This document shows, piece by piece, positions 1 to 64,000 of a stretch of DNA of 64,000 nucleotides. The notes under the pieces were generated by a model that did not search any database, was not told where the DNA came from, and worked only from the letters and a program-made list of their open reading frames with translations. The DNA comes from Desulfurococcales archaeon (lineage in GTDB: Archaea > Thermoproteota > Thermoprotei_A > Sulfolobales > Fervidicoccaceae): assembly GCA_009904015.1 (NCBI GenBank), contig WYEQ01000002.1, positions 124,001 through 188,000 of the forward strand. The letters run 5' to 3'. How positions within the stretch are numbered: position 1 is the first letter of the stretch; the number at the start of each line of letters is the position of its first letter. The position numbers and the translations under genes are program-made.

Positions 1-396
1 ACAAAGAGGGTTTACCTAGGTGAGCCTGGGCAGCACGTCCTCCTGGTTCATCCCTCCACCTGCTACATTGATGTTGACGGCCCTGTATTGACTAGGAGCA
101 CCAGCATGTGGAACAATATACTGGTGGTTAGCAACGAGATTTTCGTTGAGAACACAAGCGAGCCCATAATAATTTCCGTTAAGCATTGTAGCGCGCCGAG
201 CATTGACTTGTATAGACCATACACACTGTCAACTGGTCTTTCGGTTAAGGACAGGTTCGCGCAGACCGCGTCCCAGATTCTCCTCAACTACGTAGTTCTC
301 CCAGCGGTTTACGTAGCTATTCTTCTCTCAATAACCTCCGCTCTTGCCTACACGCTTAGCGGTGCTCGGGACAAGCTACCATTAAAACCATGGTGA
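1..396 (+). CDS. C-terminal part of a membrane protein of unknown function (truncated at window start)
   Basis: The frame is open from base 1, so the gene begins upstream. The visible 131 residues hold a beta-rich, probably extracytoplasmic part followed by one strongly hydrophobic segment near the end (about residues 97-120) and a short tail ending in PLKPW. I do not recognise the family. The stop lies 6 bases before the start of a HerA/VirB4-like ATPase, so the two are probably co-transcribed and may form a membrane protein plus ATPase pair. The function is not inferred beyond that. Confidence 0.6.
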   Translation, partial: TKRVYLGEPGQHVLLVHPSTCYIDVDGPVLTRSTSMWNNILVVSNEIFVENTSEPIIISVKHCSAPSIDLYRPYTLSTGLSVKDRFAQTASQILLNYVVLPAVYVAILLSITSALAYTLSGARDKLPLKPW

Positions 397-402
397 TCAT
401 TC

Positions 403-1995
403 GTGGTTAACCCCGTGATCGCGTCCCTTGCTGTGGCGGGCGCTTTGTCCCCGGCCATAGCTTATATGGCTACAAGGGGGCTTCTTCCCGGGGGGTTTGT
501 TAAAAAAGAGCTCGTGAAAGGCTTGGGGAGCATCAGTGCGGTGCATATCTACAAGAACAGCCTTGTTCTAGAGAAGGATAGGGGGAGGTACGTTGGGGTG
601 TCCTTCGTAGACCTTGGGGACGCCCTGTTTAAAGGCGACTATAGATCGCTTGAGGGCTTGCACTTCAGGTCCAGGACTCTTGGGAGGATCCTCTCCTCCA
701 GCGCCGCCAGGGTTGAGCTAAGGTTCCATGTGGTTCCCGTTTCTCTCGACAAGGTTGAAAGGAGGCTTGAGAGAGAACTCGAGGCTATCAGGGCTGTCAT
801 CCAGGCAAACGGTCCTCGCGAGGAGCTTGTTGATAGGGAGAGGAGAATCTCAGCTATACTGGAAAAAATCAAGAAGGGGGAGAACGCGAGCTGGTTCACC
901 GCTTACATCGTGGTTTACGCTGAGGGCGGAAGCGTCGAGGATGCCGCTGACAAAGCGCTTAAGGAGGCGAGGAGCATAGCTAGCTCGCTGAACATCTCGC
1001 TTGGCGCGAGGGCTTATGTTTGCTCTTCAAGGCAAGTAAGAGAAGCTGTGAGGAGCCTCTTTCTAGGGCCGCCCTCAACGAGAGCTGAGCTGAGAACAAG
1101 CGCTGACCCGTTGGCCACGCCCCTGCCTCCTGTCGAGAAGGAGACCTTATCGCCTAGGGGGGTTTTTCTCGGCTATAGAAGAGGAACGAGGATACCCTTC
1201 ATGTATGACCTGAGAAAGCTCGGGCTAAGGCATATCCTGGTCGTGGGCCCCACGGGTAAGGGCAAGACAACCCTTCTCGCGACCCTAGCGAACAGGGCTC
1301 ATGCTAGGGGGATCGCTCCCCTGCTAATCGTTGACCCCAAGGGCGATTTGGAGCTGATGCTCAGCAAAAGCATAAAGCGTGTCTACGTATCACTATCCAC
1401 AATTGTCAAGCCGATCGGCGATACATACGATGAGAAGCCCCTTCTCGAGCTGGAGGTTGGGCTTAAAACCAAGCTGTTAATAAAGAGCAACGTGGAAAAC
1501 ACGTTGACAAGGCTCAGCGATGTTCATGGGAGCAGTAGCTCAATTATCCTCTCTCTCAGCAACCTCACGGATGAAGGCAGGTCCATGGTTATCGGTAGCC
1601 TCATGAAGAGCCTTGTCGAGTGGTTGTATACAAGCGAGCCGTCGGGTAAACTTAGAAAAGTAGTGATGATTGATGAAGCTTGGCGAACAAGCGAGGCCTC
1701 CATTTACTATGCGGGGAGGATAGTTAGGGAAAGCAGGAGCTTCGGTGTATCGCTTGTGCTGTCAACCCAGTCGATAGAGGACTTGCCGAAAGAGCTTTTA
1801 TCAAACATAGCGACCATTTTTGTCTTTGGGGGGATAGAGCAGAAATACGTTGAAAGCGCCTCGTGGCTCCTCAACCTAAGCGTGGATGAAGCTAGAGAAG
1901 CCCTTAGCACGTTGGGCGTTGGCCAAGCACTGGTCAAGATACCTGACAATCCCTCACCTATAGAGATCGATATCGACCCAGACATAGCTAACTAG
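403..1995 (+). CDS. HerA/VirB4-like (DUF87-type) ATPase with N-terminal membrane anchor
   Basis: A 530-residue P-loop ATPase of the HerA/FtsK superfamily, whose members pump DNA or protein through hexameric rings. A hydrophobic N-terminal segment (about residues 5-28) suggests membrane attachment. A charged, helix-rich region follows (about 110-170). Walker A is GPTGKGKT near residue 280, then LLIVDPKGD near 307, a Walker B VVMIDEAW near 420, and the STQS sensor near 454, all typical of VirB4/TraC/DUF87 proteins. It starts at GTG 403, 6 bases after the upstream membrane-protein gene. No NurA nuclease is next to it, which argues against the recombination HerA and for a secretion, conjugation or pilus-type role (inference). 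Confidence 0.8.
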   Translation: MVNPVIASLAVAGALSPAIAYMATRGLLPGGFVKKELVKGLGSISAVHIYKNSLVLEKDRGRYVGVSFVDLGDALFKGDYRSLEGLHFRSRTLGRILSSSAARVELRFHVVPVSLDKVERRLERELEAIRAVIQANGPREELVDRERRISAILEKIKKGENASWFTAYIVVYAEGGSVEDAADKALKEARSIASSLNISLGARAYVCSSRQVREAVRSLFLGPPSTRAELRTSADPLATPLPPVEKETLSPRGVFLGYRRGTRIPFMYDLRKLGLRHILVVGPTGKGKTTLLATLANRAHARGIAPLLIVDPKGDLELMLSKSIKRVYVSLSTIVKPIGDTYDEKPLLELEVGLKTKLLIKSNVENTLTRLSDVHGSSSSIILSLSNLTDEGRSMVIGSLMKSLVEWLYTSEPSGKLRKVVMIDEAWRTSEASIYYAGRIVRESRSFGVSLVLSTQSIEDLPKELLSNIATIFVFGGIEQKYVESASWLLNLSVDEAREALSTLGVGQALVKIPDNPSPIEIDIDPDIAN

Positions 1996-2126
1996 ACAAG
2001 GCGGTCAGCTAACTTCGAGTTCTTCATAGCTCTCGCTCAGCACTCGGCTTTGAAATCATCCCATCAACAATTATATGCCATGCGGAATAATAACAATTTG
2101 TGATTGATGCTTGGCTTTTCTATTCA

Positions 2127-2135
2127 TTTATAAAC
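2127..2135 (+). promoter_or_regulatory. TATA box of the small gene at 2172
   Basis: The sequence is TTTATAAAC in an otherwise mixed region. Transcription would begin about 25 bases downstream (near 2155), leaving a short leader that contains GGTGAT as ribosome binding site before ATG 2172. Confidence 0.5.
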
Positions 2136-2171
2136 CTTGATGGCAAATACTATGCGTGGTGATAGCCTCTT

Positions 2172-2312
2172 ATGGGTGGCAGGCAGAGAACAACTCTTTT
2201 CTGGGGAGTAGGTGGAGTGGAGAAGGAGAGCGCCAGCGAGAAGGCTAAGCAGGAGGCCAAGGAACGAGAGGAAAAGGAGAAGAAAAAGAAAGAACAACAG
2301 AAGAAAAAGTAG
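2172..2312 (+). CDS. Small, highly charged 46-residue protein
   Basis: The ORF starts at ATG 2172, 8 bases after a GGTGAT ribosome binding site and behind a clear TATA box, so it is probably expressed. It opens MGGRQRTTLFWGVGG and then consists almost entirely of Lys and Glu, ending in a Lys run. The opening and Lys/Glu tract recall the disordered N-terminus of archaeal ribosomal protein S25e (MGGK..), but the winged-helix body of S25e is absent before the stop or after it. It could be a free-standing small basic protein or a remnant. Function unknown. Confidence 0.5.
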   Translation: MGGRQRTTLFWGVGGVEKESASEKAKQEAKEREEKEKKKKEQQKKK

Positions 2313-2413
2313 TTTTTTATCACCCAGAATACCTTTTAAGTATCCTCCACCCAGAGTTATGTCTCGAATAACCCGTGTTTTGAGTGAAAAGTCTTTTAGC
2401 GGAGAACAAGGCT

Positions 2414-3265
2414 ATGAGCAATCGTTTCAAGCTGGATGTCTTCTTATCTGACTGCACCTTTGAGAATGAGCCGGACCTGCTTAGATCCACGCTTAAGGCA
2501 GGCATAATAGCGAGGGCGCTCGCCATATACAGGGTGGACAGGGTTGTTATCTATAAAGGAAGAAGGGATAAGGCCTGCTCGGAGCTTGGTGAAAGGCTCG
2601 AGAAGCTGTTGTGGTACCAGGTCGTGCCTCCCTACCTGAAAAGGAAAATCATTCCCAGAAGCCCGGTTTATAGGTACGCTGGTCTTCTCCCACCTCTACA
2701 GATAGATACCCACGTAGTAACGGATCCCCCCAGCATAGGTGAGGTGAGGTTGGGATTAGTGAGGAGAAGAGCTAATGAAAAACTAGTTGTTGATGTGGGC
2801 TTGAGGAGCGATGTGGAGGTCATGGTTAACGGGGAGACGGGGCCCCGGTTAAGGGAGCTTGTCCCCGTGGAGTTCACGGGTGAGGGCTGGAGGATCCTCA
2901 AGGAGGGAAACGTCTACCTGGGCTTCGAGGTTATCTATGAGCGGGATCGCGATATTGTTTCGCTAATGAGGAGTTACGGTGGCCTTAGGATTGGTACTTC
3001 CAGGCTCGGCTTCCCTGCGTGGGAGGCTGGGGAGAAGCTGGTATCCAGTATTTCGCCTGGGGCTAGGGTAGCAGTTGTTTTCGGGGAGCCCTACAGGGGG
3101 CTGAGGGAAATCGTAGATGAGCATGGGGGGAGGGTAGAAGAGCTTTTTGATTTCTACCTCAACTTTATTCCAGGCCAGGGAACAAGAACGGTGAGGGTGG
3201 AGGAGGCTCTGGTCGCTGTTCTCCAAACAATAATCTTCTTAAACCATGTTTATCGTAGCATTTAA
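2414..3265 (+). CDS. SPOUT-class RNA methyltransferase (COG2106, SPOUT1/C9orf114 type)
   Basis: A 283-residue protein of the alpha/beta-knot RNA methyltransferase family that precedes rpl3 in many archaea. The N-terminal half contains the family's RNA-binding insertion (about residues 70-160). The C-terminal part has the knot signature VAVVFGEPYRGL and the closing NFIPGQGTRTVRVEEAL segment that binds S-adenosylmethionine. ATG 2414 (MSNRFKLDVFLSDC) is chosen over the upstream in-frame GTG 2384 because family members start directly with this strand. A role in rRNA modification is family knowledge; the target is unknown. Confidence 0.82.
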   Translation: MSNRFKLDVFLSDCTFENEPDLLRSTLKAGIIARALAIYRVDRVVIYKGRRDKACSELGERLEKLLWYQVVPPYLKRKIIPRSPVYRYAGLLPPLQIDTHVVTDPPSIGEVRLGLVRRRANEKLVVDVGLRSDVEVMVNGETGPRLRELVPVEFTGEGWRILKEGNVYLGFEVIYERDRDIVSLMRSYGGLRIGTSRLGFPAWEAGEKLVSSISPGARVAVVFGEPYRGLREIVDEHGGRVEELFDFYLNFIPGQGTRTVRVEEALVAVLQTIIFLNHVYRSI

Positions 3266-3332
3266 TAACCAATATTTATGATTTTGTTAGGAAGAGTAGT
3301 TTGGTTTCCAAGAGGAGAGAGCGTGAGCTGGA

Positions 3333-4349
3333 ATGGGGCATAGGAAGAAGAGCGCGCCTAGAAGAGGATCACTGGGGGTTAGGCCGAGGAAGAGAGCAGA
3401 GGATATTGTACCTAGGATTAGGAGCTTCCCTCAGATAGCTCTCAGCAAGATAGCGCCGCTCGCCTTCCTTGGATACAAGGTGGGAATGACCCACGCCTTC
3501 ATAGTTGACCCTGTGCCAACAAGCCCGAGTTATGGAAAAGAGATATTCGTGCCGGTAACGTTCATCGAGACTCCTCCCATGATTATAGCTGGATTGAGGG
3601 TTTACGGCAGGAACCCGGAGCTAGGCAGGTTCGTTCTGGGAGAAGCCTGGGCGAGCAGGGAGGTTCTCGAGAAAGCTAACATCACGAGGCTCATAAAGAA
3701 CTTTGACCCCCCATCAATAGATGAGGCTGCTGGACGAATAGAGCCTCTCCTAGAAAAAGCGGTCGATGTCAGAGCGCTTCTCCTATCAGTGCCAAACCTG
3801 GCCGGCGGCGTCTCGCAGAAAAAGCCATTTCTCGTTGAGGTAGCCCTCAGCCAAGCACCCGTGAAAGCCAAGTACGATTACCTAAAAAGCATGCTTGGAA
3901 GCCAGGTAAGGATAAGCGACATCTTTTCCCCTGGAATGCTCATAGATGTCATCGGCGTTACAAGGGGCAGAGGGTTCCAGGGAGTCGTTAAGAGATTCGG
4001 CGTGAAGGAGCTACCAAGATGGCACAAGCACAGAAAGGCGAGCAGAACCGTGGCTAGCAGAGGCTCCCAGGTAGGAGCTTTATCAACGACTCCTCAGGCC
4101 GGCCAGATGGGGTATCACAGAAGAACGGAGTTCAACAAGCTGGTGCTGATGGTCGGCTCAGCTGAGCAGGCGCCAAGCTACAACCCGCCTGGAGGCTGGA
4201 AGAACTACGGGCTAATACGAAGCGACTTCATCGTGTTGAAGGGATCCGTGATGGGCACAAAGAAGAGGCCGCTTATCCTCAGGTTCCCGATAAGGCCTCC
4301 GGCCAGCTTCAAGCCCCTGCAGGTAAAGCTGAGCTACATTTACCTATGA
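3333..4349 (+). CDS. rpl3: Ribosomal protein L3 (uL3)
   Basis: A 338-residue L3 of archaeal/eukaryotic type. It begins MGHRKKSAPRRGSLGVRPRK and has the GYKVGMTHAF segment near residue 48 and the basic W/H finger (RWHKHRKASR, TPQAGQMGYHRRTE) that reaches the peptidyl-transferase centre. It is first in the L3-L4-L23-L2 cluster with conserved order. An AT-rich stretch near 3272-3281 is the likely promoter. The L4 ribosome binding site overlaps its stop codon. Confidence 0.97.
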   Translation: MGHRKKSAPRRGSLGVRPRKRAEDIVPRIRSFPQIALSKIAPLAFLGYKVGMTHAFIVDPVPTSPSYGKEIFVPVTFIETPPMIIAGLRVYGRNPELGRFVLGEAWASREVLEKANITRLIKNFDPPSIDEAAGRIEPLLEKAVDVRALLLSVPNLAGGVSQKKPFLVEVALSQAPVKAKYDYLKSMLGSQVRISDIFSPGMLIDVIGVTRGRGFQGVVKRFGVKELPRWHKHRKASRTVASRGSQVGALSTTPQAGQMGYHRRTEFNKLVLMVGSAEQAPSYNPPGGWKNYGLIRSDFIVLKGSVMGTKKRPLILRFPIRPPASFKPLQVKLSYIYL

Positions 4350-4359
4350 GGTGATCGGG

Positions 4360-5190
4360 ATGGTCTTGATAATAGAGGTTACAGGGAGCAGGGTAATCCC
4401 CGTCCTCGGCGCTAACGGGGAGAAGGTGGGCGAGGCCGTCCTGCCACCCGTGTTCCACACACCGGTTAGGAAGGACCTGATAAGAAGAGCCTTCCTTGCT
4501 GAGTTCACGGCGCGCCTACAGCCAAAGGGAAGAGACCCCATGGCTGGTAAACGAACAACAGCTGAGAGCCTCGGAGCTGACCACGGGCTGGCGAGGGTGC
4601 CCAGAGTGAAGGGCACGACGAGGGCAAGGCTGGTAAACATGGCTGTTGGAGGAAGGCTCGCGCACCCACCGAGAGTAGAGAAGAAAATAGTGGAGGAGAT
4701 AAACAAAAAGGAGAAGTTACTGGCAACGGCGAGTGCCATTGCCGCTACGGCTAGCCTTGACCTCGTCAGGAAGAGAGGACACCTGTTCAGGGCCGAGGCC
4801 CTGCCAGTAGTAATTGACTCAAGTCTCCTCAACACGATAAGCAAAACCAAGGACGCGAGAAAACTGCTCGAGGCGCTCGGCCTAATAGAAGACGTGGAGA
4901 GAGCCGAAAGAAGCATCGGAATAAGAGCTGGCAAGGGGAAAATGAGAGGCAGAAGATACGTTGAAGCGAAAAGCGTGTTGTTCGTCCTGGACAATCACAG
5001 GTCACCACTAGCGCTAGCGCTAAGAGGACTGCCAGGCGTTGATGTAGTGACTCCGAGGACTGTGAGCGTCTTGGACCTGGCCCCGGGCGGTGTGCCGGGC
5101 AGATTAACGGTATACACAAACACCTCGCTGGCAGCCATCCAGGAGAGATTTAATGGAAAACTATTCTTCATTGAAACAGGAGGAGAGTAG
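4360..5190 (+). CDS. rpl4: Ribosomal protein L4 (uL4)
   Basis: A 276-residue L4 with the archaeal extended loop (QPKGRDPMAGKRTTAES, then the HGLARVPRVKGT segment that lines the exit tunnel). ATG 4360 is chosen instead of GTG 4351 because GAGGTGAT (4348-4355) sits just before it as ribosome binding site and overlaps the L3 stop. L23 begins 3 bases after its stop, so translation is coupled within the operon. Confidence 0.96.
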   Translation: MVLIIEVTGSRVIPVLGANGEKVGEAVLPPVFHTPVRKDLIRRAFLAEFTARLQPKGRDPMAGKRTTAESLGADHGLARVPRVKGTTRARLVNMAVGGRLAHPPRVEKKIVEEINKKEKLLATASAIAATASLDLVRKRGHLFRAEALPVVIDSSLLNTISKTKDARKLLEALGLIEDVERAERSIGIRAGKGKMRGRRYVEAKSVLFVLDNHRSPLALALRGLPGVDVVTPRTVSVLDLAPGGVPGRLTVYTNTSLAAIQERFNGKLFFIETGGE

Positions 5191-5192
5191 GC

Positions 5193-5456
5193 ATGGAGGC
5201 CAAGGAAGAGGTACTCTTATATCCTCTACACACGGAGAAGGCGCTGGCGTACATAGAGAAGTACAACACGCTTGTCTTCATTGTTAGGAGAACGGCCACT
5301 AAGCTAGAGATAAAAGAAGAGTTCGAGAAGAGGTTCGGCGTCAAGGTAGATGAGGTCAGAACGCTGATCACGCCGAGAGGAGAGAAAAAGGCGTTTATTA
5401 AACTTAAGAAAGATTATAGCGCGAGCGAAATAGCAATTAAGCTAGGAATACTGTGA
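5193..5456 (+). CDS. rpl23: Ribosomal protein L23 (uL23)
   Basis: 87 residues with the family core: LYPLHTEKALAYIEKYNTLVFIV, then the VRTLITPRGEKKAFIKL strand pair. L23 binds 23S rRNA at the tunnel exit, where SRP docks. It lies between L4 and L2 in the conserved operon order, with gaps of 2 and 10 bases. Confidence 0.96.
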   Translation: MEAKEEVLLYPLHTEKALAYIEKYNTLVFIVRRTATKLEIKEEFEKRFGVKVDEVRTLITPRGEKKAFIKLKKDYSASEIAIKLGIL

Positions 5457-5466
5457 GGTGAGCATA

Positions 5467-6183
5467 ATGGGTAAGAGAATACTTGTTCAGAGGAAGGGCA
5501 GGGGAGGACCAACATTCAGGAACAGAGGACACCTCAGAGTAGCGCCGGCGAAGTACCCGCCGCTATTCGAGGGGACACTTAAGGGAACAATAGAGGAGAT
5601 AGTGCACGACCCCGGCAGATGGGTCCCCTTAGCTAGGGTTAAGCTCGAAAACGGCGTGGAGTTCTACATACCAGCATTTGAGGGAGCGTACGTAGGCCAG
5701 GTCATTGAGGTAGGAAAAGACGCCAAAGCGGAGAACGGGAACATACTGCCGCTGGAGAGCATACCTGAGGGAACGCAGATATACAACGTAGAGGCTAGGC
5801 CCGGGGATGGAGGAAAATTCGCGAGGCAGGCAGGCTCCTACGCTGTCATAACAGGCAAGTCGTACAACAGCGTCACGATACTGCTTCCAAGCGGAAAAAC
5901 AAAAACCCTTGACCCCAGATGCAGAGCGACCATAGGCATACCAGCTGGCTCCGGCAGAATAGAGAAGCCCTTGCTGAAGGCTGGAAACAGCTACTACAAG
6001 TGGAAGCCAAAAGCAAGGAAATGGCCAGTGGTAAGAGGAGTAGCTATGAACGCTGCATCCCACCCGTGGGGAGGTGGAAGCCACCAGTCAGAATCCCACC
6101 CGACAACAGTATCGAGGAACACTCCTCCGGGCAGAAAGGTTGGGCACATAGCAGCAAGGAGAACAGGCAGAAGAAAGAGATAA
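5467..6183 (+). CDS. rpl2: Ribosomal protein L2 (uL2)
   Basis: 238 residues starting MGKRILVQRKGRGGPTFR and containing the conserved GVAMNAASHPWGGGSH motif, with the His needed in the peptidyl-transferase region, plus the basic C-terminus. ATG 5467 follows GAGGTGAGC and is preferred to GTG 5458. The usual next genes of the S10 cluster (S19, L22, S3) do not follow; a convergent regulator gene begins its 3' end 4 bases away, so the cluster is broken here. Confidence 0.97.
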   Translation: MGKRILVQRKGRGGPTFRNRGHLRVAPAKYPPLFEGTLKGTIEEIVHDPGRWVPLARVKLENGVEFYIPAFEGAYVGQVIEVGKDAKAENGNILPLESIPEGTQIYNVEARPGDGGKFARQAGSYAVITGKSYNSVTILLPSGKTKTLDPRCRATIGIPAGSGRIEKPLLKAGNSYYKWKPKARKWPVVRGVAMNAASHPWGGGSHQSESHPTTVSRNTPPGRKVGHIAARRTGRRKR

Positions 6184-6186
6184 AAA

Positions 6187-6594
6187 TCACTCCATTTTCT
6201 TGATTTCTACGTCTACTACTTGTTTAAGCGAGCGGATTTCCTCTACTACCTCCTCCACTGATTTGGTTGCCTGAGAGAAATCAACTATAGCTATCCACTC
6301 AGCTGTATCTCCTCTCCTTATAGTTCTAGAATGAGTTAGCAACAAGTCAATCTTGTTTCTAGCAATAACGTTGATAACACTTGACAAAGCACCTATCTCG
6401 TCCCTCATGATAATCCTTACTTTGTAAACCAACGATGTGCTCTCGACCAGCGGGATAAGCTTAATCTCGTTTCTCTCAACATCCCCTACCACCATGAACT
6501 TCATGCCTTCCCTGATGTTTAATAACGACCTTATCTTGGCCGGAATCAGTACTCTGCCCTTCGAATCCATCAAAACAACTTCGTAGACGAGCAA
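6187..6594 (-). CDS. AbrB-ACT fusion protein (putative transcriptional regulator)
   Basis: 135 residues. The N-terminus is a SpoVT/AbrB swapped-hairpin DNA-binding domain (MDSKGRVLIPAKIR near residues 9-22). It is followed by an ACT-like ligand-binding domain (KVRIIMRDEIGALSSVINVIAR near 58-80). ACT domains usually sense amino acids. TTG 6594 has GGAG 7 bases upstream; ATG at residue 9 is an alternative. It lies next to and divergent from an amino-acid ABC importer, which would be a natural target (inference). A paralog with the same architecture lies at 23968-24384. Confidence 0.75.
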   Translation of the reverse strand: MLVYEVVLMDSKGRVLIPAKIRSLLNIREGMKFMVVGDVERNEIKLIPLVESTSLVYKVRIIMRDEIGALSSVINVIARNKIDLLLTHSRTIRRGDTAEWIAIVDFSQATKSVEEVVEEIRSLKQVVDVEIKKME

Positions 6595-6639
6595 GTAGGC
6601 TCTCCAAGAAAATAGTTCATCATCTCTATTTAATAAAAC

Positions 6640-6725
6640 CTGACCTCCTCCCCGCTCTTCAGGGAGAGGGTTCCCCGCATCTGTTTGGGGCTACATCTGT
6701 CACCTGCTGGGGATGGGGCGGTTAC
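6640..6725 (-). ncRNA. Third, shortened copy of the omega-RNA-like element (right-end part)
   Basis: On the minus strand this region reads ACAGATGTAG, then CCCAAACAGATGCGGGGAACC, then a hairpin arm ending GCGGGGAGGAGGTCAG at 6640. The same blocks occur in the same order in the long elements at 28562-28804 and 59098-59350. The left end (AACTGAAAGCC hairpin) is missing, so this is a truncated copy. It sits upstream of the ABC importer on the opposite strand. Base run downstream of the right end, where a guide would lie: GTTTTATTAAATAGAG. Confidence 0.6.
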
Positions 6726-6789
6726 GAAAATGTCCTCGTGGAGCGAACGATTTATTAACCAGCGAGCTCATTCCCAACTATGTGGGAAT

Positions 6790-7614
6790 ATGGCCTCGAC
6801 GAAAATGGTTCTCGGGATTTCCTTAATCCTCGTTGCAATAGTTGTGTTAACGGCATTTTTTATTTACACTCAAGCTGGTTCATCATCAAAAGTTCCTAGC
6901 GGCAAGTTCTCGGAGAAACCATCGGGGAACGTGACAGTTATCGTCGGCCTTGACCCAAATTATCCTCCATTCACATTTGTGACAAGTAACGGAACTGTCG
7001 AGGGGTTCGATGTAGACCTAATGACTTACATTGGCAACTACTGTGGCTTCACCCCTGTGTTCAAGCCTTGGGACTGGGCTACAATAGTCACTGCTTTGAT
7101 GAACGGTGACATAGACGTCATTGCATCGGGCATGACGATTACGGCTGAGAGGTCATCCAAGATCGCTTTCTCTATACCCTACTATTCATACCGCTTACTA
7201 GTTGTTACGAAAGCAAGCGAGAACAGGTCCTTAAGCGAGCTTCTTGAGACGGGCTCGAGAATAGCTGTTGAGACAGGCTCCGATGCTGACAGGATAGTTG
7301 AGTCTTGGCTTAACAAGGGATACAAGATAAGTAAGGTTCCAGTCGAGTCTTACCCAGCTGTCATCGACGCGCTTGCAACTAACAGGGCAGACCTAGCTAT
7401 TCTGGACTCAGCTTTTCTCTATCCATACCTGGATTCACGGCCTGAGCTACGCTCAGCACTGAAGATAATAGGGGACCTAGGAGTCAGGGCCTACGGAATA
7501 GCTACTAGACCAGATGATTATTGGCTGAGAAACTGCATAAACCGAGCAATAGAGGAAGCGATGTCATCGACTGTCTACTCAGACCTTCTCTCCAAGTGGG
7601 GGCTTAATCAATAA
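6790..7614 (+). CDS. Amino-acid ABC transporter, substrate-binding protein
   Basis: 274 residues of the family 3 solute-binding proteins for polar amino acids. ATG 6790 (MASTKMVLGISLI) gives an N-terminal hydrophobic anchor (about residues 6-27) and a Ser-rich linker, normal for a membrane-tethered archaeal binding protein. The mature domain shows YPPFTFVTSNGTVEGFDVDL, then SGMTITAERSSKIAFSIPYY and GSDADRIVE, the usual lobe-1 and hinge motifs. An upstream in-frame start at 6685 would run through the mobile-element remnant and is rejected. First gene of a four-gene transporter operon. Confidence 0.9.
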   Translation: MASTKMVLGISLILVAIVVLTAFFIYTQAGSSSKVPSGKFSEKPSGNVTVIVGLDPNYPPFTFVTSNGTVEGFDVDLMTYIGNYCGFTPVFKPWDWATIVTALMNGDIDVIASGMTITAERSSKIAFSIPYYSYRLLVVTKASENRSLSELLETGSRIAVETGSDADRIVESWLNKGYKISKVPVESYPAVIDALATNRADLAILDSAFLYPYLDSRPELRSALKIIGDLGVRAYGIATRPDDYWLRNCINRAIEEAMSSTVYSDLLSKWGLNQ

Positions 7615-7635
7615 GCATATTGTGAGGGGCCAGCC

Positions 7636-8403
7636 TTGGATTTAGGCTATTTTTTATTTATTGTATCAGGGCTGAAGTACAACTCGTTGATTGCTGTAAC
7701 ATCATTCGTAACAGGGCTTGCATTGGCGATAGCTATTATACTGGTTGATGAAGCTGTGATTAAGGCACGAGGGAGAATAACCAGGTTTTACTCCTACGTA
7801 TTCACGGGGATACCCCCGCTTGTCATCATCTCCATTATGTATTGGCTGGTCCTCCCCTCCCTTGGAGTAAGAAGCAGCCCGGTAATAGCCGCTATAATGG
7901 CTTTTTCCCTAAGAACATCGGCTTTCCAGGCAATGATATTGAAGTCAACTATAAACAGTCTTGATGAATCACAGGTCCAAGGAGGACTATCGCTAGGCCT
8001 AAACATACGCGAGGTATACACCTACCTCGTAATCCCCCAAGCGGTAGTTCTGAGTATACCTAGCCTTACAAACGAGCTAGCCTCTCTTCTAAAGGAATCA
8101 ACCCAAGCACTCGCCATCGGCGTTTTAGACACGCTTGCCAGAGCGAGATATGTTACGATAGCTACAGGATATAGCCTCCTGTGGCTCGGCATAACAGGAA
8201 TAATCATGTATCTCCTAAGCAACTCCCTGATTCTCACTGCTAGGTACCTCCAGAGAAAAGGGCTTTTCCCAGGCACAAGCAGAGACCTGCTAACAAGCCC
8301 GGGTACCAGCGAAAAGAATTACGGAGAAGGAGCTAAGCAGAATCGCCTAAAGGGAAGCCTGCTAATGTTCATGTCCCTACGCATCAAAAGACAAAGCCTC
8401 TAA
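7636..8403 (+). CDS. Amino-acid ABC transporter, permease subunit 1
   Basis: 255 residues, HisM/GlnP-type inner-membrane permease with about five hydrophobic segments. The EAA-loop that docks on the ATPase is seen as GLSLGLNIREVYTYLVIPQAV near residues 120-140. It starts at TTG 7636 behind GTGAGG. The last ~45 residues, after the final membrane segment, are hydrophilic and longer than usual. A second, shorter permease follows the ATPase gene, so the channel is probably a heterodimer. Confidence 0.85.
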   Translation: MDLGYFLFIVSGLKYNSLIAVTSFVTGLALAIAIILVDEAVIKARGRITRFYSYVFTGIPPLVIISIMYWLVLPSLGVRSSPVIAAIMAFSLRTSAFQAMILKSTINSLDESQVQGGLSLGLNIREVYTYLVIPQAVVLSIPSLTNELASLLKESTQALAIGVLDTLARARYVTIATGYSLLWLGITGIIMYLLSNSLILTARYLQRKGLFPGTSRDLLTSPGTSEKNYGEGAKQNRLKGSLLMFMSLRIKRQSL

Positions 8404-8424
8404 CAAAGACACGGTGAGCCCTAA

Positions 8425-9189
8425 ATGAATGACAAACTAAGGGTTGAGAACCTCGTAAAAATCATTGATAAAAGAAAAGTGCTTGACGAGGTAACGTTCA
8501 GAGTGAAGGAGGGGGAAACCCTAAGCATTATTGGGCCGAACGGCGCTGGAAAATCAACGTTGCTAAAATGCATAGACCTCCTCGTAATGCCGGACAGCGG
8601 AAGAATATTTTTTAATGACATTGAGATAACCAGCGCAAAGAACATTGAGAAGATAAGAACGAAAATAGGCTTTGTATTCCAGGAATCCTCGTTATTTACA
8701 CATATGAAGATAATAGACAACGTGTTAATCGGCCCTCTCAAAGTCAAGAAGTTGGAGAGAATGGAAGCGGAGAGGATAGCCAGATATGCGCTTGAGCAGG
8801 TTGGCTTAGAGAAGGAAAAATGGAGCAAGTACCCACTCCAGCTCAGCGGTGGCGAAAGGCAGAGAGCCGCTATAGCTAGAGCGCTGGCCATGGAGCCTGA
8901 GCTAATACTGTATGATGAGCCTACTTCTAACCTGGACCCCCTCGGAGCCTACGATGTTTTCAAGACAATAGAGAAGCTGTCAAGAATAGGCATAACGAGC
9001 ATAATAGCCACCCACGACCCGAGGGTAATATTCAAAGTGAGTAGAAGAGTAATTCTCCTTTTCAACGGCAAGGTTGTCGCTGAGCTCACCCCCCAAGAAA
9101 TAAGTGTTAAGAAAAACAGCTTTGAGAACCCCGTTATAAGGATGTTTCTGGAATCGCTCTCTTTGCCTCTCAGTAATGGGTTAGGGTAA
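8425..9189 (+). CDS. Amino-acid ABC transporter, ATP-binding protein
   Basis: 254 residues with all ABC motifs: Walker A GPNGAGKST near 39, Q-loop VFQESSLF, signature LSGGERQRAA near 142, Walker B LILYDEPTSNLDP near 162, and the switch His in ATHD. It is of the GlnQ/HisP class and energises import by the flanking permeases. It lies 21 bases after permease 1 and 6 bases before permease 2. Confidence 0.93.
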   Translation: MNDKLRVENLVKIIDKRKVLDEVTFRVKEGETLSIIGPNGAGKSTLLKCIDLLVMPDSGRIFFNDIEITSAKNIEKIRTKIGFVFQESSLFTHMKIIDNVLIGPLKVKKLERMEAERIARYALEQVGLEKEKWSKYPLQLSGGERQRAAIARALAMEPELILYDEPTSNLDPLGAYDVFKTIEKLSRIGITSIIATHDPRVIFKVSRRVILLFNGKVVAELTPQEISVKKNSFENPVIRMFLESLSLPLSNGLG

Positions 9190-9195
9190 AGCAAC

Positions 9196-9837
9196 ATGCT
9201 AGATTCTTTCTTAGCGCAGGCGCTTTATAGAGGCCTAAAAACAACGCTGGAGCTAATAACTATATCGGCTCCTCTCGCGGTAGTTTTAGGCATATCTCTG
9301 GGTCTCATGAGGGTATACCTGCCGAGATGGCCCCGCCTACTTGTTGATGGATTCGTGGATTTCGTGAGGGGAATACCATATTTGTTGTTACTCTTCATAG
9401 CCACGTACGGGCTAACAGACATAGGTATTTACCTAACACCTATCCAAGCGGCCGTTGCAAGCCTCGTTATTAATTCGGGTTGCTACATGTCCGAGTACAT
9501 CAAGAACAGCGTATTAAACCTGAACTCACTCGATGTTCTGGCCGCCAGGAGCCTTGGCTTCACAAGAAGACAAGAGATAATTTACGTCGTTCTACCAAAA
9601 TCTATTCCATCCTCCATACAGCCAATTATCAGTGAAACGGTTTATCTAGCCCAGAACTCGACACTGGCGAGCTTGGTCGGCGTCTACGAGGTATACTCAT
9701 CAATGAAAACGTATATATCGTATAGCTTTGAAACCCTTCAGCCCTTCCTAGCTCTCACGGGAATCTTCGTTTTCATAAGCCTGGGCTTAAGGACCGTTGG
9801 ACAAATGATAGAAAAACAATATAAAACAAAAAGGTAG
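9196..9837 (+). CDS. Amino-acid ABC transporter, permease subunit 2
   Basis: 213 residues, HisM/GlnP-type with five hydrophobic segments and the EAA-loop AARSLGFTRRQEIIYVVLPKSIP near 115-137. It is more typical in length than its partner at 7636. The ATG is at 9196. Its stop is 2 bases from the convergent rtcB stop, closing the operon. Confidence 0.88.
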   Translation: MLDSFLAQALYRGLKTTLELITISAPLAVVLGISLGLMRVYLPRWPRLLVDGFVDFVRGIPYLLLLFIATYGLTDIGIYLTPIQAAVASLVINSGCYMSEYIKNSVLNLNSLDVLAARSLGFTRRQEIIYVVLPKSIPSSIQPIISETVYLAQNSTLASLVGVYEVYSSMKTYISYSFETLQPFLALTGIFVFISLGLRTVGQMIEKQYKTKR

Positions 9838-9839
9838 GG

Positions 9840-11288
9840 TTAACCCTTCGTTACCCCTATAGGCCTCATCCTTGCAACCAATTTTCCAATGCCGACCTTA
9901 TCGGACACCAGAGCTACTCTATCCACATCCTTGTATGCCTCGGGAGCCTCCTCTGATATAACCGTTTTATCCGCTGCCCTTATGTATATGCCCTGCCTCA
10001 TTAGCTTATCTATAACTTGGTCCGGCCTGTAGGACCTGATAGCGGCGTTTCTGCTCAGCCATCTCCCAGCGCCGTGAGGAGCCGTGTACCAAGTCCTGGC
10101 ACCAGCTGTTGTGCCTATTAGCACGTAGCTAGCTGTGCCCATGCTTCCAGGGATGAGAACTGGTTGGCCAACGTTCCTGTACTTGCTGGGTATCTCCAGG
10201 TGACCGGGCGGGAAGGCTCTTGTAGCTCCTTTTCTATGAACAACAACCTTCACTCTTTTTCCGTTCACCTCGTGCTCCTCTATCTTGGCTATGTTGTGAG
10301 CGACATCATAGATTATCTCTAATCCTAGTTTATCATCGTCAGTCTTGAAGACCTGTTTAAAGCTTTCCCTGGTCCAGTGAGTTATTAGCTGCCTGTTCGT
10401 CCACGCGAAGTTCGCCGCCGCGGCCATGGCCTTCAGGTAGTCCTGGGCCTCTGGGGAGTTGAATGGAACGCTTGCAAGCTCCCTATCTGGGAGGCTTATG
10501 CCGTATTTCCTCATGGCCCTCTCCATAATTTGTAGGTAATCGCTGGCTACCTGGTGACCAAGCCCTCTGCTCCCCGTGTGAACCATCACCATTACCTGGC
10601 CTTCGTACTCTATGCCCAGCGTCTTGGCTATCCTATCGTCGTATATCTTATCAACCACCTGGACCTCAAGGAAGTGGTTACCGCTACCCAGGCTACCAAT
10701 CTGTGTATGCCCTCTCTCCTTCGCTGCTTTGCTGACCTTGCTGCTATCAGCTAGCTTCCAGCTGCCTCTCTCCTCAATGAACTCAGGGTCCTCGGGTCTT
10801 CCGTAACCATGCTCAACAGCCCACTCCACTCCTCTATCAAGTATCTCGTCGAGCTCCCGCACGCTTACCTTGATTTTACCCTCGCTACCCAAACCACTTG
10901 GCACGTTTACATGCAAGGTATCTATTAGCTCCTTTATCCTCGGCCTAACGTCTTTCACATCCAGGTTTGTCCTGAGAAGTCTCACGCCGCAGTTTATGTC
11001 ATAGCCAACTCCTCCTGGGCTAATCAAGCCGTTTTCCTCAACGCTTACTCCAGCTACTCCACCGATTGGGAAGCCATACCCCTGGTGCCCATCAGGCATA
11101 ACGTAGCTTGCAAGAAGAATGCCGTCGAGACAAGCTACATTTGCTGCTTGCTCAAGAGTTAAGTCCGACTGCATCTTCTCTAGGAGAAACTCGTCAGCAA
11201 ATATTATAGCTGGAACCTTCATGCATTTCTTGTAGGACTTATCAATCATCCATTCATATTCACTTGTTTTCTTGATAGGAACAGGCAT
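9840..11288 (-). CDS. rtcB: RNA-splicing ligase RtcB (tRNA exon ligase)
   Basis: 482 residues. RtcB joins 2',3'-cyclic phosphate ends to 5'-OH ends using GTP and Mn2+, sealing exons after BHB endonuclease cuts. Metal-binding and guanylylation motifs are present: GYDINCGVRLL with the metal-binding Cys, GSLGSGNHFLEV, HTGSRGLGHQV and GSMGTASYV. There is no intein, unlike some archaeal RtcB. ATG 11288 (MPVPIKK) is chosen because GAGGGTG lies just upstream; the extra 17 residues of the longer frame are not family-like. Relevant here because this window has BHB introns in cbf5 and perhaps a tRNA. Confidence 0.95.
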   Translation of the reverse strand: MPVPIKKTSEYEWMIDKSYKKCMKVPAIIFADEFLLEKMQSDLTLEQAANVACLDGILLASYVMPDGHQGYGFPIGGVAGVSVEENGLISPGGVGYDINCGVRLLRTNLDVKDVRPRIKELIDTLHVNVPSGLGSEGKIKVSVRELDEILDRGVEWAVEHGYGRPEDPEFIEERGSWKLADSSKVSKAAKERGHTQIGSLGSGNHFLEVQVVDKIYDDRIAKTLGIEYEGQVMVMVHTGSRGLGHQVASDYLQIMERAMRKYGISLPDRELASVPFNSPEAQDYLKAMAAAANFAWTNRQLITHWTRESFKQVFKTDDDKLGLEIIYDVAHNIAKIEEHEVNGKRVKVVVHRKGATRAFPPGHLEIPSKYRNVGQPVLIPGSMGTASYVLIGTTAGARTWYTAPHGAGRWLSRNAAIRSYRPDQVIDKLMRQGIYIRAADKTVISEEAPEAYKDVDRVALVSDKVGIGKLVARMRPIGVTKG

Positions 11289-11433
11289 CGCCACACCCTC
11301 TATGCAGATTTGTTTATGGATTAATATTTGACAATTCAACTATATTTTAGGCACCGAGATTTATCAATATATCTTAATATCTCGCCTTAAGGACAAATGC
11401 AACCCTTATCTGTGGGAGACTTTTTTAACCTCA

Positions 11434-11465
11434 TCCCCCGCCCTGAAAGGGGAGGCTTTCAGTGG
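11434..11465 (-). repeat. Solitary IS605-type left-end hairpin
   Basis: Minus strand: CCACTGAAAGCCTCCCC, loop TTTCA, GGGCGGGGGATGAGG. It matches the left ends of the long elements (28562 and 59350) but no right end follows. It lies in the intergenic space between rtcB and the Alba-like gene. Confidence 0.55.
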
Positions 11466-11512
11466 TACAATGCTCTGCATAAGCTAAGAATCTGCTCTTA
11501 GGTCCTTGAAAA

Positions 11513-11794
11513 TCACATAGTAAACTTAAGAGAAATCTCTATGTATGACAATGTTCTTCTCCCGGCCTTCTCGCTGCCGATGGATACGTTCTCTAACACC
11601 AGCGCGTTGCCCAATCTTTTCTTAACCTCGTTGTAAACATCTATTGCTTTAGGTATGTAATCCCCTCTGCCCTTTAGAACTAGGACCTCGTTTTCCTTCA
11701 GCTCTCTCAGCGTGAGGATGACGTTTAGAACTAGTTCCTCTAGGGGGGTTCTATTTACTAAAATCAGCTTCCTTGATTGTTGTTTTTCACTCAC
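11513..11794 (-). CDS. Alba-family nucleic-acid-binding protein (divergent paralog)
   Basis: 93 residues with the Alba fold pattern: an initial VNRTPLEELVLNVILTLREL helix, a central basic GRGDYIPKAIDVYNEVKKRL segment and a C-terminal YIEISL strand. It is more divergent than the canonical Alba at 31707-31997. Crenarchaea often carry such a second Alba that heterodimerises with Alba1 (family knowledge). It binds DNA and RNA without strong sequence preference. Confidence 0.85.
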   Translation of the reverse strand: MSEKQQSRKLILVNRTPLEELVLNVILTLRELKENEVLVLKGRGDYIPKAIDVYNEVKKRLGNALVLENVSIGSEKAGRRTLSYIEISLKFTM

Positions 11795-11894
11795 TTTTTA
11801 ACACCTTCTCAAAACCTCTTCGTATACACAATAGCTATGCTAACAATCTAGAAAGAGTCAAAGGAGATTTTAAGATTTTCCCAGCTAGCCTCCG

Positions 11895-12392
11895 CTACTG
11901 GATACTCTGGGACACGAAACTGGATATTCTCTTAATTATATTCTCGATGCTCTCTGCGCATGTATCCACGACTATTACTCTGTCTTTTTCCTTGCAACTG
12001 AGAGCCTGCTCCTCGATTACGCCCAGAACTTCCGCCTCAATGTTCTCCTCGATTTTTTCTTTTCTCCAACCTCTTTTTCTCATCCTGTCCTCCAGTATCT
12101 CTGGACTAGAGCACCTTGTGACGACGATCAAGCTGGACTTATCCTTCAACAGGCATGGGTCCAGCGACTCAATGATTACTAGTTCCTTGCCCCTGACTAA
12201 CTCGTCTATCCTGCTCTCCAAAGCCTGCTCATCAACGATGTAGGTATCCCTCACGAAATCACGCGCTATAACAAGGTCGCTCTCGATAGCAATCCTGCTA
12301 GCGCTGAGGCAGTAGGCGTTTAGAAGAGAGCATAGTCCGTTAGTAATCTCGCTTTTCCCAGTGCCAGGGGTCCCGCTTACAATAATTATCAT
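11895..12392 (-). CDS. AK6-type adenylate kinase (Fap7 homolog)
   Basis: 165 residues with P-loop GTPGTGKSE near residue 8 and the AK6 lid pattern RKRGWRKEKIEENIEAEVL near 110-130. Its relatives act as nucleotide kinases and, in eukaryotes, in 18S rRNA 3' maturation with uS11. ATG 12392 (MIIIVSGTPG) fits the family start better than the three-residue longer TTG. Confidence 0.87.
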   Translation of the reverse strand: MIIIVSGTPGTGKSEITNGLCSLLNAYCLSASRIAIESDLVIARDFVRDTYIVDEQALESRIDELVRGKELVIIESLDPCLLKDKSSLIVVTRCSSPEILEDRMRKRGWRKEKIEENIEAEVLGVIEEQALSCKEKDRVIVVDTCAESIENIIKRISSFVSQSIQ

Positions 12393-12479
12393 TAGAACCA
12401 ATCCAAGAATTGTATTGCAAAAAAGAAGATTTAAACAAATCCCAAGATGCTTAGCGAGTTATGCTCGTTCAAAAAACCT

Positions 12480-14138
12480 CTAGTCTTCCTTCTCCTTCTC
12501 CTCTTCCTCCCCTGGCTTCTTGGTCTCTTTCCCTTTCTCCTCTCCTTTCTCTAGCTTGCTGGCAACAATCATGTCGTCAATCCTGAGTATCAGTGTGGCT
12601 GCCTCGGTGGCAGCTTTTATCGCGTTCTGCTTTATCGCTGCTGGCTCTATCACGCCTAAGGCGTACATATCGGCTATTCCGCCGTCAAACACGTTTATGC
12701 CTATCGATATTCCGTTTGGCTGGGCGTGAGCGCTTCTAAGCTTCATTATTATCTCTATGCTGTCGAGACCGGCGTTCTCGGCTAGAGTCATTGGGAGGGC
12801 CTCTAATGCCTTGGCGAACGCCTCGATTGCCAGTTGTTCTTTGCCTCCCACCCTCGCCGCGTACTCTCTTAGGTGCTTGGCGACCTCAACCTCGACTGCT
12901 CCACCTCCAGGCACAATCTTAGCATATCTAACAGCGTCAGAAACAGCGCTTAGAGCATCCCTGATTGCTCTCTCAGCCTCGTCAACAAGCCTCTCGAGAC
13001 CACCCCTAATCAGTATGGTTACGCTCTTTAGGTTCTTTGCTCCCTCCACGAACACCATCTTGTCTTCGCCGATCTTTCTCTCCTCGACGAGCTTTGCTTC
13101 CCCGAGGTCGCTTGGCTGCAGGTCATCTATGTTTGATACTATTCTTCCGCCCGTCGCTCTCTCAAGCTTCTCCATGTCGCTCTTCTTTACTCTCCTAACG
13201 GCCAGTATGCCCTTCTTGGCCAGGAAGTGCTGGGCGACATCATCAATTCCTTTCTGGCAAATAACAACGTTGGCTCCCGTTGCAGCTATCTTCTCAACCA
13301 TCTCCTGCAGAATCTTCTCCTCCTGCTGTAGGAACAGCCTCATCTGTGATGGGTCGCTAATTCTTATCTCAGCGTCTATTTCGGGCTTCTCGATTTCGAG
13401 AGGCGCGTCTAGGAGAGCGATCTTCGCGTTCTCAACTCTCTTGGGCATTCCTGGGTGCACAACCTCCTTGTCCAGAACGATACCCTCGATTAGTGACGTG
13501 TCTAGTATGCTTCCTCCATGCTTTTTTATTATCTGGATAGCATCTAGGTCCACGTACCACTTATCTCCTCTCTTCTCAGCGACCTTGGTAACAGCCTCCA
13601 CAGCTATTTCAGCTAATCTCTCCCGAGCGTTTCCAACAGCCTTGCTGTACAGGCTTGTCTTTGCTATTTTCTTCAGTACCTCCTTGTCATTGATATCTAT
13701 CTGGCGGCTTATGAAGTCAATGAAGCTGACTGCCTCCTCCATGGCCTTCTTGTATCCCGAGATAATTACTGTTGGGTGAATGTCCTTTGCTAACAGCTCC
13801 TCAGCGTTCTTCAGCAACTCTCCAGCTAGGATTACAGCTGTCTTTGTGCCATCGCCGACCTCCTCGTCCTGGCCCTTAGCTATCTGAACCATCATTTTTG
13901 CCGCTGGGTGCTGGACATCCATCTTGTCGAGAATAGTTGCTCCGTCATTAGTTATTGTTATGTCACCGAGGCTGTCAACAAGCATCTTATCCATACCCTT
14001 GGGACCATAAGTAGTCCTCAAGCTCTCGCTAATAGCTCTCACAGCCAATATGTTGGCTCTGAGCGCGTCTCTACCAGCTGTTCTCTGTGTTCCTTCCTTA
14101 AGTATTAGAACGGGTATACCAGTTGGCTCTGCCGCCAT
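12480..14138 (-). CDS. Thermosome subunit (group II chaperonin)
   Basis: 552 residues. Signatures are [16 protein letters not shown], the ATP-binding [15 protein letters not shown] near 90, [10 protein letters not shown] near 60, [10 protein letters not shown] near 400, and an acidic/Lys-rich tail typical of thermosomes. ATG 14138 ([10 protein letters not shown]) follows AAAGGTGAGC. Thermosomes form eight-membered double rings that fold proteins at high temperature. A single subunit gene is in the window; paralogs may lie elsewhere. Confidence 0.96.
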
Positions 14139-14338
14139 GAAAAGCTCACCTTTAAATAACGTGATATGTCTTTTTCTATGGAACATCATTAATGTATGCT
14201 TCTATATAAATTTTTCGCTTAAACAAGAAACTAAATAAAACATAGCTAGATGCCATGCTAGAGAAAAGTCATTAACATATTAACCCGCAAATTAAAATTT
14301 TCATTGTATATGTTAATTCCTATAGTACATTATGGAAA

Positions 14339-14350
14339 ATTATAAATAAA
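14339..14350 (+). promoter_or_regulatory. TATA box giving a probably leaderless mRNA
   Basis: ATTATAAATAAA ends 18 bases before ATG 14368 (centre about 24 bases away), so transcription should start at or next to that codon. Confidence 0.5.
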
Positions 14351-14367
14351 GGGTAAACCAATCTATA

Positions 14368-15267
14368 ATGGGTGTATCTGTTATGTACAAATTGACATCC
14401 ACGCAGAGAGAAGTACTGGAAGCACTTGTAAAGCTCTATGAGCAACACAAAAGGCTGATAAAGAGCGTGGAGATAGCTGAGTTAGTGAAGAAGGACGAGG
14501 GGACGGTCAGGAACGTTATATCGAGCCTCAGAAGCCTTGGCCTGCTTGAGAGCAAGACGGGCCCTAGCGGAGGATATATACCCACGCTGAAGGCGATAGA
14601 GCTTGTAAAAATGCCCCCGTTACCATCGTACGGCCTACTGAAGATATGGAAAGGAGGAAGAGAGACAAACGTGACGGCCTTCAGCATGGAAATCATAGAT
14701 GTGCTTAACCCGGAGGGCGGGAAAGCCCTTCTACGTGTTGGTGGGAACATCGAGGAGCTAAGCGAGGGGGATGAGGTCAAGGTAGGCCCAACCCCCTACA
14801 TGAGACTAGTGATAGAAGGAACGATTCACAGCATAGACAGGCTGTCGGGACAAGTATCCGTGCTAATAAAGAGGATGGTGAGCATACCGAGAGAGCCTGT
14901 TGGAAACATCGCCAGCAAGAAACTAATAACTGTCTCGCCAAAGGACCTGTTAAAGGATATTGCATCATTCTTCACGAAGCAGGGAATAAGAGGCGCCCCC
15001 GTCTTATCTGAGGGAAAAATCGTGGGGATAATAACAACAACCGATATAGCCAGGGCGTATAGCGAGGGAAACTTAAAGGCAACAGTTGAGGAGTACATGA
15101 AAAAGAACGTTATAACCATAAGAGAGGATGAGGACATACTCGACGCGATAAAGCTCATGGACCTCTACGGGGTTGGGAGACTAGTTGTCGTCAGCGCGGT
15201 TGGAGAACCAGTAGGCATAGTGACAAGAACAGATGTTCTAAGAAGATTATCAGCCATAGGAAAGTAA
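14368..15267 (+). CDS. Winged-helix regulator with paired CBS domains
   Basis: 299 residues in three parts: an N-terminal winged helix (LTSTQREVLEALVKLYEQ to GGYIPT, residues 8-71), a middle beta domain (about 80-170), and two CBS motifs (about 185-295, KKLITVSPKDLLKDIASFF and ITIREDEDILDAIKLMD). CBS pairs usually bind adenosyl ligands, so this is likely a DNA-binding sensor of energy or cofactor state (inference). ATG 14368 lies about 24 bases from the TATA centre, so translation is probably leaderless; ATG 14383 (MYKLTS) is an alternative behind GGTG. Confidence 0.82.
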   Translation: MGVSVMYKLTSTQREVLEALVKLYEQHKRLIKSVEIAELVKKDEGTVRNVISSLRSLGLLESKTGPSGGYIPTLKAIELVKMPPLPSYGLLKIWKGGRETNVTAFSMEIIDVLNPEGGKALLRVGGNIEELSEGDEVKVGPTPYMRLVIEGTIHSIDRLSGQVSVLIKRMVSIPREPVGNIASKKLITVSPKDLLKDIASFFTKQGIRGAPVLSEGKIVGIITTTDIARAYSEGNLKATVEEYMKKNVITIREDEDILDAIKLMDLYGVGRLVVVSAVGEPVGIVTRTDVLRRLSAIGK

Positions 15268-15372
15268 GGTAGCTCGAACACAGGCCTTCTATCATCGCGT
15301 TTTTCCAACGCTCTACAGTTAACCCGGGTTCTCTCTTCATCGCTACCATGAAGTATTATCTCTAATAATCAA

Positions 15373-15381
15373 GATATAAAG
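15373..15381 (+). promoter_or_regulatory. Putative TATA box of the C/D-box sRNA
   Basis: GATATAAAG lies about 35 bases upstream of the C box, consistent with an independent promoter and a start near 15400. Confidence 0.35.
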
Positions 15382-15407
15382 ATTAAAAGCCCGACCAGCA
15401 AAGAGAG

Positions 15408-15474
15408 TAGTGATATGATGAGCCTCACGGCTTGACCTTGACGAGGGATGAGAACGTGAACCTCCCCTGATCCT
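15408..15474 (+). ncRNA. C/D-box methylation-guide sRNA candidate
   Basis: A perfect C box ATGATGA (15415-15421) and a perfect D box CTGA (15467-15470) are 45 bases apart, the normal archaeal size. Between them lie a D'-like TTGA (15438-15441) and a C'-like GATGAGA (15447-15453). The D guide is ACGTGAACCTCCC. It stands alone between the CBS regulator and a PUA-protein gene. The internal boxes are imperfect, so the call is moderate. Confidence 0.5.
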
Positions 15475-15527
15475 CCCGCTACGATAAAACAGTATTTCCC
15501 GGTAAGCGTTGAGATCCGGTTTCTTTT

Positions 15528-16013
15528 CTACAGCTTCTCTGATAATTTCCAGAACTTGTCTCCCGGGTAATGGAGGTTCAATGCTACTTTTCCCTTCTTC
15601 ATGCTTGCCACCGCCTCGCTTGGGTAGATAGCCTTGACTACCGCTATGGGTATCATTCTCTCCTCGGTTACCACTGCGATGTCGTTTTCTCTGAAGCTCC
15701 CATCTATCCTTACTATTCCGGGGGCCATCACATCGGCCCCGCTGCCTATAGGCTTCACAGCCCCCTTGTCAACAACGATTTTTGGTAGGAAGCAGTGGCC
15801 ATGCTTGAGAAGGTATTTTAGGTGAGGCAAGGCTAATCCGTCCTCGAGTATTACCAGGAAAGGCTCTCTGTTTAGGAGGATAAGCTTAGCGTCTTCGTCC
15901 TCAACCTCCTCGTACCCTTCTCTTGGCAGGTCTGTGAGCCCTAGCTTAGCTTCTATTGCTTCTAGAAGTTGCTTCGCCTCCTTTTTCGACAAGAATCTTC
16001 TCTTAGCCACCAA
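15528..16013 (-). CDS. PUA-domain RNA-binding protein (MCTS1-like)
   Basis: 161 residues. The N-terminal half is a pre-PUA module (KRRFLSKKEAKQLLEAIEAKLG). The C-terminal half is a PUA domain (VVDKGAVKPIGSGADVMAPGI, then ENDIAVVTEERMIPIAVVKA), as in the archaeal relatives of MCT-1/eIF2D and Tma20. A role in translation or rRNA binding is inferred from the family. Convergent with nothing close; 135 bases separate it from the divergent Lsm gene. Confidence 0.82.
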   Translation of the reverse strand: MVAKRRFLSKKEAKQLLEAIEAKLGLTDLPREGYEEVEDEDAKLILLNREPFLVILEDGLALPHLKYLLKHGHCFLPKIVVDKGAVKPIGSGADVMAPGIVRIDGSFRENDIAVVTEERMIPIAVVKAIYPSEAVASMKKGKVALNLHYPGDKFWKLSEKL

Positions 16014-16148
16014 TCATAGCACCTCTCTCCCCACGGATATCAACAGAGAAAGCATTAAATTGCTCTTTCACCACTTTATATCAATTCAGTGCCAAATAAT
16101 CTTAATAACCCGGGTTGAAAAGAAAAAGCAGTGTACAAACCTAGGTGG

Positions 16149-16385
16149 ATGAATTTGGCGGAAACAGCTCACAAAATGCTTGCATCCTCAATGGGGAGAA
16201 CAGTATACGTTAAGCTTAAGGGAGGCAAAGAGGTTAGGGGAAAACTAAAAAGCTTTGACCATCACTTAAACATAGTCTTAGAAGAAGCGGAGGAAATATT
16301 TCCTGACGGAGAGCATAGAAAGCTAGGCCTAGTAATAATACGTGGTGATAACGTAATCATAGTTTCACCATCAACAGGGGAATAG
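16149..16385 (+). CDS. Sm-like (LSm) RNA-binding protein
   Basis: 78 residues from ATG 16149 (behind AGGTGG). Sm1 motif: [26 protein letters not shown]; Sm2: [15 protein letters not shown]. Archaeal Lsm proteins form heptameric rings that bind U-rich RNA. It is followed 10 bases later by L37e, a neighbour pairing common in archaea. Confidence 0.94.
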
Positions 16386-16395
16386 GTGATCACAA

Positions 16396-16587
16396 TTGAC
16401 GAAAGGAACACCCTCAATGGGTAAGCATGGCAGAAGCAAAACCCATATTAAATGCAGGAGATGCGGTAGAAGAGCCTACAACGTAGCCAAGGGGTACTGC
16501 GCCGCATGTGGCTTTGGAAAAAGCAAGAGAATAAGAAGATACAGCTGGATGACAAAGAAAGTTTTAACCAGAGAGAGAATAGTCTAG
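16396..16587 (+). CDS. rpl37e: Ribosomal protein L37e
   Basis: 63 residues with a zinc ribbon: CRRCG near residue 20 and CAACG near 35. The start is TTG 16396 with GGTGATC upstream, giving the family N-terminus [15 protein letters not shown]. The last 24 bases overlap the 3' end of the convergent reverse gyrase gene, so both C-termini share the same DNA on opposite strands. Confidence 0.96.
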
Positions 16588-19500
16588 GGACTCTATCTCG
16601 TTCCTCAAGCCTGGATTAACTATTAGCGGCTCAAACAACTGTCTCTCCTCGCTTACTAACCCGTACTCCCTTAGCTCTATGAGAAGGGAATTCATAAGCA
16701 AAGCCAGCTCTCCGACCCCCTTCTCTTCTATTTTTCGCAAAGACTCCTCAAGCTCAGCTGTCCTCGACTCAGCGAAGATAGATGAATAGTTCCTCATCAA
16801 GTAGTCGTAAACCTCAATGCCCGTTCTCGTGGGGACCAGGAACCTAGCTTTCCTTGACTCAATGATGTAGCCATGCTTCTTCAATGACGATATGGTCTTA
16901 GCATAAGTGCTCGGCCTACCTATCTTCTTCTCCTTCATTAGCCTAACCACCTCTCCCTCCTTGAACAAGGTGACCTCGGAGCCTCTCTCCATAAGCACTG
17001 ATTCTATGGGGATCCTCCCAGCATCTATATATCGTCTTAGCTGCTCGTGGCAATCAAGAGGCCAAACAGAGGTGAATCCATCCTCGATTACGCCTGTACA
17101 AGTAGTCAGGGATAGCTCGTTTCGTCCAATTCTCATTTTCAACTCCGTTTCCACTATCATGCTCGGCTTCATCTGGCTAGACATAAATCTCCTGAATATC
17201 AGGTCGTACAGCTTAATGTGGAGAGGGGTGAGAGGTATAACGGTTTTTATTAACCCCTCCATGTATCTCCTCCATAGCTCCTCAGGGCTTATGGGCTGGG
17301 TAGGCCTGATCGCCTCGTGAGCCCCTCCCTCGCCCCATGTCCTAGGAGCAAACCACTCTGGCTTGCCAAGAACATTAGTGATGTAGTGCCTAGCTATGCC
17401 TATGCCCGCTGTACTAACCCTAGTGCTATCAGTTCTATGGTACGTTATCAACCCTGACTCAAACAGCTCCTGAGCTATCTTCATTGTAGTTGAAGAAGGA
17501 AGACCTAGCTTGTAGTTAGCCAGAAGCAGTAGCTCATCCGTAGTTAATGGAGGCTGAGGCATAGCCTGCTTGACCTCATCTTTGTAAGAAACGATCTCTG
17601 CCTCCCTAATCCTGTTAGCCTCCTCAACTAAGCTAGAGGCGTCATTCTTATCGTGATAAAACTTTCTGAGCACAGGCCCCTGGAAGAGCTTTATCTTAAC
17701 CACGTATCCGCGGCTCGCCTTCCATGAATTGTACCTATTAATAATCCATCCAAGAACTGGCACCTGAACCCTACCTGAGCCAAGCCAGCGCTTATCGAAA
17801 ACCTCCCATAATTTCTCCGAGGATGAGAAGCCAATCCACCTATCAGTAATCCTCCTGAAAACCTGTGATAAGACCTTGTTCTCATTCACAGACCTCGGCT
17901 CTCTCAGAGCCTGGATAATAGCGTCCTTGGTTACCTCGTGGAACTCTATTCTCCTAATAATCTTCGAGAAGGGAGCAACAACATTGTATATGTCCCAGGC
18001 TATCTTTTCGCCCTCGGAGTCGGGGTCAGTCGCGAGAAGCACCTCTTCAACCTCGAAAGCCAAGGCCCGCAGAGATAAAGCCACATCTCTGCTAAGCAAC
18101 AGCTTGCGCTCCTCACCGCACTTCGGGCATTTGTTGCTTAACGAGGAGAACTGCTCGCCGCACTTCAAGCATTTCTTGATGGAAGCGTACACCGGGGCTA
18201 TGAATGAGCTGCCCAGCACGACACCGTGGAGACCTATCTTCTCATCGCTAACCAAGTCATAGACGTGGCCTCTAGTAGCTATTATTATCCCCAGGTAAGC
18301 CTCCCTTGTCTTGGCATCGATAATAGGGGTCTCGTAAGCTAAAACCCTGCTGCCAAACCTTCTCCTGGCGGGTCTGCCAAAGAAGCTGGCTATGGTCTTA
18401 GCTTTGGTTGGAGACTCAACAACTATTAGAACTGCCCTAGCAGGCTTGAATAAGAGATTGTTGGAGCCGTCTTCCCTTGACTTGTCAAGCTCCTTCCTAA
18501 TAGCCTCGAAATCCAGGTTATCGGCCCCCCTGAACGAAAACTCGTAGAGATACCACTCAAGCCTTCTCCTTAGGCTTTCCACCAGCTCCTCGCTTGTTTC
18601 CAGTGTAACGGCCAAGCCAAGCGTCATCCCGTTGTTAATGAATCTGCTTGTTCTGCCGCTCGCCTGTATATAGGACAGGGGGTCAGGCACGATAAGGTAA
18701 AGCTGATTATCAATGATGGTTACAACGCTTGTCCCCACGAGTAAGAATTTGTTGTTGCCGTTGTTGAGGAGCCTCCACGCCGTGTCGTATATTTTCTCCA
18801 CGGCCGCCCTTAACAGGTCATAAGCCTTGCTTAGCCTGGACTCACCGTTAGGAGCTTCGTTTTTCATCATCATTATTCTGAGAGCCTGCTTCTCGTTTGG
18901 GGAAAGCCTATTAAATGTTCTTGTGAGTTCATTAACAAAATCTTCTCCTATGTAGCTAGCTAATGAAGCAGCTATTCTTAAAACCCTAACGGGGCTCTGC
19001 AGACCCTTTCTAAGCTCAATCTTTGTCTTTGGCACACCAATAAAGATAACGTACTTTATGTGTAGAGGGAGGTCGATCCCCCTAACAAGTGTTCCATAAT
19101 AACTTGATACTCCGACCAGGACATCTACTTCTCCTTTAACGAGTTTATCAACTGCTCTTTTACCGGATAAAGCTAGAGTCGCTCTCACACCACCGCTTGT
19201 TAAGTACTCGGTTATTCTCCTAGCCTCACCCGCGCCCATGTCCCGTGATACCAGTATTATTCCTCCTCTTCCAAGCTTTCTAACAATGCTCAGAAGCTTC
19301 TCATCCCTGTCCCCGGGGCTCTTCACTATAATGTATGTATCAATGACGTTTCTCATGTAGTTTTGAATGCTACCTATCTCGAAGTCGAGCAACTCCTTGA
19401 ATAGCTTTGGCTTCAACCCTATTTGCCTTCCAGTAGCACTGGCTATTATGAGCTGGCCCCTCGGGCTTGCCCCCCTCATCTCGTTTAGCTTTAATGAAAG

Positions 19501-20373
19501 CTCCTCTATTTTCAGGGCGATATCAACCGCATCTTCGCTCTTAATGGACAACGCGTAGCCATACATCATTTTTAGCTTAACCAGCTCGTACGCTATTCTT
19601 AGCTCCTCCTCAGTGAACCCGAGTAGCATTAAGACTTTATCGATGTTCCCGGTATTCTTGAGCAAGGAATCCGCGTCATCAACCAGTACAACATCGAAGC
19701 GAGCGCCTGAGCTTCTAAGCAAATCGAATCTTCTTGATAGAAAAGCCGTTGTAGTAACTAGGATGTCGTAGTCTAAGCTTCGTATACGGCCCAGAATCTC
19801 CTCTTTAACCCTAGCTGAGACCCTGCTTTTATAGCCTAGAACCCTGGCCTTAATTCCCGTCTTGCTGAGAAAATCGCTGAGCTTCGAGACTGTTTGGTCA
19901 ACGAGGTTCTCCGTGGGGACAAGCATGTACACCTTCCTTCCTTTATGAGCCATGTAAACAGCATATATGAGCAGCAACGTCGTCTTCCCAACGCCTGTGG
20001 GAGCAGTTATCGCGAAGCTCTCGTTCCTGAGAAGCCTGATTGCCCATGTTCTCTGCAGGCTCCAGAACCCCTTCCCTATGCATTTCACCAACAGCTTTTC
20101 TAGCTCCCTGTACTCATCTATGAGTGATGACAAGTAGTGATAAACAGTTACGCCCTTTAGCCTAGATGCAATAGCTTTTATTCTATCCTCAAAGCTCATG
20201 GAACCGATGTTCTTAGGTATCTCAGACTCAGGCAGACAAGTTGAGCATGGGAGACCCATGGAGAGTCTTCCACTGCTTATAGGCCCCCCGCAGACCGGGC
20301 AAAGGTCAGTATAAACTACATTCAAGAATAGCTTATTACTAGCTAAGTACATAATCAAACTCCGTTGAGACAA
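16564..20373 (-). CDS. rgy: Reverse gyrase
   Basis: 1269 residues, the hyperthermophile hallmark that introduces positive supercoils using ATP. Order: N-terminal zinc finger (Cys 25, 28, 43, 46), helicase-like domain with P-loop APTGVGKTT near 124 and the DDAD box near 230, second zinc finger CLKCG..CPKCG (about 730-750) inside the Toprim region that begins [10 protein letters not shown] near 652, and the topoisomerase IA active site [10 protein letters not shown] with Tyr near 978. No intein. It is full length, so functional. Convergent with rpl37e, divergent from the m5C methyltransferase gene. Confidence 0.97.
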
Positions 20374-20417
20374 TGATCAGGGATACCCTTAAAAGCCGAA
20401 GAGCACTTCATGAATAA

Positions 20418-21455
20418 GTGGATGTAAGGGATAGGTTTTTGGAGAGGACGTTCGAGAAGCTTGGTCTGCCTTACCCCAAGCCCTCAGCTTATGCCCTGGA
20501 GCTCGCTAGGAAATACGGGTATTTGCCCTATATGATAGAGAGATACATGCATATTTTTGGGAGTAAAGAAGAGCTCATAGAGTTCCTGGAGACGGTTGAG
20601 AAAGGGCTACCTAGGTATATTAGATGCAATACCCTGGCTATAAAGAACTGCTTGGACCTTGCTGAAAGACTGCGCGAAGTAGACATAATTGTAAAGCCTG
20701 TTCCCTGGCTTCCAAACGCGTTCAGAATCGAGAACAATAGCTCCGCAGCCGGCCGCCTCGGGTCAACGCTGGAGTACCTGCTGGGCTATTACTATATACA
20801 GGGCCTGGGAAGCATGGCTGTATCGATAGCTCTCGACCCTAAGCCAGGGGAAGCCGTTGCGGACCTAGCAGCTGCCCCTGGGGGCAAAACAACGCATATA
20901 GCTCAATTGATGAACAATGATGGGATTATACTATCCGTTGAGAAAAACCCTGTTAGAGCAATGAGCCTTAGCGCTAATATACAGAGAATGAGGGTGAAAA
21001 TCGCTGCTGTGCTGGTCAAGGATATCCTTGAGTTGCCTATCAAGGAGAAATTTGATAAAGTCCTGTTGGACGCCCCATGCACAGGGGAGGGTCTTCTCCC
21101 CATAAAGAAAGAAAGAAAAACCTCGAAGGACCTAGGGGACATAGCTAGGATGCATGAGCTCCAGGTTAAGCTCCTTGAGAAGTCACTACAGTTTGTAAAG
21201 CCGGAAGGAGTACTTGTTTATTCAACATGCAGTATAGCTCCTGAGGAGAACGAGTTCGTGATTGATAAGGTTTTATCCAGCAGGAGTGACGTTGAGCTGG
21301 AAAAAATCACCGGCATCATGGTAGGGAGCCCTGGCCTAACGGAGTTCATGGGCTATAGGCTTAGAGACGGGCTAACTAACTGCCTAAGACTTTATCCCCA
21401 TAAGAATGGCTCTGAGGGCTTCTTCATGTGTAGGCTTAGGAGGAGAGGTAAATGA
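20418..21455 (+). CDS. NOL1/NOP2/Sun-family RNA m5C methyltransferase
   Basis: 345 residues. SAM-binding motif AAAPGGKTTH near 156, catalytic motif DAPCTGEG near 218 and the second catalytic Cys in YSTCSIAPEENE near 271. It methylates cytosine C5 in tRNA or rRNA (family knowledge; target unknown). It starts at GTG 20418, about 24 bases after a CTTAAAAG box, suggesting a leaderless message. It overlaps the downstream Nip7-like gene by 4 bases, so they form an operon. Confidence 0.92.
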   Translation: MDVRDRFLERTFEKLGLPYPKPSAYALELARKYGYLPYMIERYMHIFGSKEELIEFLETVEKGLPRYIRCNTLAIKNCLDLAERLREVDIIVKPVPWLPNAFRIENNSSAAGRLGSTLEYLLGYYYIQGLGSMAVSIALDPKPGEAVADLAAAPGGKTTHIAQLMNNDGIILSVEKNPVRAMSLSANIQRMRVKIAAVLVKDILELPIKEKFDKVLLDAPCTGEGLLPIKKERKTSKDLGDIARMHELQVKLLEKSLQFVKPEGVLVYSTCSIAPEENEFVIDKVLSSRSDVELEKITGIMVGSPGLTEFMGYRLRDGLTNCLRLYPHKNGSEGFFMCRLRRRGK

Positions 21456-21961
21456 ACGAGTGTAGCGAGGAGGCCAAGAGGGTTTTCCTAACGTTCATGC
21501 GTGATATTGGTTTAAGCAATGATGCCTTGAGAGTAATCTGCCCTGTAATGAGGTGTAGGAGGACCGGTGATAACTACAACTTGTTCTGTCTAACAAAAGA
21601 CTTAGCGATTTTCCTAGATGAGTTCCTTCCACGCGAGGAGAGGGGGGATTTGCTCGCCGCCGGGATACTTGCTGGGAGAGTAGAGAGGGGCAGATTCACT
21701 CCGTCCATGGCACTTGCCTATGCCCTGGCCGGGTTTCTGGAAGAGCTTGAGGAGAGCTGCGTTGTGCTGAGTAGGGGCGGAGAGATAAGATTCACGCATG
21801 GAAAGCCTCTTGGGGAAGATGAATACGAGGTACGGAGGCCTGACAAAAAAATCTATCTGGTACTCACGTGGAGAAAAGAGCCAGTGGGGTGGGGAGTACT
21901 AGCTGGAGGTAAGCTTATACCCATCATGGATGCTGGATGGTTTATTCGGTCTGGCTACTAG
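21452..21961 (+). CDS. Nip7-like pre-PUA/PUA protein
   Basis: 169 residues. An N-terminal helical module is followed by AGILAGRVERGRFTPSMALA and SRGGEIRFTHGKPL, which parallel Nip7 (the segment before the PUA domain). The C-terminal LVLTWRKEPVGWGVLAGGKL is a PUA core. Nip7 acts in large-subunit rRNA maturation with the NOL1-type methyltransferases, and this gene overlaps a NOL1-family methyltransferase by 4 bases, which supports the call. The last 20 bases overlap the convergent FKBP gene. Confidence 0.6.
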   Translation: MNECSEEAKRVFLTFMRDIGLSNDALRVICPVMRCRRTGDNYNLFCLTKDLAIFLDEFLPREERGDLLAAGILAGRVERGRFTPSMALAYALAGFLEELEESCVVLSRGGEIRFTHGKPLGEDEYEVRRPDKKIYLVLTWRKEPVGWGVLAGGKLIPIMDAGWFIRSGY

Positions 21962-22679
21962 GAGCCTCCTCCTTCGCCTCAGCTTTCTGTTGCTTCTCCA
22001 GCTCCTCAACGAATGATATCTTAACTACGCTTGGGAAGTACGTGAAGACCTCCCTGGCGAAGGTTCTCTTGGCTAGCTGGATGTCTTGCAACAACATATC
22101 CTTCTCCGGTATCTTGACTGTTAGAGAGGCCTTATCATCGCTTAGCTTAATGTCATATGAGTCTATAGACTTTGTCTTGAATCTTCTCTTCAGAAGTAGC
22201 TTCAGCTTCTCGTACTCATCCGTGACGTGCTTAACAACCTTGGCCTTGTACTCGATAACCTTTCCTGCCAATGGGTGGTTAAAGTCCACGAGGACCCTGC
22301 CGCCGCCAACCTCCCTGACAACTGCTGGCAAACCGTTTATCTCAACCACCTTGCCTGGAACAGGTTCAATGTTAGCCTTAGCGAACTCCCTCAGGGGAAT
22401 CCTCTTTATCTTGGAGGGATCCCTCGCTCCATACGCTTTTTCTGGTGGCACCTCGAATACTGCTTCCTCCCCCTCGTTTAGCTCCCTTAGCTTTTCCTCA
22501 AGTCCCTTGACAATTCTCCCCTCGCCGATTATAACAAGTATCGGCTCATATTCCCTCTCGCTTGAGTATATCCCATAGTTCTTTGCGTCTTCCTCAATTG
22601 TTGTATCTATTATCTCTCCTGTTTCTTTTACCTTCGCGGTGTAGTGAACCAACAGGAAGTCTCCATTACTGAAGGGCAT
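21942..22679 (-). CDS. FKBP-type peptidyl-prolyl isomerase, long archaeal form
   Basis: 245 residues. The FKBP/SlyD domain with IF insert spans about 1-150 (GDFLLVHYTAKVKETGEIID, then PPEKAYGARDP and VLVDFNHPLAGK). An extra C-terminal domain of about 90 residues, typical of long archaeal FKBPs, ends in a charged tail. ATG 22679 follows GGTGGAG. It acts as a folding helper in the cytosol. Confidence 0.93.
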   Translation of the reverse strand: MPFSNGDFLLVHYTAKVKETGEIIDTTIEEDAKNYGIYSSEREYEPILVIIGEGRIVKGLEEKLRELNEGEEAVFEVPPEKAYGARDPSKIKRIPLREFAKANIEPVPGKVVEINGLPAVVREVGGGRVLVDFNHPLAGKVIEYKAKVVKHVTDEYEKLKLLLKRRFKTKSIDSYDIKLSDDKASLTVKIPEKDMLLQDIQLAKRTFAREVFTYFPSVVKISFVEELEKQQKAEAKEEAPSSQTE

Positions 22680-22792
22680 ATTGACTCCACCTATCATGAT
22701 GTTGCTTGATAACCAAAGTGTTAAGCTAAAAATATTCTTATTCCCTAATAAATAATTATTCCTGAAACAAGAGCCTCTGGAAAGTGAACTAG

Positions 22793-23851
22793 ATGAGCAC
22801 CCATGTAATAACGCTTACGAAGAAAATAGTTATTGGAGAGAAGGTGCTGGAGAGCTTAAAGGAGCACATGCCGCGTAGCCTCTTGAGGAGCAGTGGAAAA
22901 GTGCTCGTAGTAACAGGACCTAACGTATGGAGAAGCTATGGAGATAAACTAATGAGCTCCCTGCATAAATGCGGGCTCGAGGTAGAGGAGTTTCTTGCTG
23001 AAAACTCCCACATAGACACGGCCAAGCAAGCAATAGACGCGGCCGAGAGAATAAAGGCAACGGCCATAGTGGGGTTCGGAGGAGGAAAAAGCATTGATGT
23101 AGCCAAGTACACCGCTTCATCGCTACAAAAACCATTCATCAGTATACCGACTGCCCCCAGTCACGACGGCATAGCCAGCCCATTCGCCAGTATAAAGGGC
23201 CTTGGAAAATCTGTAAGCATAAGAGCGGTCGAGCCAACCCTGCTTATAGCTGATATGGAGATAATCTCTTCTAGTCCTCGAAGATTAATAATCGCCGGGG
23301 CCGGTGACACCATAGCGAAGTTCACGGCTGTTCTGGACTGGAGGCTTGCTCACTACTTGAAGAACGAGTACTACGGTGAGTATGCCGCCAGCCTGGCCCT
23401 ACTCTCTGCGAAGCACATAGTGAAGTACAAAGACGTCATAGCTAAGGGAACGATGGAGGGCATAAGAATAATACTGGAGGCCTTGGTGAGCAGCAGCGTG
23501 GCAATGGAGATCGCCGGCAGCACCAGGCCAGCGAGCGGCAGCGAGCACTTATTCAGTCACGCGCTCGATATGTTACTGGAGAAGCCGGCTCTACACGGAG
23601 AGCAAACCGCCGTGGGCACAATAATGATGGCTAAGCTTCATAGGCTAAACTGGAAGAAGATACGACAAGTGCTAGTGGACATAGGTGCGCCTGTAAACGC
23701 CAAGCAACTGGGAATACCGGAAGAAAAGATTATCGAGGCCTTAACAATAGCTCACAGAATAAGACCTGAGAGGTACACTATACTAGGCGAGACAGGCCTG
23801 ACCTGGGAGGCGGCCGAAAAGCTTGCCCGCGAAACAATGGTTATATCATAA
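22793..23851 (+). CDS. egsA: sn-Glycerol-1-phosphate dehydrogenase
   Basis: 352 residues. It reduces dihydroxyacetone phosphate to sn-glycerol-1-phosphate, the first committed step of archaeal membrane lipids. Seen: NAD(P)-binding GFGGGKSIDVAKY near 93, PTAPSHDG near 120, and metal-binding Asp/His residues in GAGDTIAKFTA, GSEHLFSHALD and LHGEQTAVG. Length is standard for the family. Its gene stands alone, 95 bases after the divergent FKBP start. Confidence 0.95.
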   Translation: MSTHVITLTKKIVIGEKVLESLKEHMPRSLLRSSGKVLVVTGPNVWRSYGDKLMSSLHKCGLEVEEFLAENSHIDTAKQAIDAAERIKATAIVGFGGGKSIDVAKYTASSLQKPFISIPTAPSHDGIASPFASIKGLGKSVSIRAVEPTLLIADMEIISSSPRRLIIAGAGDTIAKFTAVLDWRLAHYLKNEYYGEYAASLALLSAKHIVKYKDVIAKGTMEGIRIILEALVSSSVAMEIAGSTRPASGSEHLFSHALDMLLEKPALHGEQTAVGTIMMAKLHRLNWKKIRQVLVDIGAPVNAKQLGIPEEKIIEALTIAHRIRPERYTILGETGLTWEAAEKLARETMVIS

Positions 23852-23967
23852 TTATTAATTGTTATATTATATCGAGAATCTCGTGGACATCTTTGCTTAG
23901 ATATATATAGATGCTTCTTCAATTCTTTTAATGTGTGGAAATACATTACCACTCGAGGTGTTTATCC

Positions 23968-24384
23968 TTGAAGTATACGAGTATATTGAGGGTGGACTCG
24001 AAGGGTAGAATAACCATTCCACAGATTGTGCGCGAAGCGCTGGATATTTACGAGGGGAAACAGCTTTTAGCAGTGGCTGATTTCGAGAAGAAGGAGATAT
24101 TAATAACGCCTATAACGTCAAAGACTCAGGCCTTGTACGAGATAAAGGTGGAACTAAAGGATGTTCCAGGAGCACTCGCTAGTTTTGGGGAAAAAATGAA
24201 GGAGCTGAAGCTCGACCAATTAATTGTGAAGTGCTCCTCCATAAAGAGGGGAGAGCTGGCTGAGTGCGTATCTATTGCTGAGCCGCTTGACCCACCGTCT
24301 TTCAACCCGGATAATGTTAAGAAAGCTCTGGAAGAATCGGGCTTCGTGTACTTTGTCTCAATAAAGCAACTGGAGCCCTACTAG
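23968..24384 (+). CDS. AbrB-ACT fusion protein, second copy
   Basis: 138 residues from TTG 23968, which follows GAGGTG by 8 bases (the longer ATG frame lacks such a site). The AbrB domain is LRVDSKGRITIPQIVREAL; the ACT-like part is YEIKVELKDVPGALASFGEKM. It has the same domain order and size as 6187-6594, so the two are paralogs. The stop is 1 base before the DUF72 gene. A possible amino-acid-responsive regulator (inference). Confidence 0.72.
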   Translation: MKYTSILRVDSKGRITIPQIVREALDIYEGKQLLAVADFEKKEILITPITSKTQALYEIKVELKDVPGALASFGEKMKELKLDQLIVKCSSIKRGELAECVSIAEPLDPPSFNPDNVKKALEESGFVYFVSIKQLEPY

Positions 24385-24385
24385 C

Positions 24386-25138
24386 ATGACTACGCGACTA
24401 GTAATTGTGGGGACCTGCGGCTTCCCCGCATCAAGAGCCAAAATATACTCCATGCTTGACGGAGCCGAGCTACAAGAGTCTTTCTACAATCTGCTTGGAA
24501 AAAAGACTTTGGAGAACCTGGCGAATAGGCCCAAGAACTTCCACTTAACCTTCAAGGCTTGGCAGGCTACCACGCATCCCTACTCCTCTCCTACCTGGAA
24601 GAAAATGAAGGAGCCTCCTCCAGGAGATAAAACCAAGTACGGCTGGCTTAGATGCACGAAAGAGAACCTCTGGGCTCTGGAAAAAACAGTTGAGCAAGCA
24701 AAGGATGCTGGAGCAGAGGTTATTGTATTTCAGACGCCGCCGAACATGCCATGCAACAATGAGCACCTAGCAGAGGTGAGGTGTTTCTTTGAGCACGCCA
24801 TCAGCATTGCTGGTGGCAGCATAGCTATCGCGTGGGAGCCTAGGGGCGAATGGTTAAAAGCAAAGGATGCCCTCAAAAAAGTGTTTGATATGGGAGTGCT
24901 AATAGTAAGTGACTACCTGAGAACGCCTCCTATGTTTCCTGAATCGCCTATTGCCTATACGAGGCTTCATGGGCTAGGCGAATCAGAGGTTAACTATAAG
25001 TACAAGTATACGGATGAAGACCTGCGAAGACTTAAAAACATAATTAAAAACCTTGAGAGCGAGAAAATATACGTGATGTTCAACAACGTTTACATGCTGG
25101 ATGACGCGACGAGATTCAGGAATATGCTGATTGATTAG
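24386..25138 (+). CDS. DUF72 family protein (TIM-barrel)
   Basis: 250 residues of DUF72 (COG1801). Motifs: VGTCGFP at the N-terminus, ESFYN, FHLTFKAWQATTHP near 52-65, FQTPPNMP near 115, AWEPRGEW near 150 and a final YVMFNNVY. The family is widespread and its biochemical role is not established. It is the middle of a tight three-gene run (1-base gap upstream; stop close to the next gene). Confidence 0.88.
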   Translation: MTTRLVIVGTCGFPASRAKIYSMLDGAELQESFYNLLGKKTLENLANRPKNFHLTFKAWQATTHPYSSPTWKKMKEPPPGDKTKYGWLRCTKENLWALEKTVEQAKDAGAEVIVFQTPPNMPCNNEHLAEVRCFFEHAISIAGGSIAIAWEPRGEWLKAKDALKKVFDMGVLIVSDYLRTPPMFPESPIAYTRLHGLGESEVNYKYKYTDEDLRRLKNIIKNLESEKIYVMFNNVYMLDDATRFRNMLID

Positions 25139-25151
25139 GGTGGTGGACACA

Positions 25152-25358
25152 ATGAGCATTTATTTCGAAAGATGCGATTTATGCAGGGACTACAGACCTG
25201 TTCTTACTTTCAGGGAAGGAAGAACTGTCCTTAGCCTGTGTTTACGGTGCGCCTACCTAACAGGCAAGCTGAAGTTCTCCACTCCAGCCGTAGCTACTGT
25301 GAAGGAAGATAAGTTATCGAAAATATCAAGGGTCCTTGACGAAATTACGGGTAAGTAG
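25152..25358 (+). CDS. Small zinc-ribbon-like protein
   Basis: 68 residues from ATG 25152 (GGTGG upstream). Two Cys pairs, CDLC near residue 7 and CLRC near 29, suggest one zinc site. The rest is a short basic strand pair and a C-terminal helix. It lies 13 bases after the DUF72 stop and 65 bases before PCNA. I do not recognise a named family. Confidence 0.65.
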   Translation: MSIYFERCDLCRDYRPVLTFREGRTVLSLCLRCAYLTGKLKFSTPAVATVKEDKLSKISRVLDEITGK

Positions 25359-25423
25359 TTCTCGTTGATTGGAAACAGTTTTAAAGAAGAATTCATTATT
25401 TTAGTTGTAGGAGCAGATTAGAC

Positions 25424-26173
25424 ATGAGGTTCACTATACCAAAGAGCACGGATTTCAAAAAGGTCGTTCAAGTATTAACAAAGATATCTGATGAAGTACC
25501 ACTCAAAGTAACCCACGAGGGATTAACGTGCAGAGTGCTCTCCGAGGATAAAACCACGCTTACCTCGCTCTACTTATCAGCATCTATGTTCGAGGACGTT
25601 GAGGTCGAAGGCGAGGAAGTATTCAAGGTAAGAACAAAGGACCTAGCTAACGTCGCTAAAAGAGCATCTAGGAACGATATAGCTGAATTCGAGCTTGACA
25701 GAGCTAACAGGATACTGATTGTTAGGCTGAGGGACAAGAAAACGGGGGTCATAAGGCAGTTCGATATTCCCGTATCACTCGAGGTAGAGGGAGAGGTTGG
25801 CGAGATAAATCTAAGCTACCCAGTAACCTTCGAGGTTTTGGCAAGCGATTTCAAGGAAGTCTTGTCAGACCTCAAGATCGTTGGAGACGAGGTCGAGATA
25901 TCCTATTCACAAGGCAAAGTAAGGTTTAGAAGCGAGGGCGTAGGCAGAGTGTACGAGGCGTTTATGGAGCAGGACAGGCCGCTTATTTATCTATCCGCCA
26001 ACGAGGAGCCTGTGTCCTCCGTATACGCGGTGGATCTCCTCGCACCCACAATGAAGGTGGCGTCGGCGAGCAGCGTTGTCAGGGTGTCGTTCGGCGAGAA
26101 CATACCTATACAGCTAAAGTTTGACATAAAAGGGCAGGGGACAATAACTTACTGGCTAGCGCCTAGAACCTAG
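25424..26173 (+). CDS. pcn: PCNA sliding clamp
   Basis: 249 residues. The protein starts MRFTIPKSTDFKKVVQVL and contains the interdomain connector and repeated clamp folds; it ends ITYWLAPRT. It tethers DNA polymerase, FEN1 and ligase. Crenarchaea usually encode two or three PCNAs that may heterotrimerise; only one is in this window, so which paralog it is cannot be decided here. Confidence 0.95.
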   Translation: MRFTIPKSTDFKKVVQVLTKISDEVPLKVTHEGLTCRVLSEDKTTLTSLYLSASMFEDVEVEGEEVFKVRTKDLANVAKRASRNDIAEFELDRANRILIVRLRDKKTGVIRQFDIPVSLEVEGEVGEINLSYPVTFEVLASDFKEVLSDLKIVGDEVEISYSQGKVRFRSEGVGRVYEAFMEQDRPLIYLSANEEPVSSVYAVDLLAPTMKVASASSVVRVSFGENIPIQLKFDIKGQGTITYWLAPRT

Positions 26174-26179
26174 CATTGA

Positions 26180-26686
26180 CTATCCAGTCAATCTTTTAAC
26201 TCTCCTGCCATCGCCGAGAATCCAGTACTCACCGTCTTCTCTTACCTCGAGCTTGAATATTGGCGGCTCCTTTTTCACTCTCTCAACAACCTCCCTTGTC
26301 ACCTCGAGGGAGTCCTTTCTCGTTTTTCCACTAATAGCGACGAAGAGGGTGGGTGAGCCCGGCCTCGCATCACCGCTGGTATGTAGAATAATGATGCCAT
26401 ATATGTTGGGATTATTGGAGTAGCTCTTAGCTATGTTGTCAAGTGTTTTTGAAGCGTAAGGCTCATAGGATGTATACTTTAGCTTGATAACCCTAGCGTT
26501 ATCTACTACGCCCTTCACGAAGCCTAAGAAGACGCTTACTCCCCCGCTACCTATTAATGATGTTTTACTCGATAACCACTCCAAGGCAGCGAATACATGT
26601 GTGTATGAGAGACCCTCAACAACTTTTCCCTGGAAACACTCATCTCTCAGGAAAGGGGGAGGATCGCTACATGCCTTGATACTCAT
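26180..26686 (-). CDS. moaE: Molybdopterin synthase catalytic subunit MoaE
   Basis: 168 residues. MoaE motifs: GGVSVFLGFVKG, YTSYEPYASK (ends like the family YEAYEEMA), IILHTSGDARPGSPTLFVAISG and VKKEPPIFKLEV. It transfers sulfur from MoaD to precursor Z. The N-terminal ~35 residues are longer than usual. It is last of the leftward moaA-moaC-moaD-moaE run, 3 bases after moaD. Confidence 0.93.
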   Translation of the reverse strand: MSIKACSDPPPFLRDECFQGKVVEGLSYTHVFAALEWLSSKTSLIGSGGVSVFLGFVKGVVDNARVIKLKYTSYEPYASKTLDNIAKSYSNNPNIYGIIILHTSGDARPGSPTLFVAISGKTRKDSLEVTREVVERVKKEPPIFKLEVREDGEYWILGDGRRVKRLTG

Positions 26687-26689
26687 GTG

Positions 26690-26944
26690 CTAGCCACCCG
26701 AAGGTAAAGGTATTATGGCTACCTCGTCTCCCTGCTGCATAATGGTGCTCAAGCTAGCCTCCACGCCGTTCACCAGTATTTTTGCCTGTCCTTTCCCGAT
26801 TAACTCGATTATTCTCACTAATTTCTCCTGCTCAACGATGCTTTCTAGTAGCTCTCGCAGCTCTGCCTCTCCTTTAACATCAACGCTTTTTTCATCCCAG
26901 CCCACAATATCAGCTATGTATCCAAAAACCTTTACCACAACCAA
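26690..26944 (-). CDS. moaD: Molybdopterin synthase sulfur carrier MoaD
   Basis: 84 residues, ubiquitin-like fold, ending PLPSGG. The terminal Gly-Gly is the site that carries the thiocarboxylate. It lies between moaC (19-base gap) and moaE (3-base gap). Such proteins can double as archaeal SAMPs that tag proteins, which the sequence cannot decide. Confidence 0.93.
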   Translation of the reverse strand: MVVVKVFGYIADIVGWDEKSVDVKGEAELRELLESIVEQEKLVRIIELIGKGQAKILVNGVEASLSTIMQQGDEVAIIPLPSGG

Positions 26945-26963
26945 ACCTAGCTTTCCTCGCTCA

Positions 26964-27410
26964 TTAGGTCTTCTTTTTCTCCAGCACTCTTATCTCATTT
27001 ATGCTTGTGAATGGGTATTCTCCTTTATCATCTTTTTCATACTTCTTCACGACATCCCATATTGCTAGGAGAGCGGCGCTAACCCCTACAAGAGCTTCCA
27101 TCTCAACGCCTGTTTTTCCATGGGACTTCACGGTCACTCTCACCCGTATTTTGTCGGGCTCCTCAAACACGTGTTCTACCTGTACACCCTCAATCAGTAT
27201 TGGGTGAGCCAGAGGAACCATCTCTGGGGTTTTCTTCACAGCCATAATAGCCGCGATTGTTGATATTTGTACTGGGTCACCCTTCTCTATCTTACCCTCC
27301 TTTATGAGCCTCAAGGTCTCGGGCCTAAGCTTTATGACCCCTTCAGCCGTGGCTACACGGAGCTGCGGGGACTTATCCGAAATGTCAATCATACGGGGAC
27401 CAGGCGACAT
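26964..27410 (-). CDS. moaC: Cyclic pyranopterin monophosphate synthase MoaC
   Basis: 148 residues. Family motifs: MIDISDKSPQLRVATAEG, MAVKKTPEMVPLAHPILIEG, KSHGKTGVEMEALVGVSAAL and a terminal Lys-rich end. It converts the MoaA product to precursor Z. It starts 22 bases after the moaA stop. Confidence 0.95.
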   Translation of the reverse strand: MSPGPRMIDISDKSPQLRVATAEGVIKLRPETLRLIKEGKIEKGDPVQISTIAAIMAVKKTPEMVPLAHPILIEGVQVEHVFEEPDKIRVRVTVKSHGKTGVEMEALVGVSAALLAIWDVVKKYEKDDKGEYPFTSINEIRVLEKKKT

Positions 27411-27432
27411 GGAATCTCACCGAGGACAGTCG

Positions 27433-28428
27433 CTATTCCCCCATCTGACTCCCCTCCCGCCTTGAAAGGCCAGGGCTTTGAGACGTAAATGATAGTTGAT
27501 ATGGAAGCTTGAATCCAGGCTCCCTTAACATCAAAGCCTCGAGTAGTCTCCGCTGAACGCAGACTTCATCCTCTTTTTCAAGGCATTCCCTGAGATCAAC
27601 GACGGGGTTTTCCCTGTAGAGGCAGGTTTTAATTAAGCCATCATGAGTTATCCTCATTCTAGTGCAGGTAATGCAGGCAAACGGGTTGCTATACCCCTTG
27701 ATAACGGTGACCTCTATGCCGCTCGGCATAACGTAAACAGTTCTGTTGTGGGGCTGCCTAAGCTCTATCCTCGAGGCTTTTTTCCTAAGCCCCTCCTCTA
27801 TTAGCCATACATCACCATTGAGCTTCCTGTATAGCTCCACTCTCCTAACAGGGTCTCTCTCGTAGTAGAAGACGGGCATGAGCTGTATCAAGTTAACGTC
27901 GATTCCTTTGTTAGATGCGTATTCAATGATATCATCTATTTCATCTAGGTTCTCCTTGAGTATCACTGTGTTTATCTTTGTTTTTAAACCATAACTGAGG
28001 GCAGTCTCTACCCCCTCCAGAACAGAGCTTAAGTCTCCCCCGGTAATCTCCTTGAACTTGTCCTTCCTTAATGAGTGAAGGCTGACGTTTATGTGGTGTA
28101 AGCCACTATCAGCTAGCTCAGCCGCCTTTTGTTTTAGCAGAGAGCCGTTCGTGGTTAAGCTAACCTTGGCGGAGTACTTAACGAGTATCCTTATAATTTC
28201 TGCTATGTCATTCCTCAGCAGCGGCTCGCCGCCAGTCAGCTTATACTCCACCACGCCCACGCCTCTTGCACCTCTCGCTAAAACTTCATAGTGCTTTAGC
28301 TTAAGCTCAGACCTACCGTTGTATAAATCACCTTCTCTGTGACAAAAAGTACACGTGTAGTTACATCTCTGAGTCACAATTAATCTAAGAGCCTCCAGAG
28401 GCCTGCCGTATCTATCCTTGTAAACCAA
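27433..28428 (-). CDS. moaA: GTP 3',8-cyclase MoaA (radical SAM)
   Basis: 331 residues from TTG 28428 (behind GGTGCTGG). The longer frame adds 25 aromatic residues not seen in the family. Radical-SAM cluster CNYTCTFCH near 18-26; TGGEPLLR near 70; C-terminal Fe-S Cys residues in CITCTRMRITHDGLIKTC. It makes the first molybdopterin intermediate. The last ~17 residues (about SPGLSRREGSQMGE) are encoded by an IS605-type hairpin insertion at 27445-27484, so the native C-terminus seems to have been replaced. Confidence 0.9.
   Translation of the reverse strand: MVYKDRYGRPLEALRLIVTQRCNYTCTFCHREGDLYNGRSELKLKHYEVLARGARGVGVVEYKLTGGEPLLRNDIAEIIRILVKYSAKVSLTTNGSLLKQKAAELADSGLHHINVSLHSLRKDKFKEITGGDLSSVLEGVETALSYGLKTKINTVILKENLDEIDDIIEYASNKGIDVNLIQLMPVFYYERDPVRRVELYRKLNGDVWLIEEGLRKKASRIELRQPHNRTVYVMPSGIEVTVIKGYSNPFACITCTRMRITHDGLIKTCLYRENPVVDLRECLEKEDEVCVQRRLLEALMLREPGFKLPYQLSFTSQSPGLSRREGSQMGE
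27445..27484 (-). mobile_element. Single-hairpin IS605-type mini-element inside the 3' end of moaA
   Basis: Minus strand: TTTAC target, then GTCTCAAAGCC, CTGGCCTTTCAAGGCGGG and right end AGGGGAGTCAG at 27445. The layout matches the single-hairpin elements at 62627-62666 and 33238-33276. It supplies the final codons of moaA and ends 10 bases before its stop codon. Confidence 0.6.
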
Positions 28429-28556
28429 TGTATACCAGCACCAGAGGAACTCTGTTCTAAAAATATTGTTGATAATAAATAAATAAACTTCACATATATC
28501 CATCCTTTCACCTTAAGTAGTTACTCCTCAGCCTCGCTCCAACTCCTCTAACAGGG

Positions 28557-28804
28557 TTTACAACTGAAAGCCTCGCCTTTATAAGCGGGGATGAGTAGAA
28601 AAGCTTTTCTTGTTTTAATCAAGAGCTGTGGTTGCCCTTAGCACGTGGATGCGGGGAGCGCAACCACTCATACAAACCGTGATGGGGGGAATCTCTGGCC
28701 ACCCCGACTGCCCCGCAAATGAAAGATGTAGACCCAAACAGATGCGGGGAACCAATGAGCCGCCCCAAGGGAACCCTTGCCCTTTAGGGCGGGGAGGAGG
28801 TCAG
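28557..28804 (+). ncRNA. Full-length omega-RNA-like element A (TnpB-less IS200/IS605 derivative)
   Basis: TTTAC (28557-28561) is followed by a left-end hairpin AACTGAAAGCCTCGCC..GCGGGG. A ~190-base interior contains GTGGTTGCCC, GCACGTGGATGCGGGG, GATGTAG and CCCAAACAGATGCGGGGAACC. A right-end hairpin CCCTTTAGGGCGGGGAGGAGGTCAG closes at 28804. The interior is almost identical to the minus-strand copy at 59098-59350, and the right third recurs at 6640-6725. No transposase or TnpB ORF is present. The layout is that of an omega RNA scaffold followed by its guide (GGTCATGCTCAAAAAC). The DNA is extremely GC-rich compared with its flanks. Confidence 0.65.
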
Positions 28805-28943
28805 GGTCATGCTCAAAAACTGTAGAGCTAAACCCTCTGCGTGGTTGTTCGCTACACGTCTTTTTTATATCGATGATTTTAGGTAAATATAGAGTGATGC
28901 TCATTAGAGCCGCATCAAACTAGCTTTAAAGGAGGAAGCCGCT
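28805..28943. other. Intergenic tail after element A
   Basis: With element A and the space upstream of it, this fills the 515-base gap between moaA and the isomerase gene. 28429-28556 holds only the moaA upstream region. 28805-28943 carries the putative guide, an AT-rich run (GTTTTTTATATC, 28857-28869) and CTTTAAAGGAGGA, which combines a TATA-like box and a strong ribosome binding site for the TTG start at 28944. Confidence 0.4.
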
Positions 28944-29945
28944 TTGTATGACTTCGAATATATGATGAAGGTTTATTCGTCGTGGAGAGAGCTTGCGGAA
29001 TTAGGCTTACAGATAGGGCTTATTAAGGCAAAGGAAACAGCGGAGCGGTATTACGGGGGATCCTTCGGGAAATTACTTGTTATTGGAATAGGTGGCTCAG
29101 GAATTATTGGTGACTACTTGAGAGGCCTCTCAGAGCACTACGAGTTTACGGTTGATGTGAACGTTGTGAGGAGTGTTACGGTTAGTAACTACTTAAGCAG
29201 GGATTCCTTGGTGATGGTTATCTCCTATTCTGGTGAGACTATCGAGACGATAAAAGCATTGGATAGCCTTAAGGGGAGGCCGGTAAAGCTGGTCGGGGTT
29301 ACGAGTGGAGGGTTACTTGAAAAAGCGATGCAAAAAGAAGATGCCGTCATCCTGAAGATGCCCGGGGGCTATCCATCTAGAGGCGCTTTCCCCCTTATGT
29401 TCTACTCAGTACTATCATACTTATCCTACCTGCAACTAACAGGCAAGCTAAGCATAAATGACGTCATGAACAGCGTTAATGTATTCGAGAACACCGATGC
29501 AGTTCTGAAAACCGCATCGAGTATAGCTGAGGCTTCCAGTAAAGATAAATTCTTTATCACTACTCACCACGAGTACATGCCGATTGCGTCCCGATTGAAA
29601 AAAGAGTTATCGGAAAACGCGAAGGTCCTAGCCATAGCGGAGGAGTACCCGGAGTGGCTTCACAACATTCTTGAGGGCATGCCCAAGGATGACCTCGACA
29701 TTATATCCATAGAGGGCGGCCTGACAAGCAACTACAAGTGCTTTTTGGAAGCAGCCGAGAAAGCCCTGGGTACGAGCTCCATTAAAATCAGGCTATCGGG
29801 AAGAAATGTGCTAGAGGAGTACATACATGGAACATGGCTATCCGGTTACATAAGCCTAATGTTAGCGCGGAGAAGAAACGTTAACCCAAGACTAACAAGC
29901 AAGCTGAACTACTACAGAGAAATAGTAAGCAAGGCATGCGTATAA
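28944..29945 (+). CDS. Bifunctional phosphoglucose/phosphomannose isomerase
   Basis: 333 residues of the crenarchaeal PGI/PMI family. Two SIS domains: IGIGGSGIIGDYLRGL near 48, ISYSGETIETIKALD near 93 and PGGYPSRGAFPLMFYS near 135. It interconverts glucose-6-, fructose-6- and mannose-6-phosphate. The start is TTG 28944, 8 bases after AAAGGAGGA. Confidence 0.92.
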   Translation: MYDFEYMMKVYSSWRELAELGLQIGLIKAKETAERYYGGSFGKLLVIGIGGSGIIGDYLRGLSEHYEFTVDVNVVRSVTVSNYLSRDSLVMVISYSGETIETIKALDSLKGRPVKLVGVTSGGLLEKAMQKEDAVILKMPGGYPSRGAFPLMFYSVLSYLSYLQLTGKLSINDVMNSVNVFENTDAVLKTASSIAEASSKDKFFITTHHEYMPIASRLKKELSENAKVLAIAEEYPEWLHNILEGMPKDDLDIISIEGGLTSNYKCFLEAAEKALGTSSIKIRLSGRNVLEEYIHGTWLSGYISLMLARRRNVNPRLTSKLNYYREIVSKACV

Positions 29946-29980
29946 CGATGAAGAAGAATAGGATTGATTAGTGATGAAAC

Positions 29981-30952
29981 TCACTCGCAATAAAGAGATG
30001 ACAAGAGGAGAGGAAGAATAATGGTTGCGTCGCCATAAACAACCTCGCTACTAGCCTCGGGCTTTATCTTACCCCAAGATATAGCTTCTCTTGGATGAGC
30101 ACCGCTCAGGCTACCATCATATTCAACGGCCGTTGTTACATATACAGCGTAGTCAAGCCCGCCCGCGAACTGGCTCCACCATATAACGTGGTGTTTGCTT
30201 ATACCACCCCCCACAATAAGCGCTGCTATCGGTGTGTTTTTCTCAGAGAAAAATATATCCTCCATGAGAGACTGGTCCAGAGATAGGTCCAGCTTCACGT
30301 TGTTCAGCTTGGAATATATATGTACGTTAGTCCCGAAGGAGCCATCATAGAATCCCGGCACGATTATGGGGACTCTCCTCTCCCATGATGCCCTAAGAAT
30401 ACTGTTATTATCACTTATTCTCTGGCCAACTATCCATAGAAGCTCGTGTCCACTGATTGTTTTATTCTTAAGCTCCCCAAGCACGTCTCTGACAACCTTT
30501 TCCACAACTGGGCCGTAGTTCTCTTTCGGTATTAATACGTTGCCTAGTCTATGAATGCCTATTTTCTCGAGGAACACGTCATCCAGCCTAAAGTCACCCT
30601 TGTAATAACCGGGCCCCATGCCCTTCGCTATGTCATGGTCTATTGTGCCTGTCGTCGTCACAATCAGGTTGAAGAAGCCGTCTCTTATTACCTTGGCTAT
30701 TAATCCTCGCAAACCCGTTGACACTATGTTGCCCGTGAATGAAAAAATCCTTGTTCTCGAAGCCATTAAACCTTCCCGTAGTATACGGGAAGCTCTGAAC
30801 AAATGCCCAGCCATGAACCCGTGAACCCTGCCGTAATAGGGAAGTAGAACCCTGCATAGTAACCTTAATTCCTCATCTTGAGGCGGCGCATCATCAATCT
30901 TCTCTTTCAGTAGAGCCTCAATTACTTTTTCTTCCTTAATCTCTTTATTCAT
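29981..30952 (-). CDS. dys: Deoxyhypusine synthase
   Basis: 323 residues. It transfers the aminobutyl group of spermidine to a Lys of aIF5A. Motifs: FSFTGNIVSTGLR near 68, VTTTGTIDHDIA, PGFYDGSFGT, and GGGISKHHVIWWSQFAGGLDYAVY with the catalytic Lys near 250. Ends IILPLLLSSLYCE. Length is normal. Convergent with the isomerase gene, 35 bases apart. Confidence 0.95.
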   Translation of the reverse strand: MNKEIKEEKVIEALLKEKIDDAPPQDEELRLLCRVLLPYYGRVHGFMAGHLFRASRILREGLMASRTRIFSFTGNIVSTGLRGLIAKVIRDGFFNLIVTTTGTIDHDIAKGMGPGYYKGDFRLDDVFLEKIGIHRLGNVLIPKENYGPVVEKVVRDVLGELKNKTISGHELLWIVGQRISDNNSILRASWERRVPIIVPGFYDGSFGTNVHIYSKLNNVKLDLSLDQSLMEDIFFSEKNTPIAALIVGGGISKHHVIWWSQFAGGLDYAVYVTTAVEYDGSLSGAHPREAISWGKIKPEASSEVVYGDATIILPLLLSSLYCE

Positions 30953-31014
30953 CTAGCTACTCCTTCCTCCTAACCCTGGAATGCTTCTTTAAAAAATAAT
31001 AATGAACACCGGAT

Positions 31015-31294
31015 GTGAGCTACCCCGTCCTAAAGGGCGAGGTTTCCAGCGTTCAGCTGTGGCTTCTCACCTTCAGCCTCATCTGCTGGTTCGCGGGGCT
31101 CACTTCTCCCCCATCCCGCAGAGCTCATTACCCTGCGGGCTATTGCTGCCTGTCTCACCTCACCCAACACAGGCTTTAGGGCTCATAGGTCATTGGAACA
31201 TCCTCTGAGATTTCTAGCCCAGTATAGGGTTAAAAATCTTTCTCACTATCCTCGCCATCCCCTCCACTAACAGCGAGGTTTTCAGTTATAAAAA
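31015..31294 (-). mobile_element. IS605-type remnant E with structured interior (possible second omega-RNA class)
   Basis: Minus strand: TTTAT target and left-end AACTGAAAACCTCGC (31294-31275), a ~220-base interior, then a second hairpin GGAAACCTCGCCC..GGACGGGG ending near 31015. The interior has a perfect stem CCCGCAG/CTGCGGG (31113-31139) and the block CCTAAAGCCTGTGTTGGG, and does not resemble elements A and B. No protein is encoded. It fills most of the 386-base gap between dys and the rpo13-like gene. Confidence 0.45.
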
Positions 31295-31338
31295 CCTATA
31301 TAACTCCTTTTGCTGATTATTGAGGAGGAGGGATTAGC

Positions 31339-31635
31339 TTGTCCGAAGACGAGTACTTCGAGGAAGAATTTGAGGAGGAGGCTGAAGCCGTTACTGAGGA
31401 GGCTGAAGAAGCCAGAGCTGAGGGGGAAATGCCTCTACAAGAATTGTCGAAGATGATGGATATCATTGATTTGATGAGAAAAACTATGAGAGGAGAGATT
31501 GGAGAAGAAGAATACAAAGTTAAACTAAATGAGCTGCTAGCCACGAAAGAGCCATCTCGTGTGGAGAAGGCTTCCCGTTCTAGAAAGAAAACTGGTAAGA
31601 AAGAGAAGAAGACGCCCGTCAAAAAAGCCAGCTAG
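31339..31635 (+). CDS. rpo13: RNA polymerase subunit Rpo13-like protein
   Basis: 98 residues from TTG 31339 (GGAGGAGGG upstream). The layout matches Rpo13 of crenarchaeal RNA polymerase: an acidic N-terminus (Asp/Glu-rich 3-36), a short helix-turn-helix core (LQELSKMMDIIDLMRKTMRG, then GEEEYKVKLNELLA) and a Lys/Arg-rich tail that contacts DNA in known structures. Residue-level similarity to Sulfolobus Rpo13 is only judged by eye. Confidence 0.65.
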   Translation: MSEDEYFEEEFEEEAEAVTEEAEEARAEGEMPLQELSKMMDIIDLMRKTMRGEIGEEEYKVKLNELLATKEPSRVEKASRSRKKTGKKEKKTPVKKAS

Positions 31636-31706
31636 CTTCCCGTGTTTTGGTTTTTTATAGAGCAGAAAAAACTTTTTGCTTTGTTCTAGTTTATTTGTTA
31701 GGATTT

Positions 31707-31997
31707 TTACTTCTTAGCGAGTTTCAACGTTATCTCTATTGTTGAGACCCTGCTTGTTCTGTCCTGTCCCTGAACGACCTGGCTGCCGATCTTGATGTCC
31801 TTGACATCGACTCTGTCGACTAGCAGCTTGTTCCTAACTATCTCGACCGCGTCCACGGCCTTGCTGATGGCTCTGCCTCTGGCCTTGACTATTACCTCGT
31901 CTATGCCCTGGTTTAGCAGAGCTAATATAGCCATTACGTAGTTCATAACAGGTTTTTTACCAACAAGGATTACGTTACTCGGAGTTGCTCCTGCCAT
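31707..31997 (-). CDS. albA: DNA/RNA-binding protein Alba
   Basis: 96 residues, canonical Alba: [21 protein letters not shown] with the acetylatable Lys region, [20 protein letters not shown], and the tip [14 protein letters not shown]. It is abundant chromatin in Crenarchaeota. ATG 31997 follows GGTGAGGAAAA. A divergent paralog is at 11513-11794. Confidence 0.96.
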
Positions 31998-32115
31998 TTT
32001 TTCCTCACCAAAGATGTTGAAAGGTATCTACTGGTTTTAAACAATTAAACTTTATGGGTATTTAAATATTTTTCAATTATATTGCTCCCTATTCTGAAGC
32101 ATGAGGGTTTTATTT

Positions 32116-32188
32116 GGAGAGTCCGGGCTTCTAAGCCGGTAAATACGAGGATAGCCGGAGAACCCGGGTTCAAATCCCGGCGGACCCA
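32116..32188 (+). tRNA. 3' fragment of tRNA-Arg(TCT) with a 19-base BHB-like insert; 5' part missing
   Basis: In tRNA order: G18-G19 (32116-32117), half D-stem AGAG, anticodon stem CCGGG (32123-32127), loop CTTCTAA with anticodon TCT (32130-32132), insert GCCGGTAAATACGAGGATA (32135-32153), stem GCCGG, variable AGAAC, T arm CCGGG-TTCAAAT-CCCGG, acceptor CGGACCC and A73 (32188). TTCT of the loop pairs with AGGA of the insert, as in a BHB intron. The acceptor 5' strand (GGGTCCG) and the 5' D-stem are absent upstream, and 31-39 is a G-G mismatch. It is therefore a truncated tRNA: an attachment-site remnant or one piece of a split tRNA. Confidence 0.6.
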
Positions 32189-32433
32189 TGATCCTTTATA
32201 TAACTGATTAAAGACCTCTTTTTCACGTTTTTACGTGGAGAGTATTAACTCATAGGTGGTGTAACAAGTTCTACTCCATAGTATACAAGGAGTAGGTATG
32301 AGGGGCTTGGAAAGGTTTTAAACTCAGACTTCCACCACCTGCTGGTATTGTTAAGCTGTAAGAAGCGAGACGCTATAAAAACCCCATCCTCCAACAGTTA
32401 TATAACGTTTGTAGCCCTGGTGGTTATGGGTGA
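32189..32433. other. Intergenic region with nested inverted repeats
   Basis: AGGTGGTG (32254-32261) is complementary to CACCACCT (32333-32340). Inside that pair, CTACTCC (32271-32277) is complementary to GGAGTAG (32289-32295). The arms could fold into one branched hairpin of ~87 bases. An AT-rich box TTATATAA (32398-32405) lies before the next gene. No ORF seen. Confidence 0.45.
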
Positions 32434-33075
32434 ATGATGCTGATAAACCCTGTTATCCAACGCATACGTAGCAATGTGCACTGTAAGGGTTGCCCATTAT
32501 ATGAAAACGAAGAGTATGCTGATCGTTTAAAAGCACGGGACGTAGCTCTTAAACTAAATGAAAAACATGTTCCGAGTAAGATTACAATTTTATTTATAGC
32601 CGAATCTCCTCCTAAAGCTTTCATAAGAAATGGGGAGGCTTACTTCTACTCCTCGGGTCCTGAGAGGTTTAATAGCATCGCATACCACATAAACCAAGTC
32701 TTATTCAGATCAAAGAACAAAGATGAGTTCTTCGAAAGATTCAAAGATCGCGGATTCTACCTAATAGACATGGTTAAATGCCCAATAGGAGGGCTACCGG
32801 AGAGCGTGAAGAGGAGAGCGATTATAAGATGTGTAGAGTACCTTAAGGAGGAGCTCAGAGAACTTAAGTTCGAGAAGAAGAAGAAGACTTTCAACGAGAT
32901 CAGAGATCACTTGACACTAAACTTCCCCCACGAGCTCCTCCCCCTACCCTTTTACAGCAAGACTAATGTCGAGAAGTTCGGAGAAGGCGTAGCAAGAGTA
33001 GTTGTGCTAACCGTGGGGAAAGCCCGGCCTATAAACCTCAACGCTAGGTTCCTCGACGCATCCTACCTACACTGA
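32434..33075 (+). CDS. Uracil-DNA-glycosylase-superfamily-like protein, divergent
   Basis: 213 residues. A Cys pair CKGCPLY near 17 and the strand ITILFIAESPPKAF near 51, followed by YFYSSGPERFN and DRGFYLIDMVKCPIGG near 105-120, resemble the uracil-DNA-glycosylase-like fold (IAESPP matches the family's A.GEAPG-type loop). The usual catalytic residues cannot be confirmed by eye. It lies in an accessory stretch next to an integrase remnant, so it may be cargo of an old element (inference). Confidence 0.5.
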   Translation: MMLINPVIQRIRSNVHCKGCPLYENEEYADRLKARDVALKLNEKHVPSKITILFIAESPPKAFIRNGEAYFYSSGPERFNSIAYHINQVLFRSKNKDEFFERFKDRGFYLIDMVKCPIGGLPESVKRRAIIRCVEYLKEELRELKFEKKKKTFNEIRDHLTLNFPHELLPLPFYSKTNVEKFGEGVARVVVLTVGKARPINLNARFLDASYLH

Positions 33076-33089
33076 ATCCTTGTTCCAGC

Positions 33090-33227
33090 TCCCGTAAGAT
33101 TGTAGCTACTCAGTCATGGAACGGGCCTCTGATAATAGCAAAGATATCAAAGCACTCACGCCTAGACTACATATTAACCTATACACAGGAGAAGACAGCG
33201 AAGGAAATACTGAGGAAGATGGAGTAG
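33090..33227 (+). pseudogene. Remnant of a tyrosine recombinase (integrase) C-terminus
   Basis: The frame reads SRKIVATQSWNGPLIIAKIS, then KHSRLDYILTYTQEK, then TAKEILRKME and stop at 33225. The spacing His-x8-Tyr (KHSRLDYILTY) equals that of box II and the catalytic Tyr in XerA-like archaeal integrases, and the context before it (an IxxISxHS pattern) fits. No N-terminal part, start codon or first catalytic Arg box is present, so this is a fragment. The upstream gene ends 14 bases before it in another frame. Confidence 0.5.
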
Positions 33228-33237
33228 CGGGGTTTAA

Positions 33238-33276
33238 CTGACTTCCTCCCCGCCATGAATAGCAGGGCTTTCGGCT
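33238..33276 (-). repeat. Solitary IS605-type hairpin
   Basis: Minus strand: AGCCGAAAGCCCTGC, loop, then GGCGGGGAGGAAGTCAG ending at 33238. It matches the right-end consensus of elements A and B with one change. It begins 11 bases after the integrase remnant. Confidence 0.5.
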
Positions 33277-33405
33277 GTTAGGTAGATAAATCCCTCTCAA
33301 CTACCTAACACCCGTTAATTGAGGAGTAGGGGCTTTCGCAACGCATTAAACTCCTCCCCGCTCTTACTCGTGTTAGGTAGAACGAAGGGTGATTAATACC
33401 TAACA
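33276..33405 (+). repeat. Two copies of a 10-base inverted repeat (TGTTAGGTAG / CTACCTAACA)
   Basis: TGTTAGGTAG 33276-33285 pairs with CTACCTAACA 33301-33310. A second TGTTAGGTAG at 33371-33380 pairs with TACCTAACA at 33397-33405. The two pairs are exactly 95 bases apart with spacers of 15 and 16 bases of unrelated sequence. Between them lies another decayed hairpin (GGGGCTTTCG..CTCCTCCCCGCTC). They may be stem-loops in RNA, protein binding sites or ends of a lost element. Together with neighbouring items they fill 33076-33569, which has no intact gene. Confidence 0.55.
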
Positions 33406-33569
33406 CTGCTTCGATAGGTGAGTCTCCGTGAAAACCCTTGTTTCGAAAAACTAACCCTGGTTCTTCAATTGAAATTCATGGTGGAGACGTGGAAAAAATC
33501 CACAGGCTTTAAAACACGACTATGAGTGTCTTAAATGAGCGTGTCTAGGGCTTCCTGAGGGTTAAGCAT

Positions 33570-33806
33570 ATGTTCTACTTGTTCCTAGCGGTTATATTCC
33601 TTTGGCGTGGCTACAGTGCAGGTAGCCCCGCAATGCTCAGCATGGGTGCTGTGGCAGGAGCCCTCGCATTGCTGTCCGGCTTGTTCTCGAGGGGCTCCAT
33701 GAGCTTCGAGGCAAGGCTACTCGCACTCATAGTCTCCGCGATATCCTCAATTGGCTCTAGTAAAGAGAAGAAGCCCGCGAAAACAAAGGAGAAGAGACCT
33801 GTGTAA
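33570..33806 (+). CDS. Small two-helix membrane protein, unknown
   Basis: 78 residues. Two hydrophobic stretches (about 3-12 plus 20-40, and 48-62) and a Lys-rich cytosolic tail (SKEKKPAKTKEKRPV). Coding-like codon use and an in-frame ATG, but no family recognised. It opens a run of three rightward small ORFs (33570-34407) with no recognisable relatives. Confidence 0.5.
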   Translation: MFYLFLAVIFLWRGYSAGSPAMLSMGAVAGALALLSGLFSRGSMSFEARLLALIVSAISSIGSSKEKKPAKTKEKRPV

Positions 33807-33835
33807 GAGGAGAACAAGCGAGGTTCCGGGGATTA

Positions 33836-34048
33836 GTGTTGAAAATTGTTTTAGGGTATAGCGTTAAAAACTATATTGAGCTACCTCAGCCATCCAGCCC
33901 CGCTTTATCCCCATTTGACTATGAGCACATTGTACTAACCGATTATGCACTGCAACCAGGGATCACTCCATCAGGCATACAGGGAGACTCCGTGTTCACT
34001 AAAACCCCTGAATGCGAGCACGGTATATACATTGTAAGGATAGACTAG
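33836..34048 (+). CDS. Hypothetical 70-residue protein
   Basis: Starts GTG 33836 and reads MLKIVLGYSVKNYIELPQPS.. to ..HGIYIVRID. No motif recognised. It is mixed polar/hydrophobic with no membrane segment. It lies 30 bases after the small membrane protein gene and 41 before the next ORF, in the same direction. Confidence 0.4.
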   Translation: MLKIVLGYSVKNYIELPQPSSPALSPFDYEHIVLTDYALQPGITPSGIQGDSVFTKTPECEHGIYIVRID

Positions 34049-34089
34049 AGTGCTGAGCAGAGGAAGGCTTCTCACATCCAACACATGGG

Positions 34090-34407
34090 GTGGCAGTCGT
34101 TAAGGGGTCCCGGGGTCTCCGCATAATCACTAGTAGCGAGGCATTAGACTGTGAGAGGATTGCTTATGATTCGAGGCCCGGGGCTTTTATTGTGGTCTGC
34201 TTTGATGGCTCCTCTACGAGTGTTATCACATCGAATTACTCGGGTTTAAGGGTGTACAGGGGACTCTACAGAAAGAAGCCTGTCAGCGTGTATGCGGGGT
34301 TTAACTCCCATAGTGTTGTATTCGAAGACTACAGGTCTATCATCATATATGGCGACAACCCAATAGAGATCGGAATACCTATATTAGCAACAGCATACAC
34401 TTGGTAA
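34090..34407 (+). CDS. Hypothetical 105-residue protein, beta-rich
   Basis: Alternating hydrophobic strands (LRIITSSEALD, GAFIVVCFDGSSTSVI, KKPVSVYAGFNSHSVVFED) suggest an all-beta fold. The GTG start is at 34090. After its TAA the same frame stays readable for 22 codons, interrupted at TGA 34477-34479, then again for ~40 codons to TAA 34618-34620, so the gene could be a truncated form of a longer ancestor. No family recognised. Confidence 0.4.
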   Translation: MAVVKGSRGLRIITSSEALDCERIAYDSRPGAFIVVCFDGSSTSVITSNYSGLRVYRGLYRKKPVSVYAGFNSHSVVFEDYRSIIIYGDNPIEIGIPILATAYTW

Positions 34408-34708
34408 CAGCTTCTCATTCTCGGTGGTAAGATTACTAACCATCTTCTCAAGCCTGGCTCCCTCAAGCTACTTTCAAGCGAGGTCAAGTGAGAGGTTACA
34501 AGAACGTTCCTCGATACTATGAGGACTCAAGCGGTAGCACACGCTAAAAAACTCGAGCAGTACCTCGTTAGTTCACGTGAATTAGGAGGAGTTAATAGTA
34601 GTAAACCATTAGTGGGTTAAAGTTCATAATTCCACGCATTGATCGTGAACCAATCCCCATAGAATTCAAGCCTTCCCTGCAAGGTACTCGGCTTAAATCC
34701 CCTGGTTT
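34408..34708 (+). other. Non-coding or decayed coding stretch
   Basis: No intact gene. The frame of the preceding ORF continues after its stop (QLLILGGKITNHLL..), has one internal TGA, and ends with MRTQAVAHAKKLEQYL.. up to 34620. This looks like decayed protein-coding DNA. 34621-34708 is AT-rich and shows nothing. Confidence 0.35.
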
Positions 34709-35359
34709 CTAAAAATGCTTTCTATATGTACAAACGATCTCTTGACCACACTCACAAAGCCTTACGGAGGTCAACCTCAGCCTCAGGCCTGGGTGACTGA
34801 GGCTTGGAGCCCGAATATTATGGTAGGGCGAGTCTCCCAGAACCACTGGTGCCACGGTAATTTGTAGCTCAACATCTGTGAGCTTTTCAAGAAAATACCA
34901 TGCCGTAGTTCCTCCTCCCGCGACAAGAACATTTCTCGAGCCGTAATCATTGGCTAGAACGGACAGCATGAACTCGGGTTCTATTGGATACTTGTCACTC
35001 ATGATGACATTCACGTTCTTTTTTCTCAGCTCAAGCATTTTTTCCTGAGGATAAAGCCTTGAGTAGCCGAAAACAACTATGTTATTTACGTTACTATCAA
35101 AGAACTTATGGTTAGTGTTGATTTCTCCTCGGGGGTCTACCAGCGCCTTGGTTATCTTTTTTCCCTCAACGGAGAAATCAAGCCCGCTGTGAACAAGTGT
35201 ACGCCAACCAACAATAATTGCGTCAGCCCATCTCATAGCCTGGTAAAACCTCTCCTCATCATGAGGACATAGCGGCCTCCACACTCCATTCGCGTCAGCT
35301 ATTTTACCATCAATGGAGCTCGCGAGGACGATCTTCACATTAACCCCTGTCTTGCTCAA
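34709..35359 (-). CDS. 2,5-diamino-6-ribosylamino-pyrimidinone 5'-phosphate reductase (RibD C-domain type)
   Basis: 216 residues, dihydrofolate-reductase-like fold of archaeal RIB7/ArfC, an early riboflavin/F420 step. Motifs: VKIVLASSIDGKIADANG, WADAIIVGWRTL, DPRGEI, and GGGTTAWYFLEK near 150. The start is TTG 35359, overlapping the cbf5 stop by 4 bases, so translation is coupled. Confidence 0.85.
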   Translation of the reverse strand: MSKTGVNVKIVLASSIDGKIADANGVWRPLCPHDEERFYQAMRWADAIIVGWRTLVHSGLDFSVEGKKITKALVDPRGEINTNHKFFDSNVNNIVVFGYSRLYPQEKMLELRKKNVNVIMSDKYPIEPEFMLSVLANDYGSRNVLVAGGGTTAWYFLEKLTDVELQITVAPVVLGDSPYHNIRAPSLSHPGLRLRLTSVRLCECGQEIVCTYRKHF

Positions 35360-36441
35360 CTGTTACCAGCCTTCTTGTTTTGCTCCTTGCTTTTCCATGC
35401 CTTCGGATACACATCCCTAGACATGAACACCGCTATAGGCCTGACAGCTAGGCCCTTGCCGAGCAGCTCAAGCTCTCTGCCGCTAACTAAAGCTTCTCCT
35501 AATAAAACAAGCTCTCCCTTCATTGTTAGAACAGCTATTCTCGAGCCCATTTTCACATCATTGGTGTACGCGACAACTCCCCTAACGCTTAGCGGGGCGC
35601 CATGGGCAAGCGCGCCAACGGCTGTGTCTTTAACGATTATTTTTGGCAGCATACACGTTGCTTTCTCAGGCGTTATCAGTAAGCTTCTTAGCTCATCTTC
35701 CACCCCTTCGGTCCTGTATACATATACAGCTTCGCTAAGCCTGTGAAGCGTTACTAGGTCTTTCTCCGTGAAGGGGCCCGTCCTTGTTCTCCGGAGCTCC
35801 CTCATATGAGCTCCTACCCTGAGCATAATACCCATGTCGTGGCAAAGCTTTCTTATATATGTCCCAGCGTCACATAAAACCCTGAATAACACGTGTCGTC
35901 CGTTAACCTCGATTATCTCCAGCTCGTGTATCCTCCTAACCCTAGGTACCCTTTTTACATTGGATTTGAAGGGTGGCCTCTGGATTATTTTGCCTACAAA
36001 CATGCCGGCTACTTTTCTGACCTCATCTTCCGGCACTTCGCCGTGGAGCTCCATGATTCCTACGTACTCTTTTATGCTGTGCGCGACCGTTGGCATTAGA
36101 CGAGTAGCTTTCCCCAGAGCTACGGGTAGAACGCCGGTCACCTTCGGGTATCCCCAGCCGGGGGCTCAAGCCCAGGCTTCTAGAGTCCCGCCGTGACCGG
36201 CCTTTGTTATCCCCAGCATTCTTTTTATCCAGGCCACTACCTCGTGGCTAGTCGGCCCTGGGGGCTTATCTACATTGATTATTCCCTGCTCCATGAGCTC
36301 CGCTAGTTCTCTTTTCCATGGAAGCTTCCCCCACGAATCATTAGTCTCTGCCTTGTCATCTAGGATAACCCATTTCTTGCTCTCGCCACAATAACCGTGA
36401 ATATAGTTGTCAATTATGCTTATGCTCTCCTTTATATCCAA
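35356..36441 (-). CDS. cbf5: rRNA pseudouridine synthase Cbf5 (gene split by a 30-base BHB intron)
   Basis: Two exons on the minus strand, 36441-36180 and 36149-35356, give 351 residues. Cbf5 is the catalytic subunit of archaeal H/ACA RNPs. Exon 1 carries GIINVDKPPGPTSHEV and GHGGTL; exon 2 continues TGVLPVALGKATRL and ends with a PUA domain (LPKIIVKDTAVGALAHGAPL). The motif GHGGTLDPKVTG, including the catalytic Asp, exists only after splicing: its codon is G (exon 1) plus AC (exon 2). The intron's in-frame TGA would end unspliced translation at 91 residues. Followed by the reductase; L14e lies upstream on the same strand. Confidence 0.92.
36150..36179 (-). other. Archaeal BHB intron in cbf5
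   Basis: Exon 1 ends ..CTCTAG, exon 2 starts ACCCGAAG. Outer exon helix GCCGGTCAC/GTGACCGGC (9 bp) plus CGGG/CCCG; central 4-bp helix CUCU/GGGG (two G-U pairs); 3-base bulges AGA and AUA, each cut after the second base; intron helix AGCC/GGCU and inner GGGC/GCCC hairpin. This meets the BHB rules of the splicing endonuclease. cbf5 introns at this site are known in other Crenarchaeota. Confidence 0.9.
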
Positions 36442-36521
36442 GAGAGAACACCATTTCTATTTGAATAAATCAAACGGAGTATCAAAAAAGTTTTGGTTAA
36501 AAAAAGAACTCAGAATCCCTC

Positions 36522-36824
36522 TTACCTCGATGAGGCCTGCGCCACCTTCTTAACAGCTATCTTCTCCCTCATGAATTCCTCGAGGCCTGCTTTCCTTATG
36601 GCTTCTAGAACAGCCTCATCGCTGGCTCCCTTCTCTATTTCGATTTTTTTGTCCAGAGGCTCCACGTGGCTTATGTTTACTTTTCTTCTCCTAACACCCG
36701 TTAGGCTCTTGGGCCCAGTAACAACTACGTAGTTTTCATCGATGACGTCTACAATAACGCATTTCCTACCTGCTTCTCGACCAAGCGTTTTGTAGCATAT
36801 TCTACCAATCTCGAATACAGCCAT
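36522..36824 (-). CDS. rpl14e: Ribosomal protein L14e
   Basis: 100 residues from ATG 36824 (MAVFEIGRICYKTLGREAGR), with GGTGAT upstream. KOW-like core KCVIVDVIDENYVVVTGP. L14e next to cbf5 is a common archaeal order. The longer upstream frame is not family-like. Confidence 0.95.
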   Translation of the reverse strand: MAVFEIGRICYKTLGREAGRKCVIVDVIDENYVVVTGPKSLTGVRRRKVNISHVEPLDKKIEIEKGASDEAVLEAIRKAGLEEFMREKIAVKKVAQASSR

Positions 36825-36952
36825 GAGAATCACCGCGTTTAAAACAAGCAGTCGCGTTCTTGGAAACATATAGCTAAACATAGATTAAAAAATTTCCTTC
36901 GAGGAGAACTCTCCCCTTAGGATATGAAGTCATTTATCTGAAAATATTTTCT

Positions 36953-37384
36953 TTACCTAACAAGTATTATGGTTGATGGAACATGCATTACTACGGCGAG
37001 AGCAACGCTTCCCAGCAACAAATCCTCATTAGATGATTTCCCACGGGCACCCATAACAACCGCGTCGTATCCTCCCTCCAGTGCTTCCTTAACAATAACG
37101 GAGGCCGCGCTACTGCTCAGCGGGTCATAGATAAGTGGCTTGACATCCACGTTGGCGTTATACTTTGAGGCTCTCTCTTTTACTTTTCTCCTCACTTCAT
37201 TAAAGGCTTGCTCATCCCCCTCGCAGTAGGCGTAGACAACTGTGACCTTCGAGCCATATCGAATAGCCATGTCTAACGCGAACTCCAAGGCCATCATGCT
37301 TGTCTCGCTTCCATCTATTGGGACGAGGATCCTCCTGTACCTATAGCTTATCTGATAGGTTGGCTCTTTCCTGTATATCTCCAT
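36953..37384 (-). CDS. Universal stress protein (UspA family)
   Basis: 143 residues. N-terminal RILVPIDGSETSMMALEFAL with the conserved Asp, and an ATP-binding-type C-terminus GARGKSSNEDLLLGSVALAVV, then VPSTIILVR. It follows gap with no gap (start adjacent to its stop), so it belongs to the pgk-gap-usp run. Confidence 0.92.
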   Translation of the reverse strand: MEIYRKEPTYQISYRYRRILVPIDGSETSMMALEFALDMAIRYGSKVTVVYAYCEGDEQAFNEVRRKVKERASKYNANVDVKPLIYDPLSSSAASVIVKEALEGGYDAVVMGARGKSSNEDLLLGSVALAVVMHVPSTIILVR

Positions 37385-38410
37385 TTATATCCACCTCCCA
37401 ATGCCTAGCGATTCATCTGTTTTTCTGATTGATGCCTCAGCTGTTGATTCAATAGATGTTACTGCCCTTATAGCATCTATGTTCTCGGGTACCACTATTG
37501 CTTCTTGGTGAACAGACTGGATAAATGAGACCTCATCTCCATTAACCGTTATTGAGTCTAGCCACACGATTAGCTCGGGGATATCGTACCTTGGTCTTCC
37601 AAGGTCCCTGGCAACCTCAATGATTTCTGAGGTGCTCTTTGCATCGAGGATTGATGAGTCAACCATCATTATTCTCCTTGTCTGGGAGAAAGCGCTCAGC
37701 ACGTCCTCCCTGCTTGCATTATGTTTCAGCTTTAAGTGAACAAAGTGTGTGTGCATGAGGGTTGTTGGAACAGCGACGGCGGCCGTCAGTATATCAATGC
37801 CCCTTAGCACCGTTAGCACATCTTTTCCGTGGTGGCTAGGAAGCTTTGGCGGGTCGAGGACCACACTGTTTATGGGGCCCTTATCCCTCTCCTTCGGGTC
37901 GGCTCCTCTCCTAACAATGAATACGCGTGCTTTCTCTAAGCCTATATATCTGTTAAGTGTGCATAGAGCCCTCAGTATACCCGTCGTGTTGCAGGACACG
38001 ACCCTGACGTAGCTTTTCCCCAGAGCCTCATCATAGTTGCATAAACTACTAAACGAAACCTCAGCTACGTTTGGCTTCTCTCCGCCCTGAAATATAGCTT
38101 TGACTCCATGCTTCACGTATAGCTCTTTGTTAGCTGCTCCTACCCCGCTTGGAGTAGCGTCAACCACGACATCAGCCCTAGATATAAGCTCCTCTATTGT
38201 GCCTGAGACCCTCAGTCCCTTCTCCTCGAAGTCCTTCTCCTTGCCTGAAGGGACGTAGAGAGGTATCCTTTTCTGAACAGCCACGAATGCCTCATAGTTA
38301 GGCCTCGTCTTAGCTACCCCTATCAGCTCCATGTCATCCTGCTTCAAAACTGCATCCGCTACTCTTTTACCAATGGTTCCGTATCCATTAACAGCAACTT
38401 TAACCTTCAT
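37385..38410 (-). CDS. gap: Glyceraldehyde-3-phosphate dehydrogenase, archaeal type
   Basis: 341 residues. NAD(P) motif VKVAVNGYGTIGKRVADAV, catalytic SCNTTGILRAL near 140, and MHTHFVHLKLKHN near 220, all typical of the archaeal (type II) enzyme. ATG 38410 shares one base with the pgk stop (TGATG). Gluconeogenic or glycolytic direction is not decided by sequence, but the FBP aldolase/phosphatase in this window supports gluconeogenesis. Confidence 0.94.
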   Translation of the reverse strand: MKVKVAVNGYGTIGKRVADAVLKQDDMELIGVAKTRPNYEAFVAVQKRIPLYVPSGKEKDFEEKGLRVSGTIEELISRADVVVDATPSGVGAANKELYVKHGVKAIFQGGEKPNVAEVSFSSLCNYDEALGKSYVRVVSCNTTGILRALCTLNRYIGLEKARVFIVRRGADPKERDKGPINSVVLDPPKLPSHHGKDVLTVLRGIDILTAAVAVPTTLMHTHFVHLKLKHNASREDVLSAFSQTRRIMMVDSSILDAKSTSEIIEVARDLGRPRYDIPELIVWLDSITVNGDEVSFIQSVHQEAIVVPENIDAIRAVTSIESTAEASIRKTDESLGIGRWI

Positions 38411-39654
38411 CACAATCCACCTCCATAGAGAAACATCTTGCCTGAAAGCTTAAGTGCCTCGAGAGCTGGCAAGGGCTCGCCTGACAGGAGTATCAATAAG
38501 GCTCCACCACCCGTGCTTATGTGAGCGGCTTTTCCAGATAAACCTAACTCATCAGCCATTATCCCCAGGTGACCACCACCTATGATGACAAAAGCATTGC
38601 TATTTATAGCATCCTCCAGAAGCCTCAGCGTCCCTTTCCTAAATCTCTCGTCCTCAACGACTCCGGCCGGTCCTCTCATAACAATTATTCTAGCCTCCTT
38701 CATAAGCTCAGCATAAATCTTTGAGGTCATAGGCCCTATATCTCTTATTAAGCCACGAATGTTTCCGACGTACTCCTCCCCTAATTCCCCGTTATCCCTT
38801 AGAGTTACGAAGTCGATGGGTGTTTCGATCGGCGCGCCCTGCAACAACAGCCTCTTAGCCCTGGGAATAAGCGATAAGCCCCCAGTCTTCTCGAGTACCT
38901 CGAGGTTTCTTGGGCCTAAATCCACCCCCTTCGATGCTAGAAACAGCTCAGCGACCAAACCGGTAGTCAGTATTCTTTCAGCAATTTTTTTCTTCGATAG
39001 ATACTCGATTATCCTTACTGTATCGTGAAGCTTGCCTCCTCCGAGAACAAATATTTTCGGGGACTCCTGGGGGTCAAAGGCCTTCTTGAGGGCTTTTATC
39101 TCCTTTTCGAGTAGCCTTCCAGCAGCGCTTGGAAGCACGTATGGGAAACCAACAATACTGGCGTGACTTCTATGAGCAGTAGCAAAAGCATCATTGATGT
39201 AGTAATCAAAGAGGGGAGCAAGCCTCCTGACAAGGTATGACTGCGCGTGCTTCTCGGGAGGGGCCTCTATGCTCTCCTCGGAGGAGAACCTCACGTTATC
39301 GAGCAGTAACACCTCCCCGATACCAAGGTTTTTTATCGCATCTCTGGCAGCCGGTCCCATGACGTCATCCACCCACTTGACATGCATGCCGAGGTGGTGA
39401 GAGAGCCTCTCCGCGTGGCTCTTCAGCTCAACGAAGTCGTCGAGTCCCGGTCTGCCCTGATGAGACATCAACACGACCTTACACCCCTTATCAACAAGCT
39501 CCCTGATCGTCGGCACGTGAGCCTTTATTCTGGAGTCATCGAGTATTTCTTTCGAGACAGGGTCTATCGGTACGTTGAAATCGACCCTTACAAGGACTCT
39601 TGAGTTTTTTAAGGGAAGGTCATCCATTAGGGGTATTCCTTGAAGCTCGTCCAA
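38410..39654 (-). CDS. pgk: 3-Phosphoglycerate kinase
   Basis: 414 residues from TTG 39654 (ATG 39627 is an alternative, 405 residues). Motifs: VLVRVDFNVPID near 19, MSHQGRPG near 64, NDAFATAHRSHASI near 158, and a Gly-rich C-terminus (VIIGGGHLGIM, STGGGALL). A TATA-like GTATAAAAG lies 23-31 bases before TTG 39654 on the minus strand, which would make that start leaderless. First gene of pgk-gap-usp. Confidence 0.94.
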   Translation of the reverse strand: MDELQGIPLMDDLPLKNSRVLVRVDFNVPIDPVSKEILDDSRIKAHVPTIRELVDKGCKVVLMSHQGRPGLDDFVELKSHAERLSHHLGMHVKWVDDVMGPAARDAIKNLGIGEVLLLDNVRFSSEESIEAPPEKHAQSYLVRRLAPLFDYYINDAFATAHRSHASIVGFPYVLPSAAGRLLEKEIKALKKAFDPQESPKIFVLGGGKLHDTVRIIEYLSKKKIAERILTTGLVAELFLASKGVDLGPRNLEVLEKTGGLSLIPRAKRLLLQGAPIETPIDFVTLRDNGELGEEYVGNIRGLIRDIGPMTSKIYAELMKEARIIVMRGPAGVVEDERFRKGTLRLLEDAINSNAFVIIGGGHLGIMADELGLSGKAAHISTGGGALLILLSGEPLPALEALKLSGKMFLYGGGL

Positions 39655-39676
39655 AAAGGAGGCACCACTGTGTAAT

Positions 39677-39685
39677 GTATAAAAG
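39677..39685 (-). promoter_or_regulatory. TATA box of pgk-gap-usp
   Basis: Minus strand CTTTTATAC followed about 23-27 bases later by the TTG start of pgk. Confidence 0.5.
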
Positions 39686-39751
39686 AAAAATATATGTTAA
39701 TCCCGCTGGTTTGCCTTTCTACAGAACATATTGTTTATTACAAATTTAACG

Positions 39752-40936
39752 CTAATTAATAACTGCGTATGAGAACCTGATTTTCGGGTAATAAACACTT
39801 ATTTCCCCTCCCCCCACGCTTGTTCCATAAATACTGCTGTAAAAAGCGTAGATAACGTTGCTCTTCATGTATATGTAGATGGAATCGCTCTTCGCGTAGT
39901 ACCCGTAGAGAGACCTTGTCTCGCTGTAATAACTCGGCTTCCTAGCCCACGCGTCCATTACCTCCGGTATGATTGATATCCCCGTCTTGTTATTGCTTAG
40001 GCTCAACGTTATCGTTAGCTTGGCGTTGAAGCCTACTGATGGTTGCGTGTAGTAGAAAGCGCTCGAGCAGTAGTCCATTGGCGAGGGGCTACTTGCTATC
40101 AGCTCCATAAATGATTCAAGCGATAAGCTGAGAACCACTGACTCGTTGAGGCCGGGGAGGGTCGCGTTTCCATTAATCAATGGAAACGATTTGTAAGCTG
40201 ACCTTGTCCCGCTACCCGTGTACGTGAACTGGATGGTGCCCTTATCCGTATATAGAACCCTGTCTCCGAGCGTCACGTTAACTAGGTAATCAGTTCTGGC
40301 TCCCCAATAAAGCACCCTCACGAGCCCTAATGGGCAATCTCTGCTTGTTGTCTCAATAATGTAACTCGTGTTCTCCGACTTTATGGATACTTTTATGGGC
40401 AATGAAGTGCTCACGCCTATTGGCTCACTCATATGGATTGGCTCCTCGAGCAACTTGTACAAATCACTTGTGTTTAGCCCCTTCGCTAACAAAAGCGTGA
40501 ATACACTTGGACTGAGGCTTACGATATCGCTCGCCTCCCCCTCCATCGCCACGTACCTCAAATCCACGATAACGTTGTTTCTCAAAACAATGAATGCTTT
40601 ATCAGAACTCAGCAAGTATTGAGCAGGTATGAAAACCTCCCCCTCGCTGCCTTGCAAGCTCCGCGGGCCGTAAATGCTTGGAGAGCCATTATCTGACACG
40701 AGTACCAGGTATTTTACTTCTCCCGGCGAAATGCCCCTCACAACGACGTATCCATTTCTCTCATCCATGACCAGGGTGGATTGTATTCTCCTCTGCTCAA
40801 GTGATAGCTGGTGTAAGTCGGCCTCTATTCGCAAATCACGAATTATTCTAGCTTCAAGAGTGCTTATAGCAAAGATCGATGATAGTGTTAAGAGAATGAG
40901 CACTAAGCCAGCAATAATTGATGACGATGCCTTCAT
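39752..40936 (-). CDS. Secreted or pilin-like protein, unknown
   Basis: 394 residues. It begins with a short basic head (MKASS) and one long hydrophobic helix (about residues 7-26), resembling archaeal class III (type IV pilin) signal peptides, then a large beta-rich, Ser/Thr-rich ectodomain. No catalytic motif. Divergent from a second, smaller protein with the same kind of N-terminus at 41000, 63 bases away. The pair may be surface filament or adhesin subunits (inference). Confidence 0.55.
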   Translation of the reverse strand: MKASSSIIAGLVLILLTLSSIFAISTLEARIIRDLRIEADLHQLSLEQRRIQSTLVMDERNGYVVVRGISPGEVKYLVLVSDNGSPSIYGPRSLQGSEGEVFIPAQYLLSSDKAFIVLRNNVIVDLRYVAMEGEASDIVSLSPSVFTLLLAKGLNTSDLYKLLEEPIHMSEPIGVSTSLPIKVSIKSENTSYIIETTSRDCPLGLVRVLYWGARTDYLVNVTLGDRVLYTDKGTIQFTYTGSGTRSAYKSFPLINGNATLPGLNESVVLSLSLESFMELIASSPSPMDYCSSAFYYTQPSVGFNAKLTITLSLSNNKTGISIIPEVMDAWARKPSYYSETRSLYGYYAKSDSIYIYMKSNVIYAFYSSIYGTSVGGGEISVYYPKIRFSYAVIN

Positions 40937-40999
40937 ACCTGCACTCCGTTAGTAATACACGTTTTTTAAAGAGCAAATGAAGTATTGGGGGCCTAGGCA

Positions 41000-41395
41000 G
41001 TGAAGGGGCTACACAACTTGTTAGCGGAGGCAATACTGATATCCATGCTTGTTGCATCATTATCTATAATCAACGCATGGCAGACTAGTCTTCAACAAAA
41101 AATAAGTAATAATGAAGATAACCCCGGCGTGGAGCTACTTAGCTGTGGTGAGGGAAAAGCGCTGATGCTTGCAATAAGCAATGGTAAACTCAGCGTAAAA
41201 ACAGGGGAGACCCTCTCCCTCAAAATCTACAGAGAATTAAATGGAGAGATAAAGGTAATCGAGAATACAACGCTTCTAAGCAAAGGAGACATAATTGAGC
41301 TAGGCTTGCCGAACAGCAGTGGCTATCTCTTGATTGGTGAGAAAATACTTTACTACAACAATGATGAAAACCAGGGAATATGCGTGCTTAATTAG
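41000..41395 (+). CDS. Small pilin-like secreted protein, unknown
   Basis: 131 residues from GTG 41000. N-terminus MKGLHNLLAEAILISMLVAS: a Glu at position 10 followed by a hydrophobic helix, as in type IV pilins (the conserved Glu+5-like residue and helix). The rest is a beta-rich domain (LSLKIYRELNGEIKVIEN). It shares only a few bases with the convergent wHTH gene at its 3' end. Confidence 0.5.
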   Translation: MKGLHNLLAEAILISMLVASLSIINAWQTSLQQKISNNEDNPGVELLSCGEGKALMLAISNGKLSVKTGETLSLKIYRELNGEIKVIENTTLLSKGDIIELGLPNSSGYLLIGEKILYYNNDENQGICVLN

Positions 41396-41700
41396 GAGCG
41401 ATTAGCTAAGTTAACTTTGCGTCTTCCTCTTCGCTTACTTACATAACTAGTTACAAGCTCTGTGAGGGAGTCATCGAGTGTTCTAACCCTTACATTGTTG
41501 GCATCCACTTTCACGATATATCCTGCTCGCATCAACCTCTTAACTATGTTCTTCGCTGTCCTTATCGTGGTTCCAAAGGTCTTTTTTACTTCGTAGACAA
41601 GGTCTGTCGCGCTGACGGCTGTGCCCCCATGCCTTAGGGCGAGATGAGCGTATATTACAAACTCTCTTTTCTTAAGCCATCTCAATTTTCTGTTCACCAT
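41392..41700 (-). CDS. Winged-helix DNA-binding protein
   Basis: 102 residues from ATG 41700 (MVNRKLRWLKKREF). Helix-turn-helix pattern: HGGTAVSATDLVYEVKKTFG, TIRTAKNIVKRLMRAGYIVK with a following wing, and a basic tail RRGRRKV. Probably a transcription factor. It overlaps the upstream hypothetical gene by 29 bases; the longer start (41739) would overlap by 68. Confidence 0.6.
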   Translation of the reverse strand: MVNRKLRWLKKREFVIYAHLALRHGGTAVSATDLVYEVKKTFGTTIRTAKNIVKRLMRAGYIVKVDANNVRVRTLDDSLTELVTSYVSKRRGRRKVNLANRS

Positions 41701-41989
41701 TACATGTTTTTGTGTATTCCTCCGCCTCTCCCCAGGCATCTTTCTCTACTTTTATGTAAAGACAACCGCATTCAATCGCGTCGGATTCATTCATGATTAT
41801 GTAGCTTCTATGACCAATAGCCAACAACATGTTTTTGATTATCAGCTCGGCTCTACGATACAATGATGAGTAAGCTACTATTGGTTCTAGCAGAACCTGC
41901 TGGATGGAGCCCCTTGACTCGAGACACTCGATGCACTCACGTGGATTAAGCCAGGGCTCAACCACAATGCTACCTGCTCTGATTCTCAC
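41672..41989 (-). CDS. Hypothetical 105-residue protein
   Basis: Contains a Cys-rich N-terminal patch (PRECIECLES) and a helical core (YSSLYRRAELIIKNMLLAIG), ending with CGCLYIKVEKD. It is the middle gene of a leftward Nudix / hypothetical / wHTH set with overlaps of 4 and 29 bases. No family recognised. Confidence 0.55.
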   Translation of the reverse strand: MRIRAGSIVVEPWLNPRECIECLESRGSIQQVLLEPIVAYSSLYRRAELIIKNMLLAIGHRSYIIMNESDAIECGCLYIKVEKDAWGEAEEYTKTCNGEQKIEMA

Positions 41990-42519
41990 TTAGAAACACC
42001 TCTAATTCTTAGAGAGTTGAGCAGGGGGAAAGCTGATTCGAGAATCCTTTTCGAAACACCCCATATAATGTGGTGTGAGTAAACATAAGCCTCCACAACC
42101 CTTTTCTTGAATGGATGATACATCTTGGCTGGCCCTCTAATTTCGCTTAGGGGAGCCCAGAAAGCCTCGGAGACCTCGGATAAATCAAGCTTAAAATCGC
42201 CGTGCTCACCTACAAGTAGCGATAGATAAGCACGTATAATTACTTGAGGCATAATTATTGGTCTATCCAAACCAACAAGAGCTAATACCTCAAGAACGGA
42301 TGGAGAAATACCTGTCTCCTCCTCTGTTTCTCTCATCAACGCTGAAAGAGGATCCTCGCCCTCCTTCACCATGCCTCCCGGAAAACCAACATCGAAGCTC
42401 CAAGGGTCATTTGGAAAAGCTCTCTTCTTGATTAGAAGCAAAGAAGGCTTCGGCATAGGCTTTAGAATCAAATTTACGACTGCTAAGCCTTTTCTATCAA
42501 ATGGATTACTGCTCCTCAT
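41986..42519 (-). CDS. Nudix hydrolase
   Basis: 177 residues. Nudix box GGMVKEGEDPLSALMRETEEETGI near 50 (GX5EX7REUXEEXGU satisfied), preceded by LLLIKKRAFPNDPWSFDVGFPGG, which is CoA-diphosphatase-like. Substrate not proven. Overlaps the next gene by 4 bases. Confidence 0.88.
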   Translation of the reverse strand: MRSSNPFDRKGLAVVNLILKPMPKPSLLLIKKRAFPNDPWSFDVGFPGGMVKEGEDPLSALMRETEEETGISPSVLEVLALVGLDRPIIMPQVIIRAYLSLLVGEHGDFKLDLSEVSEAFWAPLSEIRGPAKMYHPFKKRVVEAYVYSHHIIWGVSKRILESAFPLLNSLRIRGVSK

Positions 42520-42573
42520 CGATACAAGCCTCCATAAGCGCTTAGCTCCGCGTATTTGTTTTGATACCGAACG

Positions 42574-42642
42574 CTGACCCCCCTCCTCCCGCTCTGAAGA
42601 GTCTGAGCTCCACTCCGCTATAATAGGACGAGGCTTTCACCT
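42574..42642 (-). mobile_element. IS605-type mini-element g
   Basis: Minus strand: TTTAC target (42647-42643), AGGTGAAAGCCTCGTCC, short interior, right end GCGGGAGGAGGGGGGTCAG at 42574. About 69 bases, no ORF. It sits just upstream of the orphan tRNA 5' part, so that its left flank forms part of that gene's promoter region. Confidence 0.55.
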
Positions 42643-42648
42643 GTAAAG

Positions 42649-42656
42649 TTTATAAG
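42649..42656 (+). promoter_or_regulatory. TATA-like box upstream of the orphan tRNA 5' part
   Basis: TTTATAAG, with a second AT-rich tract CTTTTTATTTATT (42667-42679); transcription would begin a few bases before 42686. Confidence 0.4.
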
Positions 42657-42685
42657 GAGTGGATTCCTTTTTATTTATTCGTAGT

Positions 42686-42746
42686 GGGCCCGTGGCTCAG
42701 CCTGGTAGAGCGGCGGAGGCCTGGGGCTCACGGTGCCTCCTTTTTT
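42686..42746 (+). tRNA. Orphan tRNA 5' part with its own terminator (split-tRNA 5' half or truncated tRNA)
   Basis: Positions in tRNA order: acceptor GGGCCCG (42686-42692), TG, D-stem GCTC, D-loop AGCCTGGTA, D-stem GAGC (to 42711). Then GGC and a perfect 6-bp hairpin GGAGGC (42715-42720) / GCCTCC (42735-42740) whose loop contains CTGGGG, followed by TTTTTT (42741-42746). The T arm and the matching acceptor strand CGGGCCC are absent downstream. The TATA box, intact acceptor/D arm and T-run suggest a transcribed 5' half; the anticodon GGG (Pro) reading is possible but the arm has 3 extra bases. Not the partner of the piece at 32116 (C4 would face A). Confidence 0.6.
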
Positions 42747-42802
42747 AATACCTTTACCACGATAGATTATGACACTTTGCACTTGTGAAGACGAGAGTTT
42801 AG

Positions 42803-43966
42803 CTATGCTCTTATCTCTACTACGTCTCCATCTTCCAGAACGTGGTCTTTTCCTACTCTTTCGCCTGGGTACTTCGCGCTTGGGCCCCAAATCCTAGCGT
42901 ACTTGAAGTTCTCAGCGAAGCTTGAATGAATGGCCTTTGCTACGTCGAGAACCGTTGCTCCCTTCCTCAGTACAAGGGGCTTCCTCGCAACCTCGCCGCT
43001 TGGTTGCTTGGTGTATATTCGTATCAGCTCCAGGCTCTCAAAACACATTTTTGGAAGCAGAGATAAATTATCTCCTCGTAGAGCCGAGACAGCTAGGTAC
43101 GGCACGCCTAGTTTTCTTGCTAACTGACCAAGAACCTCGACACTATCCTGACCAGCTATATCCAGTTTGTTCCCAACTATTATTGATGGCTTGTAATCCC
43201 TGTTGCCGAGAATGGCTGCCTCAACGTCGTCTATTGACGCTTCACCTATAATCCTCACTATTCCATGATGAATCCTGTAGTCCAGTAGCAGCTTTCTCAC
43301 GTCATCCGGCGTAGCGTTAATCAATCTCCCGACGACCACGATGTTTATACCGCCAGCGCTGGTCTTAGTGAAGCTCACCACGGCTTTTCGCTTACCGAGG
43401 AGGATGCCGTTCTCCTCGAGCTCCTGGACAGCAGATGTTAGTTGCTTGTCAACATCTCTTGACAAGTCAACCACGAGGATGACGCCATCAGCGTTGCGCG
43501 CCAGCCCTATTGTCCTCCCATACCAGCTAACCTTTTCGCCTAGGCCGAAGGGCAGGCTGGGAGCATCCACAAGCTGTAGGAGTACATCTTCGAATTTCAT
43601 CATGCCGGGCTGAGGCAGGGTTGTCGAGAAGGGAATAGGTGATGCCTCTACCTTAGCGTTTGTTAGCTTAGCGAGAAGAAGCGTTTTGCCGGAGCTAGGC
43701 CAGCCCAGCATTACCAGCTGCGCTGACCCTTCCTTCTCTACAAAGAACCTAGGCCCAGAACCAACTTTTCTCCTCTTCTTTTCTTCTAGTTCCTCTTTCA
43801 GCTGGCTTAGTCTTCTCGTGGCCCATAGCATTAGGTTCTCCGTTCCCTTGTGTTTTGGGACAGCCGAGATGAACTCCTCCAGGGCGGCAATTTTCTCTTC
43901 GAGTGTTCTCGCCTCCATTACCTTAATCCATTTAGCCCTAGCCTCAGGTGGGAGGTTAGTCGGCAT
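42803..43966 (-). CDS. DRG-family GTPase with TGS domain
   Basis: 387 residues. Helical N-terminus (to ~70), G1 GWPSSGKT near 84, G3 VDAPSLPFG near 130, G4 VGNKLDIAG near 262, G5 SALRGDN, and a C-terminal TGS domain (RKPLVLRKGATVLDVAKAI). DRG/Rbg GTPases associate with ribosomes and translation factors. It overlaps rnhB by 11 bases. Confidence 0.88.
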   Translation of the reverse strand: MPTNLPPEARAKWIKVMEARTLEEKIAALEEFISAVPKHKGTENLMLWATRRLSQLKEELEEKKRRKVGSGPRFFVEKEGSAQLVMLGWPSSGKTLLLAKLTNAKVEASPIPFSTTLPQPGMMKFEDVLLQLVDAPSLPFGLGEKVSWYGRTIGLARNADGVILVVDLSRDVDKQLTSAVQELEENGILLGKRKAVVSFTKTSAGGINIVVVGRLINATPDDVRKLLLDYRIHHGIVRIIGEASIDDVEAAILGNRDYKPSIIVGNKLDIAGQDSVEVLGQLARKLGVPYLAVSALRGDNLSLLPKMCFESLELIRIYTKQPSGEVARKPLVLRKGATVLDVAKAIHSSFAENFKYARIWGPSAKYPGERVGKDHVLEDGDVVEIRA

Positions 43967-44618
43967 TCTCCTCGTCCCTCATAAATTTATCCAGAGTAAA
44001 ACCGGTAGTGGAGCTTGACGGCCCCTTGTGCCTAAGCGTTCTCCACTTGTGTCTAACTGCCCATCTTGGGAGCTTCTCCAGGTTGTTCCTAACCCACTCA
44101 ACAGTCTCGTTATCCGATGGGTAACCGCTCCCCGATAAGCCGAATTCCTTCTGTATGTAACTTAAGCACCAATCCCTGAAAACCTTAGCAACAATACTCG
44201 CGGCCGAGACAACGGTGTATTTCGCATCGGCTTTCTCCTCCATTATTATCTTCACTTTTCTGCCATTGATTATCCTTATTGCTGAGTAGCTTTTACCTAC
44301 TCTATCAAGTATCACGAGGCTTACTTCGCCCAGCATAGATACTGCATCTTTAATTATGGTATCCATCGCGTCCCGCGTCAGGGTGTTCAGGTTGTACAAA
44401 TCAATATCCTCCGGGCCTACGGGTATGACTTCGAGAAAGTAGGCTTCATCTACTATTGCTGGGAGTAACTTAGCTCTTTTTCTTGGCGTAAGGGCCTTGC
44501 TATCCCTCACCCCCAGCTCGGTTAATCTCCTCTCTTTCTCCTCATCAAGAACGACTCCAGCGACTATCATTGGGCCAATTAAGCTTCCTCTCCCAGCCTC
44601 ATCTATCCCTAGAATCAT
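43956..44618 (-). CDS. rnhB: Ribonuclease HII
   Basis: 220 residues. Active site: GIDEAGRGSLIGPMIVAG (Asp, Glu) near residue 3; DRVGKSY near 110; and the basic patch with Tyr in the GYPSDNETVEWV region. Removes RNA primers and misincorporated ribonucleotides. It overlaps the GTPase gene by 11 bases. Confidence 0.95.
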   Translation of the reverse strand: MILGIDEAGRGSLIGPMIVAGVVLDEEKERRLTELGVRDSKALTPRKRAKLLPAIVDEAYFLEVIPVGPEDIDLYNLNTLTRDAMDTIIKDAVSMLGEVSLVILDRVGKSYSAIRIINGRKVKIIMEEKADAKYTVVSAASIVAKVFRDWCLSYIQKEFGLSGSGYPSDNETVEWVRNNLEKLPRWAVRHKWRTLRHKGPSSSTTGFTLDKFMRDEENAD

Positions 44619-44666
44619 CTTGCTTATACGTACCTCTCATACCAATTGCTTACATGGTATATGAAG

Positions 44667-45473
44667 TTAGAAAAGGCTTAAAAACTTGGTAAGCATCTCC
44701 GCTAGATAAGAAGCAGTAACGTCGTTTCCGGCGTGGGTGTAAAAAACCTCGAGCGTAACCACAAGGTTTGGGTTAAAAGTGAATGTTCTCTTAACAATTG
44801 TTGAAAAGAGGTTCTCGTTACCTAGAAAAGAAAAATGCTCCGTTACCCTTCCCTTCCTTCTGCCCAGCGAGTGTAGATGGAGAACCTCTATCTTGTTGCT
44901 AATAGTTCTTATCCATTTCTCTATTTGCTCGAGAGAAAAATACTGCTGGGACTCCCTGGGCAGTAATCTACCAATATCAAGACAAGCTCCAGCGCCCGTG
45001 TACTTGAGCAACTCAGCAAAGCTCTCGGGCGATTCAGAAACCCCACTAAAGGTGTTCTCGAGCACAGCTCTTATTCCCTTGGACCTGGCATAGTCATTAA
45101 GCTCCGCCACGACTTCCTTTACTTGGGAAAAATACTCGCTATCTAGCTTGACCTCCTCCCTGGTCTGTATATGAAAAACCATGTATTCTGCGCGGGTATC
45201 AGCTACCTCGTCTATTACTTTTTTCAGAGCCTCCAGCGAGCCCCTAGATATATCCTTGTAGGGCGAGGCCAGAGAGATATCTCTCCATGGAGCATGAAAA
45301 GCTATTCTTAGACCCAGCTCTGCAATCTGCTTAACTGTATTTTTGAAATTCGCGGAGAAGGGCCATGGGTAATCCAGGCTAATCTCCGCGACGCTGTACC
45401 CTGATTTCATTAATAACTCGTAATCGTTCTTAGAGAAGCTACTCTTGTTCCATACGGTGAATGCCCAGGGCAA
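44667..45473 (-). CDS. Sugar-phosphate isomerase/epimerase-like TIM-barrel protein
   Basis: 268 residues of the AP-endonuclease-2/xylose-isomerase-like fold. Metal-site-like motifs: FHAPWRDI near 78, MVFHIQTREE near 117, VLENTFSG near 153, CLDIGRLLP near 176, VLHLHSLGR near 210 and VTLEVFY near 247. Sugar isomerase or endonuclease IV-type DNA repair cannot be told apart; the sequence is short for Nfo. Confidence 0.75.
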   Translation of the reverse strand: MPWAFTVWNKSSFSKNDYELLMKSGYSVAEISLDYPWPFSANFKNTVKQIAELGLRIAFHAPWRDISLASPYKDISRGSLEALKKVIDEVADTRAEYMVFHIQTREEVKLDSEYFSQVKEVVAELNDYARSKGIRAVLENTFSGVSESPESFAELLKYTGAGACLDIGRLLPRESQQYFSLEQIEKWIRTISNKIEVLHLHSLGRRKGRVTEHFSFLGNENLFSTIVKRTFTFNPNLVVTLEVFYTHAGNDVTASYLAEMLTKFLSLF

Positions 45474-45495
45474 ATCGCTCCAACACCGCTTCTGG

Positions 45496-45918
45496 CTAGA
45501 GCCCGGCTTTTTTTGGTATGTTTATTATTAGCCTGCCACCGCTGACCCTGTACCTCATGGAGAATGCATCAGCGTCAGGGGGGAGCAGTATCCTCTTCAC
45601 ATATAATGCTTCCTCCCTTCTGTATTCTGCATGTAGCATTGACTCTATAGCTTCTCTTACAATCATCCTTGCTTTTATCTCCAGGTAGTCCCCGCTGACC
45701 TGAACAGTTATGCTTGAGGAATCCGCCACCGGTATATCAACAATGATAACGTATTCGTCGGGGAACTCATATATAGAGTGAAGAGGCTCTATGGGGCCCC
45801 GCGTGTATGGAGAGGTAATCCTGCTGAAGCTGTACTCGTATACGTCCTCCAGCTCTTTTCTAAGCTCCCATAGCCTCCTGTACATGAGGTTGATTAGTCT
45901 TCTTATCTCCTCATCCAC
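45496..45918 (-). CDS. Small heat-shock protein (Hsp20/alpha-crystallin)
   Basis: 140 residues. Alpha-crystallin core from EFPDEYVIIVDIPVADSSSI to the closing GGRLIINIPK, the conserved strand before the C-terminal tail. It binds unfolding proteins. It lies 13 bases after the PAC2 gene in the same run. Confidence 0.88.
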   Translation of the reverse strand: MDEEIRRLINLMYRRLWELRKELEDVYEYSFSRITSPYTRGPIEPLHSIYEFPDEYVIIVDIPVADSSSITVQVSGDYLEIKARMIVREAIESMLHAEYRREEALYVKRILLPPDADAFSMRYRVSGGRLIINIPKKAGL

Positions 45919-45931
45919 GAGCTCCCGCCTC

Positions 45932-46747
45932 CTAAGTATATATCACCGGGTGCTTCACTTCAAGCTCCTTTCCCATTTGGCTCATCGTCCTTGTGGTCTG
46001 CTTCATTAGTTCCCTCATTCTCAGCCTTATCAGCTCTGCCTCCTCCAGAAGCTTTGTTGTATCTATCTTCAGGCCTGTGAGGTCTGAGAAGACCTTAAGG
46101 ACGGTCGCCGCCGCTTCCGGGTCAGGTATATCCATGAAGCTCTCGGCCAATAAGACTATGGTGTTAAGCCTGTACTTGGAGGCCTCCTTGAGAATTACTG
46201 CGTAGGGCCCTATAAGTATTCCTTCATCGAAGCTTTCTATCCCGAGTGAGAGGGCTTTCTCCAGTGCCTCCCTTCCACTGGCTGCCCAGTAAGCTCTGGG
46301 TTTCTCATCTCTGTATCTGGAGGGAGAAGCTATGCCTGTCAGGGACACGAGGAGCTTAAACCTCCTCTTCACGCTGTACTCCATGATTGCCTTGCTAAGC
46401 TTGTAAACATAGTTAATAGGAACAGGCGCCTCCGAGAGAACGAGAAGCACGTTGTCCTTTAGGAAGAGCCTTATGGGAGGTATTGGCTCTCCTTTACGGA
46501 TAAGCGTCATCGGAGGCATCATGGCTGGCAGGTCTATTCCTCCAACCTCAATGGCGCCTAGCTCCGATGCTATGTGGGTAACGCTGATGGCTCCCACGAG
46601 ACCTGTGTCAGGTAGACCAACAACTATGTAAGAGGGCTCCTGAACAACGAAGTCTTCGTACTCATATATAACGACTCCATCGTATACTTCCTCCCTCTTA
46701 GGCACAGGCACGAGGTCTTCACCTGGCTCTTCTCCTGATATACTCAA
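45932..46747 (-). CDS. PAC2-family protein (proteasome-assembly-chaperone-like)
   Basis: 271 residues. IVVGLPDTGLVGAISVTHIA near 38, PEAAATVLKVFSDLTG near 220, and a C-terminal charged helix. PAC2 homologs assist proteasome assembly in eukaryotes; the archaeal role is less certain. TTG 46747 overlaps the gcvH 3' end by 29 bases. A paralog is at 50930-51664. Confidence 0.85.
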   Translation of the reverse strand: MSISGEEPGEDLVPVPKREEVYDGVVIYEYEDFVVQEPSYIVVGLPDTGLVGAISVTHIASELGAIEVGGIDLPAMMPPMTLIRKGEPIPPIRLFLKDNVLLVLSEAPVPINYVYKLSKAIMEYSVKRRFKLLVSLTGIASPSRYRDEKPRAYWAASGREALEKALSLGIESFDEGILIGPYAVILKEASKYRLNTIVLLAESFMDIPDPEAAATVLKVFSDLTGLKIDTTKLLEEAELIRLRMRELMKQTTRTMSQMGKELEVKHPVIYT

Positions 46748-47144
46748 CGTACTCCTCAGGCTTCATGAGGTCTTTTGCCTCATCTATGTTCAGAACCTCT
46801 ATTCTAGCTATCCAGCCATCACCGTAGGGATCCTTGTTAATTAGCTGTGGGTCGTCCTGAAGTGATTCGTTTATCTCTATGACCTTGCCGCTGAGAGGAG
46901 CATATACCTCGGCGCTTGCTTTTATTGAATCAACAAAAGCTATGGCTTCGCCTTTCCTGTAAGTTCTGCCAAGAACAGGCAGGTCTACGCCAACGATGTC
47001 CTTGAGCTGCTTCTGAGCATAATCGGTGATGCCTATCGTGGCTTTCCCGTTCTCAACCTTGACCCATTCATCCTCGCGTGTATATAGCCTATCGGTTGCC
47101 ACCTTGTATCCGGATTCCTCTAGGTACTTATCCAATACCCTCAC
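46719..47144 (-). CDS. gcvH: Glycine cleavage system H-like lipoyl carrier
   Basis: 141 residues. Lipoyl-domain core with the modified Lys in FVDSIKASAEVYAPLSGKVI near 72, followed by DDPQLINKDPYGDGWIARI. GcvH shuttles aminomethyl groups; no other gcv gene is in this window, so its partners lie elsewhere or it serves in lipoate relay. Confidence 0.92.
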   Translation of the reverse strand: MRVLDKYLEESGYKVATDRLYTREDEWVKVENGKATIGITDYAQKQLKDIVGVDLPVLGRTYRKGEAIAFVDSIKASAEVYAPLSGKVIEINESLQDDPQLINKDPYGDGWIARIEVLNIDEAKDLMKPEEYVEYIRRRAR

Positions 47145-47279
47145 CTTTGCTTATCTAAAATTATAGAGATTCCTCCTTAAAGAAATATGCTTTTTGTGTT
47201 ATTGATTCCATGAAGAAACAAGCAGTTTTTTAAAAATATATGGTGATTCAGTACAAAAACAGTAATAGAAAACCGATTC

Positions 47280-47879
47280 CTAGAAGAACTCTTCTGTCTC
47301 GCTCTCGCTTCTCTCTATGACGCATCCAAGCTCAATAAGCATGTTGTAAATCTTGTTAACAGCTTCAGTTACCTCCGACTCCCTCTTGGCTCCAGTAATA
47401 ACCATTTTTCCGCTGCTGAATATGAGGAGAACGACGTGTGGATCGGTCATTCTGTATATCAAGCCTGGGAACTGTTCAGGCTCGTACATGTTGTTCTCAA
47501 GCTTGTACGCCGCCTCCTCTAGGTTTACCTCGACGTTAAGGTTGGCTGACGCAACTATGTTCTGTATCTGGATAATCGGCTTACCCTTAATCTTTATCCC
47601 ATTTTCAATCAGTGTTCTAATTATCCTCTTGACAGCCTCAATCAGCGACTTTGTATCCTTTGCTCCCGTTACAACCATTTTTCCAGACTTGAATATCAGC
47701 GCTGTGACCTTCATTTTTTCTAGACGAAAAACAAGCCCGGGGAACTGGTCTGGGTTGTACTCAACCCTCGGAATGTTCCGCTCGATCTCATGGAGGTCGA
47801 GCTCGTTTGGAAGCGTCACTGTGGCAACGATGTTCTCGATCCTCACTGTGGGCTGTACGCTTGGTTTCCTGGATAGCAT
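47280..47879 (-). CDS. tbp: TATA-box-binding protein (TBP)
   Basis: 199 residues with two direct saddle repeats: [18 protein letters not shown] (residues 11-28) and [18 protein letters not shown], each followed by the FPGLVFRL / FPGLIYRM strand. ATG 47879 follows GGTGAAG. Acidic C-terminus. It is downstream of pyrG on the same strand, separated by a tandem-TATA promoter. Confidence 0.96.
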
Positions 47880-47921
47880 CTAGGGCTTCACCTACTGCTC
47901 GCTTATACATTGTTGTATAAT

Positions 47922-47941
47922 GTATTTAAAGAGTATTTAAA
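47922..47941 (-). promoter_or_regulatory. Tandem TATA boxes of tbp
   Basis: The 9-mer GTATTTAAA is repeated directly 11 bases apart on the plus strand (TTTAAATAC twice on the minus strand). Either copy can serve tbp, 43-62 bases from its ATG. The doubling may permit self-regulation by TBP (inference). Confidence 0.45.
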
Positions 47942-47944
47942 CCT

Positions 47945-49552
47945 CTAACTAGCGCTTCTCAGCAATCCTATGAACAGTGGTGATGGGCTCAGGGGCCTGC
48001 TCTTGTATTCCGGGTGTGCTTGTGTGCCGACAAAGAACTTGTTGTGCCTTGACTCCATGAACTCGACTCTGTTTCCCTCCACGCTGTATCCACTAGCTAT
48101 TAGGCCCGAGCTTTCCAGCTTTTCGAGGAACAAGGGGTTTACCTCGTACCTATGCCTATGCCTCTCCATAACTATATCGGCACCGTATAGCGAGTGGACT
48201 AGCGTTCCTTGGACAAGTCTTATTTTGTAGGCCCCAAGCCTCATTGTCCCTCCCAGCTTATCCACTCTTCTCTGCTCCTCGAGCAAATCGACAACTGGGT
48301 AGGGGGTGTTCGGGTTAATCTCCGTTGAGTTAGCGCTGTCCAGGCCGAGAACATGGCGCGCGTACTCAACAACCATTAGTTGCAAGCCGAAGCATATCCC
48401 TAGGATGGGCTTGTCGTTCTCCCTGAAACTCTTGATCGCCTTTATTTTGCCCTCCGCCCCTCTCTTACCGAATCCAGGCAGTATAATTGCTGCCTGCGCC
48501 CTCGCTACTACATCGTCGACCTGGATTTTGCCGCTCTCAATATCCGTTGACTCGACCCACATCAGCTTCGGCTTCACGCCGAGGCCTGCGCCAGCGTGGC
48601 TGAGAGCCTCCCTTATGCTTATGTAGCTGTCGGGGAGAGTCGTGTACTTGCCAACCATAGCTATGTTAACTGTTTTGCTGGCTGACTTAAGCCTCTCAAC
48701 GAAGCCCCGCCAGTCATCGAGGTATGGCTCCCTGTAGCTTAGCTCGAGTATTTCTGCGAGCCTCTTATCAGCCTCCTCACTGTGGAGGTTAAGAGGCACC
48801 TCGTATATGTTATCAACATCGTGATTGCTGATAACCCTGTTAACATCGATGTTGGAGTAAAGCGCTATTTTCTTCCTTATATCGAGGGGCAGGGGCTTCG
48901 GGCTCCTAGCCACAACCATGTCTGGGTTAATGCCTATTCTCCTAAGCTCAATAACGCTGTGCTGCAAGGGCTTAGTCTTATGCTCGCCTGTCTGGGGAAG
49001 TATGGGAACATAAGCAACATGTATGTAGGCCACGTTTCTCTTGCCCAGATCGATGCTCAGTTGCCTCGCCGCCTCCAAGAAAGGCAGGCCTTCAATATCT
49101 CCCACAGTCCCACCAATCTCCACGAAGAGCACATCCACGCCCTCCTCCCTGCCAAGGCCCAGCAGGTAGTCCTTTATCTCGTTCGTCACATGCGGGATAA
49201 TCTGCACTGTTTGGCCCAGGTACTCCCCCTTCCTCTCCTTCTCAATCACGCTGAGGTATACCTTACCAGTGGTGAGGTTATGCTTGGCCGATAGGTTCCT
49301 CCCAAGAAACCTCTCGTAATGACCGATATCGAGATCAGTTTCTCCGCCATCCTCAGTAACGAAGACCTCGCCATGCATGTAGGGATTCATCGTTCCAGCG
49401 TCAACGTTTATGTATGGGTCAATCTTCACCATTGATACGTTGTACCCCATCCTCGATAAGAGCATAGCCAGGCTGGCCGACGTTATCCCCTTTCCAACGC
49501 TACTCATAACGCCTCCTGTAACCATAACTAGCTTCAAAACTCTAATCACCAT
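47945..49552 (-). CDS. pyrG: CTP synthase
   Basis: 535 residues. The amidoligase domain begins VTGGVMSSVGKGITSASLAML; the glutaminase domain has catalytic Cys in GICFGLQLMVVEYARH near 385, and His/Glu in AHPEYKSRP near 515. It converts UTP to CTP using glutamine. Length is normal. Confidence 0.97.
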   Translation of the reverse strand: MVIRVLKLVMVTGGVMSSVGKGITSASLAMLLSRMGYNVSMVKIDPYINVDAGTMNPYMHGEVFVTEDGGETDLDIGHYERFLGRNLSAKHNLTTGKVYLSVIEKERKGEYLGQTVQIIPHVTNEIKDYLLGLGREEGVDVLFVEIGGTVGDIEGLPFLEAARQLSIDLGKRNVAYIHVAYVPILPQTGEHKTKPLQHSVIELRRIGINPDMVVARSPKPLPLDIRKKIALYSNIDVNRVISNHDVDNIYEVPLNLHSEEADKRLAEILELSYREPYLDDWRGFVERLKSASKTVNIAMVGKYTTLPDSYISIREALSHAGAGLGVKPKLMWVESTDIESGKIQVDDVVARAQAAIILPGFGKRGAEGKIKAIKSFRENDKPILGICFGLQLMVVEYARHVLGLDSANSTEINPNTPYPVVDLLEEQRRVDKLGGTMRLGAYKIRLVQGTLVHSLYGADIVMERHRHRYEVNPLFLEKLESSGLIASGYSVEGNRVEFMESRHNKFFVGTQAHPEYKSRPLSPSPLFIGLLRSAS

Positions 49553-49736
49553 GAATAATGCTTAATACAAATACACACTCTTAGCTAGAAAATATTATAA
49601 CGATTTTCTTCTCATCACGCATAATTCAAGATGAGTGTCCGTGGCTTAGCGTTCATCCAATAATGAGGCTGGGTGGCTAGTTAAAAGATGCGTTGATATA
49701 TCCGTGTTAATAATAGCTATTCTAGTGGCATGGAAA

Positions 49737-50933
49737 ATGAGGGTTCTACTGCTCCACGCGGAAAGATTCTCCTATACACCAACGAAAAAGGCCGTATCTC
49801 AGGCTGACGAGGAAGCCGGTCCCCACAGCGTGGAAAACGCGCTCGTCGTCTTCACAACGGTTGAGGATGGCGATGACGAGGAGATAGTGAGAAAAGCCAG
49901 CCAGGACATAGCTGAGCACGCCGCGAAGGTCAAGGCAGACATCATTGTGGTTTATCCATACGCTCATCTATCCAGCAACCTCGCGCCCCTCAGCGAGGCT
50001 AGACAAGTGCTCAGCGAGCTGGCAAAAAGCCTGGAGAACCTTGGTTTAAAGGTGCATAAAGCCCCATTCGGTTGGTACAAGGCTTTTGATATAAAGGTCC
50101 ACGGACACCCGCTCGCCGAGCTATCCAGGAGCTACTCAGCCACCGAGAGAATGCCGCCCCTAATGGAAACAACAAGAGATTTCGAGCAGAAGCTCTACAA
50201 CGATTACTTACAGAGATTCGGCTTAACGCTCGGCGGCAAAGCAACAAGGATGAGCGATAAGTGGCGATCAGCCCTTGAAGATGTGGCCATGGAACTGAGG
50301 ACATGTGATGGGGAGACAGCAACGGTGTTTACAAAAGATATCACGGCTGAGAAAATTGATTACTGCACAGAGTACTTGCTCGAGGGGGTAGCGCAACCCA
50401 TAAGAGCATTCTTCATTGAGAGGGGAATACCGACAACGCTTGATAAGCTTAAGAGCGTTATAGGGGAGGAAGGCCTGGTCGTTAACGAGAAGCACGTTTG
50501 GCTTCAGGGCAAACAGTTCAAGTTCCTCGTGGGGCTCTCGCTAAGTGGAGATAAAACGCTGGCTTTCATGAACACCATCCTCGCTGGAATGATAGCAATG
50601 AACATTGAGAAGATGCAAAGCTCACAGTACATACCCATGCTGCCCATAAAATACTCCGTGGTTCAGGCCTACATCGCCATCAACAACCCCGTATCAAGCG
50701 AATACGCAAGCCTGGTCGCGAGCAAGGTGGGGAAAAAACTAAAGCGAGTCGTGGTTGATGACTCCGACTCTAAGCTAGCCGAGAAGCTACGCAGAGCCGG
50801 TATGCTATGGGCTCCCTACGTTATTGTTGTTGGGAAAAGAGAGGAGGAGTCCAGAGCTGTTTCTATTAGAAGGAGAGCTGATGGAACAACAAAGGTTGTC
50901 CCCGTAGATGAGCTCGAGGAGCAGTTATACTAG
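49737..50933 (+). CDS. Stand-alone threonyl-tRNA editing protein (ThrRS-ed)
   Basis: 398 residues from ATG 49737 (MRVLLLHAERFSYTP). The N-terminal archaeal ThrRS editing domain (about 1-140) resembles D-aminoacyl-tRNA deacylase folds; a middle linker follows; the C-terminal anticodon-binding domain is at about 300-398. The class II catalytic motifs 1-3 are absent. Many Crenarchaeota split threonyl-tRNA synthetase into a synthetic ThrRS-cat and this trans-editing protein, which clears Ser-tRNA(Thr). The catalytic partner is not in the window. Confidence 0.85.
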   Translation: MRVLLLHAERFSYTPTKKAVSQADEEAGPHSVENALVVFTTVEDGDDEEIVRKASQDIAEHAAKVKADIIVVYPYAHLSSNLAPLSEARQVLSELAKSLENLGLKVHKAPFGWYKAFDIKVHGHPLAELSRSYSATERMPPLMETTRDFEQKLYNDYLQRFGLTLGGKATRMSDKWRSALEDVAMELRTCDGETATVFTKDITAEKIDYCTEYLLEGVAQPIRAFFIERGIPTTLDKLKSVIGEEGLVVNEKHVWLQGKQFKFLVGLSLSGDKTLAFMNTILAGMIAMNIEKMQSSQYIPMLPIKYSVVQAYIAINNPVSSEYASLVASKVGKKLKRVVVDDSDSKLAEKLRRAGMLWAPYVIVVGKREEESRAVSIRRRADGTTKVVPVDELEEQLY

Positions 50934-51664
50934 ACGTACAATCCTCCCTTGCTTCTCTTCTCCTTTTCCTCCTCGCTTTTCAGTGCCTCCTCCAGTTTGC
51001 TTAACTCCTCTTGAATCTTTGTTGCATCCGCCAAGAGCTCCTCTGTAGGAACGTTCATGCCCAGAAGCTTGTTTATCCTATCGATAGCCACCGCCGCTGC
51101 GGCTGGGTCAGGGGCATCCGTCATGGCGTAGGGGAGAAGAGTTATGGCCGGTATTCTGTAAGCCTCGCTCATCATGAGCTGCAACGCTAGAGGGCCAATT
51201 ATCATTAAGTCTCTCTCGAATAGCTTATCCTCGAGCGGCCTACCAGTGTAGAACCTGTTGGGAAGCCATCTCATCAGGTCACTGGCGTCTCTTCTCAACC
51301 TGCTGTCCAGCCCTCCTATAAGAACAAGGAGCTCCGCTTTTATCTTGCTTAGAAACCTCGCTATCTTCCTGGCGTAATCAACCCTGACGAAATCATGAGG
51401 TATCTCCCTGCTTACGACCACGAGTAGCTTGCTCTCTCTATCTACATATATCTCGTATGGGTAAGCCGGCCCATTATCCTCCATTACAACGTATTCGGGA
51501 TGATAACTCGTGACTATTATGCCCACCTTCTCCATGCCAAGCGAGTTAACGAGATGAAGAGTTGAAATAAGACCTACCGCTCCGAACCCTCTGTATCCCA
51601 TGACTACGCGGTAGTTTGGCTGAACCCATGATTCATCAAACAGGTATATTCTAGCTCTACCCAA
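50930..51664 (-). CDS. PAC2-family protein, second copy
   Basis: 244 residues. YRVVMGYRGFGAVGLISTLHLV near 20, LVVVSREIPHDF near 85, LLVLIGGLDSR near 120, and a coiled acidic/basic C-terminus (EELSKLEEALKSEEEKEKR). Paralog of 45932-46747. It overlaps the convergent ThrRS-ed gene end by 4 bases. Confidence 0.82.
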   Translation of the reverse strand: MGRARIYLFDESWVQPNYRVVMGYRGFGAVGLISTLHLVNSLGMEKVGIIVTSYHPEYVVMEDNGPAYPYEIYVDRESKLLVVVSREIPHDFVRVDYARKIARFLSKIKAELLVLIGGLDSRLRRDASDLMRWLPNRFYTGRPLEDKLFERDLMIIGPLALQLMMSEAYRIPAITLLPYAMTDAPDPAAAAVAIDRINKLLGMNVPTEELLADATKIQEELSKLEEALKSEEEKEKRSKGGLYV

Positions 51665-51667
51665 GGC

Positions 51668-52156
51668 TCAACACCCTATCTTCCTCCTAAGCTTAACTAC
51701 CTCCCCTCTCCTAAGCCCTTGTAGGTCTACCCAACTAACAACAGATTTGCCAACGCCTAGTAAATAATCGTTTTCATCAACAACGAACACCTCATCGCCT
51801 GGCCTCACATCGCTTGTTACTCGCTTCACTATCGGCGCTAGAACACTGCCTTTTGTGTACTCGCAGAAATCCTTCCTGGATACGACAACCCGTTTATAGT
51901 CCTTCTCGATGAGCGGGTAGATTAGCTGTGCTCCTTTATCAGCCAGTGTTAAGACGCCTGTCACCGGGTTATAGTAAGCAACATCAACTATGTCATTGCC
52001 TACCCGGAGCCTGATTACCCTCGGGTTACCCGTGCCTGATTGTACTATGACTAGGTTATTGCTTCTCCAATTATCAGCTATCCACCGAGCAACTTTTTCT
52101 CCATAAGTCTTCAGCGCGGAGCTCCAAACAATCTCGAACAACCTAGTTGAACTCAA
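51668..52156 (-). CDS. PUA-domain protein (archaeosine TGT C-domain-like)
   Basis: 162 residues. N-terminal helical module, then NPRVIRLRVGNDIVDVAYYN, and a PUA domain (VLAPIVKRVTSDVRPGDEVF, DYLLGVGKSVVSW). It resembles the detached C-terminal PUA part (TgtA2) of archaeal tRNA-guanine transglycosylase. The assignment is by eye; other PUA proteins remain possible. It is 3 bases upstream of the PAC2 gene. Confidence 0.6.
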   Translation of the reverse strand: MSSTRLFEIVWSSALKTYGEKVARWIADNWRSNNLVIVQSGTGNPRVIRLRVGNDIVDVAYYNPVTGVLTLADKGAQLIYPLIEKDYKRVVVSRKDFCEYTKGSVLAPIVKRVTSDVRPGDEVFVVDENDYLLGVGKSVVSWVDLQGLRRGEVVKLRRKIGC

Positions 52157-52241
52157 GCTAGCTGACCTCTCCGCGTATGATAGAAGCTTTTCTCTTAAAT
52201 CCTAAAAATATCTTGAGGAGAAGAGCTTTTGTTTAAAAAAG

Positions 52242-53384
52242 CTATTCGTGTGCCTCCTTGCTCTGCGGGGCGGATTTCTTTTCTTCCAGTTTTCTTGCTC
52301 TGCCGCTGAGCTTCTTTAGGACCTCTGGCAGAGTCGTGTACTCCATTTCCTCTGGTCCCAGCCGGTGAGGCATGAAGGGGCCGTGCCTTCTCATGTAATC
52401 AGCTATGATGTTTGCTGTTCTCCTGGCCTCATCGAACGCTGGGTCATCGAACAGGTCTGATGGACCTACCAGTTTTCCGTCCTTTATGTTGAATCCCAGC
52501 GCAATTATTCTCGGGGGGCCATCAAACCTTGTTGTCTTGGCGTCTCTCTGCGAAACAGGCATTAGTGGACCCACAAAGCTTCCTCTCATCCAGCCGGCAA
52601 CGAGGTGGGGGGTGGCGAAAGGCTCCAGTATCTCCCCGAGGGCCGGGAAGCCTGCCTGCGCTCTGACGATTGCCACTGGGTCGTCCTTACCGACGTACCT
52701 GCCAGCAATAAGGCTAAGCCTCTCGCTACTTACGACTGCTGCTATCTCGCCATCTAATCTCCTGTACACCCTCTTCACGGTGTACCTGTAAGGTGAGCCT
52801 ATGAGGGCAAGCAAATCGTATGCTTCCTCCGGTGTGTTAAGCTCGTACACAAGGCTCTCGTAGAGGTCCATGACCTCGAACCTGAACCCGTGGTGTAGCT
52901 TAGGGTCTATTACGAGCCCCGCAGTGTTGAATGGGTCAGCGAAAATCCTGTAGAATGGGAGATTGAATGCGCCCGGCTCAGTCTTGTCAGCCATGAAGAC
53001 CACCACAGGCTCACTCGGCCTCTCAATGAACTCCATCTCAGCGACTCCTGGTCCCAGGCCCCTTACGTTCCCGGAGAAGCTGTCAGCGAGCAGGTCTTGC
53101 CCCGCTCCGTACAGGCCGAGGGACTTAGCGACCTTGGTGGCCTCCACGAAGGCCTCCCAAGCCAGGCCATGTACCTCACTGTTATCCACTCCCTTATAAT
53201 GAGTCATGATGAGCTCGAGGTCATCTCCCACATGTGTGACGTAGAAATCCTCGATAACTCCTCTCTCCCTCCCCTCAGCCAGCACCCTAGTAGCTGTGGC
53301 CAGAAGGTCTGGATGCACGATGTGATGGCCAGCTAGACCTCCCACATCTGCTTTAATAACACTTAATGTAACCTTCCTGCTCAT
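52242..53384 (-). CDS. fbp: Fructose-1,6-bisphosphate aldolase/phosphatase
   Basis: 380 residues of the dual-activity class V FBPase, marking gluconeogenesis in thermophilic archaea. Motifs: SVIKADVGGLAGHHIVHPD, VTHVGDDLELIMTH near 50, DLLADSFSGNVRGLGPGVAE near 96, and ADPFNTAGLVIDPK near 150. The acidic/Lys-rich tail is variable in the family. Its ATG 53384 is followed by the family's MSRKVTLSVIKAD start. Confidence 0.96.
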   Translation of the reverse strand: MSRKVTLSVIKADVGGLAGHHIVHPDLLATATRVLAEGRERGVIEDFYVTHVGDDLELIMTHYKGVDNSEVHGLAWEAFVEATKVAKSLGLYGAGQDLLADSFSGNVRGLGPGVAEMEFIERPSEPVVVFMADKTEPGAFNLPFYRIFADPFNTAGLVIDPKLHHGFRFEVMDLYESLVYELNTPEEAYDLLALIGSPYRYTVKRVYRRLDGEIAAVVSSERLSLIAGRYVGKDDPVAIVRAQAGFPALGEILEPFATPHLVAGWMRGSFVGPLMPVSQRDAKTTRFDGPPRIIALGFNIKDGKLVGPSDLFDDPAFDEARRTANIIADYMRRHGPFMPHRLGPEEMEYTTLPEVLKKLSGRARKLEEKKSAPQSKEAHE

Positions 53385-53508
53385 AGGTCAAGCACACCCA
53401 TAAAAGTTGTGGTCAACCTTAGTAATAAAAATAGCTTATTTATTCCCCGAGAACGAGTTCTTCGGTAGCCAGGCTATACAAACTTATATGAAACCTGAAC
53501 CTTGCTCT

Positions 53509-54258
53509 TCAAGGAGCTTCTCTTTTCCTGGCTAGAAGCTCCCTTAGCAATGGTATCTCGTCAAGCTTATCTTTACTTAGCTTGTCCCACAGGATGCCTC
53601 GTGGTCTTGGCCCTCTATTGCACCTTATTATTCTCGTTGGTGTCGCTATGATGTCTATTGGGACGTCCCATGGGTCCTGGGGCAATCTATCCTCGACTAC
53701 CTGGGAGTCATGCACTGTTGTGGCTATGGGTGTTTCCTCGCCCACTAATCCCAGCTCCGCCAGAACCGCGTACTCGAGCTCACCGTAGCCCTCGCCCTTC
53801 CCCAGCCTCTCCCCGTACTTATTAACAGCAACGCTGCCCTCAACGATCAGGTCGATTCTACCTATCCTTTGAAGGTCGTTTATGCCGAGCTTTCTCCCAA
53901 TGCTCATGAAGCCCGAGATTCTCGACGCCGTTCTGTACATGCTTTTCGGTATGAGCTTTGGGTCGATGAGAACGAAGCCGCTCCTGAGCCTGGGCGAGGC
54001 GATAATCAGTGTTTTTCCCTCCTCCAGTGCTCTTAGCCTGACTGGCTGCTGAGGAGCGTCTGGGTTAACCTTTATAATCCTGGCGTTTCTCCACTCGCTG
54101 GTTGAGAACAGGTTCTCGGCCGCTTTGTCCTGGCCCTTGAAGCTGGGGATCCTCCCGTACACGGGCCTTGGGAAGATGGGGATATCTTTTTCTTCTAGAA
54201 ACCTCCATATCCTCTCTCTTATTGCTTTTTTGCTAAGCCCTGAATCCGGTGGATGCAT
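53509..54258 (-). CDS. 5-Formyltetrahydrofolate cyclo-ligase-like protein
   Basis: 249 residues of the MTHFSD/5-FCL-like family. N-terminal KKAIRERIWRFLEEKDIP, then FKGQDKAAENLF, and the ATP-site GEGYGELEYAVLAELG near 170. Folate-linked role inferred from the family; in archaea the carrier may differ. It is 3 bases from the upstream thioredoxin-like gene on the same strand. Confidence 0.78.
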   Translation of the reverse strand: MHPPDSGLSKKAIRERIWRFLEEKDIPIFPRPVYGRIPSFKGQDKAAENLFSTSEWRNARIIKVNPDAPQQPVRLRALEEGKTLIIASPRLRSGFVLIDPKLIPKSMYRTASRISGFMSIGRKLGINDLQRIGRIDLIVEGSVAVNKYGERLGKGEGYGELEYAVLAELGLVGEETPIATTVHDSQVVEDRLPQDPWDVPIDIIATPTRIIRCNRGPRPRGILWDKLSKDKLDEIPLLRELLARKREAP

Positions 54259-54261
54259 CGG

Positions 54262-54831
54262 CTAGCTCGTCTCCCCGGATGAGCTTGTCTCGGGGCTTGA
54301 CGCGTGTTTCAATAAGTTGTATGTGAAGTTGTAAAGCTCTGTCGAGTTGAATGGAGGGACACCGTAGTATAGTAGAGTCATGTTGCTAATAACGACCAGG
54401 AGGGGGCTAGCCGTGACCTGGAAGGCATTAAACGTGCTTATAGCTGTTGGGTCAGAGCAGGAAAGCTGGAAGTACGTGCAGACCACCATCACGAATGTTG
54501 CATTAACATCATGTGAGTGCTTCTGGAGAAACTCCGTCCAGTGAGGATCGAACTCCCTGCAGTGAGGACAGTTAAGATTCCTGAAGTAAACAATGTAGGA
54601 CGAGTTATCCGTGGGAAGCCAGGGCGAGTAGCCATAATCAAGCTTGACCCACTTATCATTACGAAGAATGTAAACGCCCTCAGCGTTAACCTCGTACTTA
54701 GAGGATCCCGTTAGAGCTAAGAGAAGCGGCACGAGAACACCTAGAATCATTATAACGAGCACGGCTAGGCCCAGGATAACTGATAGCTTTCTTTTACCCG
54801 CCTCGTGTCCCTTAGAGCTTTTCCTGGACAT
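54262..54831 (-). CDS. Membrane-anchored thioredoxin-like protein
   Basis: 189 residues. One N-terminal transmembrane helix (about 15-37), then an extracytoplasmic thioredoxin fold with the CPHC redox motif (FRNLNCPHCREFDPHW near 90-105). Likely forms or exchanges disulfides outside the membrane. The Ser/Thr-rich tail is short. Confidence 0.8.
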   Translation of the reverse strand: MSRKSSKGHEAGKRKLSVILGLAVLVIMILGVLVPLLLALTGSSKYEVNAEGVYILRNDKWVKLDYGYSPWLPTDNSSYIVYFRNLNCPHCREFDPHWTEFLQKHSHDVNATFVMVVCTYFQLSCSDPTAISTFNAFQVTASPLLVVISNMTLLYYGVPPFNSTELYNFTYNLLKHASSPETSSSGETS

Positions 54832-55005
54832 TTACTTATCCTCCCCAGCGTTGATTAGCTCCTCGTCCTCGAGAAAATGCATCGCTGTGCAACGCAAATA
54901 TATCTGGATTCAAAAATAAAAATCTGTACTATCAATGGTGCTGGGAAACCAGGAATAACTGCTGGTTGATTCACTAACAATGCATAGCTAGCGGAGTGGT
55001 CGTGC

Positions 55006-55173
55006 TTGAAGCCAAAAGCTAAAGTTGAGGTCAAGGGAAAACTAGCCCTCATAACACTTGAAAACAGGGGGCAAGCCCTCGTCCCACTAGAGGAGCTGTG
55101 CAATATTGCCCGGAGATTCGGTTTAGAGCTCGAGAACTACGAGTGCGAGGAAACCACCCTCAAGACCCAGTAG
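55006..55173 (+). CDS. Small 55-residue protein, unknown
   Basis: TTG 55006 lies behind GGAGTGGT. It reads MKPKAKVEVKGKLALITLEN, then a helix with CNIARRFGLELEN and two further Cys-containing turns, ending TLKTQ at TAG 55171-55173. Codon use and amphipathic pattern look coding. No family recognised. It precedes cren7 by 83 bases. Confidence 0.45.
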   Translation: MKPKAKVEVKGKLALITLENRGQALVPLEELCNIARRFGLELENYECEETTLKTQ

Positions 55174-55256
55174 CACTATTCGCAAACCGCGTAGAACCAA
55201 AAGTTTTTTTGCTCGCAAGAAAAAAGAATAGCTAAAACAGTTAGCGGTGACACTTT

Positions 55257-55448
55257 TTGTCAAGCGAGAAGACGAGAAGAAAAGTTCAAGTTCTAGACAA
55301 GACGACGGGGAAGGTCGTTGAGCTCGAGCCAATAAAAACATGGACCCTTGGCCCAAGAGACAGGGTTAAGATAAAGATAGGCATTTTCAAGAGCCCTGAG
55401 ACCGGGAGGTACTTCAGAGCCAGGCTACCCGATGATTACCCAGTCTAA
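55257..55448 (+). CDS. creN7: Chromatin protein Cren7
   Basis: 63 residues from TTG 55257 (GGTGA upstream). The SH3-like barrel fits Cren7: GKVVELEPIKTWTLGPRD, VKIKIGIFKSPETGRYFR, and the end LPDDYPV nearly identical to other Cren7 proteins. It bends and compacts DNA in Crenarchaeota. Confidence 0.93.
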   Translation: MSSEKTRRKVQVLDKTTGKVVELEPIKTWTLGPRDRVKIKIGIFKSPETGRYFRARLPDDYPV

Positions 55449-55511
55449 AAAAGTTTTTGAGCTTTCTCTCGCAAAATCACTCGAGCTTTTTTAAAGTCAT
55501 TTATCTATTCT

Positions 55512-57074
55512 TTGGAGAAAACGTTGCTTGGTAGAAGCAAGAAGAACTCGTTGTTCGAGAAGGGGCTGCTGGTCCTATCGGTATCTTTTGGCATAGCAGT
55601 AATCTCAGTCATCATGAATGGGAAAACTCTTATGCCCGTGAACACGGGTATCCTTCCCAGCGCTATTATCCCGGCACTAGCGCTTACGGTTTCCCTAGTG
55701 TTTGTATTAAAAGCGAGAAAACATGGAAGAAAAGGCTTGATGAAGTCATGGATAATAATGGGCTCATCCACAGACGGGCTAAGGGAGGCCACCAAGCTAC
55801 TGGTTAGCTTTCTCAAAAGAAGAAGCCTAGGCACAAGGAACGCGTTTTATCTACTGCACGTAATCAGGAATGGAGAAGAGCACGTGCAGCTATGCGCCCC
55901 GGGAAACACTGGCAGCCTCATCGAGGAGTTCCTCTCATCGTTGAAGCCCGAGATTGAGTACAAGCCGGGGAAACCCGCTGATTGCCCCGGCGAAAAAGAT
56001 GCCGCCAGAGCAAACATCCATGGAGACGTGGCTACAAGGGAGGCTGTTGATGCGGGGGAGCATAATGCTGAGCTCGCGGGGAAGGACTCTGTTCTCATTG
56101 GGTGTACCTACGAGGGATCCCCTGTATACATAGCGAAGAAGGACTTTTTTCGCCATGTGGGAGTATTCGGCTCCACGGGCAGCGGGAAGACAACCACGTG
56201 TTCAATAATAGCTTCCAGGCTAGCCGGGATTGGCGTGAGAGTGGTTGTCCTTGACTGGCACGGTGAGTACCCGGGGCTTCTTCCTCCCATGGTAACAAAC
56301 GTGTTAAGACCGGTGTCTATGCAGATGTCTATTAATCCCTTTGCAATTGGTGATAGGGAAAGCCTCGTTGATATACTCGTGGATGTCTTCGACCTAACTC
56401 TGCCTCAGGCAAGCCTTTTATCGAGGGTTCTAAGGGAGAACGAGGACTTACCCACACTGCAAAAGCTGCTTGAGGCTACCATGAACAATGAAGATAATGG
56501 AGGATGGAACAGGGAGATAAAGCTAGCCATCGCTAGGAGAATGGAGCCTTTGCTAAGCCGTGAAGGAACCGTTCTCTTCAGCATCAAGAACAGCTTCGCT
56601 CTCCCCGAGAAGGGCAGTGTGTTAGTCATAGACTTATCAGATATCAGTAGCAATAGGTTGAGGAAGCTCTATTCATTGATGTATCTTAGGCTAATATACG
56701 CTGAAGCTATTAAGAAAAGCCCTCTGGAGACGGTGGTGATTATTGATGAAGCACACAACATCCTGCCGAAGACTGAGGTGAACTTCATCGCGAAAATGCT
56801 GGCCGAAGTGAGGAAAATGATGCTGGGGCTAGTAATATCAACCCAGTCTCCCTCAAGCATTAACCCCGAGTACCTGAAGAACCTTAACACAAAGATAGTG
56901 CACAGGGTAGTTAACGGGGCTGATAAAAGGGTTCTGGTCGAAAGCCTGGGAGGTCCGGGAAAATTGTCCTCTCTTCTCTCATCACTAAGGGTTGGCGATG
57001 CGATAATCAGCTTGCCCGACTCCCCGAAGCCGCAGCTTGTAAAAATCACGTCTGTATGCGGCGGGCAAGGTTAG
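55512..57074 (+). CDS. HerA-like (DUF87-type) ATPase with two N-terminal membrane segments
   Basis: 520 residues. Hydrophobic segments near 17-36 and 46-66. P-loop FGSTGSGKTTT near 218, RVVVLDWHGEYPG near 245, Walker B VVIIDEAHN near 409, STQS near 443. The class matches VirB4/HerA-type motors rather than a soluble helicase. It starts TTG 55512 about 20 bases after a TTTTTAAAG box, suggesting a leaderless message. No NurA nuclease adjoins. It is not a close copy of 403-1995. Confidence 0.78.
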   Translation: MEKTLLGRSKKNSLFEKGLLVLSVSFGIAVISVIMNGKTLMPVNTGILPSAIIPALALTVSLVFVLKARKHGRKGLMKSWIIMGSSTDGLREATKLLVSFLKRRSLGTRNAFYLLHVIRNGEEHVQLCAPGNTGSLIEEFLSSLKPEIEYKPGKPADCPGEKDAARANIHGDVATREAVDAGEHNAELAGKDSVLIGCTYEGSPVYIAKKDFFRHVGVFGSTGSGKTTTCSIIASRLAGIGVRVVVLDWHGEYPGLLPPMVTNVLRPVSMQMSINPFAIGDRESLVDILVDVFDLTLPQASLLSRVLRENEDLPTLQKLLEATMNNEDNGGWNREIKLAIARRMEPLLSREGTVLFSIKNSFALPEKGSVLVIDLSDISSNRLRKLYSLMYLRLIYAEAIKKSPLETVVIIDEAHNILPKTEVNFIAKMLAEVRKMMLGLVISTQSPSSINPEYLKNLNTKIVHRVVNGADKRVLVESLGGPGKLSSLLSSLRVGDAIISLPDSPKPQLVKITSVCGGQG

Positions 57075-57112
57075 CAACAAAGAGCTTAATTAATAGAGCT
57101 CCCTAATTATTT

Positions 57113-57182
57113 TCATGGATGATGAGTGCCCTATCGACGACGCCTCCTGAGCGGATGAGTCGATGAATCCCTTCTGAGAAAC
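57113..57182 (+). ncRNA. C/D-box methylation-guide sRNA
   Basis: Perfect C box ATGATGA (57119-57125), perfect D' CTGA (57147-57150), relaxed C' GATGAGT (57154-57160), perfect D CTGA (57174-57177), giving a ~60-base kink-turn RNA. Guides before D' (..CGACGACGCCTC) and before D (..GATGAATCCCTT). An AT-rich TTAATTAATA upstream may be its promoter. It lies between the HerA-like and MgtC-like genes. Confidence 0.7.
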
Positions 57183-57195
57183 AACGGTGTTTATA

Positions 57196-58539
57196 ATGCC
57201 CGCTGAGCTGATAAGCATTAATAACGAGGTAATATCGGGAGGAATAGCCAGGTTCATAGTCGTGCTTATAATCAGCTTTGTTCAGGGAGCCCTTATAGGG
57301 TTCGAGAGGGAGAAGGCGAAGGTTGATGCCGCGCAGGAGGAGCACTACAAGGGGGATTTCCCGGGTCTCAGGACATTCAGTCTAATAGCCATTACGGGAG
57401 GGCTATCGGGAGTTCTGCTGAAGGGGGATATCCTCGTTCCCGCCCAAGTAGCCAGCCTCTTCTTTCTGTTCTCGGCCATATTCATTATTATCCTAGCACT
57501 ATTCTTCGCTTTGTACAGGTTCTTCAAGGTTGGCTTCGTGGGCATGACCACCTATATTGTCATGCCTCTCACGTTCATGATAGGGCTACTGACAGGGCTT
57601 GGCTACGTACTGGAGTCGCTGAGCCTGACCTTCATCGCCAGCCTTATTCTCTCCATGAAGAGAATATCTTTGAAGCTGACCGAGAAACTAAGCTACGAGG
57701 AGTATGCGGCTGGTCTTGAGCTTGGATTGGTGGTGTTTGTTATTGGGCCGATAATCTACGCTCTCAACCCATCAGTGGCCGGGGTATCACTGTGGAGCGC
57801 CTACCTCTTCTTCATAATCGTGCTGGTGGTCTCCTATACCAGCTACCTTTCATACAAAGTGTTAGGCAAGAAATCACTAAAGGTGATATCAATTCTTGGG
57901 GGCCTGGTCAACAGTGAGGCCACCTTCACTGCCGTAAGCAAGTTCGTGTCATCCACTAGGGAGGCCGCCACTTACCTGCTCTACGTACTATATGGACTAA
58001 GCATTAGAGGGTTGGTCGTCATTGGGCTAGGCTCACTTACATTCCTTGGAGCCACGGGAGCAACTGAGTTCATCAAGATATTTATCCCGGGATACCTGCT
58101 GTTAATGCTCACGATAACATCGCTACAGAGAATATATAAAGTAGAAGAGAAGGAAAGCGGGGGAGAAATGATAATTAAAAGCCCATTAGAGTTTAAATCG
58201 GCTCTGAGGGCAGCCGTCATATACGTGGCTATCTTTGTCTCGACGAAGCTAACAATGTTGATAAACATGCCGGTTCTACTCAACGTGGTTTCATTTATAG
58301 GTGGCTTGGCATCGGCTATAGCCACAGCTTTCTCCCTGCTCTCAAACTACCCAGCAGTCACTTCACACCAAATAGCTATTGGCTCGCTAGTCGCAACGCT
58401 AGGCGCATTAATAAACAAGATTTTCTACGCTAAGATAAGCTATTGCCCGGAGTCCGTTAAGGAGATAGCCAAGATATCACTTGTTCTCTCAGCTGTTCTA
58501 GCAGTATACATCGCTCTGGTCCTACTACTATCTTTCTAG
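57196..58539 (+). CDS. MgtC/SapB-DUF4010 family membrane protein
   Basis: 447 residues from ATG 57196. N-terminal MgtC-like part with FVQGALIGFEREKAK and GDFPGLRTFSLIAITGGLSG, then DUF4010-like segments; about ten transmembrane helices. Family members are implicated in ion homeostasis, but substrate and mechanism are unresolved. Confidence 0.85.
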   Translation: MPAELISINNEVISGGIARFIVVLIISFVQGALIGFEREKAKVDAAQEEHYKGDFPGLRTFSLIAITGGLSGVLLKGDILVPAQVASLFFLFSAIFIIILALFFALYRFFKVGFVGMTTYIVMPLTFMIGLLTGLGYVLESLSLTFIASLILSMKRISLKLTEKLSYEEYAAGLELGLVVFVIGPIIYALNPSVAGVSLWSAYLFFIIVLVVSYTSYLSYKVLGKKSLKVISILGGLVNSEATFTAVSKFVSSTREAATYLLYVLYGLSIRGLVVIGLGSLTFLGATGATEFIKIFIPGYLLLMLTITSLQRIYKVEEKESGGEMIIKSPLEFKSALRAAVIYVAIFVSTKLTMLINMPVLLNVVSFIGGLASAIATAFSLLSNYPAVTSHQIAIGSLVATLGALINKIFYAKISYCPESVKEIAKISLVLSAVLAVYIALVLLLSF

Positions 58540-58840
58540 AAAAACCACGAATAGAAAATACCGTCGTGAAGTTTTTCTTCGTATGGGTTTATGTGGCTTG
58601 CTGAGAATCTTCCACTGTGGCTTTGCCTCTGACTTGTACTTCGCTAGCTGGTATAGGACCACTGTTCTCCCTATACTTTATCACTACGCGACCTGCATAT
58701 ACGAATCTAGATTGTGTTTTTTACATTATGATTATGAGAGAGTTAATGAGATTTGAGAGCAAGCATCAGAAGAGGCTAGGCTGTTTCGGTCTTCATAATT
58801 ATTTTATGCTTATTGATGCCTAAGGCCTCTTCTCAATAGG
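58540..58840. other. Non-coding stretch with a possible tiny ORF
   Basis: No intact gene seen over ~300 bases. On the minus strand a frame without stops (58589-58711) reads RFVYAGRVVIKYRENSGPIP, then ASEVQVRGKATVEDSQQAT, with a possible GTG start at 58684 (31 residues). It is too short and weak to call as a gene. Confidence 0.25.
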
Positions 58841-58848
58841 TTTATAAG
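58841..58848 (+). promoter_or_regulatory. TATA box of the structured RNA at 58868
   Basis: TTTATAAG, with a predicted start about 25 bases downstream, exactly where the first strong stem begins. Confidence 0.5.
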
Positions 58849-58867
58849 TCTGGGGCTTTTGTATCTA

Positions 58868-59022
58868 TTGATGAGCCCGCCTAGGTGATGGGAGCGCTGC
58901 TCCAAGCCTGGGCGGGTTGAAAGTAGATGGGATCCCCGTGCCGTTGGGCTCAACAGCCACCCATGAACCCACAGTGATACCTAAGTCTCTGTGGGCGAGG
59001 AGGAAGTCCCTAGACGCAATAA
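58868..59022 (+). ncRNA. Strongly structured RNA candidate, family unknown
   Basis: Three stems in a row: CCCGCCTAGG/CCTGGGCGGG (58876-58916, 10 bp) with an inner GGAGC/GCTCC hairpin; ATGGG/CCCAT enclosing GTTG-GGCT-CAAC (58927-58963); and CCCACAG/CTGTGGG (58968-58995). A purine run CGAGGAGGAAGTCC follows (58996-59009), vaguely like the right ends of the omega-RNA-like elements. It has its own TATA box. No protein frame fits. It may be a second type of transposon-derived RNA or an independent ncRNA. Confidence 0.55.
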
Positions 59023-59097
59023 ATAAACATGAACTAATAAGGATGAGCATCTAGGGATAAACGGAAGGAGGCAATGAAAAACCATCAAACCCAATGT

Positions 59098-59355
59098 CTG
59101 ACCTCCTCCCCACCCTATAGGGGTCCCTCGCCCTTTAGGGGGTTCACTGGTTCCCCGCATCTGTTTGGGTCTACATCTTTCATTTGAAGGGCAGTCGGGG
59201 CGGCCAGAGACCCCCCATCACGGCTTATATGAGTGGTCGCGCTCCCCCGCATCCACGTGCTAAGGGGCAACCACAGTTCATGATTAAAACAATAAAAAGC
59301 TTATAAGCTCTTATACTTCATACCCGCCTTGAAAGGCGAGGCTTTCAGTTATAAG
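59098..59355 (-). ncRNA. Full-length omega-RNA-like element B
   Basis: Minus-strand copy of element A: CTTAT target (59355-59351), left-end AACTGAAAGCCTCGCC..GGCGGG, the same long interior (GTGGTTGCCC, GCACGTGGATGCGGGG, GATGTAG, CCCAAACAGATGCGGGGAACC), and right end GGTGGGGAGGAGGTCAG at 59098. The two copies differ by scattered substitutions and small indels, so they diverged after separate insertion. Putative guide ACATTGGGTTTGATGG. No tnpA or tnpB. Confidence 0.65.
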
Positions 59356-59367
59356 AGATGAATCCCT

Positions 59368-59700
59368 TTAAGATTCCTCTTCGTATAGCTCTATTATAAC
59401 TCTAGCCTTAACAATGTTCTTGGAAAAAGGTGGGGGAGTTGACCCAAGGTCGACGCCGACGGCGATATTCTGGCCAAGGGAGTCCGTGAACCTGACCTCA
59501 GCCACGAAGCTTTTCCTGGGACCCTCGCTCAAAGCTTTCATTAATCCCTCATATATACGTGATAAGGCCATCTGCAGGGCAAGTGGGCTTGAGAAATCCT
59601 CGGGCCTAAGCTGGATTTGTGTAAAGCCCTTCATTATCTCGCCTATTCTTGCTTGCCCCTCGAAGACAACTATCTTTTTCGATTCCTCATGCTCAGACAT
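59368..59700 (-). CDS. Hypothetical 110-residue protein
   Basis: Mixed alpha/beta protein without a recognised motif (KIVVFEGQARIGEIMKGFTQ, ALSRIYEGLMKAL, SFVAEVRFTDSLG). It shows coding-like composition and an ATG behind an A-rich leader. It lies next to element B and 118 bases from the Lhr gene end. Function unknown. Confidence 0.6.
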   Translation of the reverse strand: MSEHEESKKIVVFEGQARIGEIMKGFTQIQLRPEDFSSPLALQMALSRIYEGLMKALSEGPRKSFVAEVRFTDSLGQNIAVGVDLGSTPPPFSKNIVKARVIIELYEEES

Positions 59701-59818
59701 GCTTCATCCCAATTACAAATCGGTCTCTACACGTTAATTACAGTGTTTATTAATGCTCAGGAACACGTGCCTTCATCAACCATCAGGTTCGTGGCAACTC
59801 ATCATTGCATAATAAATT

Positions 59819-62614
59819 CTACTCTAGGCCCTTTATTTTTTGCAGGTAAGCAACGCCGTTGAGAACCAGGTATGGAGCAATGTTCTTCTTAACGAAGTAG
59901 TATCTCGGAGATAAATTCCTGTATATACCGTTCACAAGCGGCTGTACCTGTAGCTCGTATATCTCATCGAAGGGAACCTTGTTAATTATCTCGGAGATAA
60001 CGCTTAGCGATGGCGTGAAGACGAACTCCATGTATGCATCATCGCTATCAGCCTTGATTTTTAGCTGGAAGGGCTGCTTGTTATCAAGAGGCGTAAAGCT
60101 CTCCCTGAAATCCCCATCGCTGGCCAGCCCTGGCAGGTCATCCATCAAGCACCACCTAGCTTCCCCCGTCTCGGTATCTATGAACTTGGTTACCCTGGCC
60201 TTGCTGCCGGGCTTCCTCATCTCCTTCAACTTGTGCTCAATGGTCCTGGCGGGCAGGAGAAGGGCCTCGGATATCTCCTCAACGGTGAAGGCCCATCCCT
60301 TAAGCAACTTTTGAAGAGCACCGCTTAAGTCTCTGTACCATGGCTTCAGCTCAAGAGTTGATGAAAGCTCCTCGGTAATGAATGATGGAGGCTCGCTCTC
60401 CAGCTTCCTGAGCTCTATTTCGCCTTTTTTCAATGAATTAATCATCACCCATAAACCATCAATGTCCATGTATTGATGTAGAAGCTGCCTCGAGGCCTCG
60501 GACTTAACGAACTCCTTCTCCTCATCGCTCTTATCCCCGATTGCCCCCAGGCTGTACCTCAGCTCGTTAAGAACCGATACGTAGAGAGGATGCCTATCCA
60601 CGACGCGTAGAAGCTCTCTTTTGAGCTCGTTAAAACAACTGAACCTCCCAAAGACCTCGCCTAAATCGATTTTGGGCTTAACCATAACGGCATATGGCGT
60701 TACCTTGAGGGAAATAGAGGTTGTTACTCTAGATAAAGCGGAAAGCAGTAACAAGCCGAGGGCCTCGTTTATTCTCTGACCCATAAATGTTATTATGACC
60801 TGGCTATCGCCTTTCTCGTGAACCCAGACCTTACTCCCCGCCTTATCCCCGTTTATTCTCATCCACTCCTCCCTTGCTTTTTCAATGATGCTACGTGCCT
60901 CTTCGCTGAGCAACATCTTCTCCTTTGAAACTCCTCTTCGGAGAACATTGATTACCCCGATTAGAACCTCATTGCTAACGCTCTGGGCAAGCCCTCTCCA
61001 AACGGGTATCTCGCTGGTCTCCCTAGGTGCTGGGGCAACACTTATCTTCTTGGAGTTATCATCTATATCGATAACCCTCCATGACCTCCCCGCGAGCCTT
61101 ACCTTATCGCCGACTCGAAGGTACCTGTAAACGAACTGTGAGTCAAGCTCTCCTATTGTGTTCTCGCCGTGCCTTACCTGGAATACCTCCCTCTCACTAA
61201 TCACCGTGAAGAACTCCGAGAAGTCCCTTGACCACCACTTCTTGTCCTTGTCGAAGCTCCATATCTTGAAGAAGCCTGAGGATAGCCTGTACCCTTTATC
61301 GCCTCTCTTCATGAGCTTTCTCGATGAGAGGAAATCCAGAAGCCGTCTCGCCTGCTCCTCGTCAAAGTCCCTGCAGACCTTGCTGTCTCTAGCCAGGCTA
61401 GCGAGGATCTCGGGGGTGACCTCAACGCCTGACAAAGCCATTCCGAGGGCCTCTCTCGCAATAATGTCGAGGGGGCACGGAATCGGTTTCTGAGGCTCTA
61501 TTATACCCTCAAGCATGTTCTCGGCCGCCGCGACTGACTCAAGTAGCTCCGCAACACTGGTAGCTATAACGACGCCTCTAGACTCCTCCCCCTCCCTGTG
61601 GCCGCTTCTCCCCACTTTCTGGGCTAGGGATAAAGCTGTGGCTGGTGAGCCGACCACAACGACTTTCTTGATATAGCCGATATCGATGCCCAGCTCAAGC
61701 GTCCTGGTTGTGATGACCGCTTTTACATACCCTTTCCTCATCTTATCCTCGATATCCTCCTTTATCTCGCCTGAAACGCTACTGTGGTGAACCGCTATCT
61801 CCTCCAGACCTAATGACGATAGCTCCTTGAATAACCTCTCCGCAGCGTATCTTGATTGAACAAACACTATGGTAATAGGCTCTATCTCACCTAGAACCTT
61901 CCAGGCAACCTTGGCCCAGTACTCATCGCCTGTGAACCTGCTTGTATCAAGGTACTCAACAAGAATGCTTGATTTCCTAGTTACGTTGTACGTAAGCACC
62001 GTTCTCCTTCTACCAGATGAGCCCGATATAAGCTCAAGCACCTCCTCGGGAGAGCCTATGGTGGCTGAGAGAGCAATTATCTGTGGATCAATGGAGAAGA
62101 GCTTCCTAAGCCTCTCCAGAAGTAGCGATAGCTGAGCGCCCCTCTTGTTGCCAGCTATCTCGTGTACCTCGTCTATCACTATCCACCTAACGCTCCTGTA
62201 GTTCTCCCTGAATTTGGGGGCCCAGTCAAGGTCTATCTTCAGGCTCTCAGGGGTGAGAACAAGTATTTGTGGCTTAACCTTATTCCTCATGTTCTTTTCT
62301 CTCTGCGAGACCTCACCGTGCTTCCTCGCTATGGTTAAGCCAAGCTTATCTGCCCACCACTTAATCCTGTTGAAGACATCGTTTATTAGGGCCCTCATAG
62401 GCGTTATGTAGAGAAGCGACACGGGCTCCGGGCTAGTCCTGAGCATCTCGTCGAGCACAGGGAGCAAAGCTGCCTCTGTCTTCCCGGAACCCGTTGGAGC
62501 GGTTATGAGGACATTGTCTCCTCTCTTAACAATCTCTATGCTCTTTAGCTGAAGCTCGTTCAGCGATGCCCAGCCCTTCTCCCTGACCAGCACTGCTAGC
62601 CTCTCGCTTATCAT
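59819..62614 (-). CDS. Lhr-family DEAD/DEAH helicase
   Basis: 931 residues. P-loop APTGSGKTEAALLPVL near 39, DEVHEIAG box near 148, SATIG near 190, and motif VI VGRSGHREGEE near 337, then a winged-helix and Lhr-core C-terminal part. It is an ATP-driven 3'-5' helicase of DNA repair and recombination. Its start lies 13 bases from an IS605-type hairpin, whose GGTCAGGAGGTCGGAG flank supplies the ribosome binding site. Confidence 0.9.
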   Translation of the reverse strand: MISERLAVLVREKGWASLNELQLKSIEIVKRGDNVLITAPTGSGKTEAALLPVLDEMLRTSPEPVSLLYITPMRALINDVFNRIKWWADKLGLTIARKHGEVSQREKNMRNKVKPQILVLTPESLKIDLDWAPKFRENYRSVRWIVIDEVHEIAGNKRGAQLSLLLERLRKLFSIDPQIIALSATIGSPEEVLELISGSSGRRRTVLTYNVTRKSSILVEYLDTSRFTGDEYWAKVAWKVLGEIEPITIVFVQSRYAAERLFKELSSLGLEEIAVHHSSVSGEIKEDIEDKMRKGYVKAVITTRTLELGIDIGYIKKVVVVGSPATALSLAQKVGRSGHREGEESRGVVIATSVAELLESVAAAENMLEGIIEPQKPIPCPLDIIAREALGMALSGVEVTPEILASLARDSKVCRDFDEEQARRLLDFLSSRKLMKRGDKGYRLSSGFFKIWSFDKDKKWWSRDFSEFFTVISEREVFQVRHGENTIGELDSQFVYRYLRVGDKVRLAGRSWRVIDIDDNSKKISVAPAPRETSEIPVWRGLAQSVSNEVLIGVINVLRRGVSKEKMLLSEEARSIIEKAREEWMRINGDKAGSKVWVHEKGDSQVIITFMGQRINEALGLLLLSALSRVTTSISLKVTPYAVMVKPKIDLGEVFGRFSCFNELKRELLRVVDRHPLYVSVLNELRYSLGAIGDKSDEEKEFVKSEASRQLLHQYMDIDGLWVMINSLKKGEIELRKLESEPPSFITEELSSTLELKPWYRDLSGALQKLLKGWAFTVEEISEALLLPARTIEHKLKEMRKPGSKARVTKFIDTETGEARWCLMDDLPGLASDGDFRESFTPLDNKQPFQLKIKADSDDAYMEFVFTPSLSVISEIINKVPFDEIYELQVQPLVNGIYRNLSPRYYFVKKNIAPYLVLNGVAYLQKIKGLE

Positions 62615-62626
62615 CTCTCCGACCTC

Positions 62627-62666
62627 CTGACCCCCTCCCCGCCCTGAAAGAGGAAGGCTTTCAGTT
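62627..62666 (-). repeat. Single-hairpin IS605-type element in the Lhr leader
   Basis: Minus strand: AACTGAAAGCC, TTCCTCTTTCAGGGCGGG, GAGGGGGTCAG ending at 62627, 13 bases before the Lhr ATG. It is one fused left/right hairpin. A further left-end-like piece (GCTGAAAACCTCGCC, minus strand) is at 62785-62803 in the same intergenic space. Confidence 0.55.
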
Positions 62667-62853
62667 GAAGCAACGGTTAATGTTATTGCCTATGAGGCAA
62701 TGAACAGCATACTAGTCTCATTATGTCATTTGGGATTTTTAAATTTGATTACCGGTTTGATTAATTAATGATGAGCATTATAGGTGAACGGCGAGGTTTT
62801 CAGCATTATAGATAAATTTGTGTTGTCGCCTAGACTTTTTGGAAGTGGTAGTG

Positions 62854-63081
62854 ATGCCTAAATGCATGGTGTGTGGAAGAGCTTTCCCCGAAGGACAGGG
62901 GATAGTCTTGTCACGCGGCGATGTATACCTCAGCTTCCACTCATCTAGGTGCGCTGCCAAGTTCCTGAGGAGGCTTATCATGGACTCGGAGGATTACGAA
63001 TGCATAGAGAAGCAGGTTAAACTGCTGGTCAAGGAGCTCGAGGAGTTGTTGGAGAAAAAAACGGTTATGAAGAAGATATAG
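62854..63081 (+). CDS. TRASH/L24e-like small zinc protein
   Basis: 75 residues from ATG 62854. CMVCG near 4 and a later Cys in FHSSRCAAKF fit a TRASH or L24e-type finger; the C-terminus is a coiled helix (KLLVKELEELLEK). Likely RNA- or metal-binding. The last 17 bases overlap the convergent SRPBCC gene. Confidence 0.7.
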   Translation: MPKCMVCGRAFPEGQGIVLSRGDVYLSFHSSRCAAKFLRRLIMDSEDYECIEKQVKLLVKELEELLEKKTVMKKI

Positions 63082-63541
63082 AGAAGCTTTTCTCCACGCA
63101 TTCCCTGAGCTTATTGATGGTGTCCTTAGCTATCTGCTCAACCATTTTGTCTGTATCAAAGAAGCTTCCCAGCAAAGCGAGCGTTTTGCCAAGCTCCACG
63201 TTTGCTCTCCACTTAATGCTCGTGTGCCCAGCCTTCTCCTGGGGGCTAAGAGAAATGACGACGGTGTAGCCTGCCCCAGCTATCTTGCCTTTCCCCTCGT
63301 AGACCACCGTGTCTCCCTGCTCCCTCCTTATAGTTACATCGAGCCTGGATGTCATACGTGATAAGTACTCTATCCCAGCTCCACCAACATCAACCCTGAA
63401 GGTTATCGAGGCCTTATCCATAGACTCAGCCTTGTAGGAAACAACGTTGGGAATACACTGGGGAAGCCTGGACGCATCGAGCAAGAGCTTCAGTACCTCT
63501 TCTTTTTTGCCGAGAAGATCGAACTCGCCCTCGTACTGCAT
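63065..63541 (-). CDS. CoxG/SRPBCC-superfamily protein
   Basis: 158 residues. Starts MQYEGEFDLLGKKEEVLKLL, with IPNVVSY, VYEGKGKIAGAGYTVVISL and the closing DTINKLRECVE helix, as in carbon-monoxide-dehydrogenase subunit G relatives. It probably binds a lipid or hydrophobic ligand. No cox genes adjoin, so a CO role is not supported. Confidence 0.78.
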   Translation of the reverse strand: MQYEGEFDLLGKKEEVLKLLLDASRLPQCIPNVVSYKAESMDKASITFRVDVGGAGIEYLSRMTSRLDVTIRREQGDTVVYEGKGKIAGAGYTVVISLSPQEKAGHTSIKWRANVELGKTLALLGSFFDTDKMVEQIAKDTINKLRECVEKSFSISSS

Positions 63542-63553
63542 GCAGACTCACCT

Positions 63554-64000
63554 CTAGTCTAGACGCATTAGTTTCTGTCTATGAAGCCTCATTAGAGATA
63601 TCAAAGCTAAAGAATATATCCATAAATTATCGCTCGCTAGCCCCTGTGACGTTGATGAGAGGCTGGTCAGGAAGTGCGCGTCTTCATCTATGAGTGGCAG
63701 GTTATGGTCAGCGAAGTCCCTGGGCTCCCTCAGCTCAGGCAGAACGTACTCCCTTGTCCTGGACTCCTTGCTGGAGCCCATCATGCGGGCAACAACATTC
63801 CCTATTGACTCGCCCATGAGCCTGCCAGTCGAGAACTTGCCACCGACCGCTGAGACCATGTTAGCGGGCTTGTCATGCCTGTAGACCTCGAACTTTCTTG
63901 ACACCTCTCTGCCACCGGCCCCGCCCATCTTTATCAGAGGCCTAACCGAGCCGTAAACCGCCTTTACACCGTACCTCTTGACGTCGGGAACCATTGCTGA
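63554..64000 (-). CDS. C-terminal part of an FAD-dependent glycerol-3-phosphate dehydrogenase-like protein (truncated at window end)
   Basis: The frame is open to the last base, so the 5' part lies beyond 64000. Visible: SVRPLIKMGGAGGREVSRKF, then MVSAVGGKFSTGRLMGESIG, the cap-domain motif of GlpA/GlpD-type enzymes (VxGGKxTTxRxMAE). A hydrophobic C-terminal segment (WIYSLALISLM) follows. Co-directional with the SRPBCC gene, 12 bases apart. Confidence 0.75.
   Translation of the reverse strand, partial: SAMVPDVKRYGVKAVYGSVRPLIKMGGAGGREVSRKFEVYRHDKPANMVSAVGGKFSTGRLMGESIGNVVARMMGSSKESRTREYVLPELREPRDFADHNLPLIDEDAHFLTSLSSTSQGLASDNLWIYSLALISLMRLHRQKLMRLD

Follow-up and report, generated by a model that had tools for sequence, protein, structure and literature searches.

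The locus at 28558..28804 (plus strand; element A) in a window of 64,000 nucleotides from contig WYEQ01000002.1 of a Desulfurococcales archaeon raises the question of what a transposon-like element without transposase or TnpB is, and whether its interior is an omega RNA. Element A and a second full-length mini-element, B (59098..59354, minus strand), began with TTAC or TTAT, followed by a left-end (LE) hairpin, an interior without a long open reading frame and a right-end (RE) hairpin ending GGAGGAGGTCAG. The coordinates given in a preliminary description of the two elements were confirmed, as were the LE hairpin, the GC-rich interior, the RE hairpin ending GGTCAG and the absence of tnpA and tnpB. 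However, the same description spoke of two near-identical copies; identity between A and B was only 83%, and a search of the 1.33-Mb genome (assembly 92% complete) with A as query recovered 47 matches, comprising 22 full-length copies (A and B included), a tnpB remnant and partial copies, with 18-19 solo hairpins in the genome as well. No Rfam family matched A or B. A C/D box RNA, sR5 (Rfam RF01304, 44.8 bits), was located at window positions 59756-59808 (minus strand), upstream of element B.

The full-length copies were about 245-283 bp long (n = 22), and those other than A matched it with E values of 1e-37 to 1e-82, far beyond chance. TTAC or a close variant stood at the same place in all 22 (28558..28561 in A, plus strand) and is the left target tetranucleotide and candidate TAM; the 5' and 3' flanks differed between all copies. 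Shorter forms were also present. A 5'-truncated, internally deleted copy retaining part of the scaffold and the RE was found in the window at about 6640..6711 (minus strand), and a solo LE/RE hairpin element at 33238..33274 (minus strand). Such solo elements of ~40 bp, in which the start of the LE is joined to the RE hairpin, occurred in the genome (G000) at C5:27591, C6:4408, C11:110079, C20:79726 and 15 other places, and eight of them matched the search pattern exactly; they represent products of recombination in the full copies, or else minimal elements that are themselves mobile. When the flanks of the 22 full copies were joined, no recognisable open frame interrupted by any copy was seen, and no empty-site allele was found in a close relative for the 22 TTAC-like sites. 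An interior pattern search of named genomes, a set from which records of the own genome were possibly absent, gave one unrelated bacterial chance match only.

The right ~124 bp of the mini-element consisted of a tnpB tail (...MGGSLATPTAPQMTDVDPNR) and the RE, and the same sequence closed intact tnpB elements of related genomes. In G041, an intact 393-aa TnpB (PF07282), related to solved TnpB structures, ended in ...MGGSLATPTAPQMTDVNPNRWGEPPHL and the same DNA continued into the RE. In A, this part extended over 28682..28804 (plus strand), including the RE hairpin and terminus at 28774..28804 (plus strand); it was homologous to the tnpB tails of L031, L051 and L071-L075 and is the putative omega-RNA scaffold. 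The LE hairpin (28571..28590, plus strand) was common to the LE of Y1-TnpA elements, the mini-element ends also flanking a Y1 TnpA and TnpB element in G004 (L100) and adjoining a TnpA gene in G018 (L101). From left to right, the mini-element comprised the LE, AT-rich sequence in which a TATA-like box was usually present, a hairpin of ~40 nt (H1), the final ~60 coding nucleotides of tnpB and the RE. Deletion elements of like layout were found in at least five other genera, with tnpB intact or nearly so in several. The palindromes just inside its ends were related to those of IS605 elements; terminal inverted repeats and a transposase gene were lacking, and the family was dispersed in multiple copies. 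A and B are PATE/MITE-type non-autonomous IS200/IS605 elements from which the bulk of tnpB has been deleted.

Intact or nearly intact genes of the cognate tnpB group were present in G009, G029, G038, G040, G041 and G044. A genome search for a matching tnpB, one of the checks attached to the preliminary description, succeeded in related genomes, whereas the 92%-complete assembly of the own genome yielded only decayed pieces of the cognate gene, namely a broken C-terminal piece at C23:2640-2900 (L031) and a more decayed one at C37:57838. No Y1 TnpA was found in this assembly. A PF01385 profile search of the own genome gave no TnpB, and a PF07282 search returned the remnants and IS607-type TnpBs. 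The latter belonged to two IS607-type elements, each with a serine-recombinase-like ORF and a TnpB, at C26:50117-53314 (L032; TnpB intact, 431 aa) and C11:55175-58369 (L033; TnpB frameshifted). No DNA similarity between the IS607-type TnpB elements, L032 included, and the MITE was detectable.

H1 (28628..28667 in A, plus strand) was the most conserved segment of the element; judging by its position, its probable ancestor is a hairpin at the beginning of the tnpB coding region. In two elements (L064 in G047 and L131 in G044), the LE was followed by the first 80-100 nt of tnpB and then by a jump to the 3' module. In G009 and G040, the beginning of tnpB is able to pair as CTAACCCT.../...AGGGTTAG, G041 shows a related pairing, and H1 of the mini-elements lay at the equivalent place. 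Its sequence varied between genomes, with arms GTGGTTGC/GCAACCAC in the own genome, TAGTTGCC/GGCAACTA in G038, GTGGTTGCTC/GAGCAACCAC in G040 and AACCCCTCG/CGAGGGGTT in G044. In G040 and G044, H1 was far more stable than shuffled sequences; in A and B it was not (z -0.6 and -1.1). The autonomous tnpB genes of L070, L074 and L075 carried this hairpin or a related one at their 5' ends, directly after the start codon, where it may have a function in the tnpB transcript. In one element of G040 (L143, C47, about 145-421), the interior hairpin had its loop in reverse-complement orientation when compared with sister copies, as a flip of the hairpin at the DNA level would produce.

The best match to a TATA-like octamer lay 32-35 nt (~33) upstream of H1 in 14 of the 22 copies. 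The scores were weakly above those of shuffled spacers, with 55% against 37% reaching 7/8. Copy A had lost the consensus box; clearer TATA-like sequences, e.g., GGTTTATAAG, occurred in relatives.

Omega RNAs (reRNAs) are located at the tnpB 3' end and the RE. The putative scaffold occupied this place, as its homology revealed, and its secondary structure was conserved, as revealed by covariation in relatives. Among 31 module sequences of the relatives' set, which included the tnpB remnant of the own genome, the H2 stem (CCCCGCA/TGCGGGG; 28711-28717/28743-28749 in A, plus strand) and the long-range closing helix (CTGGCC/GGTCAG; 28695-28700/28799-28804, plus strand) were paired in 95.5% of cells, compared with 90.8% after shuffling. 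None of 500 shuffles reached the observed value, and slid controls gave at most 51%. One H2 pair was significant under a tree-based null when relatives were analysed alone (E 0.01), with GC, UA, AU and CG all occurring; no pair was significant when all modules were pooled. By contrast, helix pairing in the 22 own-genome copies did not exceed that in column shuffles, and compensatory change, which the preliminary description had suggested as a check, was not above shuffles either between A and B or among the 22. Its view of an omega-RNA-like interior therefore held for the right half, which is a tnpB 3' end plus RE with helices that covary in relatives, and did not hold for pairing within the own genome.

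H2 was fully paired in only 9 of 22 own-genome copies, compared with 20 of 22 in G044, G038 and G040, the comparison genomes with an intact or nearly intact cognate tnpB (p = 0.001). One scaffold pair was broken in 8 of the 22 own-genome copies. Divergence among copies in G038 equalled that in the own genome (0.80) and was lower in G044 (0.92) and G040 (0.87), so part of the contrast may reflect age. Well-paired copies in relatives and poorly paired copies here fit relaxed selection after the loss of TnpB. The H1 and scaffold columns of the own-genome copies were more conserved (0.85) than the LE/RE (0.78; p = 0.002) and the spacers (0.73; p < 1e-6), in a part whose GC-richness may slow or bias substitution. 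Among the own-genome copies, pairing was kept in 7 of 8 inferred helix changes on internal branches and in 19 of 48 on terminal branches (p = 0.02), with small numbers and with ancestral states that were parsimony guesses. We read this pattern as suggesting source elements under selection and resident copies under little or none.

Taken as a whole, the best explanation, and one we consider rather probable, is a PATE/MITE-type element whose mobile lineage would be a stand-alone omega RNA using TnpA and TnpB in trans, the resident copies being relics. Transcription from the TATA-like box would start at H1 and extend past the scaffold into the DNA flanking the 3' side; the product would be a stand-alone omega RNA that has this flank as its guide. 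A Y1 TnpA would move the element in trans. As long as the genome had a cognate TnpB, the RNA-TnpB complex would cut the empty TTAC+flank site after excision, restoring the element; that the mobile lineage used TnpB in trans is plausible. Selection would have acted on this lineage. The copies in the own genome appear now to decay neutrally, a step supported though short of proof, because in the 92%-complete assembly the cognate TnpA and TnpB have been lost or disrupted. The resident copies are probably relics, mostly decaying remnants and not working regulators. More tentatively, and with somewhat more doubt than belief, the family may comprise protein-less omega-RNA genes that parasitise TnpA for movement and TnpB for restoration after excision, with an RNA structure selected across several genera and the tnpB-derived 5' hairpin as an undescribed part of the guide RNA.

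The strongest alternative, possible although we doubt it, is an ordinary TnpA-dependent MITE, in which the tnpB tail was a passenger of the founding deletion and never a guide RNA, the LE and RE hairpins alone matter and the covariation comes from the parent tnpB elements. IS605-type transposition requires the ends only; the solo 40-bp LE/RE elements were many and very uniform, and scaffold pairing in the own genome at shuffle level is also as expected of a passenger. However, the RNA segments exceeded the ends in conservation, MITE families in other genera retained the module and its pairing, and the last ~100 nt were still present in short derivatives in G034. Retention of the module was partly ascertained, since the module belonged to the search query. 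If the omega-RNA reading is wrong, the family is one more decaying MITE family.

The preliminary description had also raised domestication, in which the elements would be omega RNAs that regulate genes by programming a TnpB encoded elsewhere, whether active or nuclease-dead. We regard this as very improbable. All 22 full copies lay outside recognisable open frames and an intact, unrelated IS607-type TnpB was present (L032), as regulators of this kind might have; however, the L032 element had no detectable similarity to the MITE, no intact cognate TnpB was found in the 92%-complete assembly of the own genome, and the scaffold stem was broken in the majority of copies. The putative guides of A (28805..28820, plus strand) and B (59082..59097, minus strand) were matched perfectly nowhere else in the genome. 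Each of these 16-nt flanks had one site with two mismatches in a search in which one control pattern of equal length also gave a match. The flanks matched their own sites only, apart from those two sites, and there was therefore no sign of host targets. The guides were merely unique insertion flanks, and every copy had a different 3' flank, as ordinary insertions would have. Retention, which had seemed otherwise unexplained, did not call for a regulatory role: transposition accounts for the presence of the copies, and host benefit is therefore not needed. That the copies are a host repeat, or a family of structured RNAs with no relation to transposons, has the least to recommend it and next to no probability, for while copy number was high and the copies were structured, non-coding and without an Rfam match, their homology with tnpB tails and with the LE/RE of IS605 elements, together with the TTAC-like target preference, effectively refuted it.

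If the omega-RNA reading is true, non-autonomous IS605 elements can borrow not only a transposase but, via a guide RNA of their own, TnpB as well, and so avoid loss on excision, which could help explain the high copy numbers of PATEs. G044 and G040 carry MITEs together with an intact or nearly intact cognate tnpB, making this reading testable there. A search of open-access papers found no literature on trans-acting or stand-alone omega RNAs.

The role proposed for TnpB resembles that in ISDra2, in which the guide RNA likewise lies at the right end, the guide is the 3' flank and the TAM is the left target site; however, the TAM of ISDra2 is TTGAT and its RNA lies beside an intact tnpB, whereas the site here is TTAC-like (PMC8612924). 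Karvelis et al. proposed that the donor joint, made of TAM+flank, is cut by TnpB with the right-end RNA and that the element is restored in this way (PMC8612924). The PATEs of Haloquadratum walsbyi are IS605-derived, transposase-free and multicopy; some (HqIRS71) retain the tnpB C-terminal region, and others were reduced to 52-bp terminal-only forms by repeat-mediated deletion of the core (PMC3119063). The family here shares with them IS605-type ends, lack of a transposase, multiple copies and divergence between copies, and the 52-bp forms resemble the solo elements. By contrast, the family here, from another archaeal lineage, retains H1, a TATA-like stretch and a scaffold that covaries, and the Haloquadratum PATEs were described before the guide-RNA role was known. 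A PATE-like element of Halanaerobium hydrogeniformans (271 nt) comprises an LE hairpin, the 3'-terminal 58 nt of tnpB and the complete RE (PMC7290912), an LE hairpin, tnpB tail and RE as here, but it is a single copy, and no N-terminal hairpin is reported in the accessible part of that source. The Halorubrum virus HRTV-DL1 carries a PATE of 489 bp with a strongly transcribed region that its authors take as an ncRNA (PMC10544981); it differs from the family here in viral location and size, and the likeness is one of description. SMN1 of Sulfolobus islandicus, a ~300-bp MITE mobilised in trans by ISC1733 (PMC3718332), is likewise non-autonomous and from a hyperthermophilic archaeon, again alike by description, and omega-RNA content is not discussed in the accessible part of its report. 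PATEs that keep tnpB tails are thus a known kind of element; the present analysis adds a census of the whole genome, traces the element to both ends of tnpB and offers covariation as evidence that the retained part is an omega-RNA scaffold.

What the first reader, a model, noticed from the sequence alone, without database searches (positions are those of the whole stretch)
42686..42746. Orphan tRNA 5' part with TATA box and T-run terminator
A clean acceptor strand, D-arm and a 6-bp hairpin end at TTTTTT, but no T arm or matching acceptor strand follows. Split tRNAs with separately transcribed halves occur in some Crenarchaeota and Nanoarchaeota. The hairpin could be the trailer that pairs with the 3' half's leader. 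The piece needs a 3' half carrying CGGGCCC.
Basis: partly seen in the sequence, partly recalled or inferred. Interest (0 to 1): 0.75.

Follow-up and report, generated by a model that had tools for sequence, protein, structure and literature searches.

The report
Split lysine tRNA, 5' half
The fragment is the first half of a lysine tRNA gene whose second half lies on another contig of the same heat-loving archaeon's genome; the two RNAs carry matching tails that should let them pair and be spliced into one tRNA, a rare gene arrangement known in only a few archaea, and two glutamine tRNAs of this family look split as well.

Summary
Confirmed. Window 42686-42746 is the 5' half of a split tRNA-Lys(CUU). 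Its 3' half lies on another contig of the same genome (G000:C11:38053-38121), with its own TATA box and a leader complementary to the 5' half's trailer. The halves are at least 70 kb apart. Joined at position 30/31 they form a bulge-helix-bulge motif, and the joined exons fold as tRNA-Lys(ctt) by ARAGORN. The genome has tRNA-Lys(UUU) but no intact Lys(CUU). Four relatives in the same GTDB family carry the split 5' half; three of them also have the 3' half. Their tails have different sequences but stay complementary. One family member has the gene contiguous with an intron at exactly 30/31, and another has it intronless. In four of the relatives, and in Staphylothermus hellenicus, the 5' half still sits beside the TBP gene, as do the contiguous forms.

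The same split (Lys CUU, 30/31) is published for Nanoarchaeum equitans and two Staphylothermus species, so this is a new member of a known kind. A follow-up found tRNA-Gln also split, at 37/38. In one relative the UUG and CUG 5' halves both pair with a single 3' half. No transcript data exist here.

The parts
42649..42656 (+). TATA box (TTTATAAG) of the 5' half
   Evidence: perfect YTTWWWAR at -37; 1.4% of random positions have one in the -50..-32 zone
42686..42716 (+). 5' exon of tRNA-Lys(CUU): acceptor strand, D-arm and anticodon stem up to position 30
   Evidence: joined to the 3' exon it gives a full cloverleaf, tRNA-Lys(ctt)
42717..42740 (+). trailer that pairs with the leader of the 3' half
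   Evidence: duplex -40.7 kcal/mol; none of 31,888 other 31-mers of the window reaches this
42711..42717 (+). 5' strand of the bulge-helix-bulge: helix CGGC = 42711-42714 and bulge GG|A = 42715-42717, cut after 42716
   Evidence: the four bases pair with leader GCCG; the other bulge is AG|G
42741..42746 (+). T-run, likely transcription terminator
   Evidence: sequence; function inferred

Best explanation
This is a split tRNA gene. The window holds the 5' half of tRNA-Lys(CUU), transcribed from its own TATA box and ended at a T-run. The 3' half (G000:C11:38053-38121) is transcribed from its own TATA box with a 31-nt leader. Trailer and leader anneal in trans and form a bulge-helix-bulge at position 30/31. 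The two-subunit-type tRNA splicing endonuclease cuts both strands, and a tRNA ligase joins the exons into tRNA-Lys(CUU), which reads AAG. Shown by sequence: both halves, both TATA-like boxes, complementarity, the BHB, the absence of an intact gene, two endonuclease paralogues, and compensatory change across relatives. Inferred: transcription, cleavage, ligation and use.
For: 3' half with anticodon CTT and CGGGCCCG-CCA end. Lys(CUU) otherwise absent, Lys(UUU) present. Joined exons are tRNA-Lys(ctt) in ARAGORN, 6 of 77 nt different from Lys(UUU). The BHB has 3 bp outer helix, 4 bp CGGC/GCCG and 3-nt bulges GG|A and AG|G. Trailer/leader duplex is -40.7 kcal/mol, 0 of 31,888 window 31-mers as good; cognate pairs beat non-cognate ones except between the two same-genus genomes G004 and G006. 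TATA boxes lie at -37 of the 5' exon and -30/-31 of the 3' leader. Relatives G002, G004 and G006 have both halves and G007 the 5' half, with different but complementary tails. G001 has a contiguous gene with an intron at 30/31, and so do the f2 family members examined. Two endonuclease paralogues, 191 and 162 aa. Positive controls: the same searches return the published S. hellenicus and S. marinus halves at their published coordinates.
Against: No RNA data. The halves lie on separate contigs of a fragmented, 92% complete assembly, so an intact copy in the missing part cannot be fully excluded. In a shuffle test that keeps only base composition, 2 of 20,000 leaders pair as well, because both tails are G+C-rich. 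The duplex has two mismatches and a bulge.
Confidence: 0.95

Rival explanations
1. The 5' fragment is a dead tRNA relic, left by a rearrangement or by integration of a mobile element, and is not used.
For: tRNA genes are common integration sites, and partial tRNA copies occur; window 32119-32188 is an unpaired 3'-type piece.
Against: The exon keeps a perfect stem match to the 3' half, there is a promoter, and the tails co-vary in G002, G004 and G006. A relic would not keep this, and the genome would lack Lys(CUU).
Confidence: 0.03
2. One gene with a very long intron, or an assembly error that tore apart an intron-containing gene.
For: G001 and f2 genomes have a short intron at the same site.
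Against: The halves are at least 70 kb apart (32.8 kb and 38 kb to the nearest contig ends). Each has its own TATA box. The single-contig genome G002 shows the halves 88 kb apart on opposite strands.
Confidence: 0.02

Closest known systems
Split tRNA-Lys(CUU) of Staphylothermus marinus and S. hellenicus (Chan et al. 2011, PMC3218864)
   Same: Same isoacceptor, same split site 30/31, BHB, complementary tails, separate promoters. The 5' half is next to the TBP gene in S. hellenicus, as in four relatives of this genome.
   Different: A different family, unrelated tail sequences, halves far apart here (4.8 kb there). In this genome the 5' half sits beside Nudix and GTPase genes, and the 3' half beside a Vps4/CdvC-like ATPase.
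Split tRNA-Lys(CUU) and shared-half tRNA-Glu of Nanoarchaeum equitans (Randau et al. 2005, as tabulated in PMC3218864 and PMC4033280)
   Same: Lys(CUU) split at 30/31. One 3' half shared by two 5' halves is like the Gln case found here.
   Different: N. equitans Gln(UUG) is split at 32/33; here Gln(UUG) and Gln(CUG) appear split at 37/38. N. equitans is a reduced symbiont lacking RNase P.
tRNA-Lys(CUU) with an intron at 30/31, e.g. G001 and the f2 genomes
   Same: Same exon boundary and the same intron end GCCGAG|G.
   Different: Contiguous, one transcript, cis-spliced.

Membership tests
Archaeal split (trans-spliced) tRNA | 5' and 3' halves encoded at separate loci that together give a full tRNA | tested here: met
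   different contigs; ARAGORN reads the joined exons as tRNA-Lys(ctt)
Archaeal split (trans-spliced) tRNA | complementary trailer and leader | tested here: met
   -40.7 kcal/mol; 0 of 31,888 background 31-mers reach it
Archaeal split (trans-spliced) tRNA | bulge-helix-bulge at the exon junction | tested here: met
   4-bp helix CGGC/GCCG with bulges GG|A and AG|G. The unconstrained cofold minimum shows a close variant with smaller bulges.
Archaeal split (trans-spliced) tRNA | each half has its own promoter | tested here: met
   TATA-like boxes at -37 and at -30 of the leader (sequence only)
Archaeal split (trans-spliced) tRNA | no intact gene for the same anticodon | tested here: met
   no intact Lys(CUU) in a 92% complete assembly
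Archaeal split (trans-spliced) tRNA | two-subunit-type splicing endonuclease (alpha2beta2) | tested here: met
   two PF01974 paralogues; the assembly of subunits was not tested
Archaeal split (trans-spliced) tRNA | halves transcribed and joined in the cell | not testable with these tools
   no RNA data

The most novel reading that the evidence does not exclude
In this family a TBP-linked tRNA-Lys(CUU) went from intronless, to an intron at 30/31, to split halves, and the tRNA-Gln pair also became split, with UUG and CUG 5' halves sharing one 3' half. Splitting at Lys 30/31 therefore arose more than once (here, in Staphylothermus-like genomes and in Nanoarchaeum) from a recurrent intron site.
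Probability: 0.5. Interest if true: 0.65.

Novelty: new member of a known kind. Interest (0 to 1): 0.55.

Why it matters
Split tRNAs were reported from only seven archaeal genomes in the 2014 review read here (PMC4033280), and whether they are ancient or derived from intron-containing genes is debated. This family offers intronless, intron-containing and split versions of one gene, several at the same TBP locus, so the order of events can be tested directly. It also shows that standard tRNA finders miss essential tRNAs: without the halves, these genomes would seem to lack tRNA-Gln and tRNA-Lys(CUU).

Tried and rejected
The first 3'-end pattern had one base too many between T loop and acceptor strand and found nothing; the corrected one worked. 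An unsupervised promoter motif search collapsed onto A-rich sequence, so a fixed box was used instead. A first script for the BHB crashed and was rewritten. The Gln 5'-half pattern with a GTGTAG D-arm found nothing; a looser pattern did. A 5' partner for the tRNA piece at window 32119 was sought; the only hit lies in what reads as protein-coding sequence.

Full report
OBSERVATION. Window 42686-42746 reads GGGCCCG TG GCTC AGCCTGGTA GAGC G GCGG | AGGCCTGGGGCTCACGGTGCCTCC TTTTTT. It has a tRNA acceptor strand, D-arm and part of the anticodon stem, then a T-run, and no T arm follows. ARAGORN finds no tRNA in the window, and the only Rfam hit is a C/D RNA elsewhere. The flanking genes are a Nudix hydrolase and a TGS-domain (DRG/OBG-like) GTPase. 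The window lies in a 1.33 Mb, 37-contig, 92% complete genome. Its close named relatives are Desulfurococcales and Thermoproteota MAGs.

PARTNER. The genome has 41 tRNAs above the Rfam cut-off, including Lys(UUU) but not Lys(CUU). A pattern search for a T arm followed by CGGGCCC gave the known tRNAs plus one orphan at C11:38053-38121: ctttataaactttctagcgcgaaccaattaa GTGGAGGCACCGGAGCGCCTAGACCGCCGAG | GCTCTTAACCCGTAGGTCCCGGGTTCAAATCCCGGCGGGCCCGCCA. (The same search also turned up two intron-containing tRNAs missed by the Rfam cut-off, Pro(CGG) and a second Trp.) Joining 42716 to this 3' exon gives 77 nt including CCA that ARAGORN names tRNA-Lys(ctt), 6 nt different from Lys(UUU).

JUNCTION. Trailer and leader form a duplex of -40.7 kcal/mol. 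None of 31,888 other 31-mers of the window reaches it, and 2 of 20,000 mononucleotide shuffles do. At the junction the four exon bases CGGC pair with leader GCCG between bulges GG|A and AG|G, with a 3-bp outer helix GAG/CUC. This matches the archaeal splice-site motif of a 4-bp helix flanked by two 3-nt bulges, as described in PMC4090602. Both loci have a perfect TATA-like box at the proper distance. Two splicing-endonuclease paralogues are present, matching the heterotetramer type linked to split tRNAs in PMC3218864.

RELATIVES. Searching relatives gave the published S. hellenicus halves at their published coordinates (5' half 1095046), a positive control. In the window's own family, G002, G004 and G006 have both halves and G007 the 5' half. 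The tails differ in sequence but each cognate pair is complementary: G002 CTTGCCTAGTACCT, G004 GCCCGATACCCC, and so on. In G004 the halves are only 176 bases apart, in tandem; in the single-contig genome G002 they are 88 kb apart on opposite strands. G001, same family, has a contiguous gene with the intron AGCCCCTTCTTACAAGGGGTGCCGAG at 30/31, and G003 has no intron. Across 214 genomes of the order, 37 have the interrupted 3' exon boundary. Of the 30 examined, nine lack a D-arm within 130 bases upstream and so look split: four in this family and five in family f9, including both Staphylothermus. The other 21 are contiguous with short introns: G001 and 20 f2 genomes. The seven not examined in that step are all in f2.

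LOCUS HISTORY. The 5' half sits beside the TBP gene in G002, G004, G006, G007 and S. hellenicus, and the contiguous gene sits beside TBP in G001 and G003. In G007 the gene on the other side is a Vps4/CdvC-like ATPase, and in the window's genome the 3' half lies next to that ATPase gene. So the TBP locus looks ancestral. In this genome the 5' half lies elsewhere. Whether splitting happened once or several times is not settled here.

SECOND CASE. No complete tRNA-Gln was found in G000 or G002; for G004 the set of complete tRNAs was not decoded. An orphan Gln 3' half with a TATA-like box exists in G000 (C2, just upstream of a CAU tRNA) and in G004. Two 5' halves, with anticodons CTG and TTG, exist in each of G002, G004 and G006, and one (TTG) in G000. 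In G004 both trailers pair with the same leader (-35.8 and -36.7 kcal/mol). In G000 the pair has a 16-bp perfect run, -40.2 kcal/mol, with 0 of 31,988 background windows as good. Joined at 37/38 they read as tRNA-Gln. The 3' half of G002 and G006 was not sought.

LITERATURE. Lys(CUU) split at 30/31 is known from N. equitans and two Staphylothermus; N. equitans Gln(UUG) is split at 32/33 (PMC3218864). A 2014 review counts seven genomes with split tRNAs (PMC4033280). No held paper links split tRNAs with Fervidicoccus or with Thermoproteota by name. From memory of genome size only, G002 may be Fervidicoccus fontis, which would make this family Fervidicoccaceae; this was not tested.

VERDICT. It is a new member of a known kind, with an informative evolutionary series around it. 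Expression, splicing and the number of splitting events remain inferred.

Noticed in passing
G000:C2:12699 (+) and C2 near 16270 (-) (L235, L229, L263); G004 C4:17898, C3:24348, C9:274216; G002 C1:102144, C1:963114; G006 C17:1872, C81:5330: tRNA-Gln appears split at 37/38: UUG and CUG 5' halves, and in G004 both pair with one shared 3' half. The CUG 5' half is not found in the 92% complete window genome.
   Followed up: partly
window 32119-32188 (+) (L042): A T arm plus acceptor piece (..CCCGGGTTCAAATCCCGGCGGACCCA) with an Arg(UCU)-like anticodon region and no 5' part, between an Alba-like ORF (named by eye) and a UDG-superfamily gene. Possibly a relic; no partner was found.
   Followed up: partly
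G000:C37:5422 (-) (L262): Initiator tRNA-Met interrupted by what look like three introns, one inside the T arm; missed by the Rfam search.
   Followed up: partly
G000:C33 near 5130-5246 (+) (L059): tRNA-Pro(CGG) apparently interrupted by two introns; missed by the Rfam search.
   Followed up: no
G000:C8:4715 (L045, L048) and C1:158 (L044): Two tRNA-Trp genes with long introns; the copy on the 5.9 kb contig differs and may come from another strain.
   Followed up: no
window 59756-59808 (-): C/D box RNA sR5 (Rfam RF01304).
   Followed up: no
G109, G111, G135 (L154, L155, L158): Further f9 genomes whose Lys(CUU) 3' half has a Staphylothermus-like leader and no D-arm upstream; likely more split genes. 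Their 5' halves were not sought.
   Followed up: no
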